Shown piece after piece: positions 1 through 48,312 of a stretch of DNA of 48,312 bases. Below the pieces are notes generated by a model, which searched no databases, had not been told where the DNA came from, and saw only the letters and a list, made by a program, of their open reading frames with translations. Position 1 is the first letter of the stretch. Every line of letters starts with the position of its first letter. The stretch comes from Deltaproteobacteria bacterium (lineage in GTDB: Bacteria; Desulfobacterota; Desulfobacteria; Desulfobacterales; JAUWMJ01). Both the position numbers and the translations under genes were made by a program. The stretch covers positions 1-48,312 of the forward strand of contig DAOWEJ010000024.1 of the NCBI GenBank assembly GCA_030638575.1, given 5' to 3'.

Positions 1-763
1 AATTAGTATCCGCACTGCTTACAGTAACACCAAAGGTCTCGTCTGCCTCAACCTTTGCATCAGCAGTTGTTGCCACATTAAAAGTCGCAGTCTGGCCCGC
101 AGCGCCGGCAGGTATTGTCACCACCGTACCCGTATACTGCGTATAATCACTGTCCCCTGTCGTCGCCGTTCCATCGGCCGTCGTGTATGTGACATCTACA
201 TCCATCGACCTGGGCACATCCACCGTTACAGTAAACGTAACATTCGATCCTTCAACACCGGACGGACTGTCAACCGTTATTCCAAACTGGTCATCGTTCG
301 TGATCGTGCCCGTGGCAGGGCTACCGGTTACAGTATCCGCAAGATCTTGTGGAGTCAGAGTAACTGTGAAAGTCTCATTACCTTCAACTTTGGTGTCTCC
401 AGTAATAGGGACATCAAATGTTTCGGTAGCGCCAACAGTCTCTGTATTATTGAACGTTACTGTACCTGTGGTACCGGAATAATCGCCGTCACCAGTTGTG
501 GCTGTTCCGTCAGATGTCGCATAACTGAAAGTGGCCGTGCCGGAAACAGTGCCACCTGTAATTGTAACAGTAAAAGTACACGTTGTTCCTGCATCACTCT
601 CAGCGAGTGCAACATCAGCAATAGACACATCTACCGCCGCTGCACTACCGGCAAAACAAAACACACCAATGAATAAACTGAGGAAGGCGATGGTCAATAT
701 CTGCCGACGTACCGCTTCCTTACCCATCTTTTTTGAATTTTTATGTTTTAAATTGTGTAACAT
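1..763 (-). CDS. Secreted Calx-beta repeat protein (3' end outside window)
   Basis: The frame is open from an ATG at 763 to the window edge, so the C-terminus is missing and about 254 codons are seen. An AAGGAG ribosome site lies 8 nt before the ATG. A basic N-terminus (MLHNLKHKNSKK) is followed by a hydrophobic stretch ending SAAAVD, a plausible signal peptide cleaved near residue 45. After that come at least two Calx-beta units with the recurring pattern YATSDGTATTGDGDY ... ETFTVTL. Calx-beta domains are calcium-binding beta-sandwiches common in large bacterial surface and adhesion proteins. The gene follows the minor-pilin operon on the same strand, in the place where pilY1 often sits, with a 240-nt gap holding a heptamer repeat. 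A role in surface attachment is inference. Confidence 0.85.
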   Translation of the reverse strand, partial: MLHNLKHKNSKKMGKEAVRRQILTIAFLSLFIGVFCFAGSAAAVDVSIADVALAESDAGTTCTFTVTITGGTVSGTATFSYATSDGTATTGDGDYSGTTGTVTFNNTETVGATETFDVPITGDTKVEGNETFTVTLTPQDLADTVTGSPATGTITNDDQFGITVDSPSGVEGSNVTFTVTVDVPRSMDVDVTYTTADGTATTGDSDYTQYTGTVVTIPAGAAGQTATFNVATTADAKVEADETFGVTVSSADTN

Positions 764-844
764 TTTAATTCTCCTTCCTCGGACTAAAGTGACTAAAATT
801 TATCATTTATCGTTTGACATTGATCATTTGTCATTCTACTTTTT

Positions 845-900
845 CCTTCTGCCTTCTGCCTTCTGCCTTCTGCCTTCTGCCTTCTGCCTTCTGCCTTCTG
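845..900. repeat. Heptamer tandem repeat, 8 exact CCTTCTG units
   Basis: Eight perfect head-to-tail copies of CCTTCTG, flanked by imperfect CCTT-rich sequence (to about 930). It lies between pilX and the Calx-beta gene, upstream of the Calx-beta promoter region. It is not inside a credible gene: the open frames through it are artefacts of the 7-nt period. Copy number is likely variable by slippage. Confidence 0.95.
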
Positions 901-1003
901 CCTTTGTGCCTTCTTCCTTCTACGCCTGCGGCTACGCAGGACAAGCCCTTCAGCCTTCAGTCTAAACAGCTTCAGCCTGACTACGTAAGTAGTCACAAAA
1001 TGC

Positions 1004-1507
1004 TTAAAATCTCTTTTTATACCCTATACCAATCAGCACCTGGCCCTGGTTTATCCTGCCGGTCCGGTTGTGCAAGCCGTAAACCCTGTATGTATGCGTT
1101 ATGGGTTCATTAAGCGGAACCCATCCGGTTTGATCAACCATTCTATAGCCTGTTATAATATTAGGGAAATCGTTTTGGTCCTCATCGATAGCCGACATAT
1201 TCCATGTGCCGTCATTCAGATTCAAAGTATTCAAATTAATATCGGCCTGGCTTAACTCCGCTGTTGTTGTAGTATCCAGCAAAGTCATATCAGCAGCATT
1301 TTCAATCCACTGGATGGCTTCCATAGCAGCACCTTCCGCCTTAAAAAACTGATCTTTATATAAAAGATCGTTGCGAACGATCGCCAGTTCCGTAATAGAA
1401 TTCTGAGTTGCTGCTACACCTATGATCGTCAGTAATACCAGGGCCAGCAGGGCAACAACGATTGCCGACCCTTGTTCATTTTTTAAAATTAGGATTGTTT
1501 TTTTCAT
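1004..1507 (-). CDS. pilX: Type IV pilus minor pilin assembly protein, PilX-like
   Basis: 167 residues. The N-terminus has the PilX pattern: a short charged leader (MKKTILILKNEQGSAIVVALL), then a hydrophobic helix, then the conserved patch TQNSITELAIVRNDLLYKDQFFKAEGAA around residues 34-60. As usual for PilX, position +5 of the mature helix is not the standard pilin Glu. Family knowledge: PilX works with PilV, PilW and FimU/FimT as a priming complex that starts pilus assembly at the inner membrane. It is last in an operon read fimT-pilW-pilV-pilX. It starts at an ATG with AAAGGG 11 nt upstream. Confidence 0.85.
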   Translation of the reverse strand: MKKTILILKNEQGSAIVVALLALVLLTIIGVAATQNSITELAIVRNDLLYKDQFFKAEGAAMEAIQWIENAADMTLLDTTTTAELSQADINLNTLNLNDGTWNMSAIDEDQNDFPNIITGYRMVDQTGWVPLNEPITHTYRVYGLHNRTGRINQGQVLIGIGYKKRF

Positions 1508-1541
1508 GATTTTTTTAACCCTTTAGCTTATGAGTTGTCCC

Positions 1542-1964
1542 TTATGCCTGGGCTGATTTAATGAAATTGATATTGTAACTTTTCCGTGCCCAACTCACCG
1601 TAACAGTTATACCCAGACAGTTGGCAGGCAGGGCAATCGCGTTTAATGTGCCCACCTCAACATTCCAGCTCACTGTATATTTGCTGTTTGAAAATGGACT
1701 GGCGTGTGACCCTGCCGCAAATTCCGTAACAGGAGCTGCCGGATCATACTCCAATGCCAGCAAGCTTTCCATCTGGGAGTGGGCCAGTACTGCGGCTTCC
1801 GTGGAGAACCTTGCCGAAGAACTGCCCTTGGTGCCGGCTAACTGCATGCTTGCAACAGCTAAAATACCGATGGAAAAAATGGCCATTGCAACAAGTACCT
1901 CGATGAGTGTAAAGCCATTGCTTCCCTTCATTCCTTTAATTTCTACCCTGCTATTTATTAGCAT
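1542..1964 (-). CDS. pilV: Type IV pilus minor pilin PilV
   Basis: 140 residues from the ATG at 1964; AAGGAG lies 8 nt upstream, so this start is preferred to the TTG at 1970. A prepilin peptidase site (KGSNG/FTLIEVLVAMAIFSIGILAVASMQL) begins about 15 residues in, with the Glu at +5 that is standard for pilins. The body contains ARFSTEAAVLAHSQMESLLAL, typical of PilV. It sits between pilW (12 nt away) and pilX (34 nt). It is probably a minor component of the pilus tip complex. Confidence 0.88.
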   Translation of the reverse strand: MLINSRVEIKGMKGSNGFTLIEVLVAMAIFSIGILAVASMQLAGTKGSSSARFSTEAAVLAHSQMESLLALEYDPAAPVTEFAAGSHASPFSNSKYTVSWNVEVGTLNAIALPANCLGITVTVSWARKSYNINFIKSAQA

Positions 1965-1976
1965 GTTCAAAGCTCC

Positions 1977-2792
1977 TTATTTTAATCCCATATTCCTGCA
2001 TTTAACCGTAGATATAAGCAAAATGCGTCGAAAATGATCGTCAAATGCCGGAACAGTCCGGGTGCCTATAAAATACGTGTCAGTATCCGTATGATTGGGA
2101 ACATCCCATCTTGTTCTGGCAAGAATCCATATCCTGACAGCCCGTATCCTGTCCATATCCACTAAAATACCACCAGGCAGGCCGCCTCCGGCAACATTGG
2201 TATCCAGAACATTATCACCGTCCGAGTCATACCCCCACAACACATTTCCACCTGCTGTATCTAGCTGTTTGTCCCCATCATCGTCGAATGCAAAGGCGAA
2301 ACCGAGTGCATCAATGCCTTCTGCCAGTAATTGTCGACCACCGCCCACATTTCTTGCCAAATCGGAAACACCATCAGGACTGCCTATAGGAAGATCGGCA
2401 ATGGTATATTGAAAGGTCTCATTGCCATCAATAATGCCGTTATCATTATTGCCGTTACCAAAATCACCGGTAAACTCAAGGGTGCCGTTTCCATTGCCAT
2501 CTATTGTGATATCCGTTATGCCGAATAATCCTGTATTGGGGCTGTTGGAGTCATATCCCGCCATCCGTATCTCATCTTCCATAACGGCCAGGGAGCCCCT
2601 TAAATTCTGCTGAACATTGACAATCAGCCTCTGGGTTTTATATGATCTTTGCTGAATGCTGTAAGCTGAATATACCCCTATTAAAAGAATCGACGTTACG
2701 GCCAGAGCGACCATAACCTCAATCAACGTAAATCCTCTTTTTGAGTGAAAAGTATAAGTGCTGAATTTAACAAATTTTTTTAAAGATATCAT
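1977..2792 (-). CDS. pilW: Type IV pilus minor pilin PilW
   Basis: 271 residues with a prepilin cleavage motif at about residues 18-23 (SKRG/FTLIEVMVALAVTSILLIGVYSAYSIQQ) and the PilW signature QQNLRGSLAVMEDEIRMAGYD. The central part is rich in Asp, Asn and Gly, with DGNGNG and DDDGDKQLD stretches that resemble calcium-binding loops. Length fits the family. AAGGA precedes the ATG by 7 nt. It lies 25 nt downstream of the fimT-like gene. Confidence 0.87.
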   Translation of the reverse strand: MISLKKFVKFSTYTFHSKRGFTLIEVMVALAVTSILLIGVYSAYSIQQRSYKTQRLIVNVQQNLRGSLAVMEDEIRMAGYDSNSPNTGLFGITDITIDGNGNGTLEFTGDFGNGNNDNGIIDGNETFQYTIADLPIGSPDGVSDLARNVGGGRQLLAEGIDALGFAFAFDDDGDKQLDTAGGNVLWGYDSDGDNVLDTNVAGGGLPGGILVDMDRIRAVRIWILARTRWDVPNHTDTDTYFIGTRTVPAFDDHFRRILLISTVKCRNMGLK

Positions 2793-2817
2793 GATTAAAT
2801 CCTTAATTTTTTTTGAG

Positions 2818-3321
2818 TTACTTTAGTCTAGTAGAGGAAACCCCACCTGCAAAAGCAACATTTACTCTATAGGAAGATGCATTATTGCGATTTGCTAAGC
2901 TAACATTGTAATTAAAACCGGCTATTCCCCTATTATTGAAAGTAAAATCAGTACTAGACACGGCAGTAAAATTTACCCCTGCATTATAATCTGCAAGTCT
3001 TACCGTTCTTACCACAGTATCCCCATCACCACCCATTGAAAGAGGGCCATCCCAGAGAAGGTTAACACCTCTATCTGAACAAACATAATAAATATTATTT
3101 GTCTGATCAAAGAGAACAGCCCATGTCCGGTTGTGCTTTATGGCCTGCAACCTGGTCCACTGCATGTTCCCTTCAATGTCCATAACAGCGCTTCTTAGCC
3201 TGTGATTGGGAAGCCAGCCCAAAATACCGGGAATTGCAATGGCCGCAATAATTATTACTATACCTGTTGTAACCACAAGTTCTACCAGGGTGAAACCGCA
3301 ACTTTTTCGCATTTTTCGCAT
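2818..3321 (-). CDS. GspH/FimT family pseudopilin
   Basis: 167 residues, first gene of the minor-pilin operon. The cleavage site KSCG/FTLVELVVTTGIVIIIAAIAIPGILGWLPNHRLRSAVMDIEGNMQWTRLQAI is the textbook GspH/FimT start, including the P-x-x-R-x-x-A-x-x-x downstream of the helix. The C-terminal half is a beta-rich domain with a conserved IAGFNYN segment. Family role: minor pilin (FimT/FimU) or type II secretion pseudopilin (GspH); the neighbours favour the pilus. GGAG lies about 11 nt upstream of the ATG. A second ATG three codons later is possible. Confidence 0.87.
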   Translation of the reverse strand: MRKMRKSCGFTLVELVVTTGIVIIIAAIAIPGILGWLPNHRLRSAVMDIEGNMQWTRLQAIKHNRTWAVLFDQTNNIYYVCSDRGVNLLWDGPLSMGGDGDTVVRTVRLADYNAGVNFTAVSSTDFTFNNRGIAGFNYNVSLANRNNASSYRVNVAFAGGVSSTRLK

Positions 3322-3576
3322 TTTCTAATCTCCTGCCATTTGTTTATACTCTTTTATACAAAATATGTGCCACTTTACCTATTTCTTTTATAACCAGGGC
3401 CGCACCTAACAGCTCTTTTGTTTATTAAACTCTATCATATTTATATCATTGAACATATTAACAATCTGCTTAATATGTTTCATAGATAATATATCATTTT
3501 ATATTTTAGAGAAAACAATAATTATCACGATAACTATTAAATTGTTTATGAAGGTATTAAATTTTTTAATACCATA
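3322..3576. other. AT-rich intergenic region upstream of the pilin operon
   Basis: About 250 bases without a credible gene, very AT-rich, presumably carrying the promoter of the minor-pilin operon on the minus strand. I could not pick a convincing -35/-10 pair. Confidence 0.4.
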
Positions 3577-3726
3577 CTATGCGGGCAAAACAGAAAACTG
3601 CTTTGAATAAAACAGGCGTGAATCAGCGGTAACAAGGGTGAGATTATAAACAAAAGCAGTTGCGGCCAGGAATCTGTCGACAGAATCCATTAAAAGTCTT
3701 ATTTCGTCAAAACTTCCAACCGGTTT
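3577..3726 (-). pseudogene. PIN-domain (VapC-like) toxin, C-terminal remnant
   Basis: A 49-codon minus-strand frame runs from just after an in-frame TGA (3727-3729) to a TAG at 3577. It contains MDSVDRFLAATAFVYNLTLVTADSRL, which matches the conserved C-terminal part of PIN nucleases (DRxLAATAxxxxLTLVTxD, where the last Asp is catalytic). There is no start codon with a ribosome site and the N-terminal acidic motifs are missing, so it is a remnant. It lies directly downstream of a small antitoxin-like gene, the usual order for such pairs. The family call rests on one motif block. Confidence 0.6.
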
Positions 3727-3769
3727 TCATTTATAGTGGGTGAAAGGATGTCTCCAAAGTACATCAGCT

Positions 3770-4003
3770 TTAGGCATCTGCTCCATCATTTTTTAGGCTG
3801 ACTGATTTTTGTGCCAGTTTAATAAGATCTCCAAGCGCTTTATTTACAGCCTCTTCATCAGGAAACATAGCTGCAACATCAGGACTGAGCAATACCAGAT
3901 TGGTGCCTGACTTGTAGTCACCATAATATTTACCACGAATACCTTGCCTAAAATCATCTCGATGATATTCGGAGTGTAATTCGTCAGAATTAACCTTATT
4001 CAT
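3770..4003 (-). CDS. Small antitoxin-like protein, partner of the PIN remnant
   Basis: 77 residues from the ATG at 4003, which has GGAAG 6 nt upstream; a TTG at 4024 would add seven residues. The core DDFRQGIRGKYYGDYKSGTNLVLLSPDVAAMFPDEEAVNKALGDLI fits a widespread small family usually encoded just before PIN or HEPN-type toxin genes and thought to be antitoxins. That assignment is from recollection of the motif (RQG-RGKY ... TNxVLLxPDVAxxFPDxxxVNxAL). It is third in an operon-like row after DUF4160 and DUF2442 genes and is followed by the dead toxin fragment, so it may be an orphan antitoxin. Confidence 0.65.
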   Translation of the reverse strand: MNKVNSDELHSEYHRDDFRQGIRGKYYGDYKSGTNLVLLSPDVAAMFPDEEAVNKALGDLIKLAQKSVSLKNDGADA

Positions 4004-4070
4004 AGATCTTCCAGTCCCATTCAAATTCCATTCGCCCAGCTTCTCCCTGTCAATTCAACATTACGAATTG

Positions 4071-4316
4071 TTATGCAAAGACCTTCAGTTTTTCGTATAA
4101 AAACTCTGGGGCGAAGTCAGCACCATTAGGCCAAACAACTGTATGAAGCTCCTGGTTAACAGTAAAATTCTTAAAATAAGAGATATCCTTCAAAGGCCCG
4201 AAAATCTCTCCATCCAATTCCTGTTCAAAATCAACATCTCCCTCAGATCCATCCGAAAAACGGATATGAAGAGTGTAATTATCAACATAGTTTGCATAGA
4301 TGACTCTTGGTATCAT
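4071..4316 (-). CDS. DUF2442 domain protein
   Basis: 81 residues from the ATG at 4316, with GGAG 9 nt upstream; a TTG at 4337 is less likely because it overlaps the preceding gene. The pattern IYANYVDNYTLHIRFSDGSEGDVDF ... GPLKDISYFKNFTVNQELHTVVWPNGADFAPEFLYEKL is characteristic of DUF2442. Genes of this family are very often next to DUF4160 genes, as here (4-nt gap), and the pair is suspected to be a toxin-antitoxin-like module. The biochemical role is unknown. Confidence 0.85.
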   Translation of the reverse strand: MIPRVIYANYVDNYTLHIRFSDGSEGDVDFEQELDGEIFGPLKDISYFKNFTVNQELHTVVWPNGADFAPEFLYEKLKVFA

Positions 4317-4320
4317 AGGT

Positions 4321-4578
4321 CTACTCCAAAGGTGCAATTTTCTTCAAAGGTTTCTTTTCCTCTACGAACTTCCAGTTTTCTAGCAGCTCATCTTTGTGGA
4401 TCTCGTGCCATTCAAAAACATGTCTGAGTGCCCGTTTTGGGAAACGTCCATTAATAACACCAGATTCGATCTCAACGGTTATCTCATAATCACCATACAT
4501 TGCATGAAAGTGTGGCGGTGGATGATCCTTATAAAACATAGCAATAATAATTCCAAGAAATCTTGAAATCTCCGGCAT
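4321..4578 (-). CDS. DUF4160 domain protein
   Basis: 85 residues. The motif PEISRFLGIIIAMFYKDHPPPHFHAMYGDYEITVEIESG is the hallmark of DUF4160; the His-rich PPPHFHA segment is conserved in the family and could be catalytic or metal-binding (inference). It is the first gene of a three-gene row behind the palindromic promoter at 4624-4652. GGAG lies 12 nt before the ATG. Frequently paired with DUF2442; function not established. Confidence 0.85.
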   Translation of the reverse strand: MPEISRFLGIIIAMFYKDHPPPHFHAMYGDYEITVEIESGVINGRFPKRALRHVFEWHEIHKDELLENWKFVEEKKPLKKIAPLE

Positions 4579-4623
4579 AATAATTACTCCAACCTGTATT
4601 CTTTCTGTACATACTTGGAAATG

Positions 4624-4652
4624 AATGTATCATGGTCAATGACCATGATCAA
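4624..4652 (-). promoter_or_regulatory. Promoter with palindromic operator for the DUF4160 operon
   Basis: On the minus strand, TTGATC (4647-4652) and TACATT (4624-4629) are separated by 17 nt. Nearly all of the spacer is a perfect inverted repeat, ATCATGGTCA-A-TGACCATGAT, at 4629-4649. Transcription would start near 4617, about 40 nt before the DUF4160 ATG. A dyad between -35 and -10 is the classical position for a repressor site and fits autoregulation by one of the operon's products (inference). Confidence 0.6.
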
Positions 4653-4751
4653 GTTCTGTTTTTATAAATCAATCAGGAAAACACGAAAGCTGGAAAGCAC
4701 GAAATAAAAACCTTTTCGTGTTTTCATATTTTCGTGATAAAATTTTATAAT

Positions 4752-4934
4752 GAGGCAGTTTCAAAATGTTCATTTTTGTTCAAGATCAAGGAAGGCGAAA
4801 ATTTTAACCGCAGGAATACCTGGAGTATTTCGAGGATAGCGCTGAAGCTTCACTAAAGTGCCAAAATCTGAGCCTGACACAGATATTGGGCAGATAAGCG
4901 CAGACTTCGAAAGAGGACGTTTTGAAATTGCCTC
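4752..4934 (-). repeat. Family A inverted-repeat element, copy 1
   Basis: About 183 bp bounded by imperfect inverted ends GAGGCAGTTTCAAAATG and CGTTTTGAAATTGCCTC. Internal sequence matches, in reverse orientation, the three other copies at 16058, 20210 and 39644 (shared blocks: TTTTCGCCTTCCTTGA, CTGCGCTTATCTGCC, GGCACTTTAGTGA). It fills most of the gap between purQ and the DUF4160 operon. No transposase is encoded. It is best described as a MITE-like or palindromic intergenic repeat. Confidence 0.8.
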
Positions 4935-4944
4935 TAATGACAAA

Positions 4945-5772
4945 CTATGTGCTGCGGATAAAATCGACAGCATTTTTAAATATGCTGATACCGATGGTGG
5001 GACCTGAGTCGAAATCGTCTTTTTCGCGTTTTGCTTTTTCTTTAATGCGCGTCCAGTGCGGATGGTTTGTAAAGTGATTTAAGGCTTCAGGGTGGGGCAT
5101 CATGCCGAAAATACGGCCGGTGGGATCACATATTCCTGCTATATCGTACAAAGATCCGTTGGGATTAAAAGGAAACCTGCCCTCTGCCGGATTGCCGTCG
5201 TCCATGGCATACCTGACTGCGACCTGGTTATTTTTTATCAAACGCTCGATTGTTTGGCTGTCCGAATAAAATTTTCCTTCACCGTGCCTAACCGGAAACT
5301 GAAGCTTATCCAGCCCTTTAGTAAAAATACAGTTCGATTTTTGATTGACCTTTAAATGTACCCAGTCGTTTCTGAACCTGCCGCAGTCATTAAAGGTAAT
5401 TGCCACGGATCGCTTTTTGTAATCATTGTCAAAGCCGGGCAAAAGCCCCAGGTTTACAAGGGTCTGAAATCCGTTACAGATACCTAATACAAGATTTCCT
5501 TTTTCTATGAATTCAAGGATGCTTTCTCCTGTGTTTGTCTTCATTCTGACGGCCTGAATCACACCTGCGCCATGATCATCCCCCCAGGAGAATCCGCCGC
5601 CGAATACCATGATTTTAAAATCGTCAAGGCTTGCAGATCCGTCTATCAGGGAATTGATATGGACTCTTGTAACCTTTGCGCCTGCAAGCTCAAACGCATA
5701 GGCTGTTTCATTGTCGCAGTTAAGACCGTAACCGGTCAGGACAAGAGTTTTTACAATATTATAATGTTCCAT
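4945..5772 (-). CDS. purQ: Phosphoribosylformylglycinamidine synthase, glutaminase subunit PurQ
   Basis: 275 residues, a class I glutamine amidotransferase. The oxyanion region FGGGFSWGDDHGAG is followed by the nucleophile Cys in LGICNGFQTLVNLGLLPG and the catalytic His-Glu in GMMPHPEALNHF near the C-terminus. It supplies ammonia from glutamine for the fourth step of purine synthesis (FGAR to FGAM). It lies 136 nt downstream of purL on the same strand, so the two likely form the enzyme complex. A weak ribosome site precedes the ATG. The gap to purL holds no gene. Confidence 0.93.
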   Translation of the reverse strand: MEHYNIVKTLVLTGYGLNCDNETAYAFELAGAKVTRVHINSLIDGSASLDDFKIMVFGGGFSWGDDHGAGVIQAVRMKTNTGESILEFIEKGNLVLGICNGFQTLVNLGLLPGFDNDYKKRSVAITFNDCGRFRNDWVHLKVNQKSNCIFTKGLDKLQFPVRHGEGKFYSDSQTIERLIKNNQVAVRYAMDDGNPAEGRFPFNPNGSLYDIAGICDPTGRIFGMMPHPEALNHFTNHPHWTRIKEKAKREKDDFDSGPTIGISIFKNAVDFIRST

Positions 5773-5908
5773 AATAATCTTTATTAGACCTTGTTCAGCA
5801 TAGTTGAATATCTAATTATGTGCTGCACCGCGCCGCAGGCCTGCACCATTTTGTCTGCCGAGTCGGCAGGCAAAATAGTCTGTGTCCGTCTGTGTGTGTC
5901 TGTGGCTA

Positions 5909-8902
5909 TTACAAACCCCCAAACGGCTTCTTCCACGCATCTTTTAGTTCTTTAACCGGGATATTAATAAGGACTTTATCATCAAAACCGTCTATAATGA
6001 AATCTGCCTTGTCGGTAACAGTTCCAATACAGGAGCATGCATGTCCACTTAAAATCTTTTCAAATGGCTCACGGTTTTCAGGAGCGATGGTTACGATAAA
6101 TCGGCCAGCTGATTCTGAAAATAAAATCGTGTCGTTGCGATCAACATTTACTACAGGCACCTGTCCAAGGTCAATTTGCATCCCGAGATTTCCCCCCATG
6201 GCAACCATTGCAAGATGAACACCTAACCCGCCACTGTATATGCCGTGAGCAGAAGCCACAAGCTCTTTGTCCATTGCATGGCTAAGTGCCCTGTACAATT
6301 CTTTAAACGTTTTTGCCTGAACATGGGGTACGTTAAGGCCTATATATTCCAAATGCTCGTAGTATTCGGATCCGCCAAGTTCGTTGTGTGTTACTCCGAG
6401 TATGTAAACCAGATCGCCCGGCATTTTACTGTCCATGGTAATACATTTTTTTATATCATCGATTACTGATATTGTAGAAAACTGGAGAGTCTCAAGGGCG
6501 GAAACTTTATGGGTCTGTCCGTATCGACCGGGAATATGCCCGTCAACATACATGCTGTCCTTTCCCGAAAGAAGCGGTATTTGATATGCTATACATGTTT
6601 CCCGCAGAGCCCGGCATGACCGGACAAGCTGAGCTGCCTTGAATCTTCCGTCAGGATTCTTTTCAGGATGGTACCCGATATTCGGCCAGCAGAAATTGTC
6701 AACCCCGCCTATATGGTCCGGATTTCCTCCAACAGCAACAATCCTGCGCACAGCCTCATCAATACTGCAGCTTGTCATGTGAAAGGCATCAATTGCCGAA
6801 TAGGTGGGCAAAAGGGCCTGGGCAAAAGCAAGGCCTTTTTGAGAACCGAGTACCGGACGTATAACCGCAGCATCGCTGTTTACATCACGATCTTGGCCCA
6901 CAAGGGGTTTAATCACACTGGAACCTTGAACTTCATGGTCATACTGCCGGTAAATCCATTCCTTTGAGCAGATATTGGGGCGTGAAAGAAGACTTTTAAG
7001 CAAACTTTCATAGTCTACCGGAGCACCCAGCACCGGTTCAAACAATCCCCTTGTTTCAGGAGACAGCCACTGAGCATCAAACTCCCACTGGGGAAAACCT
7101 GATTCGAGCAAATCTATATCTACATAAGCACAGGTTTTGCCACTGTATTTAATATGAAGTTTACCTGAATCCGTATATTTTCCTATAACCGTACTTTCAA
7201 CCGCATGCTTTTTTGAAAGCTCAAGGAAACGGTCTAAATCCTGCTGCCCTACTGCAACCGTCATACGCTCTTGAGATTCTGAAACCCAGATCTCCCACTG
7301 ATCAAGCCCCTCGTATTTTAAAGGAACCTTTTCAAGCTCAATCTCGCATCCGCCGGAAAAGCGTGCAGATTCACCCACAGATGACGAAAGTCCTCCCCCG
7401 CCGTTATCCGTAATAAATCTTATCAGCCCTTCATCGCGAGCCTCTAAAAGAAAATCGTGCATCTTTTTCTGTGTGTACGGATCACCTATCTGAACATGAC
7501 CCGCAGGTGTGTCTTCTGAAAAAGTTTCTGACGAGGCGGTAACGCCATGAATCCCGTCCTTTCCTACCCTACCCCCGCACATAATAACCAGATCCCCTGG
7601 TGACGTCTTCTTTTTTTCAGCCGGCTCTCTGTCTATAAATGCCGGCATTATTCCAACAGCAGTAACAAAGACCAGACATTTCCCCAGATAACACGGATGA
7701 AAAAGGACCTGGCCGAAGGTTGTGGGTATCCCGCTCTTATTACCGCCGTCACGCACCCCTTCGATGACCCCGTCAAGGAGGCGCCTTGGATGAAGATGCG
7801 GCTTTAAATCACCGTTATAATCTCTTGGGCCTACACAGTAACCAAAACTCCCCATCACAAGTTTCGAGCCCTTTCCCGTACCCAGGGGATCACGGTAAAC
7901 CCCGACAATGCCGGTAATAGCTCCGCCATAGGCTTCCATGTTGGACGGAGAATTGTGTGTCTCCCCAGTAATAACGTAATAATGATCATTATCGAAACGC
8001 CCCGCACCGGCATTATCCCATAAAACCGAAACAACCCAGTTTTTTTCCTCCTTTAAGGCAAGCGTTGGAGCTTCGATACAGGTTTTAAAAAGATTATCTG
8101 CAACTTCTTTCTTTCCGGTCTCAAGGTCCAGGTAGTTAAATAACCCACGGAAAGTGTTGTGGTTGCAATGGTCGCTTCTTGCCTGGGAAATATATTCGAG
8201 TTCGATGTCCGTGGGGTCTGAAAGATCTACCTTTTTTCTTGCAGCCCGGACATCTTTGTCCAGAAAATAGGCCCTTATGGTTGGAATATCATTCGGGTTT
8301 AAAGCAAGGTTCCGGTCGTCACTAACCTTTTGAAGGGAGGCATCGCTGTCAATGGGAATCGAAACAACCGTGGGCGTATGATCGAGTTTGACTTTAGGTA
8401 TTATATAACCAATCCCTCTTTTAGAGTCCCATCCGTTCTTTGCAAATATTTTTATCTGCTGGATGATGTCATTGGCTAAAAGTTCACCGGCAATTTTATC
8501 TGCGTCTTTGGCTGTAAGACTACTTCCCTTGACACAATATCGCCTGGACGTATAGACCGCTTCACCTTTAGCCAGCTTTATTCCCAGAATATCCTCAATT
8601 GCCTCTATAGCCGTACTCCCCGGATTATCCCTCACGCCGGGCCTGTACCCAACCCAGATTATCCAGTCAAAATCTATATCAAGGGGAGCAAAAGACGAAA
8701 CTTCGGTGACAGGGTTTGTAAAAATTTCATCCTGTATGGTTTTAAGCTGATCGTCAGACAGGTCCGCATCTATGGTAACCACATTGACAGTGCGAACTTC
8801 ATCAAGTTCAACTCCAAAATAGTGTTTGGCCTTTTGGCGGACTCCCTCGCCTACTGCATCAAAGAGCTCGGGTTTAAGTGCTATTTCAAGTCTGTGGGGC
8901 AT
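5909..8902 (-). CDS. purL: Phosphoribosylformylglycinamidine synthase with fused PurS domains (PurSL)
   Basis: 997 residues. The first 170 or so residues look like two PurS-type units in tandem (starting MPHRLEIALKPELFDAVGE and FDWIIWVGYRPGVRDNPGS). Then comes the PurL synthetase: QARSDHCNHNTFRG, the ATP-binding block VITGETHNSPSNMEAYGGAITGIVG, DNGGGGLSSSVGESARFSGG, and the second AIRS-like half from about residue 640 (LLSGKDSMYVDG, SAHGIYSGGLGVHLA). It converts FGAR, ATP and ammonia to FGAM. There is no separate purS in the window, which fits the fusion. The glutaminase is the separate purQ just downstream. No frame damage is seen. Confidence 0.93.
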   Translation of the reverse strand: MPHRLEIALKPELFDAVGEGVRQKAKHYFGVELDEVRTVNVVTIDADLSDDQLKTIQDEIFTNPVTEVSSFAPLDIDFDWIIWVGYRPGVRDNPGSTAIEAIEDILGIKLAKGEAVYTSRRYCVKGSSLTAKDADKIAGELLANDIIQQIKIFAKNGWDSKRGIGYIIPKVKLDHTPTVVSIPIDSDASLQKVSDDRNLALNPNDIPTIRAYFLDKDVRAARKKVDLSDPTDIELEYISQARSDHCNHNTFRGLFNYLDLETGKKEVADNLFKTCIEAPTLALKEEKNWVVSVLWDNAGAGRFDNDHYYVITGETHNSPSNMEAYGGAITGIVGVYRDPLGTGKGSKLVMGSFGYCVGPRDYNGDLKPHLHPRRLLDGVIEGVRDGGNKSGIPTTFGQVLFHPCYLGKCLVFVTAVGIMPAFIDREPAEKKKTSPGDLVIMCGGRVGKDGIHGVTASSETFSEDTPAGHVQIGDPYTQKKMHDFLLEARDEGLIRFITDNGGGGLSSSVGESARFSGGCEIELEKVPLKYEGLDQWEIWVSESQERMTVAVGQQDLDRFLELSKKHAVESTVIGKYTDSGKLHIKYSGKTCAYVDIDLLESGFPQWEFDAQWLSPETRGLFEPVLGAPVDYESLLKSLLSRPNICSKEWIYRQYDHEVQGSSVIKPLVGQDRDVNSDAAVIRPVLGSQKGLAFAQALLPTYSAIDAFHMTSCSIDEAVRRIVAVGGNPDHIGGVDNFCWPNIGYHPEKNPDGRFKAAQLVRSCRALRETCIAYQIPLLSGKDSMYVDGHIPGRYGQTHKVSALETLQFSTISVIDDIKKCITMDSKMPGDLVYILGVTHNELGGSEYYEHLEYIGLNVPHVQAKTFKELYRALSHAMDKELVASAHGIYSGGLGVHLAMVAMGGNLGMQIDLGQVPVVNVDRNDTILFSESAGRFIVTIAPENREPFEKILSGHACSCIGTVTDKADFIIDGFDDKVLINIPVKELKDAWKKPFGGL

Positions 8903-9045
8903 TTAGGGTTCACCGTTCTGGGTTCATAGGTTCAGAGTTAACCGTTTAAGGATTCAAATCTCACGAATCAATGGTTCAGATTTGGTTGAACTCCTGAACC
9001 TGAACCTTTTAACCTTGAACCCCTGAACCTCTGAACCTCTTTACA
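8903..9045. repeat. GGTTCA/TGAACC short-repeat gap upstream of purL
   Basis: The gap between purL and rseP is made almost wholly of irregular copies of GGTTCA on the left and TGAACC on the right (for example GAACCTGAACC, CCTGAACCTCTGAACCTC), so the two halves can pair. A smaller patch of the same kind is at 44650-44680. There is no coding potential. It looks like low-complexity intergenic repeat sequence. Confidence 0.65.
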
Positions 9046-9047
9046 TA

Positions 9048-10112
9048 TCAGTTAAAAAATATACGAGTTATATCATTATAAAACACAAATATCATAAGCA
9101 TGAGAAGGATGAACATTCCTGCCTGCTGGGCCACTTCACGGACTTTTAAACTTACGGGACGCCCTATTATGGCCTCTAAAAAGAAAAACAGCAAATGCCC
9201 GCCGTCCAGAACCGGTATGGGCAAAAAATTGATTATAGCAAGGGTTATGCTGATGATTGCAATAAAAAAGGATAAGCTGGCTATACCCCTTTTTGCATAA
9301 TGACCGGCCATCTGGGCAATCAGAATCGGTCCTCCTATAGTTTTTACAGACTCTGTACCCTTAATCAGCCTTACAATCCCTGATATTGTGCGCTTTGTCC
9401 ATTTATACGTCTCGATTATGCTCTCGGATAATGCCTGCAATGGATTTAATTTCTTTATAAATCCGTCCGTACCGCTTGCAATCCCTATTCTATAGCTCTT
9501 TATTTCAACGCCGAACATCTTTTCAACTTTCAGTTCCGGCGTAATACGAACCATAAAATCAGATCCTTCGCGACGCACAGTTACTTCAAGGGTCTTGCCG
9601 TTACTCGACGCAATTAGATGAGCCATGTCTTCCCATAACTCAACGGAAGTTCCGTCAATGGCAACGATAAGATCTCCTTCCATGAGTCCCGCTTCTTGTG
9701 CGGGCTTACCCTCTAAAACAGTACCTATGGAGGGCTTTAATACAAAAATACCATATATTTGAAACATTACAAAAAATATCACGGCAGCCAGAAGAAAATT
9801 AAAAAAGGGACCTGCCGCAACGATTAAGATTCGTTTAAATACATGCTTGTGTGTAAAGGAGATAGGTATATCCTTGGGATCAATTTCGGCATCCGGCTCT
9901 TCCCCCACCATTTTTACATACCCGCCAAGGGGAATGGCTGAAATACGATAATCCGTGATGCCGATCTTCTTGCCGAGAATTCTTGGGCCGAACCCGAGTG
10001 AGAACTTCTCAACTCCAACACCGAATAACCGGGCCACAAGAAAATGGCCCAATTCATGAAAAAATATAAGGATGCCCAAAACAACGATAAATGCAAATAT
10101 ACTTGTGCTCAT
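9048..10112 (-). CDS. rseP: RIP metalloprotease RseP (site-2 protease)
   Basis: 354 residues. The zinc site HELGH is at residues 19-23 inside the first membrane helix, followed by the family motif LGFGPRI and a PDZ domain in the middle (GKPAQEAGLMEGDLIVAIDGT). The second active-site motif NFLPIPVLDGGH is near residue 310, with membrane helices around it. It cuts within the inner membrane, classically releasing a sigma factor from its anti-sigma factor and removing leftover signal peptides. It is the last gene of the block that begins with rpsB; dxr is 86 nt upstream. Confidence 0.94.
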   Translation of the reverse strand: MSTSIFAFIVVLGILIFFHELGHFLVARLFGVGVEKFSLGFGPRILGKKIGITDYRISAIPLGGYVKMVGEEPDAEIDPKDIPISFTHKHVFKRILIVAAGPFFNFLLAAVIFFVMFQIYGIFVLKPSIGTVLEGKPAQEAGLMEGDLIVAIDGTSVELWEDMAHLIASSNGKTLEVTVRREGSDFMVRITPELKVEKMFGVEIKSYRIGIASGTDGFIKKLNPLQALSESIIETYKWTKRTISGIVRLIKGTESVKTIGGPILIAQMAGHYAKRGIASLSFFIAIISITLAIINFLPIPVLDGGHLLFFFLEAIIGRPVSLKVREVAQQAGMFILLMLMIFVFYNDITRIFFN

Positions 10113-10198
10113 GATAAAACAGTTCCTGTTTTAAAGCTGTTAGTCCCGCTGCCATCGGAATTAAACGATGATAGTTCTTTTTCCCTGTAAGCTATGAG

Positions 10199-11356
10199 CT
10201 ATGAGCTGGTTATCAGCTCACCAGCTATTTTTCTAGCCCATCTGTCCGCTTCAAGAATATCGGGCAGAGTTGCGTTATTGATAACAGTATGACGGTCCAT
10301 GGTTTTACTGATTAATGCAAAAATTTTAACAAATGATATACGGTCACTTAAAAATGCCTCCACAGCTATTTCATTTGCTGCATTTAAAACTGCAGGAAGA
10401 GTCCCTCCGGTTTTACAGGCCGCATAGGCCAGGGCAAGACACGGAAATTTTTCTAAATCTGGATTGTTAAACTCAAGCGTTCCTATGCGTGCAAAATCCG
10501 GAATCGGCTGGCCCAGGGGCAGCCGCTCGGGATATGACATGGCATATGCAATAGCACCTTTCATATCAGGAATTCCGAGTTGAGCTATTACTGAGCCGTC
10601 TTTAAAAGAAACCATGGAGTGGATTATGCTTTGCGGATGAATTAAAACTTCGATTTCATCTGCCAAAACTTCAAAAAGACTCTTCGCCTCTAAAACCTCC
10701 AGCCCTTTGTTCATCAATGTTGCGGAATCGATACTTATCTTTTTACCCATCTGCCACACGGGATGTTTCAAAGCATCTTCAGGTTTTATTCCGTCAAATT
10801 TTTCTTTAGGCCGGTTTAAAAAGGGGCCTCCTGAGGCTGTAAGAAATATCTTATCTCGATCTTCAATACGGCTTCCTGCAATACACTGAAAAATTGCGCT
10901 GTGTTCACTATCAACAGGTAGAATCTTCACCTCTTTTTTAGATGCCTGTTTAACGACAATCTCCCCGGCCATTACAAGAGTTTCCTTATTTGCAAGGGCG
11001 ATATCTTTTCCTGCATCTATTGCGGCCAGAGTCGGCATCAAACCTGCCGCACCAACAATGGCGGCAACAACCATGTCAACCATGCCAAGCGTTGCCGCTA
11101 AATTGTAGCCCTCTTCACCATGCATTATCTCAACACGCGTCCCTGAAGGAAGCATTTTTTTCAGCTCAAGGGCTCGCTTTTCATCGAAAACAACGGCCAG
11201 TTCAGGAGCGAATCGGACGATCTGGCCGGCAAGCAAAGCAACGTTTTCTTTTGCTGCAAGTGCTTTAACTTCAAAGCGCTCAGGAAATTTTTCTACGATC
11301 TCGAGAGCGTTTCTTCCTATGGAGCCGGTGGAACCGAGTATGGAAAGGTTTTTCAT
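10199..11356 (-). CDS. dxr: 1-deoxy-D-xylulose 5-phosphate reductoisomerase
   Basis: 385 residues from the internal ATG (MKNLSILGSTGSIG), chosen because the NADPH-binding GSTGSIG must sit at the extreme N-terminus; the frame is open upstream to 11395 through a TTG. Other motifs are LPVDSEHSAIFQC (metal binding), LTASGGPF, SIDSATLMNKGLEVLEA and LIHPQSIIHSMV. It makes methylerythritol phosphate, the committed step of the non-mevalonate isoprenoid pathway, whose product feeds UppS in the same operon. Confidence 0.94.
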   Translation of the reverse strand: MKNLSILGSTGSIGRNALEIVEKFPERFEVKALAAKENVALLAGQIVRFAPELAVVFDEKRALELKKMLPSGTRVEIMHGEEGYNLAATLGMVDMVVAAIVGAAGLMPTLAAIDAGKDIALANKETLVMAGEIVVKQASKKEVKILPVDSEHSAIFQCIAGSRIEDRDKIFLTASGGPFLNRPKEKFDGIKPEDALKHPVWQMGKKISIDSATLMNKGLEVLEAKSLFEVLADEIEVLIHPQSIIHSMVSFKDGSVIAQLGIPDMKGAIAYAMSYPERLPLGQPIPDFARIGTLEFNNPDLEKFPCLALAYAACKTGGTLPAVLNAANEIAVEAFLSDRISFVKIFALISKTMDRHTVINNATLPDILEADRWARKIAGELITSS

Positions 11357-11395
11357 TGGATTTATTATTGTTGATTGATGATTGACAATCATCAA

Positions 11396-12199
11396 TCATA
11401 TCATGTAAATCTTAAATAAATAAGCCAAAGGAGCTGCAAATAAAAGTGCATCAATTCGATCTAAAAAACCTCCGTGACCTGGAAGCAGACCTCCCGAATC
11501 CTTAATATTAGATGAACGCTTGAGTTCGGATTCAAACAAATCACCTGCCTGCCCTGCAATTCCGATAACAAGAAAAAACAAAAGACTTGATGCCCATGGA
11601 AAAACAGGAAGAAAAAAGAACTTTGCGATAGAGCCTGCAAACAGGTTCGCAGCCAATCCGCCGATTGAGCCTTCTATTGTCTTGCCGGGACTCACAGCCG
11701 GGCAAAGTTTATGCCGTCCCAGATATGAGCCAAAATAGTATGCACTTATGTCGCCGGCAAAAACAATGGCCAGTAAAAAAAATACCCACAGCATGCCGTC
11801 AGGCTGGTTTCTAATCAATACAAGAAAGGAAAGTAAAAGTGGAATATAAACAATTCCCTGAAGCTGCTTTTTAACTGTTTCAAGTACCAGTGGATCTTTT
11901 TTAAACTGCCATATGGAAATCAGACCGCAAATGATAATGTTTAATGCAATTAGGCCTAAAATAAGATCATAAAAATTACCATAAGAAGCCACTATTATCA
12001 TCGCTCCGGTAAAAAACCCGGTAACCGTAATAAAAGAGAACGGTTTCCCTTTCGCGGTTGCAACGATGCGAAAATATTCCCACATGGACAATACACATAC
12101 AATACCGATCAATATGGCAAAATAAGCGCCTCCCTTTATAATAAGAAAAATAAGAAGGGGTAGTGCAACAAGACCTGTTATCCAGCGTTTTAGGTGCAT
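11396..12199 (-). CDS. cdsA: Phosphatidate cytidylyltransferase
   Basis: 267 residues with about eight predicted membrane helices. The C-terminal signature SSNIKDSGGLLPGHGGFLDRIDALLFAAP is the CDP-diglyceride synthase motif, and SPGKTIEGSIGG precedes it. It makes CDP-diacylglycerol from phosphatidate and CTP, the branch point for phospholipids. The open frame of dxr begins immediately next to its stop codon, consistent with co-transcription. Confidence 0.93.
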   Translation of the reverse strand: MHLKRWITGLVALPLLIFLIIKGGAYFAILIGIVCVLSMWEYFRIVATAKGKPFSFITVTGFFTGAMIIVASYGNFYDLILGLIALNIIICGLISIWQFKKDPLVLETVKKQLQGIVYIPLLLSFLVLIRNQPDGMLWVFFLLAIVFAGDISAYYFGSYLGRHKLCPAVSPGKTIEGSIGGLAANLFAGSIAKFFFLPVFPWASSLLFFLVIGIAGQAGDLFESELKRSSNIKDSGGLLPGHGGFLDRIDALLFAAPLAYLFKIYMI

Positions 12200-12370
12200 A
12201 ATAATAGTTGGTAGCTCACAGGTGATAGCTCATGGCTCGCAGGTAATAGCTGATAGGTGCCGGTTGGTCGGTCGAGTCCCGCTTTAGCGGGATTGCCCGG
12301 TTACTATATAGTACCTGCTGTTAATCTTATAATCTTACCAGCTCATCAGCTTACCAGCTTATTAACTTAC

Positions 12371-13114
12371 TTATACTTTTCCGAACCTTCGTTCACGCTT
12401 CTGGTAGTCTTTTATGATAGACAAAAATTCTTCTTTGGTAAAGTCTGGCCACAGCGTATCCGTAACGAAGATTTCCGTATATGCAATCTGCCACAGAAGG
12501 AAATTGCTTATACGCATTTCCCCGCTGGTTCGAATAAGTAAATCCGGGTCCGGGATTGTACTTGTATAAAGGTGTTTGGAAATGAGTTCAGATGTTATCA
12601 AATCAGGATCTATCTTTCCCTCTTTTATTTTTAGTGCAATCTGTCGAACCATTTGAACAATTTCAGAGCGCCCGCCGTAGCTTAATGCAAGATTTAGATG
12701 CATACCGTCATTTTTCTTTGTTAAGGTCATTGTCTTATCCAATGCACGCTGAACAGCCTCGGGCAGGCGTTCTATCTGTCCGATTGCATTAAGACGGATA
12801 TTTTTATCTATCATATCTTTATGTTCTGATTCGAGAAATTTTACCAGGAGAGACATAAGCGCATCGACCTCTTTTTTTGGTCGTTGCCAGTTTTCCGTAG
12901 AAAAAGCATACAGGGTCAGATGGGCTATTCCGGTTTCTCTGCAGGTTTTAACAATCGTTCGAACCGTTTGGGCGCCCTTTTCATGTCCTTTAATTCGGCT
13001 GAGCAGGTGCTGTTTTGCCCAACGGCCGTTGCCGTCCATAATGATGGCAACATGTAAGGGGAGCTTTGTGACATCAAGATCGGTACGGGTAGAGGAAGAT
13101 TTGCTAAAACTCAA
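12371..13114 (-). CDS. uppS: Isoprenyl transferase (undecaprenyl diphosphate synthase)
   Basis: About 247 residues. Motifs: LPLHVAIIMDGNGRWAKQ (catalytic Asp and phosphate loop), GHEKGAQTVRTIV, LTLYAFSTENWQRP, LALSYGGRSEIV and DPDLLIRTSGEMRISNFLLWQIAYTEIF. It builds the C55 carrier for peptidoglycan and O-antigen. There is no ATG before the catalytic motif. I suggest the TTG at 13114, which overlaps the end of frr by 11 nt; another TTG at 13150 is possible. The start is the uncertain part, not the function. Confidence 0.9.
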   Translation of the reverse strand: MSFSKSSSTRTDLDVTKLPLHVAIIMDGNGRWAKQHLLSRIKGHEKGAQTVRTIVKTCRETGIAHLTLYAFSTENWQRPKKEVDALMSLLVKFLESEHKDMIDKNIRLNAIGQIERLPEAVQRALDKTMTLTKKNDGMHLNLALSYGGRSEIVQMVRQIALKIKEGKIDPDLITSELISKHLYTSTIPDPDLLIRTSGEMRISNFLLWQIAYTEIFVTDTLWPDFTKEEFLSIIKDYQKRERRFGKV

Positions 13115-13661
13115 GGATCTCTTTCTCTTTCTCTTTATTAATATCGTCAATTAAATTTATATTCTCGTCCGTAATCTTCTGGACTTGCTCCTGGGCCCTG
13201 AATGCATCGTCTTCCGAAATATCTCCATCCTTTTTTAAGCCTTTTAACAGCTCGTTTGAATCACGCCTGATATTGCGAACCGCAATCTTATGATCTTCGC
13301 TTATTTTATTTACGATTTTTACAAGTTCTTTCCGCCTTTCTTCCGTAAGTGGTGGAATAGATATACGTATAATTTTGCCATCACTCGATGGAGTAAGACC
13401 TAAATCTGATTTTAAAATAGCCTTTTCAATTTCCTTAATCACGGAAACATCCCACGGTTGTATTGTAATAAGGCGACTTTCAGGAACGGAAAGGGTTGCC
13501 ATCTGGTTTAAAGGAGTCATTGTACCGTAGTAATCGATTCGTATTCCATCAAGAATTGACAAAGAAGCACGCCCTGTCCTTACTTTTTTAAATTCATTTT
13601 TCAGGGCGGTTATCGACTTACCCATATTTTCTCTGGTTTCCTGGTATATTGATTCAATCAT
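13104..13661 (-). CDS. frr: Ribosome recycling factor
   Basis: 185 residues, the normal length. Typical blocks are LKNEFKKVRTGRASLSILDGIRIDYYGTMTPLNQMATLSVPESRLITIQPWD near the N-terminus and IRISIPPLTEERRKELVKIVNKISEDHKIAVRNIRRD in the middle. With EF-G it splits post-termination ribosomes. It is preceded by pyrH with an 80-nt gap containing a patch of AGCTATGAGCT-type repeats. Confidence 0.95.
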   Translation of the reverse strand: MIESIYQETRENMGKSITALKNEFKKVRTGRASLSILDGIRIDYYGTMTPLNQMATLSVPESRLITIQPWDVSVIKEIEKAILKSDLGLTPSSDGKIIRISIPPLTEERRKELVKIVNKISEDHKIAVRNIRRDSNELLKGLKKDGDISEDDAFRAQEQVQKITDENINLIDDINKEKEKEILEF

Positions 13662-13741
13662 GGCGTTTTCCTAAAAAGTTGTTAAGTAGTTGGGTTGTTG
13701 AAGTGTCAAGAAAACAGCTCATAGCTATGAGCTATCAGCTA

Positions 13742-14458
13742 TTAACTATTTATCATTGTGCCCACTTCAACGCCACATACAACCTTTCTTATATTTCCTT
13801 TCTGTTTTAGATTAAACACAGATAGAGGAAGATCATTATCCATTGCCAGCGAAATCGCCGTCATATCCATAACTTTGAGCTGTTTTTCCAGAACTTCCAT
13901 ATAGGTAATTTTTTTTAGCATCTTTGCTTCGCTGTTCACAATAGGATCCGAATCATAAAGACCATTTACCTTAGTAGCCTTTAGCAGTATCTCGGCATGA
14001 ATCTCCTGAGCCCTTAAAACTGCTGCCGTATCGGTAGTAAAGTAAGGATTACCTGTACCAGCTCCGAAAATAACCACACGCCCTTTTTCAAGGTGCCTGA
14101 TGGCTCTGCGAAGTATATAGGGCTCAGCTACCTCGTGCATGGATATGGCAGTCTGAATGCGTGTCTGAATTCCTCTTTTTTCCAGTGCATCCTGAAGGGC
14201 CAGGCTGTTTATCACTGTAGCCAGCATTCCCATGTGGTCGGCGGAGGTTCGATCCATTCCGAATGAACTTGCGGCAACCCCTCTGAAAAAATTACCGCCA
14301 CCTACAACAACAGCAATTTGAACTCCGAGATCGAATATGGAACGGATCTCTTCGGCCACATAGTTTAACATATCCGAACTTATACCAAAAGCTTGCTCCC
14401 CCATCAGGGCTTCACCGCTCAACTTCAGCACAATTCTTTTAAATTGAGGAGGTGTCAA
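13742..14458 (-). CDS. pyrH: UMP kinase
   Basis: 238 residues of the amino-acid kinase fold: [21 protein letters not shown] at the N-terminus, [46 protein letters not shown] and [13 protein letters not shown]. It phosphorylates UMP in pyrimidine nucleotide synthesis. The start appears to be TTG at 14458, with GGTGGG about 10 nt upstream and only a 3-nt gap from the tsf stop, which suggests translational coupling. Confidence 0.94.
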
Positions 14459-14461
14459 CTT

Positions 14462-15061
14462 TTAAGACCCACCTATCTGAAACCTTGCAAAACGTTTAAT
14501 TGTAATATTTTCACCTATCTTTGCAATTAATTCATTCAAGAGATCTGCTATTGCAATACCGGGATCACGGACGTACGCCTGGTTTAATAAACAGTTTTCC
14601 TTAATAAATTTATTAAGTTTCCCTTCTGCTATCTTGTCTATCATCTTTTCAGGCTTTCCCATTTCAAGAGCCTGGGCGCGATAGATCTCTTTTTCCTTGT
14701 TTATTATATCTTCGGGAACATCTTCAGGGCTGATTCCAAGGGGATTGGTTGCTGCAATATGCATGGCAATATTTCTTGAAAATTCTTTGAAATCATCGCT
14801 GTTTGCAACGAAATCCGTCTCGCAGTTAATTTCCACAAGCACACCCAGCTTGCCACCCATATGGATATAAGACTGAACCGCCCCTTGTGTCATTGCCCTG
14901 CCTGCTCTCTTGGCAGCAGTTGCCAGACCTTTTTTCCGCAAAAAATCTCCTGCCTTATTCATATCACCTTCGCACTCTGAAAGCGCTTGTTTACAATCCA
15001 TGATCCCTGATCCGGTTTTTTCTCTCAGTTGTTTTACCATTGCTGCGTCAATATTTGCCAT
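14462..15061 (-). CDS. tsf: Elongation factor Ts (short form)
   Basis: 199 residues, with the UBA-like N-terminal domain (VKQLREKTGSGIMDCKQALSECEGDMNKAGDFLRKKGLATAAKRAGR) and the TDFVANSDDF loop that touches the EF-Tu nucleotide site. This is the compact version with a single core subdomain, as in Thermus, rather than the longer E. coli type. It recycles EF-Tu-GDP. It starts 2 nt after the rpsB stop. Confidence 0.95.
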   Translation of the reverse strand: MANIDAAMVKQLREKTGSGIMDCKQALSECEGDMNKAGDFLRKKGLATAAKRAGRAMTQGAVQSYIHMGGKLGVLVEINCETDFVANSDDFKEFSRNIAMHIAATNPLGISPEDVPEDIINKEKEIYRAQALEMGKPEKMIDKIAEGKLNKFIKENCLLNQAYVRDPGIAIADLLNELIAKIGENITIKRFARFQIGGS

Positions 15062-15063
15062 CT

Positions 15064-15993
15064 CTATTCTCCTGCCTCATCTGCTTCAGTATTTTCTTCA
15101 GGTTCACCTGCTTCAGTATTTTCTGCAGGTTCATCGGTTTCAGATTCTTTCAGCGTTTCCGTTGTTGTTCTTTTGATTATTTCTACTACGGGGCCATCAG
15201 AACCGTCGGAAATAATCTTCCTTTCACCTGGCTGCAATTCGGCACCGGCAGCAGAAACCTCGGTTTCTTCTTCTACTTCCTTGTCCGACTCAGCCTGCTT
15301 TTTCTCCGCCAATCGTTCTTTCCCTTCAATGCATGCATCGGCAATCCTGGACGAGATCAATCGTATTGCACGTATTGCATCATCATTACCGGGAATTATG
15401 TAATCAATGTCATCGGGATCACAATTAGTATCGACAACTGCAACGATTGGGATTTCCAGCCTTTTCCCCTCACGTACGGCTATTGCCTCATTTTTAGGAT
15501 CAACAATAAAAATTGCTCCGGGAAGCCCATTCATAGTACTGATTCCGCCGAGATTGTTGTCAAGCTTCCCCCTTTCCTTTTCAAGTTTCAGCCTCTCTTT
15601 TTTTGGAAAAAGGTTAATCGACCCGTCATTTATAATGTTATTGAGATAATTAAGGCGATCTATACTCTGTTTTATAGTCTGAAAATTTGTCAGCATCCCC
15701 CCCAGCCATCGGTTATGGACATAAAACATTTCGCACCGATTAGCCTCTTCATAGATGGAATCTCGGGCCTGTTTCTTTGTGCCGACAAAAAGTACAGACT
15801 TGCCGCCGGCAACCGTATCGATAATAAAATCGTAAACAGTTTTGAACATTCGCACGGTTTTCTGAAGATCGATGATATAGATACCATTCCTTGCCCCGAA
15901 GATGTATGGTTTCATCTTTGGATTCCAGCGTTTGGTCTGATGACCAAAATGAACTCCAGCTTCAAGGAGTTCCTTCATTGTTACATAAGCCAT
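15064..15993 (-). CDS. rpsB: Ribosomal protein S2 with acidic C-terminal extension
   Basis: 309 residues. The core (about residues 1-225) is standard S2: [71 protein letters not shown] and [23 protein letters not shown]. It is followed by about 80 residues of low-complexity acidic tail. The tail includes a near-perfect 27-nt duplication (15078-15131) giving [13 protein letters not shown]-like repeats. It is first in the rpsB-tsf-pyrH-frr row. A long acidic tail is seen in S2 of several phyla and probably does not touch the core fold. Confidence 0.95.
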
Positions 15994-16057
15994 TACTCTC
16001 TCCTTCTTTTTATGGTTTTTCCACCGCCTTTATCTCCCCTGTTTCCGACTTCATCTT

Positions 16058-16198
16058 GAGACCTTTGCAAAACGGCACTTTTTGCCCGATTTCTGCGTCA
16101 GGCTCAAATTTCAATCCTCGAAATATTCAATATATTCCTGTGGTTAAAATTTTCGCCTTCCTTGAACTCGAATAAAAATTACCATTTTTCAGAGGTCT
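16058..16198 (+). repeat. Family A inverted-repeat element, copy 2
   Basis: About 141 bp with ends GAGACCTTTGCAAAA and TTTTTCAGAGGTCT, which are imperfect inverted repeats. The internal block TTAAAATTTTCGCCTTCCTTGAACTCGAATAAAAATTACC (split here only by position, 16143-16184) is shared with the other copies. It lies between prmC and rpsB, in the likely promoter region of the ribosomal operon. Confidence 0.8.
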
Positions 16199-16297
16199 AA
16201 TCTTAATAAAGCACCGGGAAAAAGGTCCAAAGACGTGTGAGCTGTTAAAAAAATCTTCTGTCTTTAACAAAATATAATCGGATTCGCAACATTTATT

Positions 16298-17206
16298 TTA
16301 TTTTTTCATCATCTGAACAACACGATAGTATCCGCTGTAATCTTTTGAAAAAACAACATTATCATATTTGCCGTATTTATCAATAATCTTTTTGACATCA
16401 TCTTTCTGATCATGCCCTATCTCAAGAAGTAAACTTCCACGCTTCTTGAGATAGATATGGGCAAAACAGATAATATGTCTTAAGCTGCATAGGCCATCTT
16501 CATCCCCATCAAGAGCTATTTTTGGTTCATATTCGTAAATTTCAGGCTCAAGGGAGTTGATTACCCCTGTTTGTATATAAGGCGGATTTGACAAAATCAT
16601 ATTAAAAGAAGCTTTTTTGTCATTTAAAGGCTTGAGCCAATCACCGGTAAAAAATAAGATTCTATCATCCAGTTCATTTCGCTTTGCATTCTCTTTTGCC
16701 ACTTTGATTGTTTTTAAGCAGCAGTCTGAAGCAAAAAACAGGAGGCCTGGCTGCTCACTTGCCAATGCTATAATTATAGCTCCGGATCCTGTGCCCAGAT
16801 CGAGTATGCACATCGGCTGTGTGTCTGAGTTTAAGTCTGAAGTCCCGGATAAAAGAGAAAGAGCCGCCTCAACCAGGCATTCCGTTTCAGGCCTCGGAAT
16901 AAGGACATCTTTCGTAACAGTCAGGTTGAGTGCCCAAAATTCCTTGGAACCTGTAATATATGCAACAGGCTCCCGTCTGACTCTCCTTTTAATCAGGGCT
17001 TTAAATTTCTCAAGCTCATTACTGTTAAGCGGCTGATCGTATCGTAAGTATAAATCAATCCTCTTTATCTTCAGTGTATGTGCCAGAAGTATTTCAGCAC
17101 CGGCTCTCGGGCTTTCTATATTGTGGGATTTAAAATAAGAAGTAGTCCATTTGAGGAGTTTAAGTATGGTCCATTCATCACCTCCGGACATGGCCTGATT
17201 ATGCAT
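16298..17206 (-). CDS. prmC: Peptide chain release factor N5-glutamine methyltransferase
   Basis: About 302 residues from the ATG at 17206, which overlaps the prfA stop region by 8 nt; another ATG at 17191 is possible. The helical N-terminal domain is followed by [31 protein letters not shown], the SAM loop [16 protein letters not shown] and the substrate-binding NPPY motif ([13 protein letters not shown]). It methylates the GGQ glutamine of RF1 and RF2. Directly downstream of prfA, the usual arrangement. Confidence 0.93.
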
Positions 17207-18260
17207 TCTGAAGTGCCTGGGCCTGGTGATATGTTGTAACCTCATTGATTATTTCATTTATATCGCCCTGCAAAATACTTTCCAGTTTATAAAGCGTAAG
17301 CCCCACGCGGTGGTCGGTGACCCTTCCCTGCGGGAAATTGTAGGTTCTTATTCTTCCGCTCCTGTCTCCGGTCCCGATCTGGTTTTTTCGTTCTTGTGAC
17401 CGCGCTTCATTTTGCTCTTGAATCATACTGTCAAGAAGACGGGCTCGTAAAACCTTCATAGCCTTGTTTTTGTTTTTCAGTTGTGATTTTTCATCCTGGC
17501 ATGTCACGACAAGCCCTGTAGGGAGGTGGGTAATTCGCACTGCTGAATCTGTTGTGTTTACACTCTGCCCCCCGGGACCGGTTGAACGATATACATCTAT
17601 TTTGAGTTCACTCTGGTCAATTTGAAGTTCGACGTCTTCAGCCTCTGGGAGTACTGCAACGGTCACAGCAGACGTATGTATCCGTCCCTGCGTCTCTGTT
17701 GTCGGGACACGCTGTACACGATGGGTGCCACTTTCAAACTTTAAAGCGCTGTATGCCGCTTTGCCGTGAACCATTGCGATAATCTCCTTGAAACCGCCTA
17801 CACCGGTTTCATGATGAGACATTACTTCAACTTTCCAGTTTTTATTTTCAGCGAATTTACTGTACATTCTGAAAAGATCGCCTGCAAACAAAGCAGCTTC
17901 TTCCCCACCGGTACCCGCACGAATTTCAAGGATAATATTTTTCTCATCATTTGGATCCTTAGGCACCAGGAGTTTCTTTAGTTCTTCTTCAAGGCTCTCT
18001 TTTTTATTATTTAGTAAAGAGATCTCTTCACGTGCCAGATCTTTTATATCCGGGTCACCATCTGCCAGCAATTCTCTGCTTTCATCCAGATCTTCAAAGG
18101 TCTTCTTGTATGTCCTGAACACTGTTACGACTTTGATGAGTTCTGCATGCTCACGGACGTACTTCTGGTATGCCTCTTGATTCTTAATAATATCCGGATC
18201 ACTTAAAAGCTTTTCAACCTCTGAAAATCGCTTTTCAACCCCTTTTAGCTTTTCAAACAT
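17199..18260 (-). CDS. prfA: Peptide chain release factor 1
   Basis: 353 residues. The GGQ motif is in [22 protein letters not shown], and the codon-recognition segment ([33 protein letters not shown]) shows PxT-type RF1 character. It terminates translation at UAA and UAG. It is followed by its methylase gene prmC and preceded, after a gap of 188 nt rich in GGAAAGC/CTTCCAGCC-type short repeats, by rpmE. Confidence 0.95.
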
Positions 18261-18448
18261 GGATGTAAAAACCCCTTAAAGGCTGGAAAGCAAGGAGGCT
18301 GGAAAGCTTGGAGGCTAAAAGACTTAAAAGAAAAGCAACTCCTGATAAATCGAGATGTCCGCTTTGCTCTATCAGCCTTACAGCTTCCAGGCCTTCCAGC
18401 CTCCTTGCTTACTATTCTCCCAGCTTACTTGCCTCCTGGCTTCCAAGC

Positions 18449-18673
18449 TTATTTGCTGGCTTCTTCCTTTTTTTGGAACTTCTCATATTTCCTGCGGAAA
18501 CGCTCTATCCGGCCGGCAGTATCAATAAGCTTCTGCTTACCTGTAAAAAAAGGATGACATTTCGAACAGATTTCAACTCGAATATCTGACTTTGTTGAGC
18601 CGACTTCTATCACATTTCCACACGCACATTTTATCGTTGTCTGAGCATACTCAGGATGAATATCCTTTTTCAT
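18449..18673 (-). CDS. rpmE: Ribosomal protein L31 (zinc-binding form)
   Basis: 74 residues: [20 protein letters not shown], then a [28 protein letters not shown] block. Two Cys-containing pairs (CACG and CSKC) mark the zinc-binding C+ paralogue. It sits between rho and prfA, a common position. Confidence 0.95.
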
Positions 18674-18698
18674 TGGTGCTTAAACCCCCAGTTTTAAA

Positions 18699-19946
18699 TT
18701 ATGTATTCATAGAATTTAAAAAGCTTGCATTATTTTTTGTTCCGCTCATTTTTCCAAGAAGAAATTCCAGGCTGTCAACAGGATTTAATGAGGTAAGAAG
18801 TTTTCTTAAAATCCAGACGCGATTTAATGTCTCTTCATTTAAAAGGAGTTCTTCTTTCCTGGTACCGGATTTCTTTATATCAATTGCAGGGAATACGCGC
18901 TTATCCGAAAGCCTGCGATCTAACTGAATCTCCATATTCCCTGTTCCCTTGAATTCTTCAAAAATGACTTCGTCCATACGGCTGCCTGTATCAATAAGTG
19001 CAGTCGCTATAATAGTTAGGCTTCCCCCTTCTTCAATATTTCTTGCTGCTCCGAAAAATCTTTTAGGACGCTGGAGAGCGTTGGAATCTACACCTCCTGA
19101 AAGAATCTTTCCGCTCGGCGGCATAACGGCATTATGTGCTCGGGCCAAACGGGTTATACTGTCTAAGAGGATCACAACATCCTTTTTATGTTCCACAAGC
19201 CTTTTTGCCTTTTCGATTACCATTTCAGCGACTTGAACATGCCTTTCCGCCGGCTCGTCAAATGTAGAGCTTATAACTTCAGCATTAACCGATCTTTTCA
19301 TATCCGTGACTTCTTCAGGACGCTCATCAATAAGGAGTACAAACGGAACCACACCACCATGGCTGGCAATAATGCTGTTTGCGATGTTTTGCAACAACAT
19401 GGTCTTTCCCGACCTGGGAGGTGAAACGATCAGCCCCCTCTGGCCAAAACCGACGGGAATCATAAGGTCCATTATGCGGGTGGAATAATTATCTGAATCG
19501 GTTTCGAGATCCATCTTCCTGTCAGGATAAAGAGGAGTTAAATTATCAAAAAGAATCTTATCCCTTGCGATTTCCGGATCTTCAAAGTTAACAGCCTCAA
19601 CCTTTAACAGGGCAAAATACCGTTCTGATTCCTTGGGCTGTCGTATTTGTCCTGATATTGTATCTCCTGTCCTTAAGTTAAAACGTCGTATCTGAGAGGG
19701 GGAAACATAAATATCATCCGGTCCGGGCAAGTAATTGGAATCGGGTGATCTTAAAAATCCGAATCCGTCCGGAAGAATTTCGAGTGTACCCTCACCAAAA
19801 ATCATACCGTTTTTTTCAATCTGCCTCTGGAGCAATGCAAACATTAGCTCCTGTTTTTTCATTCCGGCGGCCCCTTCAATATTGTACTCTTTGGCCATCT
19901 GGGTCAGTTCACTTATTTTTTTTTCCTTAAGTTCAGCTATATTCAT
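18699..19946 (-). CDS. rho: Transcription termination factor Rho
   Basis: 415 residues. The N-terminal helical part ([25 protein letters not shown]) is followed by the OSB RNA-binding domain with [39 protein letters not shown], then the RecA-like ATPase with [16 protein letters not shown] (Walker A), [10 protein letters not shown] and [16 protein letters not shown]. It is a hexameric RNA helicase that ends transcripts. It is first in the rho-rpmE-prfA-prmC row. Confidence 0.96.
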
Positions 19947-20002
19947 CGAATTTTTACTCCTATCACTATTTTATTTGGTGTCTCTTCTAAAATATCTACC
20001 AA

Positions 20003-20158
20003 TTGATGCACTCGTAAAAAGTAACGTGGATGGCTAACTAAAAAGTTCTATATACAAAGCGTAGTGGTTTTTTCAGGGACGAGGCAATACACGTAGTATG
20101 CCGAGTGCCTGAAAAACCGCTACAACACAGTAGATGGGACTTTTTACAACGCCATCAA
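20003..20158. repeat. Family B inverted-repeat element, full copy 1
   Basis: 156 bp with 20-nt imperfect inverted ends: TTGATGCACTCGTAAAAAGT on the left and the complement of TTGATGGCGTTGTAAAAAGT on the right. Inside is a long hairpin (GTAGTGGTTTTTTCAGG ... CCTGAAAAACCGCTAC). Other members are at 48090-48245 (full), 22030-22080 and 43582-43627 (halves). No coding capacity. Confidence 0.8.
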
Positions 20159-20209
20159 TTTAAACACTCATAAAAAACACGGAAGCTTATTATTACCGAA
20201 AGAAAATAT

Positions 20210-20406
20210 GAGACCTATGCAAATCACCACTTTTCATCTCCCGCCCCCTGGCAGAATGTCAGGTGGCACATCCCGCCACAGGCGAGGCTAAAATTCGGTA
20301 CGCAGTGAAGCTTTAGCGCTATCCTCGATCCGCCTCAAGCAAACCTGTGGTTGATATTATCGCCTTCCTTGAACTTGAATAAAAATTAGCATTTTTCAAT
20401 GGTCTC
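20210..20406 (+). repeat. Family A inverted-repeat element, copy 3
   Basis: About 197 bp from GAGACCTATGCAAA to TTTTTCAATGGTCTC, with the shared block TATCGCCTTCCTTGAACTTG near the right end. It lies directly after family B copy 1, so the gap between the divergent genes rho and cca is largely repeat sequence. The remaining stretch (20407-20605) is AT-rich and presumably holds the cca promoter. It also carries a small dyad CTATAA-ATGTG-TTATAG at 20581-20597. Confidence 0.75.
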
Positions 20407-20605
20407 AGACTGGATCCTATCGGTACTTCTGGAGGAATATGCGTGTTTTGTGATTTATATTAGAAGAAATTTTTAGGCATCCTCTCCATATGGCGGGTTC
20501 TATGCCTAATTGACCGCTAGAATATATCATGATTTTATACCTGTCAAGCGCTTTCGGCCTATTTTTAATATATTTTTTTTCTATAAATGTGTTATAGCTA
20601 ATAAA

Positions 20606-22018
20606 ATGATTGAGCTCGATTCTAATATTTTACCTAAAAAAAAAGGCGCTTATATTGTCGGAGGCTCCATCCGGGATCTTATTCTTGGAAGATCCCCTAC
20701 CGATTACGACATAGCTGTTTTAAAAAATCCGGAAGAATTTGCAGAAAATATTGCAGAAAAAACATCGGGCCGTATTGTTGAAATGGGAAAACCTGCACAA
20801 ATGATATTCCGGGTGGTTTCTAAAAACAACATTTTTGATATCTCATATGCAATCGGAGCATCTATTGAGGATGATCTTTCAAAAAGGGATTTTACTATAA
20901 ATGCTATTGCCTGTGATTTATCGTCCGGTAAAATTATCGACTGCACAAACGGCTTAAAGGACATTTCCGACAAAAAAATTCGCATGGTCTCAAAAGAAGT
21001 TTTTCAAAAAGATCCGATCCGTCTTTTAAGAGCCTTTAGATTGGGAGCATTTCTAAATTTCAGTATAGAACCTCAAACAATTTCTGCCATAAAAGAAAAT
21101 GCAAAACTATTACAAAAATCTGCCGGCGAAAGGATCAGGGCGGAACTTTTCAAAATCCTCGGCACATCAAATTCTCATTATTTTCTAACTCAAATGGCTA
21201 AAACCGAAGTTCTGCAGGCCACCTTCCCTGAACTCGCCGGCCTGCAAGGGTGTTTTCAAAACAGACATCATGCTTTTGACGTCTTCGAACATACCATGAA
21301 AGCTTATTTACATCTTGAAACAATACTCAACGATTGTAAAAAATTTCTACCAGAAGCATACGGACAATTTGACCCGTGCACAGATTCCGGAAAAAGTGGG
21401 CTTTTAAAATGCTCAATACTGCTGCATGATATAGGAAAACCTTCAGCTCGAACTATAGACAACAAAGGAAATATCCATTTCTATGGGCATGGGAAAAAGA
21501 GTGCCGACATGACAAAAAAAATCAGCAAGAGGCTGAAATTTTCAACCAGGGAGGCATCTTATATTGATTTTATTATTCGCAACCACATAAGGCCTTTGTT
21601 TCTCTTTACCGGTCATCAAAAGAAAACAATAACACAAAAAGGGATTACACGATTCTTTTTAAAATGCGGCAGGCTTTCACCGGATCTTCTTATTCATACA
21701 ATGGCTGATATTAAAGGAAAAGGGAATAAAAATGATGAGAGGAACAAAGCATTTACAGACTTTGCAAAGGAAATGATCAAATATTATTTCTCCTTTTTTC
21801 GAGCCGAAAAGCTAAAACCCCCACTTATAACAGGTAATGACCTGATTAATGATTTCGGTCTGACACCGTCGCCTTTATTTAAAACAATTTTAAGCCGTGT
21901 GGAAGAAGAAAGGCTGTCGAAAAATATCATGAACAGACAAGAGGCCCTTCAATTCGTGAAGGAAATCATAAATTCTGATATCTGCAAGCGTTCACGGAAC
22001 GTTGAAATTAGAAAATAG
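20606..22018 (+). CDS. tRNA nucleotidyltransferase / poly(A) polymerase family, with HD domain
   Basis: 470 residues from the ATG at 20606; the frame is open further upstream but the conserved part starts here. The nucleotidyltransferase core has GGSIRDLILGRSPTDYDIAV (GG/RRD-type and DxD motifs) and SKRDFTINAIACDL. An RNA-binding helical region with DPIRLLRAFRLGAFLNF follows, then an HD domain near residue 275 (LLHDIGKPSARTID ... HGKKSADM). Such proteins add CCA to tRNA or A tails to RNA; sequence alone does not decide which. The tRNA in this window encodes its own CCA. Confidence 0.88.
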   Translation: MIELDSNILPKKKGAYIVGGSIRDLILGRSPTDYDIAVLKNPEEFAENIAEKTSGRIVEMGKPAQMIFRVVSKNNIFDISYAIGASIEDDLSKRDFTINAIACDLSSGKIIDCTNGLKDISDKKIRMVSKEVFQKDPIRLLRAFRLGAFLNFSIEPQTISAIKENAKLLQKSAGERIRAELFKILGTSNSHYFLTQMAKTEVLQATFPELAGLQGCFQNRHHAFDVFEHTMKAYLHLETILNDCKKFLPEAYGQFDPCTDSGKSGLLKCSILLHDIGKPSARTIDNKGNIHFYGHGKKSADMTKKISKRLKFSTREASYIDFIIRNHIRPLFLFTGHQKKTITQKGITRFFLKCGRLSPDLLIHTMADIKGKGNKNDERNKAFTDFAKEMIKYYFSFFRAEKLKPPLITGNDLINDFGLTPSPLFKTILSRVEEERLSKNIMNRQEALQFVKEIINSDICKRSRNVEIRK

Positions 22019-22029
22019 AAATGGGAAAT

Positions 22030-22080
22030 TTGACGGTTTCGTAAAAAGTATCGCCGATGGCTAAGTAGAAAGTTCCATAT
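22030..22080 (+). repeat. Family B element, left half only
   Basis: Begins TTGACGGTTTCGTAAAAAGT and continues through GATGGCTAAGTAGAAAGTTCCATAT, matching the left ends of the other family B copies. No right inverted end is seen. Just after it, CCCCGCTAAAAATCAGCGGG forms a small hairpin (22085-22104) that could terminate cca transcription. Confidence 0.6.
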
Positions 22081-22191
22081 ACCCCCGCTAAAAATCAGCG
22101 GGATAAAAAGGCGCATCAAATCTCCCGCATTTCAAGTTTCAAGCCGTGAACGACTACCATTTTAATTTAATCCCTGACTTTTCATTCAGAC

Positions 22192-22258
22192 ACTATATAG
22201 TTTGTTTTTATATGGTTCATATATTTATATTGACAAATAACAAACTATATAGTATCTT
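22192..22258 (+). promoter_or_regulatory. Promoter and inverted-repeat operator of the XRE/ImmA-like gene
   Basis: TTGACA (22230-22235) and TATCTT (22253-22258) are spaced by 17 nt. A perfect 15-bp inverted repeat flanks and overlaps this promoter: ACTATATAGTTTGTT at 22192-22206 and its complement at 22239-22253. Each arm contains the self-palindrome ACTATATAGT. One site lies upstream of -35 and one covers the spacer up to -10, an arrangement expected for autoregulation by an HTH repressor. Confidence 0.7.
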
Positions 22259-22269
22259 TTTATCTATCT

Positions 22270-23403
22270 ATGAAAACCAAACTTGGATTTATCGGTAGAA
22301 ATATACGGTATTTAAGACGTGAACGAGGCTGGACTCTTGCCGTGCTTGCATCCAGGGCAGGAATGAGCGAAGTGCCTCTTGGCAGAATAGAAAGAGGCGT
22401 TAATGCCCCCTCGGCAGCAGCTATTTACAGCCTGGCAAAGGCCCTCGATGTTTCCGTTGATAATCTCTTTGCCGAGGAACATGAAACTCTCCGACTCCAC
22501 CGGTTCGAGGATAAAAAAACCCCCTTCCTGATCACCCCGGACGTGGAAGATATTTTCTCTCCGCAGCTCAAATCCATGGCAAAGGATATTATCGAGGGGT
22601 TTCAAGCTTTGGAAGATATTTGTGCCGCACAAAAACGTGCAAGAATACCTCTTTTTGTCCCCTTTGACACAAATGAGCACGGAATGGAAATCCTTTCACT
22701 TACTGTCCGCAGGTACATGGGGGTTGAGTACGGAATTGTCTTTGACTATTTCGAGCTATTTGAAAGCCAGGGATTCCGTGTTATTGCCGTTCCCATGCCC
22801 AAAGCCCTAGACGGCTTTTCTTATTACGACCCTGTCAATCAGAATGCGTTCTTTTTTCTTAACACTAAAAAAAATCCTGAAAGGCAGCTTTTCCGACTGG
22901 CTTATGAGCTCGGCAGTATCCTGATCATGACAGCCGCAATACAAAGAAACGAAACCCTGGTAGAAAATGCCGATCAAAAGTCTTCTAATAAAAAGCCATT
23001 CACAGCCAATCGAGCAGCCAGGCGTTTTGCCGCAACATTTCTCATGCCGTCAGGCGCAGTCATCGACACGGTCCGGCAACTTGGAATACAGAAAAAACAA
23101 TGGTCATATGAACTTTTGCTTCGCATCAAGCATCGCTTTGGTGTTTCAACCGAAGCGTTCCTTTACAGGCTTGATGAACTGGGTCTGATCCATCCGTCTC
23201 TGCTAAAGTCCCTTAAGCAAAAAATTACCGACCATTACAAAAAAACAGACTACGGTGAGCCCGATTTTTCCAGACGCCTGCTAACTCCCAACGGTCGCCT
23301 GTGGGACCTGGTGTTGACCGGCAAAGAATTCAAAGAAGGACGAAAAGAAGTGTTGGAGATTGAAAAGCTATTTGAAAAAAGAAAAGTTGTAAAAAAATCA
23401 TAA
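22270..23403 (+). CDS. XRE-family regulator with degenerate ImmA/IrrE-like domain
   Basis: 377 residues. An HTH_3 domain occupies residues 1-65 (IGRNIRYLRRERGWTLAVLASRAGMSEVPLGRIERGVNAPSAAAIYSLAKALDV). The C-terminal half resembles ImmA/IrrE peptidases, but the zinc motif HExxH is replaced by YELGS (RLAYELGSIL near residue 217), so it is probably not an active protease. The conserved FLMPSGAV and the helical end are kept. The ATG at 22270 is only 11 nt after the -10 box and has no Shine-Dalgarno sequence, so the mRNA is nearly leaderless. It may control itself or the next gene. Confidence 0.8.
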   Translation: MKTKLGFIGRNIRYLRRERGWTLAVLASRAGMSEVPLGRIERGVNAPSAAAIYSLAKALDVSVDNLFAEEHETLRLHRFEDKKTPFLITPDVEDIFSPQLKSMAKDIIEGFQALEDICAAQKRARIPLFVPFDTNEHGMEILSLTVRRYMGVEYGIVFDYFELFESQGFRVIAVPMPKALDGFSYYDPVNQNAFFFLNTKKNPERQLFRLAYELGSILIMTAAIQRNETLVENADQKSSNKKPFTANRAARRFAATFLMPSGAVIDTVRQLGIQKKQWSYELLLRIKHRFGVSTEAFLYRLDELGLIHPSLLKSLKQKITDHYKKTDYGEPDFSRRLLTPNGRLWDLVLTGKEFKEGRKEVLEIEKLFEKRKVVKKS

Positions 23404-23405
23404 AC

Positions 23406-23450
23406 GTATTGCATTACATCAATTATAAGATTATAATAGTATTGCATTAC
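23406..23450 (+). promoter_or_regulatory. Direct repeats GTATTGCATTAC upstream of the ATPase gene
   Basis: Two exact 12-bp copies, at 23406-23417 and 23439-23450, are 33 bp apart, about three helical turns, so both face the same side of DNA. A possible promoter follows (TTACGA, 17-nt spacer, TAGTAT, about 23447-23475). This looks like a two-site operator; the protein that binds it is unknown, the preceding XRE regulator being the obvious candidate. Confidence 0.5.
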
Positions 23451-23519
23451 GATTATTTTCTATTCATTATAGTATAGTAACCCTGTCAATAAATTTAAGA
23501 AAATTGCGGAGGCCGCAAA

Positions 23520-24755
23520 ATGTTAGATGATATTTTCAAGCTCAGCAGAAACTTTTTAAAAACTTTTAATAAGCCTTACAAACGATACTTTCTTGAAAAA
23601 TACCCGCTTGCAAGCAGGTTTTCTATTATCACCGGCCAGCGAGGCGTCGGTAAAACCACAGTACTTATTCAAAAGATATTATCAGCAAATGATAAAGATA
23701 TTTTTACCAAAAATGCACTTTACGTTCCTGTTGATCATTTTGCTGTGGCCGGCAGAAGCCTTTATGAAATTGCTGAAGAGTTTTATAACCTTGGTGGTAA
23801 GATGATATGTTTCGATGAGATTCATAAATATGCAGGCTGGTCAGGTGAACTGAAAAGTATTTATGATATTCTGCAGGAACTGACTATTCTTGCTTCAGGC
23901 AGTTCCGCCATGGAGATACTTAAGGGCAGCCATGATTTGAGCAGAAGAGCTATAGTCTATCCAATGACAGGTCTTTCTTTCAGAGAATACATAGACTTTA
24001 CCGCAGGCATTAAGACAAAACCTCTCGCTTTGCAAAGCATATTAAAAAACCACGAGAAATTTTCATACGATATTATTACATCCGTGGAAAGTAAAAAGAA
24101 AAAAGTTTTAGCCCTTTTCAAAGACTATCTTCAGTTTGGATATTTCCCTTATTTTAAGGAATTTAACGATATTTCGCTATATCATATAACTTTGGAACAA
24201 AGTATCCGCACGACAATAGAAAGCGATCTTTTATCCATATACCCAACATTAAACGGTAGCAGCATAAATAAAATTAAAAAGCTCCTTGCCGTTATTGCAG
24301 AATCCGCCCCATTTACACCTGACTTGAAACGACTCAAAAAAATTGTTGAAATTGGAGATGAACGTACCCTCAAAAATTATCTTAAGTATCTTGAAGACGG
24401 AGGAGTAATTATATCCCTCACAAAAAGAGGAAGTGGGCTTGGCGCGCTGGAAAAACCGGAAAAAATCTATCTTAATAACCCGAACCAGATATATGCAATA
24501 AGTAGCAAAGGTAAAGAAAACACAGGAACCATACGTGAAACATTTTTTATCAACATGCTTTTAATTCTGCATAAAATCTCAATGCCCCAAAAGGGAGATT
24601 TTTATGTTGATAATAAATACACCTTTGAAATCGGGGGCAAAAATAAAAGCTTTAAGCAGATAAAAGACATAAACAACTCTTTTCTTGCAATTGACGACGT
24701 AGAAACAGGAATTGGCAATAAAATTCCATTATGGTTGTTTGGCTTTTTGTATTAG
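23520..24755 (+). CDS. AAA family ATPase with DUF4143-like C-terminal domain
   Basis: 411 residues with GGAGG 9 nt before the ATG. Walker A is TGQRGVGKTTVLIQ near residue 40, Walker B is MICFDEIHKY, and sensor-type LASGSSAMEI follows. The C-terminal region (LLAVIAESAPFTPDLKRLKKIVEIGDERTLKNYLKYLEDGGVI ... DFYVDNKYTFEIGGKNKSFKQIKDI) is the DUF4143 type, with a D...ExGGK pattern reminiscent of PD-(D/E)xK nucleases. The family is very common, often mobile, and without a settled function. The preceding XRE gene and promoter repeats suggest a regulated accessory gene. Confidence 0.8.
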   Translation: MLDDIFKLSRNFLKTFNKPYKRYFLEKYPLASRFSIITGQRGVGKTTVLIQKILSANDKDIFTKNALYVPVDHFAVAGRSLYEIAEEFYNLGGKMICFDEIHKYAGWSGELKSIYDILQELTILASGSSAMEILKGSHDLSRRAIVYPMTGLSFREYIDFTAGIKTKPLALQSILKNHEKFSYDIITSVESKKKKVLALFKDYLQFGYFPYFKEFNDISLYHITLEQSIRTTIESDLLSIYPTLNGSSINKIKKLLAVIAESAPFTPDLKRLKKIVEIGDERTLKNYLKYLEDGGVIISLTKRGSGLGALEKPEKIYLNNPNQIYAISSKGKENTGTIRETFFINMLLILHKISMPQKGDFYVDNKYTFEIGGKNKSFKQIKDINNSFLAIDDVETGIGNKIPLWLFGFLY

Positions 24756-24813
24756 GACAATAGAATGCTGACTTATGACTGTATCAACTAACTAACCGTT
24801 AAACGGAATACGG

Positions 24814-24830
24814 ATATTTACAGTAAATAT
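24814..24830. promoter_or_regulatory. Perfect palindrome upstream of the ORF6N remnant
   Basis: ATATTTAC-A-GTAAATAT, 8-bp arms with one central base, preceded by another small dyad CCGTT-A-AACGG (24797-24807). It lies 65-80 bp before the dead ORF6N start codon and may be its former operator. Confidence 0.4.
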
Positions 24831-24894
24831 ATTGCGATATTAGAACAAATTCAAAACCCGAAATATTGCATATGAAAAAAAGTAAGGAGTCGAT

Positions 24895-25091
24895 ATGAAT
24901 TAAGACGCGGTTCTTCCTGTTGAACAAATTGATAGTATTATACTCTTTCTGCGTGGACAAAAGGTGTTTTTGGATCGCGATCTTGCATACCGGAATAGGA
25001 TAAATCTTAAAGATTCCAATTTGGAATCTTAAAGAAAGGCCAACATTCAAAATACTTGCCATACGCCTTCACAGAGCAGGGTGTGGCCATG
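24895..25091 (+). pseudogene. ORF6N-domain protein, decayed
   Basis: An ATG at 24895 with AAGGAG upstream is stopped by TAA at codon 3. The same frame then reads VLPVEQIDSIILFLRGQKVFLDRDLA, the N-terminal signature of ORF6N-domain proteins, up to a stop at 25030. A different frame next reads GQHSKYLPYAFTEQGVAM (to 25091), the signature that follows the ORF6N domain. So two pieces of one gene survive, with an internal deletion, a frameshift and a premature stop. ORF6N proteins are phage-related DNA-binding proteins. The family assignment rests on two separate motif blocks in the right order. Confidence 0.7.
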
Positions 25092-25163
25092 CAACACATC
25101 CATGCCCTTGATGACGCGAAACTTGCAGGCAATGAAAAAGATATGACCATGCTCTTAAAATAA
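25092..25163 (+). pseudogene. 3' scrap of a DnaQ-like exonuclease gene
   Basis: In frame after the ORF6N piece, the sequence reads IHALDDAKLAGNEKDMTMLLK and then a stop. The part HALDDAKLAG repeats the exonuclease III motif of the intact gene at 26696-27232 (HRALDDAKLAG), and the DNA is nearly identical over about 25 nt (CTTGATGACGC-AAACTTGC). It seems to be a leftover of a second exonuclease copy joined to the ORF6N remnant by recombination. Confidence 0.55.
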
Positions 25164-25190
25164 CAGATTAAACAAGAGGATATCTTAACT

Positions 25191-26207
25191 ATGCCAAAAG
25201 AACTTACAAACTCAACGATAGAACGCCAGAATGTTTTGAACAACCCCTATGCAGTTACCGAAATTCAAAAAGCTGTAGATCTCAGATGCATCTTTTTTGA
25301 AGGCCGCCATTGGTTAAACAAGGAGCAGATCGCTTCTTTTTTTGAAGTCACGCCGCGTACCATCGATAATTATCTCAACAAATATGAAAGCGAATTGCGT
25401 CATAACGGTTACGAAGTGCTCAAAGGTATCCGATTGAAAAAGTTGAAGAAAGCTATAATTAAGCAGTTTGATGACGAAATTAATTTCATTACCAAAACAA
25501 CGACTCTCGGCATATTCGATTTCAGGGCGTTTCTTAATATAGCGATGTTGCTGACCGAAAGCGAACGGGCCCGCGTGTTACGGCAGACCATTCTGGATAT
25601 AGTTATCGATACCATAAATCAGCGTACCGGCGGCAGCACCAAATATATCAATCAGCGTGACGAAGATTTTATTATTGCCTACTTTCAGGAAGAGAATTAC
25701 CGCAAGGAATTTACCAATGCGTTGCGGGATTATGTGGATATGGGTAATTTTAAATACCCGATGTACACCAATAAAATTTATGTCAGCATCTTTCGTGAAA
25801 ATGCACAAGAATACCGCAAGATACTAAAGCTGCACGAGAAAGATAAAGTTCGCGATACCTTTTATTCCGAGGTTCTTGATCTGGTGGCTTCCTACGAATA
25901 CGGATTTGCCAAACTGCTGGAAGCTGCATATGAAAAACGTCAGATAAAACTAAACTCATGGGATGTAGATCTGCTCTTTAAGGAATTTGAGAAACAGCCG
26001 CACTGGAAACCCCTGGTTGAGAGAGCCAGAAACAAGATGGCAAGCCGTGACCTGGCGTTCAGGGATGCACTTCATTTGCAGCTAAAAGAATATATTATGC
26101 CTGTTCAAGCTGATGAATTTGAACGTTTTCTTGGAGAGAAAAGCAAGGAGTTGGCAGAACGCCTGGAAGAAGCCAAAGATGTTTTCAAACGGTTAAAGGA
26201 ACGTTAA
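25191..26207 (+). CDS. RhuM-like DNA-binding protein, likely antitoxin/regulator of the Fic pair
   Basis: 338 residues. The N-terminal part resembles a winged-helix DNA-binding segment (WLNKEQIASFFEVTPRTIDNYLNKYESELRHNGYEVLKG) as in RhuM virulence-type proteins. The middle continues with TTLGIFDFRAFLNIAMLLTESERARVLRQTILDIV and RDEDFIIAYFQEENYRKEFTNAL, and the C-terminal 60 residues are charged and helical. The stop is 2 nt before the start of a Fic/Doc gene, so the two are probably translated together. By analogy with Phd-Doc and related pairs it could neutralise and regulate the toxin; that role is inference. Confidence 0.7.
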   Translation: MPKELTNSTIERQNVLNNPYAVTEIQKAVDLRCIFFEGRHWLNKEQIASFFEVTPRTIDNYLNKYESELRHNGYEVLKGIRLKKLKKAIIKQFDDEINFITKTTTLGIFDFRAFLNIAMLLTESERARVLRQTILDIVIDTINQRTGGSTKYINQRDEDFIIAYFQEENYRKEFTNALRDYVDMGNFKYPMYTNKIYVSIFRENAQEYRKILKLHEKDKVRDTFYSEVLDLVASYEYGFAKLLEAAYEKRQIKLNSWDVDLLFKEFEKQPHWKPLVERARNKMASRDLAFRDALHLQLKEYIMPVQADEFERFLGEKSKELAERLEEAKDVFKRLKER

Positions 26208-26209
26208 TA

Positions 26210-26644
26210 ATGGGATTTGTCTACCCTACGCTTGAACAAGCCATGGAAATACATCAGAAAACCGTTGAGGTCAGCGGTGGCGGAGCAATGGGAAAATTGG
26301 ATATGGGAAGGCTCGAAAGTGTCCTTTGCCATATCCAAAACGATGACTACTATCCGGCTTTTGAAGACAAACTGACCCATCTCTTTTTCGGCGCCTGTAA
26401 ATTCCATTGTTTTGAGGACGGAAACAAACGGATCGCCATTTCATTAGGCGCCCAGTTCTTATTGCTGAACGGTTATGTTTTCGTTACCAAACGGTTTATC
26501 CATGAAATGGAAAATATCAGCTATCATGTCGCAACGGGAAAAATTGATAAAGACCTGCTAAAAGAGATTATAAGCGCTGTCATTGAAGATGACATGGAAC
26601 GTGAAGGTCTGAAACTGAAGATATTGATGGCAATTTCGAACTAA
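26210..26644 (+). CDS. Fic/Doc family toxin
   Basis: 144 residues, the size of Doc. The active-site loop reads HCFEDGNKRIA (His66 to Arg74), close to the Fic HPFxxGNxR and Doc HxFxxANKR motifs. The Gly at position 71 is Fic-like and the GNKR end is Doc-like. YPTLEQAMEIHQ at the start is typical of Doc. Fic proteins add AMP to target proteins and Doc phosphorylates EF-Tu; which one applies here cannot be told from sequence. The gene follows its presumed antitoxin by 2 nt and precedes the exonuclease-cas3 unit by 51 nt. Confidence 0.85.
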   Translation: MGFVYPTLEQAMEIHQKTVEVSGGGAMGKLDMGRLESVLCHIQNDDYYPAFEDKLTHLFFGACKFHCFEDGNKRIAISLGAQFLLLNGYVFVTKRFIHEMENISYHVATGKIDKDLLKEIISAVIEDDMEREGLKLKILMAISN

Positions 26645-26695
26645 ACGGAAACAATTGAATGAAAAAGAATAAGACTTTTTTCAGGGTTAAATAAA

Positions 26696-27232
26696 ATGCT
26701 GTCGAATAACCATACAAAATCAACCGATCGGTATGTAGCGCTGGATGTGGAAACAACCGGTTTTTCGCCACAAAATGGTGACAGGGTAATAGAAATAGGC
26801 GCTGTTGCTATTGAGGGTCAGAGCATTGTCGCTGAATTCAGCATGCTCATTGATGCCGGCAAAAGGATTCCATGGCAAGTCCAAAAGGTGCATGGCATAA
26901 CCAATGAAATGCTATATGGCGAATCAAAGCCGGATGAAGTGTTGCCGGAGTTTTACAAGTTCATTGCCGGAAATATCCTGGTAGCTCACAATGCGAGCTT
27001 TGATATCGGATTTCTAAGACACGAATTTGCTTTATTAGGTATGAGCCTGAATAACAGGTCTTTATGCACACTAAAAATGAGCAGAAAGCTATATCCGAAT
27101 CTGCCCAATCATAAACTGGAAACAGTGAGCCGGTATTTGCTTGGAGAATCATGCGAACAGATGCAGATGCACAGAGCGCTTGATGACGCAAAACTTGCTG
27201 GCATGATATGGCTTGAAATGGGAAAGATATGA
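26696..27232 (+). CDS. Stand-alone DEDDh 3'-5' exonuclease (DnaQ-like), coupled to cas3
   Basis: 178 residues. Exo I is YVALDVETTGF (Asp17, Glu19), exo II is VAHNASFDIGFL (Asp103), and exo III is HRALDDAKLAG (His159, Asp164), so all five DEDDh residues are present. The rest is the compact epsilon-type fold. The stop overlaps the start of cas3 by 4 nt (ATGA), a strong sign of co-translation. Family knowledge: DnaQ-like exonucleases trim prespacers for Cas1-Cas2, and in some type I-E systems the domain is fused to Cas2. Here it is a separate protein at the other end of the operon and Cas2 has no fusion. A role in adaptation is inference. Confidence 0.88.
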   Translation: MLSNNHTKSTDRYVALDVETTGFSPQNGDRVIEIGAVAIEGQSIVAEFSMLIDAGKRIPWQVQKVHGITNEMLYGESKPDEVLPEFYKFIAGNILVAHNASFDIGFLRHEFALLGMSLNNRSLCTLKMSRKLYPNLPNHKLETVSRYLLGESCEQMQMHRALDDAKLAGMIWLEMGKI

Positions 27233-29949
27233 GTGTTTCATCCGACATTATTTATCGGTATTGGGGCAAGGCGCGGCCTGATGACAAAACCGGTCCGGCA
27301 TTCCATCTTTTGCCATACCATTGCCTGGATGTGGCGGCGGTGGGGTGGATTTTGCTAAACCCTCAAAAATCGCTTTGTCTTCGCATGGCAACACAGCTTG
27401 GGATTGAATCACGCTGGCTGCGTGACTTTTTTGTCTTTTGTTTGGCTCTTCACGATATGGGTAAATTTTCGAGGGCATTTCAGGGGTTGAAAACAGATCT
27501 ATCGCCTGATTTGGTTAAAGCCAATCCAAGGATGCAATACACTGAGCGGCACGATACCCTTGGCTTCTTGTTATGGCGAGAGAATCTATCTACTCAACTT
27601 GAGAAACTGCCTTCCGGTAACAGTGAATGGCTAAACAAAATTGAGCCTTGGATGGAAATTGTTACGGGTCACCACGGCATTCCGCCGAAAAAATCAGGTA
27701 GCCGAATTTCAAATTTTTTTGAACAGGAAGATGAAGAAGCGGCCTGTCATTTTGTATGGGACGTATACAGTATGTTCCTCTCTGAGTTTGATCATACCGC
27801 TCTGCTCGATAGCGACTTGAAACAACGATTGAAAACCGTCTCATGGCAACTGGCTGGGATTGCAGTGATGGCGGATTGGCTGGGATCAAACCAGGAGCAT
27901 TTCAAGTACTACAGCAAACCGGAGGAGTTGGTTATTTATTGGCATAAACACGCTTTACAATCAGCAAAAAAAGCGATTCAATCCATGCCCGCAAAGCCAA
28001 AGACGAGCCGGTTTCAAGGTCTAAACAACCTGTTTCCTTCGTTTATTCCGACACCATTACAAAAATACGCAATCAATGAACCGTTAAATGATAAACAACA
28101 ACTTTTCATTCTTGAAGATGTCACTGGTGCTGGTAAAACAGAAGCCGCTCTGATTCTGACACACCGTTTGTTAAGTGCAGGATTAGCGGATGGTTTGTAC
28201 GTGGCATTGCCAACTATGGCTACCGCCAATGCCATGTACAAGAGGGTGGGTGAAGTGTATCGCCGTTTTTACGAAAGCAGCAGCGATTTACCTTCGTTGA
28301 TATTGGCGCATGGAGCACGGGAACTATCTAATGCGTTTCGTAAATCAGTATGTCTCCCGGAAAATCAAGCAGAAGACCTGAACTACACAAATGGCTATGA
28401 TGAGCTGGAACAGGAGCTGAGCGCCACAGCTTATTGCCATACATGGCTGGCCGATAGTCGGAAAAAGGCTTTGTTGGCCGATGTTGGCGTTGGTACCCTT
28501 GATCAGGCATTGCTGGCTGTATTGCCTGCTCGTCACCAGTCCTTGCGGCTTCTTGGCCTTGGACGTAAAGTGTTGCTGGTCGATGAGGTTCATGCTTATG
28601 ACAGCTACATGCAGAAATTGCTTGATGCTTTGCTGGAAATGCATGCAAGGCAGGGAGGCAGTGTGATTCTGTTGTCGGCCACCTTGCCGCAAACCATGCG
28701 TGAAAATCTGGTCGAGGCTTTTCATCGCGGCCTTGGCGATGCCACCCCTGAAATCCGTAGTGATGCCTATCCGTTGGCCACCCATTCACCGGCAGCAGGT
28801 GAGTATGAAAAATATATTGACACCCGCAAAGAAGTTAAACGCACAGTAACGGTCAGGCAGTTGGATGCAGAAGATGCGGTAATTGAGCAAATTCAGCAGG
28901 CTGTGAGTAATGGGCAGTGTGTTTGCTGGATTCGTAATACGGTGAAAGCGGCGCGTAAAAGTCATCGAACTTTGGCGCAATGTGAATGGATGGACAAAGA
29001 TCATTTGCATCTGTTTCACAGTCGTTTTGCCATGATAGACAGACAACAAATTGAAGAAGAAACCTTGAAGCGATTTGGCGACAAGTCGAAGCATGTAGAT
29101 CGGAAAGGGCGGGTGATAATTTCTACACAGGTGGTTGAGCAATCACTGGACCTGGATTTTGATGTGTTGATCACCGACCTCGCACCGATTGACCTTATCA
29201 TTCAGCGGGCAGGCCGTCTGCGACGGCATATTCGTGATGTACAAGGCAACAGGATCAGGGATTTGAACGTAAAAGATCAGCGCGGCACTCCAATTCTTTA
29301 TCTTTTTGCACCTGATCCAAAGGAAGATGCTGATGAAAACTGGTTGAAAGCGCAGCAGAAAGGCACGCAGGCGGTTTATCCACATGTCGGTCAGCTCTGG
29401 CTGACGGCAAAGCTGTTGCTGGGGAATGGAAAAGGAAAGTTCACCATGCCGGACGATGCCAGAAGCCTGATTGAAGGCGTCTATTCGAATAGCGTTGAAG
29501 ATGTCATTCCAAAAGAACTAAAAAAGAATTCCTATGAGGCAATTGGCAAAGATCAATCTAAAAAAAGCATGGCAAACCTGAACGTGATCAAACTAAACAA
29601 GGGCTACACCAGATCCAGTGGCGATTGGGATGAAGAAACCCACATTCCTACACGATTGACCGAAGAAGAGACATTTTCTATTGCTCTTGCCCGACTCAAT
29701 CAGGGCCAACTGCAACCCTATGCCAAAACTGCGCACCATGAATGGGCCATGAGTGTTGTAAAAATACCGGAGTGGGAATGGAAAAAGGCAAAGCAGCAAA
29801 TTACTTCAACCATGCAAAAACTAATTGAAGATTTAAAAACCGAGGTCAAAGCCCTGCGCTGGCTTGAGGTTTTTCCTCTCACAGATGAAACAGCAAATTA
29901 CTACAATGCCAAAGACGGCTGGCAACCTGAAACAGGAGAAAGTCAATGA
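27229..29949 (+). CDS. cas3: CRISPR-associated helicase/nuclease Cas3, type I-E
   Basis: 906 residues. The HD nuclease domain is N-terminal (FHLLPYHCLDVA with His31; LALHDMGKFSRAFQ with His75-Asp76; TGHHGIPP). The superfamily 2 helicase follows, with Walker A EDVTGAGKTEAALILTHRL near residue 300, DEVH box LLVDEVHAYDSYM near 450, SATLPQTMRE, and the motif VI region TQVVEQSLDLDFDVLITDLAPIDLIIQRAGRLRRH near 640. It unwinds and degrades target DNA after recruitment by Cascade. The stop overlaps the cas8e start by 4 nt. Confidence 0.96.
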   Translation: MSVSSDIIYRYWGKARPDDKTGPAFHLLPYHCLDVAAVGWILLNPQKSLCLRMATQLGIESRWLRDFFVFCLALHDMGKFSRAFQGLKTDLSPDLVKANPRMQYTERHDTLGFLLWRENLSTQLEKLPSGNSEWLNKIEPWMEIVTGHHGIPPKKSGSRISNFFEQEDEEAACHFVWDVYSMFLSEFDHTALLDSDLKQRLKTVSWQLAGIAVMADWLGSNQEHFKYYSKPEELVIYWHKHALQSAKKAIQSMPAKPKTSRFQGLNNLFPSFIPTPLQKYAINEPLNDKQQLFILEDVTGAGKTEAALILTHRLLSAGLADGLYVALPTMATANAMYKRVGEVYRRFYESSSDLPSLILAHGARELSNAFRKSVCLPENQAEDLNYTNGYDELEQELSATAYCHTWLADSRKKALLADVGVGTLDQALLAVLPARHQSLRLLGLGRKVLLVDEVHAYDSYMQKLLDALLEMHARQGGSVILLSATLPQTMRENLVEAFHRGLGDATPEIRSDAYPLATHSPAAGEYEKYIDTRKEVKRTVTVRQLDAEDAVIEQIQQAVSNGQCVCWIRNTVKAARKSHRTLAQCEWMDKDHLHLFHSRFAMIDRQQIEEETLKRFGDKSKHVDRKGRVIISTQVVEQSLDLDFDVLITDLAPIDLIIQRAGRLRRHIRDVQGNRIRDLNVKDQRGTPILYLFAPDPKEDADENWLKAQQKGTQAVYPHVGQLWLTAKLLLGNGKGKFTMPDDARSLIEGVYSNSVEDVIPKELKKNSYEAIGKDQSKKSMANLNVIKLNKGYTRSSGDWDEETHIPTRLTEEETFSIALARLNQGQLQPYAKTAHHEWAMSVVKIPEWEWKKAKQQITSTMQKLIEDLKTEVKALRWLEVFPLTDETANYYNAKDGWQPETGESQ

Positions 29950-31631
29950 ATTTAATTACCGACCCATGGATTCCGGTTATTCGTAAGGATGGTACTTCCG
30001 ATACAATAATGCCCTGGCAGATAGCAGAGACAGAAAATCCAGTCATTGAAATCAATGCGCCTCGGCCTGATTTTCAGGGAGCATTATATCAGTTTCTTAT
30101 TGGACTGTTACAGACTTGTTTTGCTCCTGAAGATGAGGATGAGTGGGAAGACTATTGGAAAAAATTCCCAGAGCCAACTGAATTGATGAACGCTTTTGGA
30201 AAAGTGGAAGATGCTTTCGAGTTGGACAATTCAGATGGACCTGCGTTTATGCAGGAACACCCGGATACGGATAAACATTATGATATTTTTGAAAAGGCAG
30301 AGTGGTTGCCAGTTGAAGATTTGATTGGCGGAGCATTGAGCGACAATACTAGAAAAAACAACAAGGATCTATTTATCAAAACTAAAGAGAGCGAGCTTAT
30401 TTCTCCCTACTGGGCGGCCCTGGCTTTGTTTAATTTGCAAATTACCGGAGTCTTGGCTTGGGGAAAGCATAGGGTCGGCCTCAGAGGAAATGCTCCATTA
30501 ACGACATTGGTAATACCCGATTCTGATCAATGCATTTTATGGCAAAAGATATGGCTGAATGTGATCTATCAGGAGGATATTGATTTAATTCCCGGCGATT
30601 CAGCGAAAAAAGAGCTTTCGGATATTTTTCCTTGGATGGGAAAAACACGTACCAGCCCCAACAAGAAGCCAACTTCACCGTCTGATGCGAATCCCATCCA
30701 ACACTATTGGGCGATGCCAAGGCGCATCCGGTTGAAGGTTGAACCGGTCAAAGAAAAAAAATGTGACTTATCGGGAGAGAAGCTTGAGCATGGGGTAAGG
30801 TTTTATAAGCGTATCCATGATGGCGTTTATTACACCAACGGCTGGGTTCATCCTCTAACGCCTTATACTCGATCAGCAAAAAACAAATTTCCAAAGCCGA
30901 TTGAAGGGAAATACGCTGGTAAAGGATTCAGGCAGTGGGTATCACTTAATTATGACGAATATGCTGATGACGAAAACAAGAAATTACGCTGGGGACGTTC
31001 ATTAGCGGTGAAGCACTATTACGATGAAAAAAAACACAAAATTGCGGTTAACACTAAACTTTGGTGCTTTGGCTATGATGCCGTGAATGCCAATGTAAAA
31101 TGCTGGTACGAATCCATTATGCCGACATTTCAGGTACCAAATGATGATGTCGATGCTTTAAAAGATCATGTTTCCGAAGCCCTACAAATTGCGTATCAAT
31201 TAGTAGAGGCACTTCGGTTTTCAATTATTCGGGCATGGTTCAGACCTCAAACAGATAGCAACGGAAAGAAAAAGTGGAATCATGTGATAAGCGCTATCAA
31301 CAAAACTGGGCATTTAAGCACCTATAAGAACATTGAATATGATTATTGGGAGAGTCTTGAAGAGGAGTTTTCAGCCATGCTTGACAAATTGATTGTTTAC
31401 GGACAAACCCCTGGCAAGCCGTTACAGATTTATGTACAGTGGATAAAAGCTATTCAAAAACACTGCTTCAACTATTTTGATCGGAATGCTTTAGGTGAGG
31501 CTGTTGATGAAAGGGATTTGAGGCGGGTGGTGGAAGCAAAAAGTTATCTTCGTGAAGCTTTGTTCCCATATAAAAAGTCATTTTTAAAAGAAATTAATGA
31601 ATTCAGAAAACAGAGGGAGGTGGCAGCGTGA
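29946..31631 (+). CDS. cas8e: Cascade large subunit Cas8e (CasA/Cse1)
   Basis: 561 residues. The start MNLITDPWIPVIRKDGTSDTIMPWQI and the later block ALALFNLQITGVLAWGKHRVGLRGNAPLTTLV are typical of Cse1. Its C-terminal part is a four-helix bundle type (residues about 390-555). In Cascade it recognises the PAM and recruits Cas3. Length is a little above the usual 500. The start overlaps cas3 by 4 nt and its end overlaps the cse2 GTG by 4 nt. Confidence 0.94.
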   Translation: MNLITDPWIPVIRKDGTSDTIMPWQIAETENPVIEINAPRPDFQGALYQFLIGLLQTCFAPEDEDEWEDYWKKFPEPTELMNAFGKVEDAFELDNSDGPAFMQEHPDTDKHYDIFEKAEWLPVEDLIGGALSDNTRKNNKDLFIKTKESELISPYWAALALFNLQITGVLAWGKHRVGLRGNAPLTTLVIPDSDQCILWQKIWLNVIYQEDIDLIPGDSAKKELSDIFPWMGKTRTSPNKKPTSPSDANPIQHYWAMPRRIRLKVEPVKEKKCDLSGEKLEHGVRFYKRIHDGVYYTNGWVHPLTPYTRSAKNKFPKPIEGKYAGKGFRQWVSLNYDEYADDENKKLRWGRSLAVKHYYDEKKHKIAVNTKLWCFGYDAVNANVKCWYESIMPTFQVPNDDVDALKDHVSEALQIAYQLVEALRFSIIRAWFRPQTDSNGKKKWNHVISAINKTGHLSTYKNIEYDYWESLEEEFSAMLDKLIVYGQTPGKPLQIYVQWIKAIQKHCFNYFDRNALGEAVDERDLRRVVEAKSYLREALFPYKKSFLKEINEFRKQREVAA

Positions 31632-32203
31632 ATTACAATTTTCTTAGTTTTGAAGAGCAAAAAAGTTTGCAACACTGGCATCGCCGGCTGGATGACAATC
31701 GCGGAGACCGTGCCCGATTGCGGCGGGCTGAAAGGCCGGAAGATATTTTATTGACCGATGCCTTCTTTAACTTTCTACAACGGATGCCGGAAGGCTGGCG
31801 GGAGAGAATGCCTATGCTTACCAGCGCGGCAGTGGCGGGATTATTGTCGCATGTTAAAGAAAACAGGCAAGCCTTAAGCCGAGGCTATCAACCCAAAGAT
31901 AAGAACAAACAAAGAAATATAGCCTCTTTTGCTGAACAACTGGCAACGCCGGCCAAAAGTAAAAAGCCCCCAATGAGTGAGTTGCGTTTTCAGCAATTGC
32001 AGAAGAGCTTGACCACTGATGACTTTTACCGTCGCATTTTAAGAGCGATTCGCTTACTTGATGGCAAGGTTAATATATCCTCTCTGGCTAATGACATAAT
32101 TCACTGGAATCAGGAGTTTGATAATCAAATTGACCGTGAGCCGGCCAAACGACTGGCCGTGCGCTGGGCAACCGACTATTTCACCGCATTACAAAAAAAA
32201 TAA
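31628..32203 (+). CDS. cse2: Cascade small subunit Cse2 (CasB, Cas11e)
   Basis: 191 residues, GTG start overlapping the cas8e stop. Characteristic parts are HWHRRLDDNRGDRARLRRAERPEDILLTDAFFNFL near the N-terminus and MSELRFQQLQKSLTTDDFYRRILRAIRLLDGKVNISSLANDIIHWNQ in the middle. Cse2 dimers line the belly of Cascade and hold the displaced DNA strand. Confidence 0.94.
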   Translation: MNYNFLSFEEQKSLQHWHRRLDDNRGDRARLRRAERPEDILLTDAFFNFLQRMPEGWRERMPMLTSAAVAGLLSHVKENRQALSRGYQPKDKNKQRNIASFAEQLATPAKSKKPPMSELRFQQLQKSLTTDDFYRRILRAIRLLDGKVNISSLANDIIHWNQEFDNQIDREPAKRLAVRWATDYFTALQKK

Positions 32204-32220
32204 AACAAAGGAGAATGATT

Positions 32221-33846
32221 ATGAGCCGTTTTATTCAATTACATCTGTTGACAGCCTATCCACCAGCCAACTTAAACCGCGATGACATGGGTAGCCCAAA
32301 AACCGCGAAGATGGGTGGCTATGATCGACTGCGCGTTTCTTCGCAATGCCTGAAACGGACATGGCGGACTTCTGAGATTTTTGAAACAGCCATTTCCAAA
32401 GGTATTAGAACAAAAATGATCGGTGTTGATGCTTTCAAAAAGTTATCCGAATTTTCCGTACTGAGCAAATCAGAACGAGAAGAAATTGCAAAAAATATTG
32501 CCCGTGTTTTTGGAAAGTTAAAGAGCAATTCCATGAAGTTGGAAACCATGGCTTTCATTTCTGAAACGGAACAAGCAAAGATCGACAATATTATCAGTGG
32601 ATTCAGCAAAGGTGTTGGCAGGGCCACAGAAGAATCTAATGCATTAGGCGTTAAGCTGTTCAGAGTACTGTCATCTGATATTCAGGCTTCGGTAAAAAGC
32701 CTTATTGATATCATAAATGGAGGACATGAAAGTGCAAAGCTGACTACCGACTGGAACAAAGAACTGAAAAAACAGAGTAAAAAATTCAAATCAACCGAAG
32801 ACAAAAGCACCTATGACTATCTTACGAAAATGATTGATAACAAATCAGAGTGGCTGGATAGCGTTGCCGGGGATACAGAGGTGCGTGAAGATCAACTTGA
32901 GCTGTTTTTTGCTGATGAAGCTGCCAAGTTAACGAAAGCGATACTAAAAAAAATATCGATTGGGGCTTTGTTATCCGGAAAGAATGCCAAAGAAATCGAT
33001 TATGGTGAAGTGAAGCATAAAGAACATATTCTTTTATGTAAGGGATGGGAAGAGCAGATCGATACTTGGGTTGAAGATGTAAAAAAGTCTGAAGATGATG
33101 ATTTTATGTCAGAAGTTAATATTGAAAATTTGAAACTGGCGGTGTCACATGTTGCCATTGCAAAATCATCAATATTAACCAATGAGCATACCAATGCAGA
33201 TATCGCTTTGTTTGGCAGAATGCTGGCATCCAGTCCTGCTTTTAATGTAGAAGCCGCCTGTCAGGTAGCACATGCGATCAGTGTACATCCTGTGGTTATT
33301 GAAGACGATTACTTCACTGCCGTTGATGATCTGAACAATGGAATGGAAGATATGGGGGCAGCACACATTGGTGAAACCCGTTTTGCTGCTGGTCTATTTT
33401 ACTCCTATATCTGCATCAACAGGGAATTACTGATCCAGAATTTGGATGGAAATGAAGAGCTGGCCAACAAAGCCATTCGCGCTTTGACCGAAGCGGCGGC
33501 CAAGGTGGCCCCTGAAGGTAAGCAAAACAGCTTTGCCTCACGCGCTTATGCCTCCTATGTGTTAGCCGAGAAGGGCGATCAGCAGCCGCGTTCGTTGTCG
33601 GTGGCGTATCTGAAGCCGATCAATCACCGTGAAAATAATGATTTTATTGGAGATGCAATTGATGCTTTGGTCAAACAAAAAGATAGTTTTGACAGAGTGT
33701 ATGGCAAATGTGCTGATAACCAATATGAATTGAATGTTCTTGCTTATATGAATGAAAAAAAAGACAAGGAAGATGATAAAAGTTCGAGCAAACAGGAAAC
33801 TCCTTTAGAAAAATTGCTAAACTTTGTTGGACCAATAGGAGGCTGA
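32221..33846 (+). CDS. cas7e: Cascade backbone subunit Cas7e (CasC/Cse4), unusually long
   Basis: 541 residues from the second ATG (32221), which is 7 nt after AAAGGAG and gives the usual start MSRFIQLHLL. The first 50 residues (LNRDDMGSPKTAKMGGYDRLRVSSQCLKRTWR) and residues 326 onwards (ADIALFGRMLASSPAFNVEAACQVAHAISVH ... FTAVDDL ... GAAHIGETRFAAGLFYSY) are standard Cse4. The helical part between SSQCLKR and ADIALFGRM is about 285 residues, against roughly 120 as I recall for E. coli CasC, so about 170 residues are extra. The reading frame is intact. Cas7e forms the six-subunit backbone on the crRNA. Confidence 0.93.
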   Translation: MSRFIQLHLLTAYPPANLNRDDMGSPKTAKMGGYDRLRVSSQCLKRTWRTSEIFETAISKGIRTKMIGVDAFKKLSEFSVLSKSEREEIAKNIARVFGKLKSNSMKLETMAFISETEQAKIDNIISGFSKGVGRATEESNALGVKLFRVLSSDIQASVKSLIDIINGGHESAKLTTDWNKELKKQSKKFKSTEDKSTYDYLTKMIDNKSEWLDSVAGDTEVREDQLELFFADEAAKLTKAILKKISIGALLSGKNAKEIDYGEVKHKEHILLCKGWEEQIDTWVEDVKKSEDDDFMSEVNIENLKLAVSHVAIAKSSILTNEHTNADIALFGRMLASSPAFNVEAACQVAHAISVHPVVIEDDYFTAVDDLNNGMEDMGAAHIGETRFAAGLFYSYICINRELLIQNLDGNEELANKAIRALTEAAAKVAPEGKQNSFASRAYASYVLAEKGDQQPRSLSVAYLKPINHRENNDFIGDAIDALVKQKDSFDRVYGKCADNQYELNVLAYMNEKKDKEDDKSSSKQETPLEKLLNFVGPIGG

Positions 33847-33847
33847 T

Positions 33848-34627
33848 ATGGACTATCTACTGTTCCATCTCTATGGCCCGATGGCCAGTTGGGGCGAAAT
33901 TGCAGTGGGCGAAACCCGTCACACAGCGAGTTATCCAAGCAAGTCGGCCATTATAGGTCTGATGGCGGCAGCGTTGGGCATAAAGCGTAACGATACCGAA
34001 AAACAGCAACAGATGCAACAAGGCTATGTGTTTGCTGTGGAGGTCTATTCTCAAGGAACGCTTCTGCGGGATTATCATACGGCACAGGTGCCTGACTCGG
34101 TTGGCAAGTTCACTTACCGCACACGCAGGGATGAACTGGTGCTTGGAAAGGTTCGTCTGGGAACTATTCTTTCCAGCAGGGAATATCGTTCGGATGCGAT
34201 GGCTCTGGTGGCTATTAAAGCATTGCCAAACGCCCCTTATGATTTACAAACCATTAAAAATCATCTTGAGAAACCGAGGTTTCATCTTTATCTAGGTCGA
34301 AAATCATGTCCCTTGGCTGCACCGTTGAATCCTCAGATCAGCGAGGATAAAAATAATTATTACGAGGCATTCAAGGTTTATAAGCATAAGCCTATGATGC
34401 CGACAAATAAATTATGTGAAGGCACTATATCTGTCCGCGATGCCTATTGGTTTCGCCAGGCTGATGATAAGCGCTATTATTGGGAAGGTGAAGCGTCCGA
34501 TTTTTCCGATACGCTCGATATGAGCCGGATGCAAACCCGAATTAGACACGATCAGCCTTTGTCTCGGAAACGCTGGCAGTTTTCACCACGCCAGGAACAC
34601 TACCTTTACTGTCAGGGAGGTAAATAA
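33848..34627 (+). CDS. cas5e: Cascade subunit Cas5e (CasD)
   Basis: 259 residues, GGAGG before the ATG, 1 nt after cas7e. The N-terminal RAMP segment LLFHLYGPMASWGEIAVGETRHTASYPSKSAIIGLMAAALGIKR is diagnostic, and KPMMPTNKLCEGTISVRDAYW follows in the C-terminal half. Cas5e binds the 5' handle of the crRNA. Confidence 0.95.
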   Translation: MDYLLFHLYGPMASWGEIAVGETRHTASYPSKSAIIGLMAAALGIKRNDTEKQQQMQQGYVFAVEVYSQGTLLRDYHTAQVPDSVGKFTYRTRRDELVLGKVRLGTILSSREYRSDAMALVAIKALPNAPYDLQTIKNHLEKPRFHLYLGRKSCPLAAPLNPQISEDKNNYYEAFKVYKHKPMMPTNKLCEGTISVRDAYWFRQADDKRYYWEGEASDFSDTLDMSRMQTRIRHDQPLSRKRWQFSPRQEHYLYCQGGK

Positions 34628-35493
34628 TGTATTTTTCCCGTATCCGAATAAAACCGGAAATCTTCAAAAGTACCCAACTGGCACAGGTTCTTTCCGATAA
34701 TTCCTACAATATGCATCGGCTGCTATGGGATCTTTTTTCAGATGAAAAACAGAGGAATTTTCTCTACCGGAAAGAAATTGCCAGCGAACAACTCGGAATA
34801 CAGGCTGGTGTTCGCGGAGAACCTATTTATTATCTTGTTTCTTCAACAAGTCCTTCTTCAGAAAACCCCTTTTTCCAGGTAGAGGCGAGAGAGTATCAAC
34901 CAAAGCTGGAGAAAGGAGAGATGCTTAGGTTTGAGATAAGAGCCAATCCGGTGATTACCAGAAATGGCAAAAAGCATGATGTTGTCATGGATGCGCAAAG
35001 AACATTTTTGACATCACTATGTGAAGAACTCAATCTACAATTTCGTTTGCCCTCTGCTCCAAAGAAACATGATTTTAAGAAAGCACTTTTAACTCACGGA
35101 GGACACGCATTGGATGAGCGGCTGACGACACTGCTGAAAAACGATTTCAGTTACTCTGAACGCCTGCGCCAATCAATACAGTTGCATAGCAAGATAGAGT
35201 GGTCAATCAAAGCTGTTGTTGATGATGCGCTTGAAAAATGGATGATAAGGCAGGGCCAAAGGAATGGTTTCTTGCTTGACAAAGATGATAACAACCAATG
35301 CAAACTTCAGAATAGCGCTTACCGCTGGCATTCAATAAAAGCCGAAAAAGAAAAAAAGTCGGGCTTCAGTTCTGTAGATTTTCTTGGCAATTTGGAGATT
35401 ATAGATGTTGAGAAATTTACAAAGGCACTGTTTGGGGGGATTGGGCGAGCCAAAGCCTTTGGTTGCGGCTTATTGCTCATTCGGCGGATCTGA
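34627..35493 (+). CDS. cas6e: CRISPR endoribonuclease Cas6e (CasE)
   Basis: 288 residues; the ATG shares one base with the cas5e stop. The start MYFSRIRIKPEIFKSTQLAQVLSDNSYNMHRLLWDLF includes the catalytic His of Cas6e, and the C-terminal glycine-rich loop reads FGGIGRAKAFGCGLLLI. It cuts the pre-crRNA at the base of the repeat hairpin (CCCCAC/GTGGGG here). It is longer than the E. coli protein (about 200), mostly between residues 105 and 250. No frame damage. Confidence 0.93.
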   Translation: MYFSRIRIKPEIFKSTQLAQVLSDNSYNMHRLLWDLFSDEKQRNFLYRKEIASEQLGIQAGVRGEPIYYLVSSTSPSSENPFFQVEAREYQPKLEKGEMLRFEIRANPVITRNGKKHDVVMDAQRTFLTSLCEELNLQFRLPSAPKKHDFKKALLTHGGHALDERLTTLLKNDFSYSERLRQSIQLHSKIEWSIKAVVDDALEKWMIRQGQRNGFLLDKDDNNQCKLQNSAYRWHSIKAEKEKKSGFSSVDFLGNLEIIDVEKFTKALFGGIGRAKAFGCGLLLIRRI

Positions 35494-35516
35494 TTATGTA
35501 AAAAGGAAGTTCAGCC

Positions 35517-35744
35517 ATGTTCGATTTTCTGCAAGACCTGGATAATGATATCCGTGATGCCCTGTTGGCGCAACTGCGCAATCTATGGACACATACATCT
35601 ACCGCAATTGAAGGCAACGCTCTGTCACTTGAGGAGACAGCATTTGTCCTTGAGGAAGGGCTTACGATTTCAGGCAAGCCGCTGAAGGATCATACAGATT
35701 TAAACGGTTCTGCACTGAATCCTGGTCAGAGTCGATCAAGTTAG
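35517..35744 (+). pseudogene. Truncated fic gene between cas6e and cas1
   Basis: 75 codons with AAGGA before the ATG. The first 59 residues match the N-terminus of class II Fic proteins: LRNLWTHTSTAIEGNALSLEETAFVLEEGLTISGKPLKDH, including the inhibitory-helix motif T-x-x-x-I-E-G-N. After LKDH the similarity stops (about position 35693) and the catalytic HPFxxGN loop is absent. The junction is followed by unrelated sequence. It could be a plain remnant, or a surviving inhibitory fragment; the second is speculation. Its frame differs from the cas genes, and it interrupts the usual cas6e-cas1 junction by about 315 nt. Confidence 0.8.
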
Positions 35745-35809
35745 TGGATAATGCTCGTAGAAACCAGAAGAAGCGAAACCAACATAAAAACAAAGGTACT
35801 AAATAGCAA
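35745..35809 (+). other. Short unexplained stretch before cas1
   Basis: Frame from 35701 to 35808 reads RFCTESWSESIKLVDNARRNQKKRN... and ends with a stop just before cas1. I do not recognise it; it may be the tail of a gene brought in with the fic break. No CRISPR-repeat-like sequence is present here. Confidence 0.3.
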
Positions 35810-37025
<1,216 letters not shown>

Positions 37026-37104
37026 CAATCTTGCCAAAGCAATTTTCTTTGGTAGATATTTAGGCTAATAATTAATATTATATTTTCAATCAGTTACAGG
37101 AAGT
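37026..37104 (+). promoter_or_regulatory. CRISPR leader
   Basis: 79 AT-rich bases between the cas2 stop and the first repeat. Repeat orientation (CCCCAC stem first, GATGAACCG end last) shows transcription on the plus strand, so this side is the leader and the newest spacers are next to cas2. It contains TTTGGTAGAT and AATTAATATTATATTTTC, possible IHF-type and -10-type sequences, not firmly assignable. Confidence 0.7.
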
Positions 37105-38658
37105 ATGTTCCCCACATGCGTGGGGATGAACCGGTTTAATCGGTGTCGAAGAATACAAACGAGAGATGTTCCCCACATGCGTGGGGATGAACCGTAAATC
37201 ATAAACATCTGCGATTATGTCTTTAAATGTTCCCCACATGCGTGGGGATGAACCGTCCGCTTCCTCCTCCCGTCCCCCCGTTGACCGATGTTCCCCACAT
37301 GCGTGGGGATGAACCGTTATTATAAACCGTCTTACCCTGGAGCGTCACATGTTCCCCACATGCGTGGGGATGAACCGGTTTTCGAAACCCAGTGGTGCAT
37401 CTCGTTTATATGTTCCCCACATGCGTGGGGATGAACCGTCTTACACTTTCGGTGCGACAGATGAAGGCTAATGTTCCCCACATGCGTGGGGATGAACCGC
37501 CTTTTCTTGGTGCTCTGCCAGTGCCGAAAACATGTTCCCCACATGCGTGGGGATGAACCGTATAGACATCGAAAGACAGGGGGTTGATATGAATGTTCCC
37601 CACATGCGTGGGGATGAACCGAAGTATAGGGATTTGTTTTGTTGGTAATTATGATGTTCCCCACATGCGTGGGGATGAACCGATGAAGTTTCAGATGAGA
37701 CTGAAAGATCAAGAATGTTCCCCACATGCGTGGGGATGAACCGCGGGGTGATTGATTACGGTCGCCACTTGAGAGATGTTCCCCACATGCGTGGGGATGA
37801 ACCGATTTCATTTTAGATCAATTCATTTTGTAGGGGATGTTCCCCACATGCGTGGGGATGAACCGACACAAGCGCAATTTAGTTAAATATTACAGAGATG
37901 TTCCCCACATGCGTGGGGATGAACCGGGTGATAAACATCAGGTATAGGCTGCAATATCATGTTCCCCACATGCGTGGGGATGAACCGGATATAGAAATGA
38001 AATCATTACCAGACGACTTATGTTCCCCACATGCGTGGGGATGAACCGAGCTTTCAATATTATCGGATATCACCTCGTCGATGTTCCCCACATGCGTGGG
38101 GATGAACCGCCCAATATCCGTCTTTACGCTCGATCCATTCGATGTTCCCCACATGCGTGGGGATGAACCGTTTGAATTATCAAGCAAATACGCCTTGCAT
38201 AAATGTTCCCCACATGCGTGGGGATGAACCGCTCCTATCGCCAACATTGACTTGACAAATATAATGTTCCCCACATGCGTGGGGATGAACCGAGGTGTGT
38301 CGGCGGTCCTGATTAATGATTTAAATGTTCCCCACATGCGTGGGGATGAACCGAACTATACTATAAGTTAATAACCGAAGCCAAAATGTTCCCCACATGC
38401 GTGGGGATGAACCGGGTGATTGGGCGGTAGAGTTTCTTGAGCGGGTATGTTCCCCACATGCGTGGGGATGAACCGAAATAATCCCCCCAACGCTTTCGAG
38501 CTTGGCTATGTTCCCCACATGCGTGGGGATGAACCGTGCCGGTCGAAGATAATATTCCGGAAAAACCAATGTTCCCCACATGCGTGGGGATGAACCGGTC
38601 GAACTGTGACTGAGCGAGGGTTTTGGTGAATGTTCCCCCCATGCGGGGCGTGGATTGA
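37105..38658 (+). CRISPR. Type I-E CRISPR array, 26 repeats and 25 spacers
   Basis: Repeats of 29 nt start at 37105 and recur every 61 nt to 38630. Each begins ATGTTCCCC, has the hairpin CCCCAC-ATGC-GTGGGG and ends GATGAACCG. All 25 spacers are 32 nt and all differ. Repeats 1 to 25 look identical by eye. The last one (38630) is degenerate at the 3' end, as expected for the leader-distal end, but in an unusual way described under findings. Open frames on the minus strand here (rich in SSPRMWGT and VHPHACGEH) are artefacts of the repeats. I see no spacer matching elsewhere in the window, by eye only. Confidence 0.98.
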
Positions 38659-38741
38659 AATTGTAAAGATACCATAACCGAAACCAAGAATTTTGTGGTG
38701 ACTGCCAAAAGCATAAATATGAAAATAAAGGCCCTAGGTTC

Positions 38742-38770
38742 TTGACAATGTTTCTTTGTTTTAATAGAAA
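38742..38770 (+). promoter_or_regulatory. Promoter of adk
   Basis: TTGACA (38742-38747), 17-nt spacer, TAGAAA (38765-38770). It leaves a leader of about 80 nt before the adk ATG, which has AAAGGAG 8 nt upstream. It lies about 80 bp beyond the array's last repeat, separating adk from array transcription. Confidence 0.6.
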
Positions 38771-38858
38771 AACCTTTACAGATTGAGCTAAAGAGGCATT
38801 AAACGTCAGAGAGTAAGATTTAAGTAATTGGGGTTTTAGAATTTGAAAGGAGAATTTA

Positions 38859-39533
38859 ATGAACATTCTATTTTTCGGGCCTAACGGCAGCGGCAAGGGA
38901 ACTCAGGGAGCTATTTTAAAGGATAAATACAACACCGCTCACATTGAATCAGGTGCTATTTTCCGTGAAAACATTTCAAATGGAACAGAGCTTGGCGCCA
39001 AGGCAAAGGAATATATAGATAAAGGCGATCTTGTACCTGATGAAATCACAATACCCATGATACTCGACCGTCTTAAACGTGATGATTGTAAAAACGGCTG
39101 GCTCCTTGACGGATTTCCAAGAAACAAGAACCAGGCCATAAAACTTGATGAAGCCCTTAAAGAGGCTGGAATGGCGCTGGATATTGTTATCGAAATATTA
39201 CTTGATCGTGAAATCGCCAAAAACAGGATTATGGGACGCAGACTCTGTGTAAATGACAACAATCACCCTAACAATATATTTATTGACGCCATTAAACCGG
39301 ATGGCGACAAGTGCCGGGTATGCGGTGGTGAATTAAAGACCAGAGCTGACGACCAGGATGAGGATGCCATTAGCAAGCGCCACGGCATATACTACGATAC
39401 TGAAACCGGCACCCTTGCCTCTGCGTACTATTTCAAGGATATCGCCGAAAAGACAGGTACTGTTAAGTATATCACTCTGAATGGAAAACCAAGTGTAAAA
39501 GAAGTGGCTGCAGAACTGATTTCTAAGCTTTAA
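38859..39533 (+). CDS. adk: Adenylate kinase
   Basis: 224 residues: P-loop ILFFGPNGSGKGTQGAIL, NMP-binding ESGAIFREN, LLDGFPRNKNQA, and a lid with Cys residues in DKCRVCGGELKTRADDQDE. It interconverts AMP, ATP and ADP. The P-loop FGPNGSGKGTQ differs from the usual FGAPGAGKGTQ but keeps the GxxxxGKGT core. It has its own promoter and terminator, so it is a stand-alone gene rather than part of a ribosomal-protein operon. Confidence 0.93.
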   Translation: MNILFFGPNGSGKGTQGAILKDKYNTAHIESGAIFRENISNGTELGAKAKEYIDKGDLVPDEITIPMILDRLKRDDCKNGWLLDGFPRNKNQAIKLDEALKEAGMALDIVIEILLDREIAKNRIMGRRLCVNDNNHPNNIFIDAIKPDGDKCRVCGGELKTRADDQDEDAISKRHGIYYDTETGTLASAYYFKDIAEKTGTVKYITLNGKPSVKEVAAELISKL

Positions 39534-39599
39534 ACTGCGCCATTCTTCATATCCATTAAAAAAAATAAATTACTTAAAGCATTCAAATGCCTTAAAATG

Positions 39600-39639
39600 T
39601 GCCCGGCATCTTTTCATTAGTCCGGGCATATTTATTTTT
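39600..39639 (+). terminator. Rho-independent terminator of adk
   Basis: Stem TGCCCGG (39600-39606) with CCGGGCA (39622-39628), loop of 15 nt, followed by TATTTATTTTT. It starts 66 nt after the adk stop. Confidence 0.75.
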
Positions 39640-39643
39640 CTAT

Positions 39644-39848
39644 GAGCCAATTTTAAAACGTCCCCTTTCGAAGTCTGCGCTTATCTGCCAAATATCTGCG
39701 TCAGGCTCAAATTTTGGCACTTTAGTGACACGAATGAAGCATCAGCGCTAACCTTTAGCGCTATCCTCGATCCGCCTCAGGCGGACCTGTGGTTGAAATT
39801 TTCGCCTTGCTTGAACTCGAACATAAATTACCATTTTTCAAAGGTCTC
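39644..39848 (-). repeat. Family A inverted-repeat element, copy 4
   Basis: About 205 bp from GAGCCAATTTTAAAACG to TTTTTCAAAGGTCTC. It shares long blocks with copy 1 (GAAGTCTGCGCTTATCTGCC, GGCACTTTAGTGA) and the common right end TTTTCGCCTTGCTTGAAC. It is the longest and best preserved copy. Located between the adk terminator and the rpsU promoter. Confidence 0.82.
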
Positions 39849-39937
39849 ATTTTTTTGTTGTTTTTCCTGTTTTTTTCCTTGCCAATTGGTTATTTTTTAG
39901 ATATTAATTTTTGGTTATAATTAGAACAATATAATAA

Positions 39938-39969
39938 CCATCGATAATTTTAATTAATTTCATCGATGG
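39938..39969 (+). promoter_or_regulatory. Hairpin in the rpsU leader
   Basis: Perfect 8-bp inverted repeat CCATCGAT / ATCGATGG with a 16-nt loop, about 20 nt before the rpsU start and just downstream of a TATAAT box at 39916-39921. Its position in the 5' leader suggests translational control of S21, which is inference. Confidence 0.5.
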
Positions 39970-39988
39970 AAAGAAGGGGGCGAGGTGT

Positions 39989-40195
39989 TTGAAGGAAATT
40001 CAAGTCAAGGTTTTTGATAATGACATTGAAAAGGCAATGAGAATTTTGAAGAAAAAGATTCAAAACGATGGCCTTTTTAAACGTCTAAAACTGAAAAAAG
40101 GCTATGAAAAACCGAGTGAATATAAACGTCGGAAACAGCGTGAAGCCTTAAGAAGAGAAAGAATTGCAGCTTCAAGAAACAAATATAGAAGATAA
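39989..40195 (+). CDS. rpsU: Ribosomal protein S21
   Basis: 68 residues, MKEIQVKVFDNDIEKAMRILKKKIQNDGLFKRLKLKKGYEKPSEYKRRKQREALRR, clear S21. The start codon is TTG at 39989 with AAGGGGG upstream; no in-frame ATG lies nearby. A terminator follows. Confidence 0.93.
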   Translation: MKEIQVKVFDNDIEKAMRILKKKIQNDGLFKRLKLKKGYEKPSEYKRRKQREALRRERIAASRNKYRR

Positions 40196-40218
40196 ATTAA
40201 ACCATTAATCAAAAATTA

Positions 40219-40254
40219 AGCCCGGCAAATAACATTTTCATGCCGGGTTTTTTA
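40219..40254 (+). terminator. Rho-independent terminator of rpsU
   Basis: Stem CCCGGCA (40221-40227) and TGCCGGG (40241-40247) with a 13-nt loop and a run of six T. It ends 6 nt before the folC ATG. Confidence 0.85.
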
Positions 40255-40259
40255 TTACT

Positions 40260-41567
40260 ATGGCACAAAACGATTCATACAATAAAATTATAAAGTCCAT
40301 GTACAGCCTGAGAAGATTCGGAATTAAGCTTGGTCTTTCCACCATTAGAAGAATTCTTAAAGGACTGGGAAATCCTCAGGACAATTTTTCGTGTATCCAC
40401 GTTGCCGGAACAAACGGAAAAGGATCGGTCGCATCTGCTCTTGCAACGATCCTGAATGCTTCAGGTTATAAAGCCGGGCTTTATACCTCCCCACACCTTG
40501 TGCGATTTAACGAAAGAATCACTATCAACAACCGGCCCATCTCAAATAACAATGTTGTTGAGGCATATAAAGCCGTTAAACAAATAAACCATGGAAAACG
40601 AGAACCTACATTCTTTGAATTTACAACCGCCATGGCCCTTTATGAATTCAGCAGACAAAATGTAGATTGGGCCGTCATTGAAACCGGTATGGGCGGTAGG
40701 CTCGATGCTACAAATATAATAAAACCTGCACTTTCGATTATCACAAACATATCTGTTGAACATCGAGAGTACCTGGGAAATACTATTGCCCAGATAGCGG
40801 AAGAAAAAGGGGGGATTATTAAAAAAGATACTCCTGTTATTACCGGTATCAAGCAAAAACAGGCAGTTTCAGTAGTAAAAGAGATTGCCGGAAAAAAATC
40901 AGCTCCAATTTTCCGTCTTGGTGATAATTTTAGAGTAAAGAGAAACAAATCCGGAACGTTTACCTATTTTGGAATTGAAAATACCTGGCGTAATTTGCAG
41001 ACAGGATTGCTGGGTAATTACCAGGTTGACAACGCAGCACTCGTTGTTGCAGCATGTGAAATGCTAAACAAGAAAAAGGCAGGTATCCCTATTGAAAGTA
41101 TAAGAAAGGGTCTTGCAAATAACAACTGGCCCGGAAGACTTGAAGTCGTTTCCGCCAATCCGTTTGTCCTTCTCGATGGTTCTCATAATTTAATTGCGGC
41201 CAGAAATCTTGCAAGGTATTTGTCTGATAATCTTTCAAACCGAAATATCACTCTGGTCATCGGTATTCTAGACGACAAGCCCTATTCTGCAATGCTTAAA
41301 TCCCTCCTACCTGTTTGCAAAAGGGCAATAATAACATCTCCGAAAATTGATCGCGCCCTGTCACCCGAAAGGCTTTTGGCAGTGGCAGAAAATTTGATTT
41401 CAGATGTAACGATCATTCCTGATGTAAGCAATGCCGTAAATCATGCTATAGAAAGCGCCCGGCCCGACGATGCGGTCTGTATCGCAGGATCACTTTATGT
41501 AGTAGGTGAAGCCAAAGAGGCACTGGAGAATATGGATAAACGCATTCATAAACGCATTCATTCTTGA
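40260..41567 (+). CDS. folC: Folylpolyglutamate synthase / dihydrofolate synthase
   Basis: 435 residues: P-loop VAGTNGKGSVASALATIL, TSPHLVRFNERI, ATIETGMGGRLDATNII-type block (AVIETGMGGRLDATN), TNISVEHREYLGNT, NWPGRLEVV and VLLDGSHN. It adds glutamate to folates in the cytoplasm. The first ATG is only 6 nt after the rpsU terminator T-run and has no Shine-Dalgarno sequence; the next in-frame ATG (40299) has none either. The conserved part begins at about residue 15, so either is possible. Confidence 0.92.
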   Translation: MAQNDSYNKIIKSMYSLRRFGIKLGLSTIRRILKGLGNPQDNFSCIHVAGTNGKGSVASALATILNASGYKAGLYTSPHLVRFNERITINNRPISNNNVVEAYKAVKQINHGKREPTFFEFTTAMALYEFSRQNVDWAVIETGMGGRLDATNIIKPALSIITNISVEHREYLGNTIAQIAEEKGGIIKKDTPVITGIKQKQAVSVVKEIAGKKSAPIFRLGDNFRVKRNKSGTFTYFGIENTWRNLQTGLLGNYQVDNAALVVAACEMLNKKKAGIPIESIRKGLANNNWPGRLEVVSANPFVLLDGSHNLIAARNLARYLSDNLSNRNITLVIGILDDKPYSAMLKSLLPVCKRAIITSPKIDRALSPERLLAVAENLISDVTIIPDVSNAVNHAIESARPDDAVCIAGSLYVVGEAKEALENMDKRIHKRIHS

Positions 41568-41613
41568 CTTCTTTGTGTTAATCATTTAATTTTTCTTTCA
41601 AATGTCTCATTAT

Positions 41614-41689
41614 GCGCCCGTAGCTCAGGGGATAGAGCGTCAGCCTCCGGAGCTGAAAGCCGCTGGTTCAAATCCAGCCGGGCGTACCA
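41614..41689 (+). tRNA. tRNA-Arg (anticodon CCG)
   Basis: 76 nt cloverleaf. Acceptor GCGCCCG pairs with CGGGCGT (first pair G-U), D arm GCTC...GAGC, anticodon arm TCAGC-CTCCGGA-GCTGA with anticodon CCG, T arm GCTGG-TTCAAAT-CCAGC. The 3' CCA is encoded. A terminator follows. Confidence 0.95.
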
Positions 41690-41700
41690 AATATATACAA

Positions 41701-41733
41701 AGGGTTAGTCTAATTTTGCTAACCCTTTTTTTT
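41701..41733 (+). terminator. Rho-independent terminator of tRNA-Arg
   Basis: Stem AGGGTTAG (41701-41708) with CTAACCCT (41719-41726), loop of 10 nt, T-run to 41733. Confidence 0.88.
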
Positions 41734-41770
41734 ATCTCAATTTTTATATTAAAGAAAATACAGTTTTTTG

Positions 41771-41799
41771 TTGACAGAAGAATAACTGTACTATAACAA
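41771..41799 (+). promoter_or_regulatory. Possible promoter of the small lipoprotein gene
   Basis: TTGACA (41771-41776) followed after 15-17 nt by TATAAC/TAACAA (41792-41799). It would leave a leader of about 190 nt. The rest of this 300-nt gap (41734-41992) shows no gene. Confidence 0.4.
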
Positions 41800-41992
41800 C
41801 TTTCTGTATGAAATCTATTTGCTGAATTCTATTCATCTTTTTGTCCAGTTCCAACCTTGATTTTCACCGATGCAAATATCAGGGCCACTTCCCGGACAAA
41901 AGCGACTTAAATATCCAGCGCCGTATCACGGAGCAAGGGAAAAAGTTTTTTTCTTTTTAAGCTTAATTTTTCAATGAAAGGAGATTTTAGAC

Positions 41993-42367
41993 ATGAAATA
42001 CAGAGATTTGCGTTACTTTTGTTTAGCATTGGCGTTTGCTTTGTGTATGGCTTTTGTTGGCTGTAGCGTAAGCAGCGGAGATAAGCTCGCCGACATATCG
42101 GGCATTTGGAAACGTGGCAATGATGGTACTATGATCGAAATCAATCTTGCAGCAGAGCAAAATTTCCTGAAGATAGGGGACAAAACTGTTGAGGCGATGG
42201 TTAAAAGCGTCCAGGATGATGTAGTTTCCCTTGATGTGAAGGCGGATAATGGCCAGACGGAGAAATGGACGCTTATGCAGGTGTGGGATGATAACGGTTC
42301 GACATTCAGTCTTGCATTTAGACACAATGGTACAAAGGACAAGCTGACCCTGGTAAAAAAACTGTAA
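41993..42367 (+). CDS. Small predicted lipoprotein of unknown function
   Basis: 124 residues, AAAGGAG 11 nt upstream. The signal peptide ends with a lipobox AFVGC (Cys24), so the mature protein is about 100 residues, lipid-anchored. The body is DISGIWKRGNDGTMIEINLAAEQNFLKIGDKTVEAMVKSVQDDVVSLDVKADNG..., a likely small beta-barrel; a family is not recognised. It is the only gene between the tRNA-Arg gene and the duplicated tRNA 3' half, so it may have arrived with that duplication. Confidence 0.75.
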   Translation: MKYRDLRYFCLALAFALCMAFVGCSVSSGDKLADISGIWKRGNDGTMIEINLAAEQNFLKIGDKTVEAMVKSVQDDVVSLDVKADNGQTEKWTLMQVWDDNGSTFSLAFRHNGTKDKLTLVKKL

Positions 42368-42370
42368 TAT

Positions 42371-42395
42371 AACGCTACCTAACTGGTAGCGCTTT
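42371..42395 (+). terminator. Possible terminator hairpin after the lipoprotein gene
   Basis: CGCTACC-TAACT-GGTAGCG directly after the stop codon, but only a weak T tract follows, so termination is not certain. Confidence 0.35.
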
Positions 42396-42446
42396 CGGGT
42401 CGTCCATTTGTAAATGAGCTATCGTCTTAGGATATGGGTTTTCCGG

Positions 42447-42533
42447 CCGGAGCTCAAAGCCGCTGGTTCAGACCCAGCCGGGTGTACAAGAAAATCAAGG
42501 GGTTAGTCGACACTTGTTAATCCCTTTTTTTAT
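42447..42533 (+). repeat. Duplicated 3' half of tRNA-Arg plus its terminator
   Basis: CCGGAGCT-AAAGCCGCTGG at 42447 repeats the tRNA-Arg sequence from its anticodon (CCGG at 41647) to its 3' end, offset by exactly 800 bp, with a few changes (TTCAGACCCAGCCGGGTGTAC). The similarity continues into the terminator (AGGGGTTAG ... TTAATCCCTTTTTTT). The 5' half of the tRNA is absent, so this is not a functional tRNA. A tRNA 3'-half repeat is the usual outer attachment site of an element integrated at a tRNA gene. Confidence 0.85.
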
Positions 42534-42535
42534 CT

Positions 42536-43555
42536 TTATTCATAATACTCCCTGTACCATGAAATAAAACGCTTAATTCCTTCCTCGAGGGGTGTAGAGG
42601 GTTTAAACCCGACATCATTGATCAAGTCGTCTATGTCTGCATATGTGGCAGGAACATCGCCGGGTTGGAGATCGAGAAATTCCTTTTCGGCCTCTTTTCC
42701 GAGGATCTTTTCAATCACCCCTATAAATTCCATAAGCTCCACCGGATTATTATTACCTATATTATAAATTCTGTAGCGGGTATAAGATGTTCCGGGATCA
42801 GGATCATCACCGCTCCAGTTTGGATCAGGCTCAGGAAGCTTTCCCATTACCCTTACAACCCCTTCTATGATGTCGTCTATATATGTAAAATCCCTCTGCA
42901 TCTTTCCGTGGTTGAATACTTTAATAGGTTTTCCTTCCATGATAGCCCGAGTAAAAAGGAAAAGAGCCATATCCGGCCGTCCCCATGGACCGTAAACCGT
43001 AAAGAATCTAAGACCTGTACAATAGAGTCCATACAGATGGCTGTACGTATGGGCCATGAGCTCATTTGACTTTTTTGTTGCTGCATACAGAGAGACCGGA
43101 TGGTCAATATTATGATGAACGGAAAAAGGCATTTTGGTATTCGCGCCGTAAACAGAGCTCGATGAAGCGAATACCAGATGTTTAACATCACTGTGCCTGC
43201 AATATTCAAGCACATTGACAAATCCAACAAGGTTGGCGTCAACATATGCATGGGGATTTTCAAGTGAATACCTGACACCGGCCTGTGCAGCCAGGTTTAC
43301 AACAACATCAAATGATGTTTTGTTAAAAGCTTTTTCAAGACCCTTTCTATCGGAAAGATCCATTCTGAAAAATTCAAAATTCTCATATGATTTAAGTATT
43401 TCATTACGGGCCTCTTTAAGCCTCACATCATAATACGGGTTTAAATTATCAATGCCTGTAACATGACACCCGTCTTTTAAAAGACGCTGTGCCAGATGAA
43501 AACCTATAAACCCGGCAGCGCCGGTAACCATAACTCTTTTGTATTTGAAATTCAT
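42536..43555 (-). CDS. NAD-dependent sugar epimerase, UDP-glucuronate 4-epimerase type
   Basis: 339 residues of the extended short-chain dehydrogenase fold: [17 protein letters not shown] (NAD-binding GxxGxxG), [30 protein letters not shown], catalytic YAATKKSNE, and [29 protein letters not shown]. These blocks match UDP-glucuronate 4-epimerases (CapI/LpsL type) that make UDP-galacturonate for capsule or lipopolysaccharide. Its stop abuts the tRNA-repeat terminator on the other strand, which may act in both directions. Confidence 0.88.
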
Positions 43556-43581
43556 ATGTTCTCCTTTTATTCTTTGCCAGA

Positions 43582-43627
43582 ATGGAACTTTTTACTTAGC
43601 CATCGGTTATACTTTTTACGAGTTCAA
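43582..43627 (-). repeat. Family B element, half copy, reversed
   Basis: ATGGAACTTTTTACTTAGCCATCGG ... ACTTTTTACGAGTTCAA (43582-43627) is the reverse complement of the left half of family B elements (compare 22030-22080). It lies between the epimerase and transporter genes. Confidence 0.65.
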
Positions 43628-43654
43628 CAGGATTGATGGTTTCGTAATAATTAT

Positions 43655-44575
43655 TTATCCTGCAATATTCAACCAGACAATAAATGTTACAGCTGACAGC
43701 AGTGTACTGGTGGAAATGGCGGCAACGGCAAAATCTGCGTCACCATTCATTTCTTTTGCCATTACATAGGTAACCGTAGCAGTTGGCGATGCAAGCAAAA
43801 TAAGACCCGGCAGGTAATCTGCGGATGCAAGACCGGATATCTTATACAGTATGAAACCTAAACCGGGAAGCAAAACCAGTTTCATAATGCCTGTCGAAAG
43901 AACTAAAAGCAATTTATGCCTCATCAGTTCAAAAGATAAAGTTCCTCCGATTATGAGCAGAGCCATGGGTAGCGCAAGGCCGCTTAAAATATCAAGACTG
44001 CGGTTGATGACAAGGGGTATTGGCATCTCGCTTATAGAAAAGATCATACCTGCTATGGCAGAAAGTATTATCGGGTTTCCCATTATTCTTAAAGCAATAC
44101 GCCTATTGTCTTTCTTCACTGCTTTATCACCGGAATATAGCTGGAGTACCACAACTGCAAGAAAATTCTGCAAAATCATCATAAACCCTGCAATAATACC
44201 GGCACGAGCAAGCCCTTGAACCCCGAGAAAATAATATGCCACTGCAAGACCAATATATCCCAGATTTCCATGAAAGGAATCCTGAATAAAGGCACCCATC
44301 TGCTCTTGCCTGATACGGGCGATCAAACCCGAACTCCAGGCAACACCAAAAATTGCCAGAACAGAGAGTAGCGTTAAAATCAACACTTTGATGTCGAACT
44401 GGCTTGTAAAGGAAGCCTTTGAAATTGACCTAAAAATCATTGCAGGTATCGCCAGATAGTAAACCAGCCTGTTTGCAGGGCCTAAAAATTCAGGCTGGAT
44501 AAATCCTTTTTTTCGTGCAAACCATCCGAGGATTATAATTGTAAATATTGGAATTATGGTACTAATAATATTCAT
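43655..44575 (-). CDS. AEC-family transporter (auxin efflux carrier superfamily)
   Basis: 306 residues from the ATG at 44575 (MNIISTIIPIFTIIILGWFARKKGF), the usual position for this family; the frame is open to 44632. About ten predicted membrane helices in two halves, with PxxF-type NFLAVVVLQLYS and a C-terminal VTYVMAKEMNGDADFAVAAISTSTLLSAVTFIVWL. Such proteins export malate, malonate or other organic anions in bacteria; the substrate here is unknown. Oriented like the epimerase gene, with a 100-nt gap. Confidence 0.85.
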   Translation of the reverse strand: MNIISTIIPIFTIIILGWFARKKGFIQPEFLGPANRLVYYLAIPAMIFRSISKASFTSQFDIKVLILTLLSVLAIFGVAWSSGLIARIRQEQMGAFIQDSFHGNLGYIGLAVAYYFLGVQGLARAGIIAGFMMILQNFLAVVVLQLYSGDKAVKKDNRRIALRIMGNPIILSAIAGMIFSISEMPIPLVINRSLDILSGLALPMALLIIGGTLSFELMRHKLLLVLSTGIMKLVLLPGLGFILYKISGLASADYLPGLILLASPTATVTYVMAKEMNGDADFAVAAISTSTLLSAVTFIVWLNIAG

Positions 44576-44993
44576 AAATCGTATTAATTTAGTCCTTTGA
44601 AAAACATGTCCAAATGAGCATTTAGGTTTCAACGAAAGAAAAATAACCCTGAACGTTGAACTCTGAACCTGTGAACGCCTACATATTTAATACTCCATAT
44701 CCTACTTGAATGAAATTTAAAAGGATATAACAAATTGTAATAAACCGGTTGAGAGTTTTTAATCCCCGGGAAAAGAACTGTCTATATTTATATACGGTGG
44801 TTCAAGAAAATCAGACAGGCATTGAACATAACTGCTATACTTATACTATCTCAAGTAATTAGAAAAACCGCTCCCTTAGCTTGTCCCGGCCTATTAATAA
44901 CCAACTGGTACTTACTTTCGACCCGTCTGGCAAACTATTTGCACAAAAAGGTTTAGGCGTTTTTTCGTGGATGAAATATAAGATATTAAATTA

Positions 44994-45022
44994 TTGATAT
45001 ACTAAGCTTTTTCTGATAATTT
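44994..45022 (+). promoter_or_regulatory. Candidate promoter of the membrane-protein operon
   Basis: TTGATA (44994-44999), 17-nt spacer, TAATTT (45017-45022). It leaves a leader of about 110 nt. The surrounding gap 44576-45139 is AT-rich and otherwise shows only a patch of GAACNTTGAACTCTGAACC-type repeat (44650-44680). Confidence 0.45.
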
Positions 45023-45139
45023 AATTGTATAGATTTTTTCTACAATATTTAAATACTACTTTTTAATGCGATCAAAAGGTCTGCGCCTACAGAGGATCTG
45101 CCGCCGCATTAATTCCATATGATTAAAATGGAGGTTTCC

Positions 45140-46639
45140 ATGGCTTTTATTAAATCTTTATTGAGTATAACGGCTAATCCTGCACTTTCGGTTCTTATAT
45201 GGTTAATCCTGTTTTTAGCTGCTTTATATTTTGCGAGAAAACCGTTTCACGCGACAATCAAGGCGTTTGCCAGGGTAATTAATAATGCCATGCGGTTTAC
45301 TGCCTCGTCTATTCTTCTTGCAGAGAAAAGGCTGGTCCAACGGAACCGGGAAGTGCTTGTAGCGGACGGACTTGAAAATGCAGAGCGTCTGGTTGAACGG
45401 GAATTTGACCGGATTAATGCGGCTGTCGTAAGGGATCTGGAAGGATATCCGGGCCTTCACCATCAAATGTCGGAAGTTATCACAAAAATGGAAGAAGATT
45501 TTACCAAAACCGCAGATGTACCCCCATCCTTGCCGAACTGGACAAATATAATTGAAGCAATCGCCAACATCGAGCATTCCGGTGATTCCATGGTCTCCAA
45601 CATGCTGGCGGAAATCAATCGAACACTTACCGAACAGCACAAAGCAGCTATTGAAACTTACCGAAATTCGAGTGCTACGCGCCATAGTCTTTTGAATAAA
45701 ATGAAACCGTTTTGGCGAACACTCCAGAAAACCCTTTCCGAAGTCGGCAAATCGATATCAGATCTAAACAAACGTGCAAAGCGTATCGACAGGTACATGG
45801 ATAATTACGAACAAATCCGTGCAAAAACCGACAAGGCTGTACGAATGCTTTCATCATCTTCCATGACTCAATTTTTCATTTCCGGTCTTGTTCTTCTCAT
45901 TGCATTCGGAGGTGCAATCATCAATTTCAATCTTATTGCATTGCCAATGTCCGAAATGGTTGGTGGCGGAAGCTATATCGGACCTTATAAAACCTCCGAC
46001 GTTGCAGGTCTGGTCATTATTCTTGTAGAACTCAGCATGGGGCTTTTTCTTATGGAATCTTTGCGTATCACCCGCCTGTTTCCCATTATCGGCAGCATGG
46101 ACGACAAGATGCGCAGGCGGATGATCTATATAACCTTAACATTGCTTACGGTCCTCGCCGGTGTCGAGTCAGCCCTTGCCTTTATGCGCGATCGGATCGC
46201 TGCCGACATGGAAGCCCTTAGACAAACCCTTGCCGGGGCTGAGGCAATGGCCCATGCTGCCAGCAATATACCCACCATCGGGCAAATGGTAATGGGGTTT
46301 GTCCTACCGTTCGCTCTTACTTTTGTGGCCATACCCCTTGAATCGTTCATATCATCTGCACGAACGGTGCTTGGGATTGTTGGCGCAGGAGTCCTCAGAG
46401 CAATTGCTTTTATCCTTCGTCTAGTCGGCAATGCAGGTCTTTATCTGGGCAAATTCATTATAAGTGTTTATGACCTTCTCATTTTCCCGACACTCTGGCT
46501 TGAGGGAGTCATCACAAGTGGCCAGAAAGGGGTAAAGAAAACTCCAAAAGAGGCTAAAAATAAGAAAATCATGAAAAAATTTAAAAAGTCTTTTACAAAC
46601 AAAGGAAAACAGACTGAAGAAAAGGAGCAGCTGGAATGA
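45140..46639 (+). CDS. Multi-TM protein of unknown function with cytoplasmic/periplasmic helical domain
   Basis: 499 residues from the ATG at 45140, which has GGAGGT 5 nt upstream; an earlier ATG at 45128 is less likely. Helix 1 (residues about 10-33, NPALSVLIWLILFLAALYFARK) is followed by a 200-residue highly charged helical, coiled-coil-like region (LLAEKRLVQRNREVLVADGLENAERLVEREFDRIN ... EVGKSISDLNKRAKRIDRYMDNYEQIRAKTDKAV). Then come five or more membrane helices (about 245-270, 285-310, 330-350, 385-405, 415-450) and a Lys-rich tail. I do not recognise a family. The stop overlaps the start of a VWA-like lipoprotein gene by 4 nt. Confidence 0.75.
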   Translation: MAFIKSLLSITANPALSVLIWLILFLAALYFARKPFHATIKAFARVINNAMRFTASSILLAEKRLVQRNREVLVADGLENAERLVEREFDRINAAVVRDLEGYPGLHHQMSEVITKMEEDFTKTADVPPSLPNWTNIIEAIANIEHSGDSMVSNMLAEINRTLTEQHKAAIETYRNSSATRHSLLNKMKPFWRTLQKTLSEVGKSISDLNKRAKRIDRYMDNYEQIRAKTDKAVRMLSSSSMTQFFISGLVLLIAFGGAIINFNLIALPMSEMVGGGSYIGPYKTSDVAGLVIILVELSMGLFLMESLRITRLFPIIGSMDDKMRRRMIYITLTLLTVLAGVESALAFMRDRIAADMEALRQTLAGAEAMAHAASNIPTIGQMVMGFVLPFALTFVAIPLESFISSARTVLGIVGAGVLRAIAFILRLVGNAGLYLGKFIISVYDLLIFPTLWLEGVITSGQKGVKKTPKEAKNKKIMKKFKKSFTNKGKQTEEKEQLE

Positions 46640-47283
46640 AAAAAACTGTCGCTTTCATTATAGTCCTGGTAATTTTTCTTGCAGGATGTGCGGATACGAA
46701 AAAGCATTCAAAGGGTGTATATATGCTTCTAGATACCTCCGGCACATACGCCCTTGAGCTTAAAAAAGCGCAATCTATTTTAAACTACCTTTTAGGTACG
46801 CTCCAGCCGATGGACACCTTGGCTGTGGCCTGTATTGATACCGGAAGCTTCAGTGAAAAAGACATCATTGCAAAAGTTACTTTCTATCAGAGGCCTTCTG
46901 TTGCCAACAACCAGAAACGGGCATTTCAAAAGAAAATCGATAAATTCACCTCAGAAGTCAAAAGTTCCAAATATACAGACATTTCCGGCGGGCTTTACCA
47001 GGCCATAGAATACTTAAACGAAGCCGATACAGGGAAAAAATACATCCTTATTTTTTCCGACCTCAAGGAAGAGTTGAAAAGAGGACATGTGCGGGACGTT
47101 CCGTTTCAGCTTGCCGGTTTCAATGTAATCGCCCTTAATGTCACCAAATTGAGGGCCGATATCCGTGATCCTAAAAAATATTTAAAGCGTGTTGAACAAT
47201 GGCGCGCCAAAGTGGAAGGCGGCAACGGTCAATGGCGTGTAGTCAACGACTTAGAACGGCTTGAAAACATTTTTGCAGAATAA
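46636..47283 (+). CDS. VWA-like lipoprotein, partner of the multi-TM protein
   Basis: 215 residues. The signal peptide ends in a lipobox FLAGC (Cys18). A von Willebrand A-like fold follows: YMLLDTSGTYALELKKAQSILNYLL (first strand and a changed MIDAS motif, D-T-S-G-T instead of D-x-S-x-S), LDTLAV-type second strand (MDTLAVACIDTG), TDISGGLYQAIEYLNEA, and YILIFSDLKEEL. Metal binding may be altered. The 4-nt overlap with the gene before suggests they act together at the inner membrane; function unknown. Confidence 0.78.
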   Translation: MKKTVAFIIVLVIFLAGCADTKKHSKGVYMLLDTSGTYALELKKAQSILNYLLGTLQPMDTLAVACIDTGSFSEKDIIAKVTFYQRPSVANNQKRAFQKKIDKFTSEVKSSKYTDISGGLYQAIEYLNEADTGKKYILIFSDLKEELKRGHVRDVPFQLAGFNVIALNVTKLRADIRDPKKYLKRVEQWRAKVEGGNGQWRVVNDLERLENIFAE

Positions 47284-47328
47284 TTGCCGGCATCCGGCCA
47301 ACATTCCTAATGAGACTTTTATCTACCG

Positions 47329-48093
47329 ATGCTTTTCTCTGTCATATCCTTTAATATAAGATTCGGATTGGCTGACGATGGCATTAACAAATGGACCTAT
47401 CGAAAACATGCCGTAGCCAAATTGTTTCAGGAATATAACGCTCATTTTATTAGTGTGCAGGAGCTGAACGGTTTCCAAATCGAATTTTTGGACAAATTAT
47501 TGCCGGAATATCATTATATCGGGGTTCACAAACCTGCCCCTGACTTCTGGCAGAATAATGTAATCTTTTATCGAAATACCATTGAATGCCTGGACAGCCG
47601 GCACTTTTTCTTAAGTGAAACCCCTTTTCAGCCAAGCAGATCCTGGGGAAGCCGATGGCCCCGTCAATGTACTATCGGGAGATATAAGGTAGGTTCCAGC
47701 AATCTGATATGCATCAATACACACTTTGACTTTGAAGAGCCTGCACAATACAAAAGCGCCCAATTGATCTGGCAGGAAATTACCACCCAATTTCAGGATA
47801 TCCCTGCTATTCTAATGGGAGACTTCAACGCAGAGCCCGACAGCAAGACATACAAGTGGCTCACCGGACATTTAGATGAAGCAGTGGATACATTTCCTGA
47901 CTTCAAAGAAACATTTAAAAGCCCCTATCCAGGTACATGCCATAAATTCACCGGAAAACCTGTAACAGGACTAATCGACTGGATACTTTATCGGGGAAAT
48001 CTCCGATTTGAAAAATGTCTTGTTATCGAAGACTCCTTTGATGGTATGTTTCCTTCAGACCATTTCCCGGTAATTGCATATTTTGAAGTTTGA
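47329..48093 (+). CDS. Endonuclease/exonuclease/phosphatase-fold protein
   Basis: 254 residues with the full EEP pattern: SFNIRFG (Asn), SVQELNGFQ (metal-binding Glu), NNVIFYRNT, NLICINTHFDF, LMGDFNAEPDS (Asp-Asn) and MFPSDHFPVIAYFEV (Asp-His). Members hydrolyse phosphodiester or phosphomonoester bonds in DNA, sugars or lipids; the substrate is not evident. It has no signal peptide. Its TGA is contained in the left end of a family B element. Confidence 0.88.
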   Translation: MLFSVISFNIRFGLADDGINKWTYRKHAVAKLFQEYNAHFISVQELNGFQIEFLDKLLPEYHYIGVHKPAPDFWQNNVIFYRNTIECLDSRHFFLSETPFQPSRSWGSRWPRQCTIGRYKVGSSNLICINTHFDFEEPAQYKSAQLIWQEITTQFQDIPAILMGDFNAEPDSKTYKWLTGHLDEAVDTFPDFKETFKSPYPGTCHKFTGKPVTGLIDWILYRGNLRFEKCLVIEDSFDGMFPSDHFPVIAYFEV

Positions 48094-48245
48094 CGGTCTC
48101 GTAAAAAGTCCAACTTCTGCGTTGTGCTGCATTTCGTAATCATTCAACGTACGATAAGTACGCCTCACAATTACGAAATTTGCACGCCTTGAATTTGAAC
48201 TTTTTACAAAACCGTCTAAATCGGACTTTTTACGATTTCATCAAG
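48090..48245. repeat. Family B inverted-repeat element, full copy 2
   Basis: Left end TTGACGGTCTCGTAAAAAGT, right inner end TTGAACTTTTTACAAAACCG(TC) at 48195-48216, which is its inverted partner, then an extra GGACTTTTTACGATTTCATC end. Inside, GCATTTCGTAAT pairs with ATTACGAAATTTGC. The element begins within the stop codon of the preceding gene. Confidence 0.8.
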
Positions 48246-48312
48246 TTTAACAAGATAAAAATAAGGATTTTCGATCCGGAGAAAACAGCTGAACCTGTTT
48301 TCTGCTATGCAC

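Follow-up and report, generated by a model that had tools for sequence, protein, structure and literature searches.

The window, by which the whole analysed stretch of 48,312 nt from a Desulfobacterota genome (contig DAOWEJ010000024.1) is meant, holds a type I-E CRISPR-Cas operon that opens with a gene for a DEDDh exonuclease. The following features were distinguished:

25104..25146, + strand: scar, a remnant of the exonuclease-gene 3′-end that has lost 14 nt and lies shortly before the Fic pair (DNA comparison)
25191..26207, + strand: first gene of the Fic pair, PADLOC candidate PDC-M59A (PADLOC match)
26210..26644, + strand: Fic-domain protein, PDC-M59B (PADLOC and Pfam-type profile match)
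26696..27232, + strand: DEDDh (DnaQ-type) 3′-5′ exonuclease, first gene of the type I-E operon (ORF, profiles, alignment, model)
27229..27232, + strand: ATGA overlap of the exonuclease stop with the cas3 start, the cas3 ATG lying at 27229 (ORF coordinates)
27229..29949, + strand: cas3, type I-E (NCBIfam Cas3 core E=8e-65; Pfam Cas3_HD E=7e-47)
29946..31631, + strand: cse1/cas8e (profile match)
31628..32203, + strand: cse2/cas11 (profile match)
32215..33846, + strand: cas7e, 543 aa (profile match)
33848..34627, + strand: cas5e (profile match)
34627..35493, + strand: cas6e (profile match)
35810..36733, + strand: cas1e (profile match)
36714..37025, + strand: cas2e, unfused, 103 aa (profile match)
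37105..38597, + strand: CRISPR array, 25 repeats of 29 nt (array analysis)

In regard to its type, the operon has the full I-E composition, with cas3, cse1, cse2, cas7, cas5, cas6, cas1e and cas2e accompanied by an array in which all 24 of 24 spacers measure 32 nt. The exonuclease ORF starts with ATG, encodes 178 aa and ends with a TGA stop at 27230-27232. A first-pass annotation had described a 4-nt overlap between this stop and the cas3 start, an unfused Cas2, and an exonuclease placed at the opposite end of the operon, and each of these could be confirmed, with ATGA at 27229-27232, a Cas2 of 103 aa and the exonuclease as the first gene. The Cas7e of the window (543 aa) holds an insertion of about 200 residues, because its homologues align only up to residue ~118 and again from ~319.

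The Fic pair is a neighbour that stands outside the conserved unit. As a general rule, a link between the exonuclease and Fic was rejected, since among 31 loci Fic matches were found only in L001 and L002, which are the window's own DNA, and in a second survey of 80 loci only in L035. Further upstream, a 53-nt repeat with 81% identity between its copies (20003-20055 and 22030-22082) flanks a nucleotidyltransferase/HD-like gene at 20510-22018, labelled by eye, and the segment 20001-20170 of the window matches positions 13091-13270 of L035 in reverse.

The exonuclease among DEDDh proteins

The protein is matched by Pfam RNase_T (E=6e-37, profile search) and by the PADLOC model for stand-alone CRISPR-associated DEDDh proteins, PDLC01247 (E=5e-40), a catalogue entry that is broad. 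All five DEDDh residues are present, as the first-pass annotation had noted (D17, E19, D103, H159 and D164) and invariant across an alignment of 28 sequences, and the active site is complete in all 18 of the 18 operon-linked homologues. An AlphaFold2 model (mean pLDDT 91, pTM 0.85) consists of the exonuclease domain alone, following approximately 9 poorly predicted N-terminal residues. Its top Foldseek match is the DnaQ domain from S. thermophilus DGCC 7710 (8h18), a part of that organism's type I-E Cas2-DnaQ protein; the next places are taken by PolC and Pol III epsilon, and Cas2-DEDDh (8fyc) is found at rank 16.

Identity with Pol III epsilon or PolC was considered and dismissed, as the similarity is only general and stays under the equivalog cut-offs. 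The DnaQ, PolC and DinG models match below their curated cut-offs, TIGR01406 reaching 119 bits against an equivalog cut-off of 222.7, and among the 25 matches listed only TIGR00573, a broad dnaq subfamily domain, passed. In the window's assembly, which is ~76% complete, the exonuclease is the sole match of its kind, and none of 2092 matching plasmid records holds a plasmid-borne homologue reaching 60% identity.

Stand-alone CRISPR-associated DEDDh proteins are already catalogued, and the window gene, matching their model, belongs to that kind. Such exonucleases are described as widespread ancillary components of every CRISPR-Cas type (PMC10284694). What is added to the catalogued proteins is the operon-first position, the 4-nt coupling, and the occurrence of one subfamily before I-E, I-C and I-F operons. 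No description of a cas3-coupled exonuclease came up in the literature searched, whose coverage leaves most subscription journals outside.

With the Cas2-DEDDh proteins of Megasphaera and S. thermophilus DGCC 7710 the window exonuclease shares the fold, the active site, the type I-E context and an operon with Cas1 and the effectors, but it is a separate gene at the other operon end, and Cas2 is unfused. The suggested comparison with Cas2-DnaQ fusion domains placed 15 sampled fused domains in one clade (SH-aLRT 99) with the window protein outside. Because the fused domains stand apart from the window's family, CRISPR systems have recruited DEDDh proteins on more than one occasion, with the window's family as a parallel recruitment; unrelated DEDDh lineages also hold the same position before cas3 (L121/L122 and L170). 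A second DEDDh gene at the cas3 flank was found in 0 of 12 Cas2-DEDDh loci with a readable flank. Mutual exclusion of the stand-alone and fused forms was nevertheless not accepted, as the contrast of 0/12 with 18/65 (Fisher p=0.058, Bacillota L186 being counted as unfused though its Cas2 is cut by the contig end) is not significant and is confounded by phylum.

Linkage to the first position of cas operons

The frequency with which such a gene leads a cas operon was surveyed in both directions. In the forward test, Cas1e was searched for in two phyla: that of the window (395 genomes, of which 34 gave a match) and that of G306, from which the Nitrospirae locus L041 comes (245 genomes, 13 giving a match). 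Genomes already known to carry the exonuclease were added (G229, G303, G304, G307, G308, G314 and G317), while G306 and G315 were both in the draw and already known as carriers. Genes in the fetched stretches were identified with profiles built for this analysis. The count took in non-duplicate loci having a cas3 of more than 500 aa that was preceded by 600 nt or more of sequence (n=44), and all others were left out, both here and in the count of 43 loci given below. Two exact or near duplicates, L145 (of L137) and L165 (of L119), were dropped from tree and locus counts, and the other surveys retain contig overlaps such as L045/L160, L043/L119, L041/L132, L042/L163, L053/L164, L039/L162 and L033/L244.

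The neighbourhood search suggested for Desulfobacterota thus brought out the coupled exonuclease repeatedly: a DEDDh gene lies directly 5′ of cas3 in 17 of the 44 I-E loci of Desulfobacterota and Nitrospirota, a share that leans upward through the added known carriers, with 15 genes of the window's family and 2 of another. When cas1 was also to be visible, 16 of 43 loci were linked (14 of the window's family, 2 of the divergent lineage). The remaining 27 of the 44 loci, from both phyla, hold no such gene, and many of them have closely related Cas1. Among Bacillota, 26 of 299 genomes had Cas2e; there one locus (L170) carries a third DEDDh lineage 5′ of cas3, and Cas2-DEDDh fusions were present in 15. 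In Pseudomonadota (14 of 349 genomes with Cas1e), no DEDDh gene near cas3 was found in 12 readable loci, and no fusion. An alignment-based scan of named genomes gave 80 loci, with the gene directly before cas3 in nine.

In the reverse test, family members were collected at E<=1e-36 from 297 genomes of the phylum, giving 16 carriers. Seven of the 16 members lead a cas operon, six before a type I-E cas3 and one (L235, genome G039) before a type I-F cas1 (TIGR03637 E=4e-142) in an operon whose cas2 is fused to cas3. Four are clearly away from cas genes (G072, G101, G216 and G112), and five are unjudgeable, as the contig ends or nearly ends downstream. Relatives are therefore not confined to the Fic pair or to unrelated contexts; the CRISPR linkage of the exonuclease is real and conserved, and chance adjacency to cas3 is ruled out by the surveys.

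The coupling itself varies. An in-frame cas3 start overlaps the exonuclease stop by 4 nt in 9 of 18 linked genes, including the divergent lineage of L121 and L122, while the overlap is 8 nt in one further gene and 20 nt in another, and gaps of 10 to 754 nt lie between cas3 and the other seven. Two wide gaps, in L136 and L137, hold an ORF6N-type gene (Pfam ORF6N was tested for L136). Since cas1 follows the exonuclease in the I-F operon and AbiD precedes cas3 in a type I-C operon, what the gene is tied to is the leading place in the cas operon, and not specifically cas3.

A WYL-type regulator adjoins the exonuclease in L235 (9628-10611), L160 (8354-9322), L113 (4844-5905, on the cas1 strand) and L038 (8570-9528), Pfam WYL being tested for L038 only and the other labels given by eye. 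Such neighbours suggest a regulator-exonuclease pair.

Orphan relatives and exchange of the effector block

The five nearest relatives (L032-L036, from Desulfobacterales and kin), among which the window protein groups in the tree (SH-aLRT 98), share 81-85% identity with it and lie beside unrelated genes. These closest relatives are mostly orphans, in ordinary contexts or among Fic, DUF1016, RhuM-like and AAA genes. Cas1e was not detected at high identity in their genomes, three of which (G299, G300 and G301) hold another Cas1. L036 is truncated, and L032-L035 compared with the window give dN/dS of 0.08-0.15, indicating purifying selection.

The orphans may be derived, having lost cas3, because cas3-start-like remnants follow some copies. 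One fragment in L044 retains the gene end followed by ~31 nt resembling a cas3 start, and short sequences of this kind come after the stop in L034, in the second copy of L035 and in L037 (the last by eye, with no chance estimate). In L037 a DUF1016/YhcG gene is followed by a Cas3 HD start best matching Cas3c, where the contig ends; L048 lies near Cas2 and a CARF-ADA gene, where its contig likewise ends. The genome of L034 holds a second copy (L234), with a damaged C-terminus, 5′ of the type I-C operon in which AbiD stands between exonuclease and cas3; this locus also has a cas4-like gene, labelled by eye. Within L234 (4641-15293) a RhuM-like gene, again by eye, stands between cas7 and cas4, so that defence-type genes are nested in the cas operon.

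The scar upstream of the Fic pair in the window (25104-25146) is 43 nt long, and in related Desulfobacterales further 3′-end pieces of the exonuclease gene lie beside Fic, DUF1016 and RhuM-like genes (L035 10001-12359, L044 5095-8472). It looks as though exchange has taken place more than once at the end of this gene.

The trees of Cas1 and Cas3 are in strong disagreement. In three locus pairs, the exonuclease, Cas1 and Cas2 were kept while the block from cas3 to cas6 differs as a unit. Identities of exonuclease, Cas1 and Cas3 are 97%, 97% and 30% in L112/L113; 71%, 99% and 26% in L114/L164, where the host Rho is identical; and 54%, 91% and 36% in L121/L122, with Rho at 84%. In L112/L113 the DNA ceases to be homologous at the exonuclease stop; in L114/L164 this happens ~42 nt ahead of the stop, and in L121/L122 3 nt beyond it. 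Homology returns at cas1 or as much as ~1.2 kb upstream of that gene; inside the exchanged block short scattered matches were found, one in L114/L164 and several in L121/L122. The exonuclease gene thus flanks the exchanged block at one end, and the adaptation genes flank it at the other. Retention of the exonuclease and cas1 is no proof of function, however, because the flanks of any replaced block stay, and both may be mere flanks of the exchanged one.

General co-inheritance of the exonuclease with Cas1, suggested by these closest pairs, is unsupported over 14 loci of the window's family, where a Mantel comparison of distances gave r=0.09 (p=0.33) with Cas1 and r=0.28 (p=0.055) with Cas3; nominal correlations, uncorrected for the seven genes tested, were obtained with Cse1 (r=0.36, p=0.012) and with Cas5 (r=0.30, p=0.029). 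In L114/L164, the exonuclease diverged much faster than Cas1 (dN/dS 0.49 vs 0.03). An effect of the exonuclease on spacer-length precision was also discarded, there being no meaningful difference in the share of spacers at the array's mode among loci with the stand-alone gene (342 of 350), without it (1112 of 1166) and with the fusion (112 of 117).

Possible role in spacer acquisition

Our best reading, to which we give about an even chance, is that of a prespacer 3′ trimmer acting in trans during adaptation, by analogy with enzymes of known activity. In the Cas2-DEDDh trimmer-integrase, the DEDDh site trims 3′ overhangs to the Cas1-Cas2 ruler and later removes the PAM, and its authors imagine unfused exonucleases doing likewise in trans (PMC10284694). 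Beyond the observed fold, active site, operon position and conserved linkage, we infer substrate, partner and step as follows. The exonuclease would be the operon's first product and would shorten the 3′ overhangs of Cas1-Cas2-bound prespacers to the length set by the integrase's ruler, and it would also take off the PAM-side tail, just as the fused domain in Cas2-DEDDh does in cis. Through translational coupling to cas3, the trimmer and the fragment-generating Cas3 would be made together, which would suit primed adaptation. Besides the linkage and the complete active sites, this reading is favoured by the cas1 neighbour in the I-F member, by the three locus pairs and by the Cas2-DEDDh loci, in which no second DEDDh gene was seen at the cas3 flank. 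It is weakened by the lack of correlation with Cas1 distances, by the many loci that do without the gene, by the uniform spacer lengths and by the constrained orphans in genomes where Cas1e was not detected.

E. coli DnaQ (epsilon) and ExoT are DEDDh exonucleases as well, encoded by housekeeping genes outside the cas locus. These two trim Cas1-Cas2-bound prespacers in vitro (cited in PMC9699676) and are dispensable for adaptation in vivo, and the E. coli enzymes making prespacer 3′ ends are described there as not determined (PMC9699676). Cas4, which processes the prespacer 3′ end and the PAM, is the proposed functional counterpart of the window exonuclease. Its fold is unrelated to that of DEDDh exonucleases.

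Alternatively, the exonuclease could belong with Cas3 and act in interference, clearing the single-stranded 3′ ends left by Cas3 or fragmenting its products. Such a role would fit the way in which most linked loci couple the gene directly to cas3, the family member 5′ of the type I-C cas3 operon, and distances that track those of Cas3 and Cse1 slightly better than those of Cas1. On the other hand, the exonuclease did not travel with cas3 in the three locus pairs, 27 of the 44 I-E loci do without it, and the I-F member precedes cas1, though in that operon cas2 is fused to cas3. A role in interference appears unlikely. Somewhat less improbable, yet still doubtful, is an exonuclease of a defence hotspot with general repair or anti-element duties, placed repeatedly before cas operons with no dedicated CRISPR role. 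It would account for the closest relatives being orphans or standing among Fic, DUF1016, RhuM-like and AAA genes with gene fragments left behind, for the intact and constrained orphans L032-L035, and for the four family members clearly off cas genes among 16 (five being unjudgeable). It sits poorly with the seven members found in matching orientation at the head of a cas operon, a frequency well beyond what chance would give for a gene standing alone, and with unrelated DEDDh lineages in the same place (L121/L122, L170), and the cas3-start-like remnants leave room for the orphans being derived.

It could also be that the conserved position mainly reflects recombination, with the 3′ end of the gene serving as a joint for the exchange of effector blocks and cargo. 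The ends of homology at or near the exonuclease stop in all three pairs, the ORF6N-type genes (L136, L137) and AbiD (L234) between exonuclease and cas3, and the 3′-end scar beside Fic in the window point in this direction. Such an origin would leave the intact active site of all 18 linked copies and the purifying selection unexplained, and no recombinase or attachment site was identified; we regard it as very improbable.

Returning to trimming in trans, the first-pass annotation had spoken of a dedicated prespacer trimmer. Trans trimming stands as the best reading from analogy and context, but the word dedicated is weakened, because the nearest relatives (81-85%) are mostly orphans under purifying selection and 27 of 44 I-E loci have no such gene. 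More tentatively, and with rather low confidence, a portable adaptation module can be envisaged, in which a subfamily recruited independently of Cas2-DEDDh would take the first place in I-E, I-F and I-C operons and be kept with cas1-cas2 while effectors are swapped at the gene end, so paralleling Cas4 and the trimmer-integrase while acting in trans.

In E. coli it is unsettled which enzyme completes prespacer 3′ ends in type I-E systems lacking Cas4, as many nucleases may be redundant there. A stand-alone candidate encoded in the operon would make this question addressable, by deletion of a single gene and by trans-complementation of Cas1-Cas2 in vitro, and the pairs of loci that share the exonuclease and Cas1 but not the effectors are natural tests of the module that it serves.

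Follow-up and report, generated by a model that had tools for sequence, protein, structure and literature searches.

A type I-E CRISPR-Cas operon from a deltaproteobacterium of the order Desulfobacterales encodes a Cas7e protein much longer than usual, which raises the question of what the additional sequence is, how it was acquired and what it might do in the Cascade complex. The window analyzed here, a stretch of 48,312 nucleotides (contig DAOWEJ010000024.1), carries the complete operon on its forward strand, in the order cas3-cas8e-cse2-cas7e-cas5e-cas6e-cas1e-cas2e, with an adjoining array. The cas7e gene is the fourth, preceded by cas3 (27229..29949; 906 aa), cas8e/cse1 (29946..31631; 561 aa) and cse2/cas11 (31628..32203; 191 aa), and followed by cas5e (33848..34627; 259 aa), cas6e (34627..35493; 288 aa), cas1e (35810..36733) and cas2e (36714..37025). 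In the CRISPR array (37105..38648; no strand assigned), ATGTTCCCCACATGCGTGGGGATGAACCG recurs every 61 nt in 25 evenly spaced copies, and a further, degenerate repeat closes the array. The system looks functional, since all frames of the operon are open.

Additional genes accompany these loci. Two operons, that of the window (26696-27232) and that of the related locus L032 (599-1126), have a gene for a stand-alone RNase_T-family exonuclease directly upstream of cas3; in other systems, such enzymes are known to trim newly acquired spacers. Also upstream of the cas operon of the window (25191-26644) are genes for a protein of 338 aa that matches nothing in Pfam and then for a Fic/DOC-family protein, possibly a toxin-antitoxin-like pair. 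In the related operon of Desulfobacteraceae SURF_4 (locus L031), a BRO-N domain gene (9273-10118) is located between cas6e and cas1.

The cas7e gene (also cse4 or casC; 32215..33846, forward strand) may start at either of two in-frame ATG codons. Translation of 32221-33846 yields 541 aa without internal stops, in agreement with the intact frame reported in a preliminary description of this DNA, and the other ATG, two codons upstream at 32215, would yield a product of 543 aa. The protein matches TIGR01869 with 302.8 bits (cut-off 178.05), PF09344 with 324.6 bits (1.3e-96; cut-off 26) and the PADLOC Cas7e model with 311 bits; as judged from these matches, which exceed the curated family cut-offs, it is a true Cas7e. 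The N-terminal part of the core (32221..32595; residues 1-125) contains the RRM palm, with LNRDD and R38-SSQ-KR, and the first fingers helices, and the C-terminal part (33175..33843; residues 319-541) contains DIALFGRM, the thumb region and the remaining palm. Palm residues with crRNA-contact roles in E. coli CasC (K27, S40, Q42, K45, and M166; PMC5965380) are kept in the alignment, the first four at the same numbers and M166 as M334 of the window protein. The usual Cas7e has ~340-440 aa and a fingers segment of 30-93 aa, and the window protein, with 541 and 210 aa, falls outside both ranges. Because length is a usual trait of the family and not its definition, the protein is a variant that is still a Cas7e.

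The added sequence is an insert in the fingers domain (32596..33174). The profile of ordinary Cas7e breaks off at about residue 125 of the window protein and picks up again at ~313-320, which places the insert at residues ~126-318. The preliminary description had located the extra part at residues 80-320; an insert does lie in this region but is narrower, as the alignment with ordinary Cas7e extends over residues 80-125. Its count of ~285 residues instead of ~120 between SSQCLKR and ADIALFGRM is reproduced by anchors at 40 and 326 in the window protein and at ~40 and 158 in E. coli CasC. With the conserved E117 and D327 (the latter in DIALFGRM) as its limits, the fingers segment has 210 residues, against a median of 44 and a range of 30-93 in 63 other Cas7e proteins; this set comprised proteins of the same order and phylum, proteins from viral contigs, and those of E. 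coli and PDB entry 9uer. The order and phylum members of this comparison are without the insert, and the length is untypical of related genera. The same segment has 41 residues in E. coli and 34 in G071, the sister and nearest insert-free relative, a net difference of 176 aa between the window protein and its sister, close to the ~170 extra residues first estimated for this helical (fingers) domain.

The insert is highly charged, as had been noted (34% K/R/D/E; net charge -6), with one Cys in 190 residues, and a charge-hydropathy test predicts a folded chain. The helical character claimed along with the charge comes from two low-confidence AlphaFold2 models, one of the whole Cas7e (7 rows; pLDDT 43) and one of the isolated insert (3 rows; pLDDT 41), which contain only helices, in similar places, at a confidence unusable as evidence of a fold. 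Across the three full-length inserts described below, 55 of 62 hydrophobic positions keep this character, and four Trp occur in each. A Lys-rich segment (32746..32805; residues ~176-195, DWxKxLKxxxKxxKxxEDK), basic in all three, is a candidate nucleic-acid contact. Comparison of the insert with Pfam, PHROGs, PADLOC and PDB gave no significant family match; no intein/Hint family occurred among its matches, nor any nuclease family among those from Pfam and PADLOC. Internal duplication of the Cas7e helices was considered, as residues 230-250 bear a weak resemblance to a canonical fingers helix and a second HMMER match begins there; it was rejected when the insert, compared as a profile with the helical part of Cas7e or the whole protein, gave E 0.13-0.17 over 11-15 columns.

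Comparison of the window gene with those of L031 and G213 gave pN/pS ratios of 0.26-0.32 for the insert and 0.14-0.22 for the core, with synonymous change saturated; the pN of the insert is ~2 times that of the core. By these ratios the insert is under purifying selection, looser than that on the core. A pure expansion of loops, which the preliminary description had named as a finding that would lessen its interest, is unlikely because of this selection and of the kept hydrophobic positions.

The same insert occurs in other species. A scan with exact peptide patterns, which detects close relatives only, of one genome for each of 84,980 species identified two relatives with the insert. One is L031 (the same locus as G306), from Desulfobacteraceae SURF_4, with a full insert 67% identical to that of the window; in the other, L032 (same locus as G617), cas7e stops at the contig end after residue 162 and the first part of the insert is present. 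The missing remainder of this gene was sought elsewhere in the G617 genome and was not found. When 389 genomes of the order were searched with profiles, one more was recovered, G213 (L036), whose full-length insert has 56-57% identity, and the three full-length copies keep the size of the fingers segment (210, 210, and 214 residues). The G213 operon is frameshifted in cas3, cse2, cas7e and cas6e, with cas8e and cas5e open; the cas7e frameshift, a net loss of bases within diverged sequence, falls after residue 425 in window numbering, and the locus looks to be decaying. A class-level search, of largely the same genomes as the order search, returned the same three matches. No further copies were found in 395 genomes of the phylum, in the order of G617, in the families of G306 and G213, or in phages, viral contigs and plasmids; none of the 223 Cas7e-bearing plasmid records covered 80% of the window Cas7e query. 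Within the genus of the window organism, the insert is absent from two other genomes examined. The insert could be commoner than the genomes searched suggest.

A maximum-likelihood tree built from the core, with the insert left out, places the four insert-bearing Cas7e proteins in one clade (support 100/100) whose sister is the insert-free G071, so a single gain suffices to explain the distribution. The hosts are spread over different families, with G617 and the window organism related no more closely than by phylum, which makes horizontal movement of the operon or gene likely. In G617, the start of Cas7e is nearest to the insert clade (72-74%) and the other operon genes are nearest to G058 (cas8e 59%, cse2 59%), a mosaic produced either by a gene swap or by a chimeric contig end. 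The Cas8e proteins of the window, L031 and G213 are divergent, with at most 42% identity to the nearest insert-free Cas8e (only ~40% for the window branch against the nearest insert-free operons), against ~68% for cas3 and 65-70% for cse2 in comparison with G071. This pattern suggests replacement or fast evolution of Cas8e, and hints at co-adaptation near the PAM end, which G617 may contradict. Cas6e is also longer by ~65 residues (288-295 aa, against 222-226 aa in other relatives), with an extra middle segment, in the window, L031 (8394-9260), L044 and L050. As a partner change of the Cas7e insert this lengthening was rejected, since the insert-free G071 and G058 share it, and it is for the same reason older than the insert.

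The position of the insert was examined with the E. coli CasC sequence, verified as identical to PDB 4qyz across 363 residues. The insert falls between E. coli residues ~129 and 148, inside the fingers (59-180); the alignment within the insert itself is arbitrary and offers no lysine-for-lysine match. According to a review of E. coli Cascade structures (PMC5965380), K137, K138, and K141 of the Cas7.5 fingers are potential PAM-proximal contacts to the target duplex, and Cse1 and Cse2 attach via Cas7 D22 and W199. The insert replaces the segment that holds the three lysines, and D22 and W199 lie outside it, kept as D22 and Y364 in the window protein. Since the Cse2-contact residues are outside the insert, its position favors DNA contact over the altered Cse2 packing that had also been suggested. 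If the usual stoichiometry of six Cas7e copies, assumed here from E. coli Cascade, holds for this system, the insert would add ~1000 residues to each complex.

A tentative best explanation is that the insert forms an extra helical domain on the fingers and changes how the Cascade backbone contacts DNA, a reading that is possible and stops well short of probable. The ancestor of the small clade would have gained the fingers insert of ~176 residues once, within an apparently working type I-E operon. The insert would most likely be a folded, all-helical accessory domain that hangs off the fingers of every Cas7e copy, in place of the short duplex-facing K137/K138/K141 segment. From there it may add or remodel contacts between backbone and target DNA, either where the duplex enters near the PAM or, along the R-loop, with the displaced strand, and the conserved Lys-rich segment may provide them. 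Several observations count against DNA contact: the net charge of -6 does not suggest strong DNA binding overall, the faster pN of the insert would fit a surface element of any function, and both fold models are of low pLDDT. A lysine cluster like that of E. coli is missing at this site from the near insert-free relatives as well, so the idea that the insert took over the function of the cluster is unsupported. A bolder version, in which an undescribed folded domain without known relatives sits in every backbone subunit and lends the complex a second surface that contacts DNA along the R-loop, with the divergent Cas8e co-adapted to it, is doubtful.

The insert might instead act as a structural brace, with neighboring copies packing together or on Cas8e/Cse2 and stiffening the backbone without touching DNA. 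In E. coli Cascade the fingers of one Cas7e touch the thumb tip of the next (PMC5965380), the conserved hydrophobic pattern and the four Trp could form interfaces, and the unusual Cas8e branch in three insert-bearing operons could reflect co-adaptation; against this, the known Cse2-contact residues fall outside the insert, and in G617 an ordinary, G058-like Cas8e and Cse2 accompany the start of the insert, although at a contig end that is possibly chimeric. On balance a brace is rather unlikely. Near-neutral growth of the segment, tolerated and not used, would draw on its variable length in other Cas7e (30-93 residues), which indicates that the site tolerates insertions, but synonymous divergence is saturated and yet the ~176 residues have kept their length, under purifying selection and with their hydrophobic positions conserved; this origin is unlikely.

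It had also been proposed that the insert confers resistance to anti-CRISPR proteins, as a shield or decoy against these or other Cas7 backbone-binding factors of phages. An insert that evolves faster than the core, has a narrow distribution and lies on the surface of a repeated subunit would fit such a role, but the pN/pS of the whole insert in three sequences is well below 1, with no sign of diversifying selection, which leaves the proposal quite improbable. To our knowledge, no anti-CRISPR proteins are known for these hosts. Last, the G213 operon copy, with its four frameshifted genes, might point to an artefact or parasitic element (an intein, a frame-fusion error, an assembly chimera or a decaying pseudogene). 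Intein, frameshift and chimera were rejected for the window gene: its frame is intact, the same insert occupies the same site in independent genomes, no significant Pfam or PADLOC match was obtained for the insert, no intein family was matched, intein-type splice residues were not seen by eye and the insert has one Cys in 190 residues. Such an origin is extremely improbable.

E. coli CasC (PDB 4qyz/4tvx/4u7u) shares with the window Cas7e the palm, the thumb region, the crRNA-contact residues and the operon context, and differs from it by the ~170 extra fingers residues. The closest solved relative by phmmer is the Cse4 of PDB 9uer, which is similar in both core parts (E 1e-91) and lies on the same branch of the Cas7e tree; unlike the window protein, it has 351 aa, a fingers segment of 34 residues and no insert. 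The G071 Cas7e (L002) is 80% identical to that of the window over the matched C-terminal part and its operon is alike (cas3 68%, cse2 65%), but the protein has 369 aa without the insert, and its Cas8e differs (42%). The I-E2/Cas5-HNH and I-F Cas8-HNH variants of Cascade (PMC12669027) likewise bear an added domain on a known subunit, whereas the added part in the window is in Cas7e, matches no nuclease and coexists with Cas3. The window operon does not belong to I-E2, in which HNH is fused to Cas5 and Cas3 is typically absent, as its Cas5e is plain (259 aa) and Cas3 is present. Cas7-11 of types III-E and III-I is also a Cas7 protein with non-canonical added sequence, although it comprises several Cas7 domains fused with a Cas11 domain, in contrast to the one Cas7 and one insert of the window protein. 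No published account of such a Cas7e insert was found in the open-access literature, and the passages of the 2025 CRISPR classification that were consulted do not mention a variant of this kind.

Class 1 effector complexes have Cas7 as their repeated scaffold, and an insert in it would be multiplied along the whole guide. Should the insert contact DNA or lock the filament, it would represent a natural route to tune the affinity of Cascade, its target search or the locking of the R-loop, and would mark a permissive site in Cas7e for engineered insertions. If it is neutral, it still reveals how large an insertion the fingers of Cas7e tolerate.
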